DNA of 31,821 nucleotides from Hymenochaete sp. R1 (Eukaryota; Basidiomycota; Agaricomycetes; Hymenochaetales; Hymenochaetaceae): positions 1-31,821 of the forward strand of contig JAFREE010000218.1 of NCBI GenBank assembly GCA_019400425.1, read 5' to 3'. Of the stretch, positions 1-31,821 are shown in pieces. How positions within the stretch are numbered: position 1 is the stretch's first letter; each line of letters begins with the position of its first letter. The notes beneath the pieces were generated by a model. That model was not told where the DNA came from and did not search any database. It saw only the letters and a program-made list of their open reading frames with translations. The translations under genes were made by a program, and so were the position numbers.

Positions 1-790
1 AAATCCGACATGGAATGGGTTCTTGAGACAGACGATGTTAATGTCAAGACAGCCATGTGCGTTGACGGTGTCGATTGAAGAGGACGTACTCCAATAGCTG
101 TGTGGAGTTCTTCAACGTCCTTGGTATCGAGGCTGCTTGAGCAGCATTCATGAGGGAATTGCGCAACGTCAACGAGTTCGATGGTACGTATGTCAACTAT
201 CGACATTTGGCTCTTCTTTGCGATCCGATGACTCGTCGCGGGTCGTTGATGGCCATCACTCGTCGCGGTATTACTCGTGCGGATACCGGAGCTCTCATGA
301 AATGTTCGTTCGAAGAGACTGTCGAGATTTTTATGGAGGCTGCTGCTGTGGGAGAAAAGGATGATTGTCATGGTGTTGCAGAGAACGTCATGCTTGGACA
401 AATGACGCCTATGAGCACGGAGGCTTTCGAAGTTGCGCTCGATATGAATACGCCGAGGGATGTCATCGTCGACCGTCGCCTGCCAGAGCGGAACAGGCTC
501 GCTGCTCAGGAGGATGGCGGTACGACACCAGGTCAGGCTGCTATGACGCCTTACGACAGTAACTCTCCGTCATGGTCGAGCGATATGGCTTTCGAAGGAG
601 AGCAAGCAGCATTCTCTCCACTCGCTGGTAATGGGGGCGATGACCCGTCATCGTTCTTCTTCCCCGGCTTTGGACAAAGTCCTATGGGAGCCGGAGCGAT
701 GTCCCCAGGCCCAGGCTACACCCCGAGCTCGCCGAATGCGTACTCACCGACGTCTCCTTACGTGCCACAGTCACCGTGTGCAAGGCTACC
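1..790 (+). pseudogene. RPB1: Broken 3' part of RNA polymerase II largest subunit gene
   Basis: The translation matches the C-terminal part of RPB1, the catalytic subunit of RNA polymerase II: EWVLETD, then [59 protein letters not shown] and a CTD start with heptads [20 protein letters not shown]. Three lesions are visible. One base is missing near 76-77 (a GAT-TTG-AAG type junction reads gattgaag), so the frame changes. The codon at 138-140 is TGA where RPB1 has Arg (CGA), a CpG transition. After YVPQSP (about 777) similarity stops and the frame runs into unrelated AT-rich DNA, so the repeated CTD heptads are gone. Several normally conserved residues are also changed. It is a dead partial copy, not the working gene. 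The left end is cut by the window, so its upstream extent is unknown. Confidence 0.9.
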
Positions 791-1262
791 CCCGCTTAGT
801 TTAGACAATGTAATTGTTCTATCTTGTGAATTAATATATATTTATATATAATATTGGTACTTTGGTCCAAATTCAGCAGGCTGCGTTTGTCGTCAGAACA
901 CTCGTTCTTTGAGTTCGGTTTGGCTTCAACTTTGGTTTTCCTGCTTGTTGTATGCTTCCGAGTTAAAAAAAAACCTTCTACCAATAAATGCACCATTGGT
1001 CAATAAATTTATATAAGTAAATACTTTAAAATTGCAAGTCTTCGAATCTTAATTCTTTAAATGCTTTAATTTAGAAACTTAAAACCTTTGGACCTTCTCG
1101 CTAAAAGGCTTGGACCTTCAAAATCTCGCTAAACGGCTTGGACCTTCGGCTAGGTCTTGGACCTAATAAACCCCCTCGGTGACCACCATACATACGCATT
1201 CATCAGGATCGTAAACTCGATGCATTCTCAAAGAAGCAAGTTCCGCAAGACAAGGAAAAAAT
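791..1262. other. AT-rich gene-free stretch after the RPB1 fragment
   Basis: No coding frame can be supported here. The sequence is AT-rich from about 830 to 1080 and contains the short degenerate repeats listed separately. The RPB1 similarity ends just before it, so the left side is probably a duplication or insertion breakpoint. Confidence 0.6.
1088..1162. repeat. Short degenerate direct repeats (GGCTTGGACCTTC type)
   Basis: The unit ctcgctaaa(a/c)ggcttggaccttc occurs twice in a row (about 1098-1147), with related partial copies on both sides (ttggaccttc and ggtcttggacct). They lie beside the RPB1 pseudogene break. Function is unknown; they could be the remains of a mobile element end. Confidence 0.6.
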
Positions 1263-1978
1263 TTATGCAAGAGGTTCGAACTCCTCTTGCTCCTCTTGCG
1301 TAAGTTGCATTATGATTTCGTGTATGGCTTCCAACTTCTTTGTATCTATCTTGGTTGCTAAAAGACGAGGGAGAGTAGAATATGTATCAGTGAATGTGTT
1401 ATTAAGATTGTGTTTGGAGCGAACGAGAAAGAAATGTGCAAGGGAGCAAAACGGATAAGCGGAGGGCATACGGCTACGGAATCGAGAAAAAACACGTTGA
1501 TCGCTTTTCACAAGGGCTTACAATAGATTACTGGCTCGTCCACAGAGCGTTTGACTAGAATTTCAGTTTAAATTGAGGATGCGGGTATGGTCGGTAATCG
1601 TGCAGTATGTCGCCACAGTAATGTATCGTGAAGACAGGAACAAACGACAAATTTCAGACTAGGCTTAGAATTAAGTACAGAGAAGAAAACAACGCACCAA
1701 TGTAAATCTTCTCAAAGTGGACACCACCTCCGATGTGCAAGGAATTAGTCGCGTATGCAAAGTCGTGAGACCTGCACCCTGCAGAGAATAGAACACAAAA
1801 AGATTATGTGAGAAGTATCAGGTACAATGTAGAGTTAAAAGGATTCGTGAAGATGGAATAAAATAAAACAACAAGAAAAGTGAAAACGTAATAACACAAA
1901 GAGAAAAAGGGGATGGAGGGGGGGGGGGGGGTGCGACTTACAAGCTTGGAGGCCCTCTGGTGTTCTTGGAAATGCCAT
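1263..1978 (-). CDS. Candidate small four-exon gene, about 81 aa, unknown
   Basis: Read by eye on the minus strand. Exons are 1942-1978, 1698-1778, 1522-1554 and 1263-1357. Donors are GTAAGT, GTGCGT and GTAAGC; acceptors are CTGCAG, TTCTAG and TTTTAG. All phases agree, and 246 nt give 81 codons plus TAA. The protein starts MAFPRTPEGLQAW, continues CRSHDFAYATNSLHIGGG and VHFEKIYIV, and ends in an acidic helix LTQEEQEEFEPLA. No signal peptide or membrane segment is seen, and I do not recognise the family. The ATG at 1978 fits a TATA-like box at 2086-2093, about 108 nt upstream. A different ATG at 2082 is open through the same region but lies against that box and does not join exon 2 in a sensible frame. 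The introns (163, 143 and 164 nt) are longer than elsewhere in the window, so extra exons or another structure are possible. Confidence 0.42.
1918..1931. repeat. G14 homopolymer
   Basis: Fourteen G in a row on the plus strand, inside intron 1 of the candidate small gene, where it reads as a pyrimidine run after the donor. Length variation or sequencing error is likely here. Confidence 0.9.
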
Positions 1979-4900
1979 GGATCAAGGCTCGCAACGAAGA
2001 TAACAGTGACTTTTAAGAAGTCGAAATGGGAGTATTTTCGAGAAGACAGGTAAAGAGTAGAGAGAATGGTCGCTCTTTCCATCCCAATTTATAGCCTTTA
2101 TAACCTCCCAAATGTACTTGCCGTAGCTTAGGCATATTCGCAATGTTCATTTTTTGGGATACGGAATGGCAAAAGGGAAGTATGCCCTTGTGTGCGCATA
2201 TATGCGTGTACGTGATACACTTCCGCGCTTTGCTTCACCCTTGCGTTGAATACGATAAGGTATGGTACAATGTTCAGTTCGGAGCATTGTACTATCCACG
2301 ACCCGTCCGCCCGAAAAGTATAGGTGTTGATTACAAACAAAAAGAATAGGCCAATCTGCTTATCGCTAAAAATGGTAATATTGCCTGTCCTCGGGTACTT
2401 TCACCCTAGTGCATTTATGACTGACGCTGACTTGCACGTTCCATTATCGCTTGCCATCCACCATGCTGTGTCAGTTCGTCCGAGATATGTCCTCGGCAGG
2501 TTTTCTCTCCTATACGCGTACGTCTTTGCGCCAGGGAGTAACTCCCGCGGACAGCTGGGCGGAAGAACTGGTCCCGACAAAAAAGCTGCAAAACTTGTCA
2601 GCCACACAAATATATCATCTGGAACTGGTGGCGAGTTCCGAGCTCCAAGCAGTAACAGGATAAAAGGACTTGTTGTGCGGCTATATCAGTGGCGTTGCCG
2701 ACGGGGGACGGAAGAAAGGAGTTCAGAAGAGGGAGAAAGGACGCATACTTGTTATCAGAATTACCAAGGGTATGAGTTTCGAAATTCTCTCACGTCCGAT
2801 TGCGAAGAAACCATTCCTTGGTGAGGGGACCGGTTCGCTGATATACTGGATGTGGCACATTGCCTACGGCAAGCATCGTAGAAGCAATGAAGTGGGAAAA
2901 CATGCAAGTTATCGAAGACTGCTTTATTTGCCATCATAGTACCCTTATGGAGGTTGTGGTCGTAACCAGGGTTTTGAAGTCCCCCGATGGATGTCTACTC
3001 ATTAGGAAACATGCTAGCTACAATGTTGCTTTTCTCCGGGAGGCCGAAACTGCACCGAGGACTTTCGCCAGTGGAAAGAACTTAAAAAGCATGCTCACAA
3101 CGAATAAGAGCATTGGAGTGGTATGACGGGAAGGAAACATGGGATCGTAGCGGGAGCCTCCCGGATCCCGTTCGACTGAGTTGCAAGCAATGATATTTTG
3201 TACAAGTCTAGCAGGGCGATACTTGTTGATGCCTCGATCTTTTTGACTTCCACAGCTGTTGAACTTCAGTCGATGTGCTTGCTCCCGATGTAGCACAAAT
3301 TTAACGAAGCTTTTGTGGTCATTCTCTGAGTTTGATAAAAAAAAATAGCTGGTGGCGTAAGTCAACGTACGATGTATCCGATAGCCAGTTTCCGACTCGG
3401 AAACGCAGATCATAATTAAAGGTGTATTTACCTTCCACATATGGCATGACGGAGCCTTATACTAAGCTTTCCGTACCGGTGTCGTGAGTCCGAACTGTAC
3501 ATGATTAAGGGAACTTCCCTCTACAGAATGTGCAAAAGCATGAACGTACAAAATTTCTCGTGATTGTGACGCGATGAATTAGAGCAAGGGGGACTTGATT
3601 TCCGACGCATCTTATGGTGTATTTGAAGCTAAAGTCTCCATAGAGGTATCGTAGTGCGCCCAGAGCGTGTTGCGTTTGTATGGATATATTCTCGAAAAGG
3701 TCACAAATCGCCTGCTGCTGCAATTTCTGTAAAAATGCCGACTGTATCGCGATGCCTGTAAGAGCTACGCACCTTCACTCAGTCCCTGACCCGGCAGCAG
3801 TTTTACCGTCATACAGCGTCCTGCAACGCGGATGAATGTCGTATTATCGCCCGATGATTGGGATACTACATGTATTTAAGGGGAGCCATGAGCCGTTCGT
3901 ATCCGTCGGTATGCTGATGGAGGAAAGGAAAGAGCTTAGAGTGGTATGAGGTTCCGTTCCGTTGGTTGTCTGCGGCGTTTGGGGGGGAGGGGTTCGCGTT
4001 GCTTAGTCATCTCGTTTGCGCGGTGCCGATCACTGAGATTTCCCGGCGTGGCTGAATCTATGAAACCATTGTACGACCCTCCTTCAACCACCATCCATCC
4101 AGGACTTCATTTTTTTTTTTGCTTTCTTCGCTGCAGCCGTGATGGGTGCCCTCTTTCGGGAACTGAGATGGAATATGGCCAAGAGGATGAGGGAGCCTCT
4201 GGAATCGGAAGGTCATCACGATATTATACCAAATTTTTGCTGCTACACCGCCCACACCGAGACTCCGAGATGCATGGCCATATCGAAGGTCGAAACTGCC
4301 GACTCCAAACAACAGTGCTAATATAACTACTATGCAACTTTAGGGTTTGATGCGGTGGCCCATCTGACCTATTGATTGGATTTTTGTCACTGCTTGTACG
4401 CGAACGTCAGCAGCACTTAGCGCCTCAAGCTCTTCCATGCTCTTCGTACTCCGACCGGCTCAAGGTGCGAGCTTGGGGGCTCAAACATTATAAATACGTC
4501 ATCTACCTTCTGGATGCATATGGATGCTAGATCACCAAACTTGCACGAGCCCTCACCGAGAGGCGAGTAAAGACTGTCACTCCGTCGTGCTCGCTCTTTT
4601 CTCATCATCAGCACTTCGTTAACAGAATCAGAACCAACCGCTCGATTAGTTCGTCCGTCTTACCCCAGCGCGACCGGTTCTTGACCGTCGGGATTTAAAG
4701 GGTCTGCGAATTATGAAATTTGGTTTTGATTGCCTTTCTCGCTTTTGTACATTGCGTGGCCGTAAGTAAGTGCCAGCTTATCTGGACCTTATCCGCAGTA
4801 TCCTTTCGTACACTCTAACCGACTCGGGATGAATCTACAGACGTACTTAAAGCAAATGCCCTCCCTCGTGGCTCCAAATCCCCCAACGACTTGAGCCAGT

Positions 4901-5021
4901 CACTAGACTTGTTTCAACTTCGACTTCTCGTCGAGCCTCAGGGCTTGTTGCCTGCGACCTTGAGTTCTCCATTCTCTATCCAATTCCATCGTGGGGCCAA
5001 GCCTTTCTATCATCTCTGATC
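1979..5021. other. Long region without a supported gene
   Basis: About 3 kb between the small minus-strand gene and the methyltransferase. Open frames of 60-166 codons exist on both strands (for example 2324-2824 plus and 3018-3440 minus). None shows a recognisable domain, a convincing start or a consistent splice pattern. A T10 run lies near 4110. The last few hundred bases before 5022 should hold the methyltransferase promoter; a TTTAAAG at about 4694 and an inverted CCAAT (ATTGG) near 4375 are the only visible candidates. Decayed genes cannot be excluded. Confidence 0.5.
2086..2093 (-). promoter_or_regulatory. TATA-like box before the small minus-strand gene
   Basis: The minus strand reads TATAAATT, with a second TATAAA a few bases further upstream. 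It lies about 108 nt before the ATG at 1978, a usual distance for a short 5' leader. It is only about 4 nt from the alternative ATG at 2082, which argues against that start. Confidence 0.4.
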
Positions 5022-7306
5022 ATGGCGGCTCCGGTGACATACGCAGGTATTGACCTCGTCGAGGCTCGCCAACTCGTAGATCTCATGTCCAAAGCCGTCT
5101 CTGAACTTGAACAGCGAGCGGTGCAGGAGAAGGATAAGATAGACAAGGACAGTCAACAGACAAGAGCTTCGAGGCCGATACTTGTCCTTGCGAGCGCTGC
5201 GAGCCAGATTGGCGCGTGTGTTCGACCGCCAAACATCGCTGTGGCGGAGATTGCTATGGGGGTGAGCTTCTCGTTGACTCCAAAAATGGCTTACATTAAC
5301 ATTGACCATAATCAATTTATTTACTTCTAGCATGGACTCACCGCCGCGATTAGGGTGCTCATTGATGGTAATGTACCAGAAATAATCAGACAACTTTGCG
5401 CTTTGGCCTCCAACGGGGCAGACAAAGGCTTGAACAAAGACAGTAAGGGTGCTTCAGCAAGGGAAATTGCAGCGCTTTCTGGTATTGAGGCCTCAAGGGT
5501 GTGTAAGTAGACCACCCCCACCTTACCATTTCGAAATGTGCAGTCGCTGATGAGCGCTCGACATCGCTTCTGAATGTGTACAACATCCCCGTTATCCTCG
5601 GTCATTTCGTTCGGTTGCTTTCAGCAAGGCTCCTTCGCCTCATGGCTACACATCACTTCTTCCGAGAAGTTCCTCCTCTCGTAGCATCAAAGGATCCCGC
5701 CGACGATCGGTTCGCACATACCCGAGCCAGCGCCGCGCTTGACTCTGAAGCACTACTTGAAGACATTTTGACTCCTGGCGGGGTTCGAAATTTCCATCGC
5801 CTCAAGCAAGGGGAACCGGCTCTCCCGACTGAAAAGTTTAGTGGGGAAGAGAATTATGATGAGGCCAGTAAGAGATGGGAGAAGAAGTTTGAACAGCCAG
5901 GGAATGGTGGTGCTCTGGCGGCATGGGTGAGCTTCTTGTACGTAGCTGCAATTCATTTCATTTGCAATGCCAATTCTAACTTCTCAACCGTGCTTCGTTT
6001 TAAGTGCCAACGAGTACATGATGGACTTTACAGGCTTGGCCGACGCGCTTCTCCCTCTTCCCTCTCCAGCTCACACCCTAAAGAACGCCGAAGGCAGATG
6101 TGCCGATGGAAAAGACGAAATCCGCGGCAGATCATTGGATCACCAACTCCGGGCTCCTTTCCATTTTGCGAGAGCCGGTCAAATGTTCAACGGTAGCGCA
6201 GCTGCCAAGGCTCCTGCGATCATGGAGAATGGTGACTTGACAAAGGAAAACGGGTTTGGAAGGGACCCAGCGAATATGCACGCATTCGATTTCCAGTGCC
6301 TTCCTGAGAACAAACATGTCATTCATCAGTTTGGTTGCGCGATGCAAGCTGTCGGTCAGCTGGCTCCGGCGGACTCGATCCTGAACGGTATGTTTGGGCT
6401 TGTCTCTATTTCTAATCTCGTTCCGTTTGACACTTTAGGTTTGCTTATGTAGGATTTGATTGGGCAAGTCTCCCAGCAGGAAGCACAGTGATCGACGTTG
6501 GCGGTGGAGTGGGTAGCGCGACAGTTCCCCTCTTGCGTGCACACAACCATTTGAAACTTGTTGTCCAAGATATGGGCGATGTCGCTCATAACGGGCCCCC
6601 TGTACGTACTTTTTTCTACCTTTCTTTGCCCTTCACGACAAGAAAAAACACGACAAGAAAAAACGGACTTGGCTCTAACCAACTTTTTTTAGTACTGGCA
6701 ATCCCATTTCCCTGAAGCTCTCGCTGCAAACCGAGTTTCTTTCCAAGCCCACAACTTCTTTGACCCACAGCCTCCCTTTAACGCACACGGCCAGAAAACG
6801 CCCGCCGTTATCCTCATGCGTATGGTATTGCACGACTGGAGCGACGAGAATTGCGGCGTCATACTGAGGCGTGCACGCTCGATTGCTGGTCCGAACACGA
6901 AACTTATTATCATGGACTGCGTCCTGGCGAAGGCTTATAGGGAGACTGGTGCTGGCTCCTATGAGTCTGAGAGAAAGGATGTGGATGGCGGGGTTATCGT
7001 GGAGAAGCATGAAGAACCTCCCGAGCCTCTTTTGGCGAACTGGGGTACGGCAAATGGGTTGATGTATAAGACAGACCTGGCTGTGAGTGGATCACTCTCA
7101 TGATGTTTCACTCTTTCTTGACATAAATCCTTCGAATCCCAAATTTAAACTTCCACGTATAGATGATGACCTACCACAACTCCCTCGAACGCACGCTTTC
7201 AGCATTCGACGTCCTCCTCTCTAAAAATGGCTGGCGTCTCGAGAGATTCCACTCTTCGTCCGAGGGATGGTATCCCATCGGACAAGTTGTCGCTGCGCCT
7301 AATTGA
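5022..7306 (+). CDS. SAM-dependent O-methyltransferase, 596 aa
   Basis: Seven exons: 5022-5261, 5331-5502, 5625-5937, 6005-6387, 6453-6601, 6693-7082 and 7163-7306. All phases agree, giving 596 aa. The family (class I plant/fungal O-methyltransferase, Methyltransf_2 type) moves a methyl group from S-adenosylmethionine to a hydroxyl of a small molecule. The N-terminal half holds the dimerisation/winged-helix part (IPEII-like NVPEII, REIAALSGIE, RLLRLMATHHFFREV). The SAM motif VIDVGGGVGS lies at residues 382-391. RMVLHDWSDENC follows at 462-473, with His466 as the expected catalytic base. The end, GWRLERFHSSSEGWYPIGQ, is typical. The protein is longer than the usual 400-480 aa because of inserts around 170-220 and 255-340. 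The least certain joins are intron 2 (122 nt) and the donor at 5938 (GTACGT rather than GTGAGC at 5926). It may be cytosolic, since no signal peptide is seen. The substrate is unknown; the acyltransferase downstream may share the pathway. Confidence 0.88.
6634..6663 (+). repeat. 15-bp tandem duplication in a methyltransferase intron
   Basis: The unit cacgacaagaaaaaa is present twice, back to back, inside intron 5 (6602-6692). This explains why the intron is somewhat longer (91 nt) than its neighbours. Confidence 0.85.
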
Positions 7307-8494
7307 ATGGAGGCTGTCATATAATCGTTTCTGTGCGAGGCTTTACGCCCAGTTGGGTCTGCATCTTGGAAGAGGATGACGACGAGCCCCGTCGCGCGGG
7401 GTTGAATTTGAAGGGGTTGAGCTATGTTTATGATTTCGGGTTATTAGATCGGTTAGAGTGAAGAAAGGTTGAAAATTGAACTCGTAAATTTGAATGTGTA
7501 TGCAATCTGATCGTACCAGTACTGGTTCAAATTATTTGAGCAAAGAAAGAAACTGCATGTCCGTGTTCAGAGATCGACAGTGTTCCTTAGAGGATGCGTG
7601 CATGCTTTTAGACGGTGGTGCTACCTCGCTTTCTTACACCATTATGTCCTTCATGACTTTTCCCTCTTCATCTTTATCGACGATGATAATGGCAATGGCA
7701 ACGGTGACGACGAAGACGGTGGTGATGAAGATGACGGAGACTTGACACAGACTGTAACAGCAGGCGCTCAAAAAAAGACCATCGTGACCAAAGAAGGGCT
7801 CGAGAGACTCGGGTGTCTCCCGCACGCACCGTCGCCAATCGACGCTCACCTTATCTTCAATGCTTTGCAGGCCTCATGGACTTTCAAACACGCTAACTTC
7901 ATTATTAGAGGCTTGAAAGTTCATTTCGAGTCCGGTGCGACGGAATGCCGAAAATCACTCAATCAGCAGCGCAGTCCGCCTCGGAGTTTCAATTCCTCGC
8001 TAAGAGCTATCCTCATCTGGTATTGTCAGAAGAGATATGGATGATAAGGTGAGGCTCTCTTTCTAACTTTCATTTATGCGACAAGAGAGTTTTGCTAATA
8101 GAATTTCTAACTATGACCGATAAACCGGGAATGCAGCGTTCGATAATAATACGCTTCGTGTTCTCTTCGACCGGAACCGTCCACACCAAGGCTACGGACT
8201 GACTCACAACAAGCAAGGCCCTGTTTACCTAAATCACGAGTGGGAAGTGATCCCACTTCACCTCGGACTGTGAGTCATTCCGCGCAATGTGTTATTATTT
8301 CCAAACAAAATGACTGTCTTTCTCGTGAGACCACAGCCATGTACACGTTTCCTTCTGGGCCACATGTGCTACGGACGATTATGAATGCCGTTGAATAGTT
8401 TCGCCTGCCGTGGATGGCATTCTTTAGCGATAGCTTCGGACGGTATTTAACTCCGTACTTAAGGATCGAAGCGATTAGTCCAACCCCCGTCGGC
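7307..8494 (+). other. Spacer with exon-like fragments between methyltransferase and acyltransferase
   Basis: An Asp/Gly-coding stretch from GAC/GAT repeats lies at about 7678-7745. Several pieces look like exons. One frame from ATG 7945 (MPKITQSAAQ...) runs to a GTGAGG donor at 8049. A second exon-like piece, 8137-8269 (RVLFDRNRPHQGYGLTHN), is followed by donor GTGAGT. A third, 8337-8394 (HVHVSFWATCATDDYECR), ends in TGA. Pieces 2 and 3 join in phase. Piece 1 joins only if a weak GTCAGA donor at about 8026 is used in the longer frame that starts near 7580; from ATG 7945 the join hits a stop. It could be a small real gene or a decayed one. I do not recognise the product. Confidence 0.3.
8442..8448 (+). 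promoter_or_regulatory. TATA-like element before the acyltransferase
   Basis: TATTTAA, about 47 nt before the ATG at 8495. The position suits a short-leader fungal promoter, but the match is weak. Confidence 0.25.
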
Positions 8495-10320
8495 ATGGCG
8501 GATTTCGTCTTCTCTGAGACATCAAAGAGTGTCTTCACGCGTAAATGCCAAGGAGGAGAAGCCTATGTGTGCAATGCTTCGTGAGTCTCTGAATCCTTTG
8601 TGCTGTATTTTTCCCCATCGTCTTATTTCCTTCGTCCATAGAAACGGTGAAGAAGGTGCGGTACACACGAATATATCGGCAGCTGTGACCTTCGGATCCC
8701 CCTATAATAAGGTCGCTTTAGAACCCAAGCTTGAGGCTGCTCTACTTCGGCTTCGTTACTGTGTACCGTTGATTGCGTGCACCATCTCTCGACCTGACAT
8801 CGAGTTTCAGTACAACTATATTGTTCCTGACTCGCTCGAAGCCGCATCCAAATGGGCAAGGAGCACACTCTTTATATCAGAAGAGGCCAGAGGATTTGAG
8901 GAGCGGCACAAGCAGATGCATGAAGACCATTGGTGGCGGACACTGAGTGGACAGTATCCCCTGGAGTTTCATGTCTGCACCGACTTGCTAAACAACGATG
9001 GGAAGCACTGGTTGTTCCTGTGAGTGATTGTCCGCTCGTGCTTCTCATTCGCCAGCTCACGCGTCTGTTTGAGGATGAGTGCTCATCATTGTGTCCTTGA
9101 CGGTCGAAGTGCCTTCATGATTTACAATCGCTTTTTTGAACTGCTCAGTGGCGAGATGACGAACCCCCTTCCCCTATCTGATTTGGTTTGGGGTGAGGAG
9201 GTTTGTCGATTGCCGCCTGCTGGTTCCATAGTCTGGGATCTGCACGATGGCAAGAGACCAACATTGCCTTCTCTTGAATCGTGCATCCCTCCGCCACCTG
9301 CAGAGAATCAGGTAAATAAAATTTGAAAACATCGTTCACCTTGACATTCAATCAAACGCCCCTCTTAGATTCCCATGAAGTATTCCTTCATAGAGAATAG
9401 CGCAAATCCCTCCAAGGATAATCTTCTCCGCCTCAAGCTTTCAAAAGATGATACCTCACGTTTACATGCTGCATCAAAAACGCGAGGGTTCACGGTGACG
9501 CAAGTGCTCACAGCGATGCTGAACCTGGCAAATATCGAAACGGCACTCCGTGTTGCAGGCAATATCGGACAAGAATATTATGAAGAAGTTTCGACATCTT
9601 TCCTAAAGAGTACACATTTCCCATCCTCTGGCACGATCAATAAAGTGAATTTCTCAAAGTTATGCACTGAAGAGCTGCGTATTGAGTGAATTGATGCACA
9701 GCGCGACTCGTATCCTCCAGAATATCGCCAACTGGAAGGTACACCGATGGTCGCGTTCGATTCCGCATCTATCTCAGTGCCTATGGAGCCAGTCCGAAAA
9801 ATACTCAAGCTAGACGAGTTGAATCTGTCCGTGACAAGGAACATGAATAGCGCCGTATTCTGGGAAGAGATGGTCAGCGATGTCAAAAAAGCTTGGGCTT
9901 CAGTCGACGTGCGTATTCATATTTAAACTTTCAGTCTAAAACCACTCTTACATTTCTGTGCAGAAAAGTAACAGTACGCACAAGGCGATTTCCGTCTTTT
10001 TGAGTATGCTTGGCAACGCACCCTCCCCCGATGCCGCTTTCGCCATAGCGCGAACTACCGCACCTACGTACGGCTCTTTCGGTGAGATGTCGCGACTTGG
10101 CCTCCTTGACGCTTTTCGCCCTGGAACAGGCGGTGATGTGCTCGCAGTGAATGACCTTTATTTCTCTGTGAAGTCTCGCCTACCCTTATACTCGAATTTC
10201 CTGTACGAGTATGATGGTCAGCTTCAGATAGTATTGCTCGTTGGAGGGAAGTTCTCGTTGCCAAAGGATTTAGAAACATATTTTGAGATTTTCAATGAAC
10301 TCTTTCAATCCTTGATTTGA
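8495..10320 (+). CDS. HHxxxDG acyltransferase (condensation/AATase-like), 513 aa
   Basis: Six exons: 8495-8580, 8642-9019, 9074-9311, 9369-9644, 9702-9908 and 9964-10320. Introns are 54-61 nt and all phases agree, giving 513 aa from MADFVFSE. The active-site motif HHCVLDG lies at residues 159-165. This is the HHxxxDG signature of the CoA-dependent acyltransferase superfamily (alcohol acetyltransferases, BAHD enzymes, NRPS condensation domains), in which the second His deprotonates the acceptor. There is no carrier protein or adenylation domain next to it, so a stand-alone enzyme that acylates a small alcohol or amine is likely. The start at 8495 was chosen because its exon joins exon 2 at a GTGAGT donor in phase; a later ATG at 8529 is in another frame. 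The TGA at 9687-9689 falls inside intron 4 (donor GTGAAT, acceptor CACAG), so the gene appears intact. The plant DFGWG motif is not seen. It probably works beside the methyltransferase. Confidence 0.82.
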
Positions 10321-10696
10321 CAACCTATTTTTCGTGTATTTACGTCACATTTTGTTACGTGAATGGCCAGACCATTGAAATTGTCCTTCCTGCTCGTGGC
10401 ATGCTGGATAGGATACCCTATAGTAATCCGCCTGGTGCATTTGGTGCGCCTCAAATTTTTTCAAGCTTGCAATCGAAATACTTCATTTACAACTTCTGCA
10501 ATTCTAGCATGAAAGGACAAAATGTTACATATTCAACGGAATCAGTGAAGAGACCAGCTCCTCCGTTACATGTATACGGTATTGGAATACATCGATACCA
10601 GGATTGGGAACAACTTGAAAATGTATGGAACAAGCCCGGTTAGTTTGATTTTATTTTGTCGAGAACGAAAGAAAAGCCGAACTTACCATCAGTAAT
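10321..10696. other. Convergent 3' spacer
   Basis: This lies between the ends of the acyltransferase (plus) and gene A (minus) and probably holds both 3' untranslated regions. No coding or RNA feature is recognised. Confidence 0.5.
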
Positions 10697-12235
10697 TTAG
10701 TCCAGGACTTCTTCATCGTCATCATCATCATCAACATCATAATCATAATTCTGCTTCAATAGCTCCTCAACGCCCTTATACAAAACGTTTCTCTCTTCGA
10801 AGCGCTTCTTCTCAGTTATCGTCATTTCTTCCGTCAAGTCAATCTTCTCCTTGACAGTTAGACTTCTGCGATGTAAGGAATCTATGAGGTTCGACTTCAG
10901 GTCTACCATCTGCTTCAGTTCTCCGAGATGTTCGCGCTCGCTCGCCGTGAGTTTCTTGTCTTCTCTGCCTTCTGAAGTATGATATAGCTCCTTCATTTCC
11001 TCCTTTATCTCGTCAAGCTCATCCAGCACATTTTTCAGCCTGAAAATCCTCTTCCGCGCCTTTTGGACCTTGGACGTGAGCTGACTTTCTTCGTACGCCT
11101 CTTTCGCTATCTCGGATTTCTTCATATTGTATCGCGATGCCCGTTCCATATGCTCGTTGATGAATTCGAGTAGATTCATCGCTTTGTCGTCGTCGGGTTC
11201 CGCATCAGCAAGCTCTCCGAATTTGCTTGCTTTATCGAAGACAAACAAACGATAATGAAGTAACGCGCCGGACTTCCCAGTTGTAGCATTCTTCAGTGCG
11301 TCTCTGGAGTATGTTTTGCCTGACTTGCTTTCGTATCGATGTTTAGGATCGGGTCCCGACTTCACCGCTTGGTGCCGTTGCACCTGTTTGATGTACAACT
11401 CCCACAAATGGTCAGCCCGCTGGCTCAGCTCCTCGGCCGTCTCCGCCTTGTCCACGCGTGTTTCGGAGTCGTAACGCTGTTCGGTATCCTGCTTCAGTTT
11501 CCCGACGCGGACCACCTCGGCATCGTCGCCTTTGGCCTTCGCTTTCGTGATGAACTCGTCACATTTGCTCACCAGGGCATTTCTGGTCTTCTTGAATTAG
11601 TATCGGGCCCTGATAACCTTCGCGTGCGCCTCAGACTGCACATCCGTAGGAGCCTCACGCTCGACGGTGACAGCTTGGGCGTACCTTGACGAAGCGTAGT
11701 TAAACCGGCTAAGCCAAAAGTTCTCGTCCTGAGATTTCTGCTCCGGTTTTGGCACTTTAATCGCGCGCGCAGCCCGTGAATTTTCATTGTCGAGCTTTTC
11801 GCGTAAGAGAGTATCGAGAGGCTCCATCTGTTCCTTCAGGGATTGTCTATCATTGGGATCGGCAGCTTCAGCATATTCCCGAAGCTTTGTCAGTCCTACC
11901 TCCAAATCATTCCGTAGATACGCTCGTTTGGAGTCTCTGGACGACCTGGCTTTCTTTAGGGCCTTGGGATCCGGGGCATTTGTCGTGTCGTTATTATCCC
12001 CTTCATCACCCTGCAGTCCTTCGACCGCCTTGACAGCAGTTTCCCAATCTTCTTTGCGCTTCTTCAAGTGGCTTATCCATTGCGGGGCAGTAAAGTTTGC
12101 CTTGCGTTTGCCGCCACTTCCTCTTGATCTAACAGTGGGCAATTCATGTCGGTTTTCGTAAGGCTGTCTGCCGGAAGATTGAGGCGTTGGTGCTGCTGCG
12201 CCAGGTGCGAGCGGTCGAGAGCCAGAGGAACTCAT
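10697..12235 (-). CDS. Gene A: charged coiled-coil protein, unknown, about 478 aa
   Basis: Start at 12235 (MSSSGSRPLAPG). Exon 1 is 11685-12235 and exon 2 is 10697-11582. The join uses donor GTACGC at 11684 and acceptor CCAG, with a branch-like TACTAAT in between; the 102-nt intron removes an in-frame TAA at 11597-11599. The protein is almost all charged helix. It has a basic patch (GGKRKANF, around 40), KKRKEDWETAVKAVEG, and a long C-terminal coiled coil (ELDEIKEEMKELYH, LTEEMTITEKKRFEERN), and it ends in an acid run DVDDDDDDEEVLD. No signal peptide or known domain is seen. The stretch upstream of the TAA (...HAKVIRARY) resembles gene B (SAIARYAETRNKL), which leaves a second reading: the TAA is a true nonsense codon in a decaying gene. 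An ATG at 12400 would add 55 residues, but their sequence looks like 5' leader. Probably a fungus-specific family. Confidence 0.65.
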
Positions 12236-13676
12236 TTCTGAGAGAGCTTTAATAGATAACGGCGATGGCTGTGGCTTCTGCCAGCGGATGTGGCGTACTG
12301 GTGGTCGGAGGAAGAAGGAATGGCAATCGAAGAAAGGCCAAGGTTTGGAGCGTATTCTCAGAGGAATGCTGGTAAGGCTGGAGGAGCAAACTTGCGTCAA
12401 TGATTTCGAGAGAACGCTCTGGATGCGGACTCGGAAGATTTAAAGACGGTCTACGCCACACGTTTCACGGAGACAAGTGGACGAAAGATAAAAGTCTCTA
12501 CCGCCAACGACAGCACAATGCGAGTCGATTAGTATTCTTGTTCAAGTTGTTATCTCGATGCGTTCCACGGAAGAACTCACCTTCAAGTTGCTACACCAGC
12601 TTTTCTCCGCTGACTCTCGTTTCGATACGAAGGGGCAACAATAGAGGGAGGACGACCGTCTGACAACAAAATCTACTTTTATACATCAGAAGAAAAACAA
12701 CCGATGCGCAAAATGCAATGTCGACCAACCCGAATTCCCTTTCGTAGCTCAATCCGAGCAAAGTTATCACTTCGACTGCGAGCGCTGTACTACGTGTGTT
12801 TTGGAAGGGTCGAACTTGAACAACCAAATACTCATCTGCTCGCCGCATACTTAGTTCGTACCCACCTTGGCTCACGCCCTTCAAGGTTTCAAATGTAACT
12901 CTAACAGTCTGAAAACACGTTACGAACCTGATGGGCTGGCGGACTGACTCGTTAATTGTAACGGCAGATATTGGAAGAATCTCCATTATATGAGATGGAT
13001 GAAGATGGATGTTGGAATCTGACTAATCACGTTCAAGTTAGGGCAAACCTTTCAAACGCACAGCAAATTTACAGCTCTGTACTTTATGTTTGCATCCACT
13101 GTATGAAGGTAAAATATATACATCTACCTACAAATGTAGAAAACGAAAACAATTTAAAACATAACCTTAAACGGTACATATAGTAGCCCATTTCATACTA
13201 ATGTGTATGTTTATATTCATGTTCATGAAAAACGAGCGAGCACAATATATACAAATAACACAACCAAGTCCATTCCTCGTGAAATCGGTGTAATCTATGC
13301 ACATGAAGCAGGGTAATGGGAGGGGGTTTAATGCAAGGTGCACAGGTATGCGTGTACGGAGTGAGGACGTCGAAAGCAAATGCAAGGAGATTGGGTGGAC
13401 AGGAGGGAAGATAGTCGAGGTATATGTGGGGTGCTGTGCAGTGGACAGTGGAGATGGGCGGGGGGAAGGTTCGAAGGTAAGAAAAAAATGTTTCAGGAAC
13501 GTGGATGGTGAAGGGAGAAGATATTGGTGAGGATGAAAGAGAAAAGCAAGATGGAGGGTTTAAGAGACGTTGTATGCTTATGTGGCGTTCTTGGAAAAAT
13601 GGTAAGGGTCAATGAAAAACATGTTAACAAGAAAAAAGGGAAACAAGGGCGAGATGGAGCGTCAATGTTGAATATA
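12236..13676. other. Spacer between genes A and F with a LIM-like relic
   Basis: The first 200 bases are the upstream region of gene A. A plus-strand LIM-like frame (listed separately) occupies 12498-12856. From 12900 to 13676 no gene is supported; the part near 13676 should be the 3' flank of gene F. Gene A appears to be transcribed away from the LIM-like frame. Confidence 0.5.
12498..12856 (+). pseudogene. LIM-like zinc-binding domain, probably a decayed gene
   Basis: In one plus-strand frame the translation gives CAKC, then 16 residues, then HFDCERCTTC, 13 residues, and CSPH (about 12705-12851). This fits the LIM double zinc finger pattern C-x2-C-x16-H-x2-C-x2-C-x2-C-x(n)-C-x2-H, although the second loop is about four residues short. 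LIM domains bind partner proteins in cytoskeletal or transcription complexes. The same frame upstream has an ATG at 12558 (MRSTEELTFKLLHQLF), but a TAG at 12642-12644 interrupts it and another stop follows the last ligand. A CATCAG acceptor just before the Cys codons would allow an exon start there; no donor with matching phase was found. A remnant is the simplest reading, but an unrecognised spliced gene is possible. Confidence 0.38.
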
Positions 13677-16544
13677 TTATTGCTGACTGTCCCCTTCAAG
13701 CATCTGCGGGACCATGTTATCCTCATCAATCCCACTTTTCATCGCAATATCTTCAGTCGTTTCCCCACACACGCCTGCATCTCGCTCATCAGCCTGAATC
13801 TGCTCCTGCACCCATTCTTGCGCTTCTTCCACACCCACGTCCCTTCTCCACTGCGGGTTCCCCAACTCCGACAAACTCGCAAATGTGAGCTCCTCGGACG
13901 TCGCTCCACCGACAACATTCCGACTCCTCTCCTGCTCGCTCCCACTCATTCCACCAGCAAATGTAGTCAGTCCACTCACTGACCCACTCCTTGAAGCATT
14001 GGCGCTGGCACTGGCACTTGAAGCACTCACGCTCCGGGTGGACGACGGACTCCGGATACTCTCCGGCCTCTTCATGATCGCCTCCACGAGTTCCTCCCTA
14101 ACGTCCATATCTCCTTCCAAACCTAATCCCCTCCCTTCTTCCGCCATTGTGCCAGAGTCCGCTCCTCCATCGCTTTCGTCCGGTTGTCTCGGTGCTACCG
14201 AGAGTGCATCAAATGCTCCAAAAAGAGACGGGAAGGTCGCATATACGGATGCAGACGACGGTGAGGTCATGCCCGAGGCATTTCCACTCCCACTTCTGGG
14301 ATGATGTGGAGGCGACATGGGAGTTTGGCCTTGGCCTTGATTCGTTGGGTAAAAGAAAGGATAATACATAGGGTATGGGGAATATTGGGACGGAGGCGGC
14401 GAGCCTGCGTATCCCTGAGGTGAGAATGGGTATCCGAGCGGGTAAGGGGAATGTACACTTGGTGTGGATGTACTGGATTGATGTTGATGCTGCAGTTGAT
14501 TTTGCTGCTGTTGGGCGAATTGAGATGGTGGTGCCGGAGGCGGTGAAGACAAGGACGCATATGCTGCGGCGGTGGATTGCATTTGTTGGATCTGTGAGAA
14601 TTGAATGGAGAGCGCTTGGAACCGGGCACCGAGTTGGTGAAGCTGCGTTTCAAGCTGGAAACGCCAGAAAAAGAAGTTTGTTAGTCCAATCCAAGATATA
14701 CGGGCCAAATTTGAACCAATCTACCGCTTGCATAAAATTATAAAGAGAAAAGAATTCTAACTTACTTCGCCTTCTTTTTTCCTGCCCTCCGAGGTCGTTT
14801 CTTTTAGTTTTCCCCTGAGCGAGTCGCATTCCCTCCTCAATTTATCAACGTCGCCCTTCAATCCGTCCTCTCTCCTTCGCGAAGCCTCCAAAGCACCCCT
14901 ATACGAAGCCAGCTCTGCCTGCGCTACCAAAAGCGCTCCATTAGCGCTACTACCCGCATCCGAGGTCGAACCCGGTGCTGAACTGAGTCCAGTAGCGGAA
15001 ATAGCTGAGCCAGGGATGGGGGACGATGGAGGTAATGACATGGATACAGATGACGCCCTCGAGGTGGATCTGAACCGCGGTGGTACAGTGGGTGGGCTTC
15101 TTCTTCCAGCACGGGAAGTTGGATGCGTTCGGAAGCCTGAGAGTATCGTATTCGCAGAAGTAACGCCAGTACATGTAACTCCAACGTTGGTCGTATTTTC
15201 GGGGTCCCAGTTAGAGCTCGACGTGGGGAACGATGGCGATACTGCCGGAACAGAAAAGGATCCAGAGGTGGATGTGGACGCTGATGCGGGTACGTGTGAG
15301 AAGGACGATCCTGAGGAGGAGGGTGCGCGCGGGTTTGGTACCCCGAGCCAAGTCGGTGGTGTTTTGTTCTGCGGGATTGGATGTGATATGGGTAACGTGC
15401 TTGCGTCTTGAGATTCCAAGTCCATCTTGGATATCACATCTGCTTCGGAGGTCAACTCGGGGTTACTTAGTGTGAGCTCGAGGTCGGATGCGATGACTGG
15501 GGACAAGTCGCCTTCTGCAGTGTCTACAGAATGCGCCGAGCCACCCGGCGTAGAGGCAGAGTGAGCCTCAGAACTGAGGCTTGAAGGCCCGCTGCTCCGG
15601 GTAAGGGGTGGTGTCGGCGTGTGTAAATGGCGACCATATGCATCGTGTTCTTGCGACTGGCTGCTGCCTTCTCCGTGGGATTGTCCGGCGCTGTGCATGT
15701 TAGCTCCGTCCGGAGGGTCCGGAACGTGCACGCCGTCGTGAGATTCACTCTCTACTAAGCTGACGAAACGCGTGTCGAGGGATTGGTGGTCATGTGTGTG
15801 AGGCGGCGAAGGTTCATGAATGTCCGGGATGGCTGTTTTATTTTCGGGAATAGGTTGCGGAGTGTCGTCGGCGCGTTGGTCATTGGTGTCGAATGGCTCA
15901 ACATCGGCGCGCGGTCGCATCGAGGAACGCGAACGGCTTGCGCTTCCCTCAGAGGGCCCGGCTCCTCCTTCATCGTGTTCACGAGCCACATGAGCCTGGC
16001 TTGTTGTAGAAGGCCCGGGTAGCGGTGAGTGTGTGTGCTTCTTGCGCTCTTGCCTATTATTCAGTTCGCGACCACGTTTCCGCCTTTCCTTGGATCGCTT
16101 CGGCACAGCTGACGACGACGACGGTCCTCCTGCAGAACTTCCCGAAAGCAAATTCGCGTTTTCGACGGGCCTTGACCTGCTAGGCTCGCTTGACGTAGAC
16201 ACAGAGAGTTGCTGTGCCTCATTTTGCTTCGACGCACGCGGTGGCGACGACCCTCCCCCGACCTCGTGCGGCGCCGCATTTCCGCTTGCACTCGAGCTCG
16301 TGCTCGGTTGCAACCTGTCGCCCTTATGCTCCCGCTCCTTCTCCTTCTCTTTCCGAGCGCCTTCGACTATTTTGAGGATTCTGGCACGGCGGGCGACGTC
16401 TTCGGCGTAACGATTGTACTGGGTCCATGTTCTGTGGCCGCCAAGAACGAGAGCAAGGGAAACGAGGGTGTAGAATATGAAACGGTGCTCGTCTTTGAGC
16501 CAGGAGTCTGCCTGATTGCCTGCGACGACGGTGGGCTCGTCCAT
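13677..16544 (-). CDS. Gene F: low-complexity membrane-anchored coiled-coil protein, 918 aa
   Basis: Two exons, 14766-16544 and 13677-14654. The intron is 111 nt (donor GTAAGT, acceptor TTCCAG, phase 0). Start MDEPTVVAG at 16544 follows a TATA box at 16711-16720; open codons further upstream lie in the leader. Residues 22-36 (FIFYTLVSLALVLGG) form a short hydrophobic segment after a charged end, so a single-pass anchor is likely, followed by a basic Lys/Glu/Arg stretch. Residues about 75-540 are disordered, rich in Ser, Pro, His and Asp. A coiled coil spans the splice junction at about 543-620 (SRRREDGLKGDVDKLRREC, then LETQLHQLGARFQ). The tail has Q- and SP-rich runs (PFSPQGYAGSPPPSQYSPY) and an acidic Ser-rich end. 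No enzyme motif is seen and the family is not recognised. The layout suggests an organelle-surface tether or scaffold, but that is inference only. Confidence 0.75.
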
Positions 16545-16710
16545 GAGCGATGACGAGCGGGGTAGATGATGGTAGGTAGGAGACAGGTGAAGGGAGCGAG
16601 ACGAATGGACGAGTGAATGAGAGACGTGAAGGCCTTCCAAAAATGGATCTCCATCATTTTCACATGGACACTTTTCTCCCTTTTCCTGCATTTCCGAGTC
16701 ACACTTTTTT

Positions 16711-16720
16711 CTATTTATAG
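16711..16720 (-). promoter_or_regulatory. TATA box of gene F
   Basis: The minus strand reads CTATAAATAG, a near-perfect TATA box, 167 nt before the ATG at 16544. It makes starts further upstream (for example at 16784) unlikely. Confidence 0.5.
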
Positions 16721-17950
16721 CAGTATACAGTGGCTTCTTTGTCGTCACACTCACATTATAGTTTCTTTTTTGAGCAACAAACAAATTTGTGCGCTTTTTA
16801 CTGTGTGGGCGGGTGCAAGTCAGAAAAAAAAGGGGTAGGACAACGCAGAGTTCATTTTAGAAAATCGTCATTGAATTCAAAGAAAATGTGCCTGAAAATC
16901 TTATATATAGTCTTCGGCATCATCGGCTTCGGCCTCCCCGGATATCACTCCTTCTCTTCTTCCGCTGGCCTTCCGCTGGCCCAATGACCACCGACCGGCC
17001 AGTCAACCTCGTGCTTCATCCATGCAGCCAGTTTAATTGTCGGATGCAAACTTCCGATGAGTTCACTTGATGTTGGTCAGCAAATCTTTCCTAAAATGAA
17101 GGTCCTTTGAGAATGTGCTATGGAGGAGAGATATCGATGCGCATCTCTAGCACCATCAAGATGGCTCTGACCGGTCCATCTTACTACCCCGTTGATACCT
17201 GAATACCTGTTACAAGTCGCACACAACTCATATTTCTCACGGACAAGTCGGACATTTCAGATAGATACACGTCGAACAGCGCAACTGACGCGTGTTCATT
17301 GCTCCGAGGCGGGTCAGATCACGACCAAACGTTGCTTCTTGCTACTTAACGTGGAATTGGGCGAGGTGCAACGATTGACGCAGCGTGTGCCAAGAAAACG
17401 TGAGCTAATGCTTGTGCTTGATACTCTCATCATTGACTCGATTTCTTTCGCAGTATCTACCGACTTGATGTAAGCCCCAATAGTAAAATACTTACGCTCA
17501 GTGCCATTATTTCTTACCCAACCGATCTTTGTGATAAATATCCCATCTAACCTTTCATCCGACTCAGTTATACCATCTTTCAAATCGACTTCTTTGAATT
17601 CTGGGGCCTCGGAGTCTGGGGGATTTGAGCCCCGCACACCCACACTCACAGTGATTTAATTGGACGCATCGACAACATTTGTCATCCCCCGAAGTCAACA
17701 GGACGATGATCTAAGCGTTATCAAATCTAGCTTAATCGACGATCCAAGCCACATCCCCCCCCCCCCCCCCCTCGGCGCCGTGTCTGATGTTTCAGGCTTT
17801 CGAGAGAAGAAGGGCGTGCCTTCTGCGGACAGAAAACGTTAGTTTTCACGAATCAATATATTCCCATCAGCCCTAGGGAAGACATCTATTGCTCAACATA
17901 AAGACATCGTATGATACCAATTATCGACTACAAATTGGAAACAAACCGAT
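16721..17950. other. Spacer between genes F and B
   Basis: The left part is the upstream region of gene F. A minus-strand open frame at 17314-17649 (SEAPEFKEVDLKDG, LDGIFITKIGW) has a coding-like composition and a GTAAGA donor after ITKIGW. It has no ATG start and no matching partner exon, so no gene is called. The rest holds nothing I can support apart from the C17 run. Confidence 0.4.
17755..17771. repeat. C17 homopolymer
   Basis: Seventeen C in a row on the plus strand, between genes F and B. Probably length-variable. Confidence 0.9.
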
Positions 17951-18805
17951 TCATTCCCGCTTCTTTGGACCAGGTTCATATTGAATAAAGTTTAGCGTCC
18001 TCGATTTCTTAGACCCGCTTGCACTCCCGCCGTTCGAATCCTGCCCTTTATTCTCTGGGTCATAATCAACAAAGGTCAGCGTACTCGACCCTCTGGAGTC
18101 TTCCTCGCTCTCATCTCCAGTATGCTTCCTCTTTCCGCCCCTGCTCTTACGGAAGTCGATCTTCTTTCCCTGCGAGATATGGGCGCCCTGAAAAGCCTCG
18201 AGATCCTCATAAATCTTATCGAGTTCCTTTTCTCCTGGAACGAAATTCTCGGAAGCTCTACCTGCTCTGGCCGCATACGTATTCATGCGGGCTAGTTGTT
18301 CTCCGGCACCGATACACAAATCCAACACCTTCTCCATGGGCTTGCTCCCCTTCCTTTGCTTGTAGCCCCCTTCTACCGCCGAAGCCTCCTCGCGCCCCTT
18401 GTCAGTCTCAAACCAGCGCAGGTAGTAATTAAGCTCGCAAAGCTTCGCGCAAAATTGGTACTGGGCCATTCTGAGCTGGAGAAGCGGAACGCGTTCGTCG
18501 TTCTCGTTTTGCTCACGCAGAGCCTCGAGGAACTTCCCGTAGTGCTCCTTCCCCAGCCGCGTCAATGAGGTACAAGCGCGCGAGAGCCTCACGAAAGGCT
18601 TTCCGAAATCGTCCTGGGTGTTCTTCGCCATGAGCTTATCGTTCGCCTCGATCATCGCCTCGATGAGTTTGTTTCTGGTTTCGGCATAACGGGCTATGGC
18701 GCTTCGGGCGCTCTCGGTGTCGGTCGTCTCGATTATAATGTCGTCCGGTACCGAATTCAGGTCGAGCGCACGGATAAGAACATAATCCTCGGAACCACTA
18801 TTCAT
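17951..18805 (-). CDS. Gene B: charged helical protein, unknown, 284 aa
   Basis: A single exon from MNSGSEDYVLIRALDL at 18805; the frame is open 25 codons further upstream, but that part looks like leader. The body (about 30-200) is helical and charged (ARYAETRNKLIEAM, LLQLRMAQYQFCAKLCEL, LCIGAGEQLARMN). A basic patch GGKRKHTGDESEEDS follows, which could act as a nuclear signal. The C-terminus carries an imperfect repeat, TLTFVDYDP and then TLNFIQYEPGPKK. No known domain is recognised. Short stretches align with gene A in the same order (ARY..TRN.L, LL..R....F...AK..EL, R...Y.......A.E), so A and B are probably distant members of one lineage-specific family. A TATA-like box lies at 18911-18922. 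A GTGAGT at 18894-18899 hints at an intron in the 5' leader. Confidence 0.7.
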   Translation of the reverse strand: MNSGSEDYVLIRALDLNSVPDDIIIETTDTESARSAIARYAETRNKLIEAMIEANDKLMAKNTQDDFGKPFVRLSRACTSLTRLGKEHYGKFLEALREQNENDERVPLLQLRMAQYQFCAKLCELNYYLRWFETDKGREEASAVEGGYKQRKGSKPMEKVLDLCIGAGEQLARMNTYAARAGRASENFVPGEKELDKIYEDLEAFQGAHISQGKKIDFRKSRGGKRKHTGDESEEDSRGSSTLTFVDYDPENKGQDSNGGSASGSKKSRTLNFIQYEPGPKKRE

Positions 18806-18910
18806 GTCGTAAGAGAGTTGGGAGTCTCTTGGGGAGATGCAATGGGTACTTCTTTGTTCTTCACAAGCGTGTTTGAACAAGAAGAAGAGGGAAACTCACC
18901 AGTGCGCAAT

Positions 18911-18922
18911 TATATTCTTATA
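18911..18922 (-). promoter_or_regulatory. TATA-like box of gene B
   Basis: The minus strand reads TATAAGAATATA, about 106 nt before the ATG at 18805. Position and sequence fit a core promoter. Confidence 0.4.
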
Positions 18923-19835
18923 GGTCGCCTGTGTCTAATCTTACTTTGAATATGCAAAGCCTGGTTACCTAAGTTGAATTGCTCCGTCGTTTGCAGGGGC
19001 TTCCATACACTGGACTAGGCAGATTGAACAAAATGACCAGTATAATTCACCGGTATATTTCACCATTAAGGTTTAGATGGAATGAGGTAAGTACAAAGTA
19101 CATTTGGTATGATGCGTGTGCCCATATTTAATTGTAAAAGCACTCACCAAATAAGTACGTCGTTGCCACGTAGCTAGCTTTTATCAGCCTTCAAACTTGT
19201 ACGTTCCTTATTCCAATATTCCACGGATCCTGAGCTAAAAATGCTACATGTTTAGATATATATTATCTCTTAAACGTTAGAATTCTTTAACAGAATACAT
19301 GGTCATGATACTGGCTCGAAGTAGACACGCCTGCTTTTCAGCAATACCCTGGCCCCCACGACATATTGAACCATATGAAGAGTCACAAGAACGAGTTTTC
19401 CGCGTCTTTCGAATACTGGCTTGTTTCCCAATGCCTCGCTGCAGTACTGGCCGAAATTGAAGATTTAGATCGCTCACCGGAGGCACAATTTGGCTGCATG
19501 CCTCGCGCTCTTCCTTTAAATACTGGCATTGTGAAACTACTATTCTCTTGCCAAGGATCGCAGCTGCTTTGTTTGCGTCTTCTCGCGGTTGTGAATCGGA
19601 AGGTACATTTGGAGCGATTGTACTTGCACTTATACATGACAAATAATTAGCTTTCCTGCCTTGTCGAATATACACATTTCCCCTTCCCCGTGACAGAGCC
19701 AAAAAAAATTACGACGAATAAAACAACGCAGAGAACACTCTGAAGGCGCACAATCCGTTCCGCAAAATCACATTTCACCAAATCGTTCATAGAATTCGAT
19801 AAGCTATATCAAAGCATTCCGTTATGCACTAAACA
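18923..19835. other. Spacer upstream of gene B
   Basis: AT-rich to about 19270. A minus-strand frame at 19277-19702 is open for 141 codons, without a known domain or clear start. It could hold more 3' exons of gene C if the KH-like tail continues (a CTTCAG acceptor lies near 19740), but I could not join it in phase. Confidence 0.35.
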
Positions 19836-20154
19836 TTAGAGACAACGATCGAAGAGACGAACCTTTTCCACCTCAGCTTTAGCACCGATGACGGCTTCTT
19901 TTGGCCCACACAGTCTGACACAGGGTATATCATATAGGATTGAAACACCATGCCCTTGTTCAAGTCGCTCTCGCAGATTCTGCGAGGATTCGAAAAGTTT
20001 CTCGTGCAAAGCATGAGGGACGACCTGAAGGAAAAAAAATATTTGATAGTAGATCAATATGTAATCGTGTTATTCAGGATAGTGAACGAACCATCATTTC
20101 GGTGAAAGTAGAGTCATCTAGATCTAGGAGAAGAGGTAACGGAGAGCTGGACGC
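19836..20154 (-). other. KH-like exons at the 3' end of gene C
   Basis: Exon 20092-20154 (LDLDDSTFTEMM) and exon 19836-20024 (VVPHALHEKLFESSQ, LRERLEQGHGVSILYDIP, VRLCGPKEAVIGAKAEVEKV) read like a KH-type RNA-binding repeat. The classic GxxG loop is not obvious. They join in phase to each other (donor GTTCGT, acceptor CTTCAG) and to the zinc-finger exon before them. The 181-nt intron before 20154 has no AG until its acceptor, which supports that site. The second exon may end at a TAA or at another GTTCGT donor after VEKV. It may be the tail of gene C or the remains of a separate KH gene. Confidence 0.4.
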
Positions 20155-23100
20155 CTGCGGTAGAACACGTCAATGATGCGTTGAAGCCGACGGGTGAGAG
20201 GGCGTGAATTAGACGCGACAGAGGGGAGGGAAGGTGGAGAATGCGTCAGAAGATTGATTATCCAAGTCGAAACGTGGTTCAATCCAGGGTACATTAGTGC
20301 GCAGTTAGCCGGCCACGAAATGATAAACAACGTACATCGAGATTGTCAAGCCTGCCAAATGTTTCATCACAAGCATGAGAAATGTTTGTAGTTGGTTCCG
20401 TTAGGTGAAGGACTTCAGGTTGGTGCTGCCTGGAAACAGAATGTGAACTAAGACGCAAATTCGCTCTGTTAGTTCATTAAGGTGGAACACTCCACACGCA
20501 TAAGACTCACTCCCGGTCGTGCTCGCGAACGAAACCCTCGTTGGAGACTGACCATTCACAAACGTAAGAACTTTCCTCCGTGTGAGATCGTAAGTGAACT
20601 AAAGGGTGATGATACGAAATGTGTGAGCATGGATCGGCGATGATGGGGAAAAAATAAGGCCCGAGTAAACGGACTTCTTAGATCGGAGCGGTGTATGAAT
20701 GTAATCTTGCAATCGGGGAAGGGACAGATTAGACAATCCACATAGGGCCGCCTGTTCGCGCTGGCGGGTTGTGTAGCATTCGTGGTGACCTGTTGCTTTT
20801 CGACTTGAAGACTTAGAGGTAAAAGAGGGGGTATCGAGCCACCATTTAACTTGGTGGTCTGTAGCTGGGCAGCATCAGCATTCGCAGGACTGTAGAGAGC
20901 GGCCGCATTAGGCACATATAAAGCATCCAAATGCTCGCCGAGAGACGAAAAAGGGGCAGAAGTCGAACTTGTAGGGCTCGACCTGATCAACGCCGTCGGA
21001 GAGGGCAAACTTGGTCCAGCCTGAAAAAGCGTAGAATGTTGAAGTTGTTGCTGTTGAATAAGAGATAGGTGCTCTTGCTGCTGTTGTACCTGCACACGCT
21101 GATGATCTTGACTATGAAGCAGAACATCTGACCGGGGGAACCCTGCCTGATGGTAGCGGCGACTGATGGGTATTCCGGGGGAGAGTAAATTAGAGCTATT
21201 TGGAGGTGGAGGGACAAACGCGCTGGCTGCTGCGTAAGAATGGCGCTGCTTATGAATATAAGGATGGCTCGAGGGCCTAGAAAAAAGACCCAAGTTGCGG
21301 TTTTGATGTTGTGCCTGCTGCTGCTGGCTAGAGGAAGAACAAAAAGCAGGGGATGATGATGATAATGCTTGTGGCATGACAGTTGGTTGCTGCGCTTGTG
21401 AGCGAGGATACTGGAACTGCTGTTGCTGGATGAGACGCAGTTGCGCTTGCCGGTGATGGTCCCGTCCGTTTTTCGTCCACGACTGCTGCATTGAGTTTCG
21501 TGAGACAAAAGGCGACATCTTGAAAGTCGTCTGACTCGGATCCATTCCCGTAGACGGAGAAAAGAACGATAATTTTCGACTTGAGGCTGCAGTAGATGGG
21601 AATGGCTCTACAAACGGCCTAAGGCATTGCTCATAAGCATTCTTGAGCTTCTGCGTAAGTAGCTCGGATGCTTCAAAGATGCTATTACAAAAGCCTAATC
21701 GACATGCGATCAAGTCCCAGTGATTGCATTCGTTGACCTGTAATCAATATCAGCTTCCCGTACGAAGGACTTAAATACTGCTTTAAGACGCCTCACACGT
21801 TCAACGCCACCTAAACCTCTAACTTCCACGTAAAGATCATACAGATCAACGGACTTATTCTCGAGATCAATCGATTCTGTTGGATCAAGACGTCCATTCT
21901 CTGCCCCAAAGTCGAGGAATTTCTGCTTGAGTTGCATCCGGGACATCAATGGCGGAACACTCATCGCCCCTTTCGGAGTGTGATCCTGCTGATAGATTGT
22001 GGTCTGTGGTGGGCCTTGCCGCGATTGGAATTGTCCTGGACTCTTGGAACGCCAGGATGTAGTTGTCATCCTTGACTCACTGATTGGGCTGTATGTTGGA
22101 GGCATTGAATAGTCATATGGTGTTGAACTTATGCGCTCTCTTTTTGCACGGGCCTGCGAAGCGCGTTGACCCAACGAACCAATATCGACCATCGTATCCA
22201 CGTCATGCATTTGAAGAGACCTTCTACGTTTTTGTTCAATATGACCAGGGGCGATCGGATTGACGCCTGAATCATCCGCGCGTTTCATGAAAGACATAGG
22301 TGCAGATGCAAGCGTGCCTCCAAAGAGATGTGAAGGCTCCCTAAGCATCCCATCAATGATATCTCGGGCTCGTGGTCTTTCCATTCTATTCTTCGCCCAA
22401 CACCTCTGCATAATCTCCCACAATCCATTCTCAATACCCTCCGCCTTTATGTGATCCTTGCCCGGCTTTTCAGGGCACCGACCATGGTACAGTTCAATCA
22501 CCACCACAGGGTCCAGAACCGTGTTTAGGAACGGCGGACGCTCCGTGAAGAGCTCGAGTGCCAGCATGCCAAAAGACCAAATGTCGGAAGCTGGCGTGGG
22601 GTTTGGGAGGCCTGCATTTCGGTCGTCGTTGGTGGAATTGGAAGTTGAAGAGGATGACAGAGCGGAAGGTGTAGGGAGAGAGTTTGGGGGAAAGAGGAGC
22701 TCAGGCGCTTGCCAGCGGAGGCAACCGTGATCGAGCGATGAGTTGAATGAATTGAAGAAGCTGACGTCGAGACGAGAGAGACCAAAGTCGGCGAGGAGCG
22801 CATGGTGAGCGTCATCGATGAGAACATTTGCCTTAAAATTGGGATGAATTAGTTTAAAGATTGAAAATAGATGACGATCCGTCCGAACGCACACATCGTA
22901 TGTCCTGATGAACGATAGGAGGGTCATGGCTGTGGAGGTAATCAACGGCTTTCGCGATCTCCACCAGCTGAAACAAAAGCATATCAGAAAAGTAAAATTA
23001 AGAGCTCTTCTGTATACGCACTAAACGCTTTCGCCCCGTCTGAGGGAAGGATTTTACAAACTGAAGCGCAGTGCCATTCTTCATCCACGGTGACGCAATC

Positions 23101-24110
23101 GCAGGAGACGAAAACAAAGAAGTACAGAGCCCAAGGAAGGCCAGGATATGTGGATGTCGAAGCTGTCTCCAAAGAAGAGCCTCTCTACATAGATTCTATC
23201 GCAAGCACCATCAATCACCGTTGCAGACGCGAAGAAGCGAAGCGTGAATGACTCACCCGATGGAGTTTATGTTGCTTGTCTAGAGGCAAACGCGGGAGTT
23301 TCAACGCAATTAGCTCCGACACAGTTTGCATCCCTTCCCCCATTAATTTGGAGCACCTCGACGCCATATACACGTCACCGAAACCTCCACTATTCCTTGC
23401 ACGCTCGTCGCATAATTTCAGACCATCCAGCACCATGAATTTTGGGATTGACTGGAACTTGATTGCCAAATGAAACAAGACGTCTAAAAGACACGATCGT
23501 CGCCTGTCGCGATAAAAAAGGGAGTCCACGCACTGGAAACAACATACATTAGATACGGAGAAAATCAAAAGTTAGGTCTGTACACACATTTTGAATACTC
23601 TTGGTGAACTCTTCAATTGTTTCCATATCGTCGTAATTAGCGCTCTGGTCCTCGCCAGTCGATGCTCGAGGTTGCGTTAGTAGCCATACGTCCATCATGC
23701 ATTCCAATCCGCTAGGCGCTCTTCCATCCCCGACATGCATACGTTCCACAGCCCAAGCTCGGAAGAGAAACTGCGTGCTCTCAGCCTAGAGGAAAAGCTA
23801 TCCTTTAACAGACGCGTAAGTCAAGTCTCAAGAAAAGGGCACGCACCACGTTTTCCGGAGGGGAGTTCTCATCCTTGAGGGCCTTCAGTAGCACGTTATC
23901 CGTTCCTATACCCAGTCCCGGCAGGTCGACATTAGTACCTAAAGCGACCCCATGTTGCTCGACTGTTTGTGGCAAAGCACCGTAGAGCGCTCGGTCGTCA
24001 TACACAGCCTGAGTTTCCAGCGGCACTTCGAATCCCGAACCTACCTGGAAAGCTTCAGCGGCAGACACGAATGGCGAGAGGTTTGCAACCAAGACGTTTC
24101 TCCGAGGCAT
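19836..24110 (-). CDS. Gene C: protein kinase-ARID-C2H2 zinc finger fusion, over 1,080 aa
   Basis: Start MPRRNVLVANL at 24110. Exons: 23847-24110, 23588-23785, 23257-23532, 23022-23180, 22893-22967, 21797-22831, 20675-21737, 20511-20598, 20336-20429, then less surely 20092-20154 and 19836-20024. Phases agree throughout. The kinase domain (about 190-430) has glycine loop GGFGDVY (203-209), Lys232 in IALKL, HQD at 319-321, Asn326, DFG 339-341, APE 366-368 and SDIWSFG, so it looks active. RQLRHPHILAFLG is typical of mushroom tyrosine-kinase-like kinases. ARID lies at about 624-713 (VDLYDLYVEVRGLGG, then HWDLIACRLGF and YEQCLRPFVE). A Q/S/P-rich linker follows. The C2H2 finger is C1007, C1012, H1025, H1029, with degenerate fingers after it. 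One 1035-nt exon holds both the kinase C-lobe and the ARID start. ARID plus C2H2 recalls SWI/SNF-type subunits. The 23180 acceptor is ambiguous. A separate ARID gene starting at Met614 is the main alternative. Confidence 0.8.
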
Positions 24111-25948
24111 CGCGACTTGACGTTAATAGCGGGGAGCGTCTGGATGCTAGAAAGCCTTGGTTTGCGTCGTACAAGGCAGAGGTGACACAGAACTCCTAAC
24201 ACAGCAGTACTGCACGCATCAATCATCATTCATTGTTGGCGTCGTCAACTCTGAGTCCATCTTCGCACGAATCGCGATCGAATTGACGGAACCTCGTCGG
24301 GCGCCTCCAGAGTCGTTAACGCATGACGCCCTATCCATCCTACGTCGAGGAAGAAAGAAAAGAAAAAGTGAGTGACAAGATGGGCGGTCCGAGTCTTCGT
24401 CTGTTTGTGTCTCCGTCCGCGTGCCTGAGAAGGCGCGTCAACAGGTACAAATAAGAAGTCGCCTCATTGATCTTGAATCGTCTTGTAATTATAAAAAAAA
24501 ACTTCGCAAGAAATCGTATTCACTGCACTTGCATGACACATGATGCATGATACTCACTCCAGCAAATTCTTGCAAGCGTTTTGCTCTCGTTAAGGAGAAG
24601 TAGATAAGACGTAAAGTCCAAATAATGGCGGCTTACTCGCAGTCGGAGGTACATTCCCGACTGTATCTATCTATCTTTACTTCCAACCTCTAGTCTCCAA
24701 CCTCCAACTAGCACTCACATACAATTGCGATAATGTACAACATAACATTAACAAGATACGACTCTGAGCGGGAACACTGAGCTTACCGCGCGTCAGAAGC
24801 TCAGTAATTTGTGACACACGATGAACAAAAAAAAGCACCTCGTACATGTACAGAAAAAGTGGTTAATTCACGCCTTCGAGTCTCATATGAGACTTTGCCT
24901 TTGTCCCGTGGGCTGTGGGTAACGAGAGAGAGACGATAAGAAGAGAGAGGGGGGACGGTAGCAGGAGATTGATACCTATAGCTTATACAGTGTGTTATAA
25001 AGAAAAGGAGAAGAAACAGATCTAGAAGCAGAAGCAGAAACGAGAGGTTGCGGTTCGCAAATTCCGAGTCGATCCAAGTGTCGGTGGTGTCGTTGGTATC
25101 AGCAGTAGTGTTTTCTGTCCAGCGCCGAGTCGTGTTATACTCCCTCCCTCCCCCAAACAACACACCCAACAAAAACAAGCACTTTCCCTTCCACGCATGC
25201 TCTGCAAGAAGAATGAACCCGGCCTAGCTAAAGGAAAAAGAACGAAGCAAAGAGACGAGGCGAGACGAAAGGCCAAAAAAACAAGTCTCCAAGTCTTTAG
25301 TCTTCACTTTACTCACGTACCCAAGAACGAAGAGACGAGTTGGGATGGGTGTGGTGTAGGTGTGGGCGGTTGAAGAGAGGGGGGGGGAAGGAAGGAGTCG
25401 CTCGAATGCGTACGAGAACCAAGCGATGACGATGATGACGACGATGAGAGTAGAGAGTAAACCCGAAAAAAAAGGAGATCATAAGGAACGATAAATTAGA
25501 AGAAAGGGAAACGGAAAGAAAGACAGAAAATAAAAATTGATATTTCAGATAGGCCATAACCCCAACCTCGCCCCCTCACCCCCAGGGCATATCGATATTG
25601 TTACAAAATTCACGATTCGTTATTCAGCAATTCGACACACGAGAAAGAAGAAAGACAAAGACAAAGGGGAGAAAAAACGACAAAAGGCCCCAGGGAAAGG
25701 AAAGATGGATGACATAACATACGTATACGAAGCGATACGAAGATGGACGAGAAGAAGGAAAGGGGAAGGTGGACGAAAAGGCGATGTACACGAAAACAAA
25801 GTAAACAAGCGTAAGCGCAGCGGGAGACTGGATACCGCACAATGAACGGGGACGGGCGTCAAAAGAGAAGAAAAGAAAGAAAAAGAAAGAGAGAAAAAAT
25901 GGTACACGTATATGTAGTATATGTATAGGAGCGATTTAGTCTGATTCG

Positions 25949-25979
25949 GTCTGGTCAGGTCTGGTCAGGTCTGGTTGGG
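25949..25979. repeat. 10-bp tandem repeat (tctggtcagg, about 3 copies)
   Basis: Three consecutive copies of the unit, the last one diverged (tctggttggg), in the 3' flank of gene D. Confidence 0.85.
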
Positions 25980-26079
25980 AGTGTGACTGATTCGGTTACT
26001 GTGGAGGGATGGGGATTGGTGTACACGGTGTTGATGAGGCGAGTGGCTTTCCGCATCTTGTATCTCGTTTATTGTATTT

Positions 26080-26112
26080 GGTTTCCGGTGTCCGGTATCC
26101 GGTATCTGGTGC
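26080..26112. repeat. Short CCGGTAT/TCCGGTG tandem repeat
   Basis: The series gtttccggtg-tccggtatcc-ggtatctggt consists of imperfect 7-8 bp units, about 120 bases before the last exon of gene D. Confidence 0.6.
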
Positions 26113-26232
26113 TAGTGTGACAAGAAAGATGACGCCGAAAAAAAGAGAAAGAGAGGCCGAAGAAAGGAAGAGCAAGAGGGTCGGGTTGCGTGCGTCGTGG
26201 ACGGGATCGAATGTTGGTAGACACACTCTGCT

Positions 26233-28798
26233 TCAGAGCTGCATAAACAAAAAAAAGACAAGAAAAAAGGTCAGTCGATCACGTCGACCGGAGGAAAAAG
26301 AAAAGACAACGTACATCCATATCCATATCAACCCACCCTTCTTCGTCCACCTCTTCCCCCTCCCTCTCGGGTATACTCTCAACCCGCTTCATACCCACCA
26401 CACTAACGACCCCGCGCCGACTCCTCGTCGCCGCCGACGCACCATACGCACAAGCCCCATACTTCTCCCTCACACTCCCGTCTCCTCCCATCTTAACACC
26501 ATCAACGTCCCCATCGACGTCCGCGTCCACATCCTCCATTTCCTCGTCCCCGTCGATATCGATATCATCGTCATCTTCGTCAACTACAGACCGCGGGCTC
26601 CCCTCGTCCAGACTGAGACTCAAACTGCTCGAGCGCGCCACGCTCTCGCTCCCGGCGCGCATCTCCGAGCGGGGAAGGGACCACCCGCCTACACTGACAC
26701 CCCCACCTCCGCCCCCGCTGGCACCTGTATGTATCCCAGGCGCGCCGTTCCGACCGTTCCCGTACGCTTGCATATGTGAGTGGGAGTTGACAGAGGTGGA
26801 ATACGCAGAGGCGGATATGGATGACCCGGCAACGTCGTGGTCACGGTCGTGGTAGGGTCCGTGTCCGTTGCTGACGCTCTCGCCGTCAACGACATCATAG
26901 TCGTGCATATGTCCGTTAGCGTATGTGAACCCGATCGGGACGGACATGGGGAGGGCAACGCCGCCACCGTTGTGGTTGGGAAACGCTGCGTGCGAATGCG
27001 AATGGGAATGCGAGTGGGAATGCTGGACTCCAGTCCCGTTCTCATTCTCGAGTTTGATCTGATCCACACCCACATCCCCGTCTTCATCGTAGACATCGTC
27101 GTCGTCATCGTCCCGCTCGTGCTCGTGCACCTGACTTTCGAGTTCTTCGTCTGCGTAAGGAGATACCTTCATCCCCGCCGATCCGATAAGCACCCGGCTC
27201 GATGCGGATACAGATGTGGGCATGGATGTGGGAGGTGTACCTGAGCCAACGGACGGCGTCGTCGAGGTTGGGCGAGCAAGAAGGCCTGGTCGAACTTGAG
27301 TCAAGCCGCTCTGCATCGGGACCGAAAACTCCGACATCTTTGGGCCTGGAGTGGGTGTGGACGTCGATGGGGCGCGGCTGCTCAGACCCGTTGGGACGGA
27401 CGAGCTGATGGGCTGGCGCGAGGGTATGGATGATGAGATGGTGGAAGATGAAGGGGCTCTGGGCTGGGATTGAAGAGGGCGTGAGGAGGGGATGACGGTT
27501 GTGAGTTGCGGGTTCATGGCGGACATGTTTGCTTCAGATGGAGGTGGGAGGAGGCCGTTGGATAGGAACGAAGGCCAATGGGAGCGATCCTCGGGGAGGG
27601 AAGAGCCGGGGTCGAGATGAGAGAGGATCGTTGCGGCCTTGATGCGATTCGGTTAAATAAACTCGAAATGAGAGCAGTGAACGATGCTAACCTCAAGTAA
27701 TTGAACCTGCTGATGCTTCGAGTACATATACTTGCTCGCTTCACGCCAATGAGGAGAATGCTCCCAACGATGCTTGACCAAACACGACGGGTGTCTGTAG
27801 ACCTTTAATGGTACAAATCAACATCAAAAAATCTCTCAAATTACAGTGCGGCATACCTTCGAACAGCTCTCGCATTGGAAGATGGTACCACGCTTCTTGA
27901 CCTTCGTCGCTCTCCCTTTCTTCGTAGTAGTGCCCACACTGTCCGCGACACTTGCTCCATCGCCTTCATCGAACTCGTCCAAATCCACATCCCCGTCGTC
28001 GTCCAGTCCTCCGACACTCGAAACTGAACGCGCCACCGCACTCGTACCCGTACCCGAGCTCGCACTCCTATTCGAGTTGTTGGACGCCGAGATGGTGATA
28101 GGAAGCGAGCTGTTCACGGGCAGATCGTGGACGTATGAAGCCTGATTTAGCTTAGTCACGGAAACGGACAAGGACTGCGCCTGGGCCTGAGCCTGGGAAC
28201 AGCCGCGAGTGTGGGCAGAAATGGAATTGTTGGGAGGAGCGTGGCTGTGCAAGTTATGGGAGGGTGAAACAGAGGGGGTAGGCGAAATGGATAAGCCGGA
28301 ATGTGAAAGTGAGAGCGCAGAGAGCGCTTCGAGGGCAGACGTTGACGAGTAGCTCGCTGGGCTAGAGAAGAGAGAGCAGCGTCGTCAGCATCATCAATGG
28401 GTAGTAGGTCGAGCAAAGGAGGAAGGGGCGGGATGACGAGGGAAAGCTGACGTGGAAGCGGGAGAGGGGGGAGGGGGCGAACAAAGCACAAAAAAAGTCT
28501 CTCTGAAGACAATGACAATGGAAACTGACCTGGGCCTCGATACTGCTTCACGGGCGTCTGACATACGCCTACGAATCTGGCTGGTTGAGCTCAAGCGACG
28601 ATGCTTGAGAGCATGAGAGCCGTTCTTGCCTGAGGCGAGGTCCTTGAGATCCCTTTCCTTCTGTTGAATGGGCGGCTTGTCCGCGTGTGCGGAGGTGAGG
28701 GGTATAGGAGGCGCCGCCGCCGCTGCATTGGAGAGACTGAAGAGCGCCGAGAGACCTGACTGAGGGTTTGTCTGTGGGAGAGTCGTGGGCATCGACAT
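26233..28798 (-). CDS. Gene D: single C2H2 zinc finger protein, 737 aa
   Basis: Five exons: 28530-28798, 27857-28361, 27692-27802, 26315-27637 and 26233-26238. All phases agree, giving 737 aa. The start MSMPTTLPQ has a good context (acaccATG). The finger spans the exon 2/3 junction: QCESCSKVYRHPSCLVKHRWEH, with C253, C256, H269, H273. SPHWREASKYMYSKHQQVQLLEAA follows, a block conserved in a family of fungal C2H2 proteins, so it is probably a nuclear DNA-binding regulator. The N-terminal 250 residues are Ser/Ala-rich, with an acidic run before a basic KKGRATKVKKRG. The C-terminal 440 residues are disordered, with six Asp near the middle, a (His-Ser) run coded at 26990-27022, a Gly run, and an Asp/Glu-rich tail. 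The last exon codes only Leu and stop (CTC TGA, after a TTTATGCAG acceptor); without it the frame would add 11 residues in intron sequence. The first intron (168 nt) is long for this locus. Confidence 0.82.
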
Positions 28799-28885
28799 GG
28801 TGTTTGGTGGACAAAGTCGCCGAGAAGGAGGGGAGAGAGGTCGTGGCAGAGGGAGAGGGAGAAGAGAAGTCGACTAGAAAAAGAT

Positions 28886-29158
28886 TTAAAGAATGGGTGG
28901 ATTGCTCAGAGAGACTTGGAGACTCAGAGGAGCATCTCCGTTCAACCTAGTCAACCTCTGCTGCTGCTGCTCGTCGATGCTGTCGTCGCTGTTGTTGTCG
29001 TCCAAGTCCGTCGTTATCTGAGCCACCGTTGTCGCCAGCAGTCGTTCGATGTCGTCGAGAGAGCGGGATATGAGATGAAATGGAGAAGAGCGGTGGAAAT
29101 GAAAGCAAAGGAAAGAAAACAGAAAAAGCTTACAAGAGAAGGGTGAAGGAGAGGGCAA
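28886..29158 (-). other. Possible upstream ORF in the gene D leader
   Basis: A 90-codon frame ends 88 nt before the gene D start. Its second half looks protein-like (SLDDIERLLATTVAQITTDL, a run of Asp/Asn, then four Gln). It ends in TAA before the gene D ATG and is not joined to it by any splice pair I found. It could be a regulatory upstream ORF or a chance frame with a CAG-type repeat. Confidence 0.3.
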
Positions 29159-29332
29159 CAGTCGTCTCGATTAGGAAATATTTCACAATGTTAACGTCGA
29201 TCACTGTAATATCACGTAATCACAGTCTTCCCGCGATGGGTTGAATGTTTCAACTTCAACTCGTCCACAATGCAGCATTATGTAATATTGCAGCCTGAGC
29301 TAGTACTATAGTACTGGTAGATTGAAAATTGA

Positions 29333-29523
29333 GGCTCTGTTCGGTAGCGTTGCTAACAGGTTGCTTGCTAGTGCTATCTCCGCTTAACACACATAGGTTC
29401 CCACGCTTAGTGCTGAACTTGCTTTCCGCGTGTTCAATCGTTCCACAAAGCGTGGGAACGGATTTATGTTAAGCGTAGCTAGCACTGGCAAGCAACCTGT
29501 TAGCAACGCTACCGAACAGAGCC
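29333..29523. mobile_element. 191-bp MITE with long terminal inverted repeats
   Basis: The left end GGCTCTGTTCGGTAGCGTTG is repeated in inverted form at the right end. The first 36 bases match perfectly and the arms stay similar for about 75 bases (29333-29407 against 29449-29523), so the element can fold into a long hairpin. TGA flanks it on both sides (29330-29332 and 29524-29526), a 3-bp target duplication. It has no coding capacity. Terminal bases and 3-bp duplication recall PIF/Harbinger (Tourist-like) elements, though those usually target TWA; hAT-type origin is less likely because no 8-bp duplication is seen. Confidence 0.8.
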
Positions 29524-29526
29524 TGA

Positions 29527-31082
29527 GTGTCTACTAACTAACTATACACCTCTCACAACCTCTCACCTTCAGTCGAAAACTCATCAACGCCCTCCTTTAA
29601 GCCCCAATACACGCTAATCTCAACTTTTTCAGCCCCTTTTGTACTCGCAATTTGTGTGCTGCTGGTATTTAAACAGGGGCCCTGGTGCGAAGATGTCTCC
29701 GCTCTGCTCGCTGCCTTGCATGGGTCCCGCTACCGTTGTGCGTGTCTTTCATGTTTTATATCTTTCACTTCTGCTCGATTGGGGTGCCAGTGTGCTCACG
29801 ACTCGGTTTTCCCTCCTCCATCAGTCGTGCGCTCTCAGACACACGCTTCGCGCTTTAAATCCGTCTGTCGCTCGGCGGTGACATTTGCATCCTTCTACTT
29901 CACAACACATGTACTCTAGCGTTTGCAAAAGTATCGTTCTAGACCTACTGCTACCTCAAAAATAGTGGAAAGTCTCGAACAATATTGGAAATCCGCAAAA
30001 AAAGGCTGCTCTATAGCTCCTTGTTCTCCGCACTCCACAACGTCTTCATACGCTCGCGTCTTTCCATCGTAACCAGCCTTTCCCTCCTTCCCTTCCCCAG
30101 CTCGGGACCTGTCGAACTCGTCTGCCGGTGGCTGCTCGGACCACTCGAGCATTTGAGAGTAAACCCCTTACCCTCCTCTGCACGCTTACGATTCCTGCCG
30201 CTTCAGCTGAAATGATACAGATTGGTAAATGGTGGTCGGCGTACATATGTACGTAGCTAGTAGGGGCGTTGATGGTACTCAATTGACAGGCTTTCCGGTT
30301 CGTATTGTATGGATACGCATGCATGCGGAGAAGCCATCTGCGTTCTTCTTTTCTCCGGCTCCGTTCATTCGTTCAATCACGCTTTCCCTTTTCTCTTCCC
30401 CGACTACGACTACGACTCTGTCTCTGTCTCGGGTAACTCTAACTTCGCAAGGCAAGGGTAAGTCTGTCTACACTTTCCTTGATCGCCTCCGCTTGCACGT
30501 TTACGTTCACATTCTCCGTCCGTGAAGTTCACGGATTTAGTCCACTGTCTTTTTCCGCATCTATAGCTACTAACCCCCGCCCCGGCCCGCTAACGTATCT
30601 CGCACCCCGTACGCTCACATGGAAGGTCGGTCCTACTGGTGTTATCACCCGGACCATCCCATCCGCACCCCTCATTACATGAAAAAAATACGGGAACACA
30701 ACTGTTGGATACAGTCGAACGGCCCATCCGTCCTCGTCTTGCGTTTTATTGGGGAGAGGGGTAGGGATAAATAAAGAATCCAGAACTATAATCTGTAAAC
30801 TCTGACTGTAGCGCAATCATATCCTCTACGAGGTTTGCTCAGCTTTGGGCAGACGTCCTCACTGACTCCTCAGTCAGAGGTCAATGGCAGAGCTACCGTT
30901 CTACACCACATTCGCGTTTGCCCTTCACAGGGAGAACCGCTCTTTTCATCTGGATTTGGTCCGAAGAGGTCAGGCTGACGGACGATGGGAGTTACAAAAC
31001 ACATAAGGGTCGTTTCGGGATTGAAGGACGGTCTCAAATCGTGATGGTTATCTGCACACACCCTGAAATTGGTGAGTAATGT
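29527..31082. other. Region with ambiguous open frames, no firm gene
   Basis: Plus-strand pieces of coding-like sequence exist: about 30617-30772 (MEGRSYWCYHPDHP...) and 30812-31079 (FAQLWADVLTDSS, ALFIWIWSEEVRLTDDG). A 51-nt GTAGGG...TGTAG intron could separate them, but the phases do not match the better-looking frames. In the second piece all three plus frames stay open for 40 codons or more, so openness alone is weak evidence. From 29530 to 30500 nothing is supported. Confidence 0.3.
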
Positions 31083-31772
31083 CTATCCCGAGCCCCCGTA
31101 CATGTACATCACATCGCCTCCATGCCGTCTCCTATCGAACCCTTTCGGGTTCGGCGTCCTCACCCCAGACTTATCCAACTCCTCCAACATCTCAGAACAC
31201 TCCTTCCAAACCCTATACGCCTCCTGGCGGTACCGCTCCGACGAGACGACAGCGTACAACTCCGCGTCGTCGAAGATCGCGGCTTTCCAAGGCGTGCTTG
31301 TGCTGGAACCTTCGACTGAGAACTGGGGCGTCTCTGAGTCGAAGAGCAGCGCTGCGTCCTTCAGTTGGTCCTCGCGGAATGCTTCCACACGTTCTTCTTC
31401 CTCGTCCAACGCGAGCGTCGTCAGCCCGTCTACCCATTTCTTGATCACACCCGCCTCCGCCTCCGTCCCCGCCTCCGTCCCGAATGACTCGGATGCCCAT
31501 GTACTCTTCATCCACCTCTCCAGCGTACCGTGCACATCACACGGAGCCGTCCTGATTTCATTATGCACCTCGTTATGAGACGCACGATAGCTCCGGAGCG
31601 TCGAGCGATCATCCTTGTCACACGCGTACCGCAGTTTCCGACGAAGAGACCTAAGCCTCCCCAATGACTTCATCATCTTCACGCGAGCCAGGCGGGCGTC
31701 CATGATTCGCTTTTGGTGCTCGTACAACCCCCTCGCGTCGCTACTTGTGTTAGGCTTGAGTGTTGATCTCAA
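31083..31772 (-). CDS. Charged helical protein, 5' end unresolved
   Basis: A minus-strand frame of about 229 codons ends at TAA/TAG-type stop 31083-31085 after GGDVMYMYGGSG. Arg/Lys-rich helices lie at the start (LARVKMMKSLGRLRSLRRKL), then acidic ones (LALDEEEERVEAFREDQL), then YRVWKECSEMLEELDKSG. The frame has no ATG at its open start (the first candidate codon is TTG) and an in-frame TGA lies about 24 nt upstream. Either the gene begins at the internal Met near 31702 or an upstream exon lies beyond the right edge. No domain is recognised. Its style resembles genes A and B, but I see no convincing alignment. Confidence 0.5.
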   Translation of the reverse strand: MRSTLKPNTSSDARGLYEHQKRIMDARLARVKMMKSLGRLRSLRRKLRYACDKDDRSTLRSYRASHNEVHNEIRTAPCDVHGTLERWMKSTWASESFGTEAGTEAEAGVIKKWVDGLTTLALDEEEERVEAFREDQLKDAALLFDSETPQFSVEGSSTSTPWKAAIFDDAELYAVVSSERYRQEAYRVWKECSEMLEELDKSGVRTPNPKGFDRRRHGGDVMYMYGGSG

Positions 31773-31821
31773 GCCGGAGGTTGGTTTGCTTCGTCACGCA
31801 GTATGAATCTGAACGGGTGTT

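What the first reader, a model, noticed from the sequence alone, without database searches (positions are those of the whole stretch)
20336..24110. Protein kinase fused to an ARID and C2H2 zinc-finger protein
Kinase motifs (GGFGDVY, IALKL, HQDIRCAN, DFG, APE) and an ARID domain sit in one spliced frame. A single 1035-nt exon (21797-22831) runs without interruption from the kinase catalytic loop to the middle of the ARID, so the join does not depend on a guessed intron. A C2H2 finger with perfect C-x4-C-x12-H-x3-H spacing follows after a Q-rich linker. ARID plus C2H2 is the layout of chromatin-remodelling subunits; I know of no such protein with its own kinase domain. It would tie phosphorylation directly to an AT-rich DNA-binding or chromatin protein.
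Basis: partly seen in the sequence, partly recalled or inferred. Interest (0 to 1): 0.88.

Follow-up and report, generated by a model that had tools for sequence, protein, structure and literature searches.

The report
Chimeric kinase gene with DNA-binding domain
A mushroom-type fungus has one long gene whose predicted protein joins a kinase to an ARID DNA-binding domain and to a piece copied from a separate zinc-finger gene, which looks like a new gene put together from parts of older ones.

Summary
The join is real in the DNA. A splice model gives kinase (Pfam 102 bits), ARID (47 bits) and one C2H2 finger in one frame, and the 1035-nt exon 22831-21797 carries kinase and half the ARID uninterrupted. 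The Q-rich/C2H2 part (21326-20131) is a truncated duplicate, introns included, of a separate intact three-finger transcription-factor gene on contig C304 of the same genome. The copy lacks the last exon, and two of three fingers lost a cysteine. So the ARID-C2H2 block sits between kinase and tail, and the intron after the finger is a hybrid of two genes. The model has 11 exons, 1154 aa. Its frame stayed open longer than simulated drift predicts, while the fingers decayed or were remodelled (29 window-only against 0 C304-only changes). It is not an Rsc9/ARID2-type subunit. No RNA evidence; no kinase-ARID relative was found, in searches of limited reach.

The parts
23847..24110 (-). Exon 1 (Met1; aa 1-88), start of the predicted chimeric gene
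   Evidence: ATG with an in-frame stop upstream; best-scoring frame
23588..23785 (-). Exon 2 (aa 89-154)
   Evidence: GT-AG intron of 61 nt before it; its end ...SIQN| shares the intron position with C202
23257..23532 (-). Exon 3, kinase N-lobe: GGFGDVY, IALKL
   Evidence: Pfam kinase match from aa 202; homologous to a C202 exon
23022..23195 (-). Exon 4, kinase (CREALLWRQL...)
22893..22967 (-). Exon 5, catalytic loop HQDIRC
21797..22831 (-). Exon 6, 1035 nt: kinase C-lobe (DFG, APE), linker, first half of ARID
   Evidence: single open exon; Pfam kinase to aa 488, ARID from aa 636
21738..21796 (-). Intron inside the ARID, 59 nt, position shared with the two other ARID genes found in the genome
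20675..21737 (-). Exon 7: second half of ARID, Q-rich stretch, first part of finger 1
   Evidence: ARID to aa 716; no stop
20131..21326 (-). Truncated duplicate of the C304 three-finger transcription-factor gene, introns included; the match ends inside that gene's last intron
   Evidence: 74% DNA identity over 963 bp of C304; extension to 21326 at 64%
20511..20598 (-). Exon 8: end of finger 1 (H-x3-H), degenerate finger 2 (second Cys lost)
20336..20429 (-). Exon 9: degenerate, incomplete finger 3 (first Cys lost; its last part lies in an exon that the copy lacks)
20025..20335 (-). Hybrid intron, 311 nt: first 205 nt match the C304 gene's last intron, the rest with the acceptor belongs to the kinase gene's tail side
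19863..20024 (-). Exon 10: tail homologous to the C-terminal tail of the C202 kinase paralogue
   Evidence: alignment score 83 against a maximum of 39 in 500 shuffles
19768..19803 (-). Exon 11: LIEFYERFGEM and stop TGA; same intron position as C202

Best explanation
This is a lineage-specific chimeric gene of an Agaricomycete. The host gene is a TK/TKL-type kinase with a short conserved tail, as in its C202 paralogue. A SWI1-like ARID now follows the kinase in the same exon. Behind it lies a DNA-level copy of the middle of a C2H2 transcription-factor gene, which ends inside that gene's last intron. The broken intron's donor now faces the acceptor of the kinase gene's tail exon in matching phase, so the frame runs on to the old stop region. 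Shown: homologies, breakpoints, open frame, conserved catalytic residues. Inferred: one transcript, one protein of about 1154 aa. Most likely action (inferred, untested): the ARID brings an active kinase to chromatin, where it phosphorylates nuclear or chromatin proteins; the Q-rich part serves as a flexible or activating segment; the single complete finger adds little DNA binding.
For: One open frame through 11 exons with a single stop. Kinase, ARID and C2H2 by Pfam. DNA copy of C304 with introns. Tail homology and shared intron with C202. No ARID in the whole C202 contig, about 19.5 kb of C304 and 9.9 kb of C289: best E 1.1; in leave-one-out controls the same kind of profile found the first half of each left-out ARID at E 0.0002-0.002, but the second halves only at E about 2 or not at all. 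ARID closest to the genome's SWI1-like ARID on C106 (shuffle z 17.4, against 12.7 for C157), with ARID1A/SMARCF1 best in the PDB. Catalytic residues kept. Kinase against C202: nonsynonymous difference 0.254, synonymous 0.787, saturated. Copied part open where simulated drift gives P 0.015 to 0.0017 for 0.10-0.20 substitutions per site.
Against: No RNA. Exons of the copied part are no better conserved than its introns (416/553 = 75% against 278/359 = 77%), and in the DNA alignment its exon gaps are not all multiples of three, though the net frame is kept. For the core alone the drift test is weaker (P of no stop 0.25, 0.09, 0.045, 0.019 for 40, 75, 100, 150 substitutions in 561 bases), and P is 0.077 at 0.06 per site for the longer part. 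Fingers 2 and 3 are broken, and all 29 changes that can be assigned lie on the window branch, as in a decaying copy. The tail ends earlier than that of C202. The ARID has no traceable DNA source and could be older than assumed. A donor-like GTGAGT lies in the linker (aa 580), so alternative splicing is possible.
Confidence: 0.62

Rival explanations
1. Decaying composite: the transcription-factor fragment landed in a kinase or kinase-ARID gene and the product is now drifting; only the kinase domain matters and the rest is a passive read-through tail.
For: Exon and intron identity to C304 are alike; two of three fingers lost ligands and all 29 assigned changes are on the window branch; last source exon missing.
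Against: The copied part stayed open where simulated drift predicts about 4-7 stops at 0.10-0.20 substitutions per site; dN/dS of its core against C304 is 0.31, bootstrap 0.19-0.46, which includes the constrained C304 branch; usable splice sites remain throughout.
Confidence: 0.22
2. Two overlapping transcription units: the kinase is one mRNA and an ARID (or Q-rich/C2H2) protein starts from an internal promoter and Met (for example Met619 of the model).
For: In-frame Met codons lie before the ARID (among them Met584, 619, 625 and 628); the C304 source gene starts with its own Met.
Against: No stop separates kinase from ARID or ARID from C2H2, so kinase translation must run through unless spliced; of six candidate introns of 45-90 nt inside exon 6 none has the branch-point pattern tested.
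Confidence: 0.12
3. The kinase-ARID join is old and shared by relatives; only the C2H2 part is new, and the relatives were missed. (This concerns the age of the ARID join and overlaps with the best explanation.)
For: The ARID shows no listed DNA-level match elsewhere in the genome and keeps the common ARID intron, so it is not a young copy. could only return proteins of about 190-600 aa, so a long kinase-ARID relative could not appear there; need shared 5-residue words; no fungal genome collection could be scanned.
Against: No ARID found in the C202 paralogue; 0 of the 22 kinase relatives show an ARID (one hit at E 0.30); none of 716 candidates for residues 490-735 scored E 10 or better.
Confidence: 0.33
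4. Assembly artefact joining unrelated loci.
For: The window is a whole 31,821-base contig with repeated sequence at both ends.
Against: The copied part is about 25% diverged from its source, so it is no mis-joined copy of C304; the frame is kept across it, and the kinase tail lies on its far side.
Confidence: 0.03

Closest known systems
C202 kinase gene of the same genome
   Same: Kinase 45-73% identical by matched stretch, same introns where compared, same C-terminal tail
   Different: A different middle part; no ARID found and no C2H2 copy between kinase and tail
C304 C2H2 transcription factor of the same genome (paralogue on C315)
   Same: Source of the Q-rich/C2H2 part, 74% DNA identity including introns
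   Different: Separate intact gene with three fingers and a last exon that the window copy lacks; no kinase or ARID found beside it
SMARCF subunits: Swi1/ARID1, Rsc9/ARID2
   Same: ARID of SWI1/ARID1 type; the ARID2 type also has a C2H2 finger (passages of PMC9170682)
   Different: Has a kinase, no RFX domain, and a finger of different origin; the ARM fold could not be judged by Pfam
Agaricomycete TK/TKL-like kinases, including FslK (PMC3937382; sections 5 and 7 and passages seen)
   Same: TK/TKL-like catalytic domain; HQDxRCAN as in Schizopora relatives
   Different: PMC3937382 reports extra domains in only 16 of 241 FslK members; the word ARID does not occur in its main text (its Table S3 not seen)

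Membership tests
Eukaryotic protein kinase (TK/TKL type) | Gly loop, VAIK-type Lys, alpha-C Glu, HxD, Asn, DFG, APE | tested here: met
   Alignment with C202, P0002 and P0004; Pfam
FslK kinases (PMC3937382) | Pro at the fourth position of the GxR motif; clade in a kinase tree | tested here: inconclusive
   The window has HGRC at the place aligned with GERL of EGFR; no tree was built
ARID domain family | PF01388 above its curated cut-off | tested here: met
   47.1 bits against 24.1; shared intron
SWI/SNF SMARCF1 (Swi1/ARID1) | ARID with an ARM fold | tested here: inconclusive
   No ARM or BAF250_C match in the 1154-aa model, but Pfam finds none in four exon frames of the SWI1-like C106 gene either, so the test lacks power
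SWI/SNF SMARCF2 (Rsc9/ARID2) | RFX domain and C-terminal C2H2 of its own beside the ARID | tested here: not met
   No RFX match, while the RFX profile finds a gene on C289 at 82.9 bits; the C2H2 derives from another gene
Three-finger C2H2 transcription factor (C304 type) | Three complete CCHH fingers | tested here: not met
   One complete finger; fingers 2 and 3 each lack a Cys, and the last exon is absent
KH-domain protein (tail) | KH_1 above its cut-off or a confident KH fold | tested here: not met
   C202 tail 15.6 bits against 21.5, window tail piece no match; two-sequence model mean pLDDT 59; no KH chain among 15 PDB matches up to E 10

The most novel reading that the evidence does not exclude
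A working kinase that acquired chromatin targeting by gene assembly: a SWI1-like ARID and a captured transcription-factor segment were built into a TK/TKL-type kinase gene, one junction being rescued by a hybrid intron, and the captured zinc fingers were then remodelled faster than the introns beside them, giving the fungus a DNA-tethered kinase of a kind not described before.
Probability: 0.3. Interest if true: 0.78.

Novelty: new variant of a known kind. Interest (0 to 1): 0.52.

Why it matters
If the protein is made, it would put a kinase catalytic domain on the same chain as an AT-rich DNA-binding domain, a combination that I recall from no described protein. The locus also shows steps of new-gene assembly: the source gene of one part, a paralogue without the insert and the breakpoints are all in one genome, and the 3' junction is a hybrid intron. 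That makes exon capture by breakage inside an intron directly testable in a fungus.

Tried and rejected
Rejected: C2H2 as the native Rsc9/ARID2 finger (C304 copy; the only RFX hit of the genome, on C289, showed no ARID in 9.9 kb). Rejected: a KH domain at the end, my own first reading from the sequence. Rejected: an intron donor at 21778 inside the ARID, which I weighed while reading; the donor at 21796 restores the ARID consensus. Rejected: chance open frames. Not settled: how the copy moved; I made no systematic search for transposon ends at the breakpoints, though repeats lie nearby. Led nowhere: protein search for residues 530-1089 (7983 candidates scored, none at E 0.001) and 490-735 (716 candidates, none at E 10); Rfam and tRNA scans of the window (0 matches each); paper searches for a kinase-ARID protein.

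Full report
What was checked. The window is the whole of contig C133 (31,821 bases) of an unnamed 27.8-Mb genome in 336 contigs. The finding lies on the minus strand.

Pfam finds PK_Tyr_Ser-Thr (102.4 bits), ARID (47.1 bits, aa 636-716) and zf-C2H2 (21.2 bits in the whole protein, under the cut-off of 25.2; 25.6 for the end alone). The two long open stretches (436 and 395 codons) exceed the longest in 300 order-1 simulations (307). With a codon table from 31 long open frames of other loci of this genome, the model frame is the best of six in 10 of 13 segments, the linker and both ARID halves included; exons 4 and 5 have an antisense frame that scores higher and exon 8 another sense frame that is slightly higher (two rows there were cut one base out of phase, and I read their second column). 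The ARID intron sits at the same codon boundary in the C106 and C157 ARID genes.

The C2H2 part is a copy of another gene. Window 20131-21092 matches C304 at 74% over 963 bp; a looser alignment carries this to 21326 at 64%, about 22 codons inside the C304 gene. The C304 gene is an intact three-finger transcription factor (zf-C2H2, three stretches, 52.5 bits). The introns were copied too: 67/76, 52/80 and, for the part present, 161/202 identical. The match stops inside the last C304 intron, so the last exon, with the end of finger 3, is missing. In the window finger 1 is complete, finger 2 has lost its second Cys and finger 3 its first. With the C315 paralogue as outgroup, of 83 compared positions 29 are unchanged, 29 changed on the window branch only, 0 on the C304 branch only, and 25 are other patterns, C315-only changes among them (alignment laid by eye).

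Exons 20024-19863 and 19803-19768 encode a tail homologous to the tail of the C202 kinase paralogue (local score 83; maximum of 500 shuffles 39), with the same intron position. The C304-derived donor at 20335 and the tail acceptor at 20025 are in matching phase, and the 11 exons give 3465 nt, 1154 aa and one stop. The first 205 nt of this 311-nt intron match the C304 gene; the rest does not. C202 has kinase, a different middle part and the tail. A profile of the three ARIDs gave nothing better than E 1.1 in the whole C202 contig, about 19.5 kb around the C304 gene and 9.9 kb of C289. As a control, with each ARID left out in turn its first half was still found at E 0.0002-0.002, the second halves only at E about 2 or not at all. 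A genome search with the C202 middle and tail part returned C202 itself and one weak place on C75 (E 0.11); it did not return the window tail, which was found by direct alignment only.

The ARID is of SWI1/ARID1 type: shuffle z 17.4 with C106 against 12.7 with C157, and ARID1A/SMARCF1 is the best PDB match, E 6e-6. No DNA-level match to it was listed in the genome, so its own origin and age are open.

Is it functional? For: the catalytic kinase residues are kept; the kinase differs from C202 at 0.254 of nonsynonymous sites while synonymous sites are saturated at 0.787; the copied part has no stop where simulated drift gives P(open) 0.015 to 0.0017 for 0.10 to 0.20 substitutions per site on the window branch. 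Against: that P is 0.077 at 0.06 per site, and for the core alone 0.25 to 0.019 over 40 to 150 substitutions; exons of the copied part are no better kept than introns (416/553 against 278/359) and not every exon gap is a multiple of three, although the frame is kept overall. dN/dS of its core is 0.31 (bootstrap 0.19-0.46), but this mixes both branches. The finger changes exceed what the introns would give: 29 of 58 assignable positions changed, which under drift needs about 0.35 substitutions per site, against 23% intron difference. This fits relaxed or remodelling evolution of the fingers, and I do not choose between the two.

Relatives. None of the 22 kinase relatives showed an ARID (one hit, P0007, at E 0.30), but that search could only return proteins of 0.55 to 1.75 times the 345-aa query, so a long kinase-ARID protein could not appear. 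Searches with the long protein for the ARID region found nothing (7983 candidates at E 0.001; 716 candidates at E 10), but they need shared 5-residue words, and no fungal genome collection could be scanned. Papers: PMC2838846 (passages only) does not contain the word ARID in its main text; PMC3937382 (sections 5 and 7 and passages) says that 16 of 241 FslK kinases have extra domains, its Table S3 not seen; PMC9170682 (passages) describes SMARCF architecture; [quoted passage not shown] Five paper searches aimed at a kinase-ARID protein returned 135, 4, 2, 2 and 101 papers, of which I saw 15, 4, 2, 2 and 10 as titles and abstract beginnings; none named one.

Verdict. The reading as a chromatin-remodelling subunit with a kinase does not: the finger is a truncated copy of another gene, the RFX domain of the Rsc9/ARID2 type is absent, and the whole lies between the kinase and its tail. 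Whether an ARM fold is present could not be judged, because Pfam finds none in the SWI1-like C106 gene either. The best account is a young chimeric gene. That the ARID tethers the kinase to chromatin is inferred and untested.

Noticed in passing
window 1-1191: Fragment ending in [18 protein letters not shown] repeats, read by me as the 3' end of an RNA polymerase II largest-subunit gene; 97% identical to the end of contig C56 and 92% (first 781 bases) to C300.
   Followed up: partly
window 24453-24642: Degenerate short repeat with listed copies on C148, C305, C113 and C166 (72-76%); the C148 copy has inverted ends, so it looks like a MITE, about 340 bases upstream of the gene start.
   Followed up: partly
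window 29332-29524: Palindromic element: matches on both strands, about a dozen listed places elsewhere in the genome, some partial, up to 97%.
   Followed up: no
window 31745-31821: End of the contig is a 77-base repeat, 97-100% identical in eight listed places.
   Followed up: no
window 8484-9862: 72% match to C262 and, inside it, about 257 bases at 93% to C139: another duplicated piece.
   Followed up: no
window 20674-20599 and 20335-20131, against L024: Introns 1 and 3 of the copied part are 88% and 80% identical to C304, higher than exon 9 (64%); unusual for introns.
   Followed up: partly
P0012 (Fomitiporia mediterranea): Kinase-like protein with a C-terminal C-x4-C-x12-H stretch (YKCKWLHCSKSF...) read by eye: a possible independent kinase plus C2H2 join; its precomputed Pfam list names only kinase families.
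   Followed up: no
window about 22080 (aa 580): A donor-like GTGAGT lies inside exon 6 in the linker; its candidate introns of 45 or 77 nt lack the tested branch-point pattern.
   Followed up: partly
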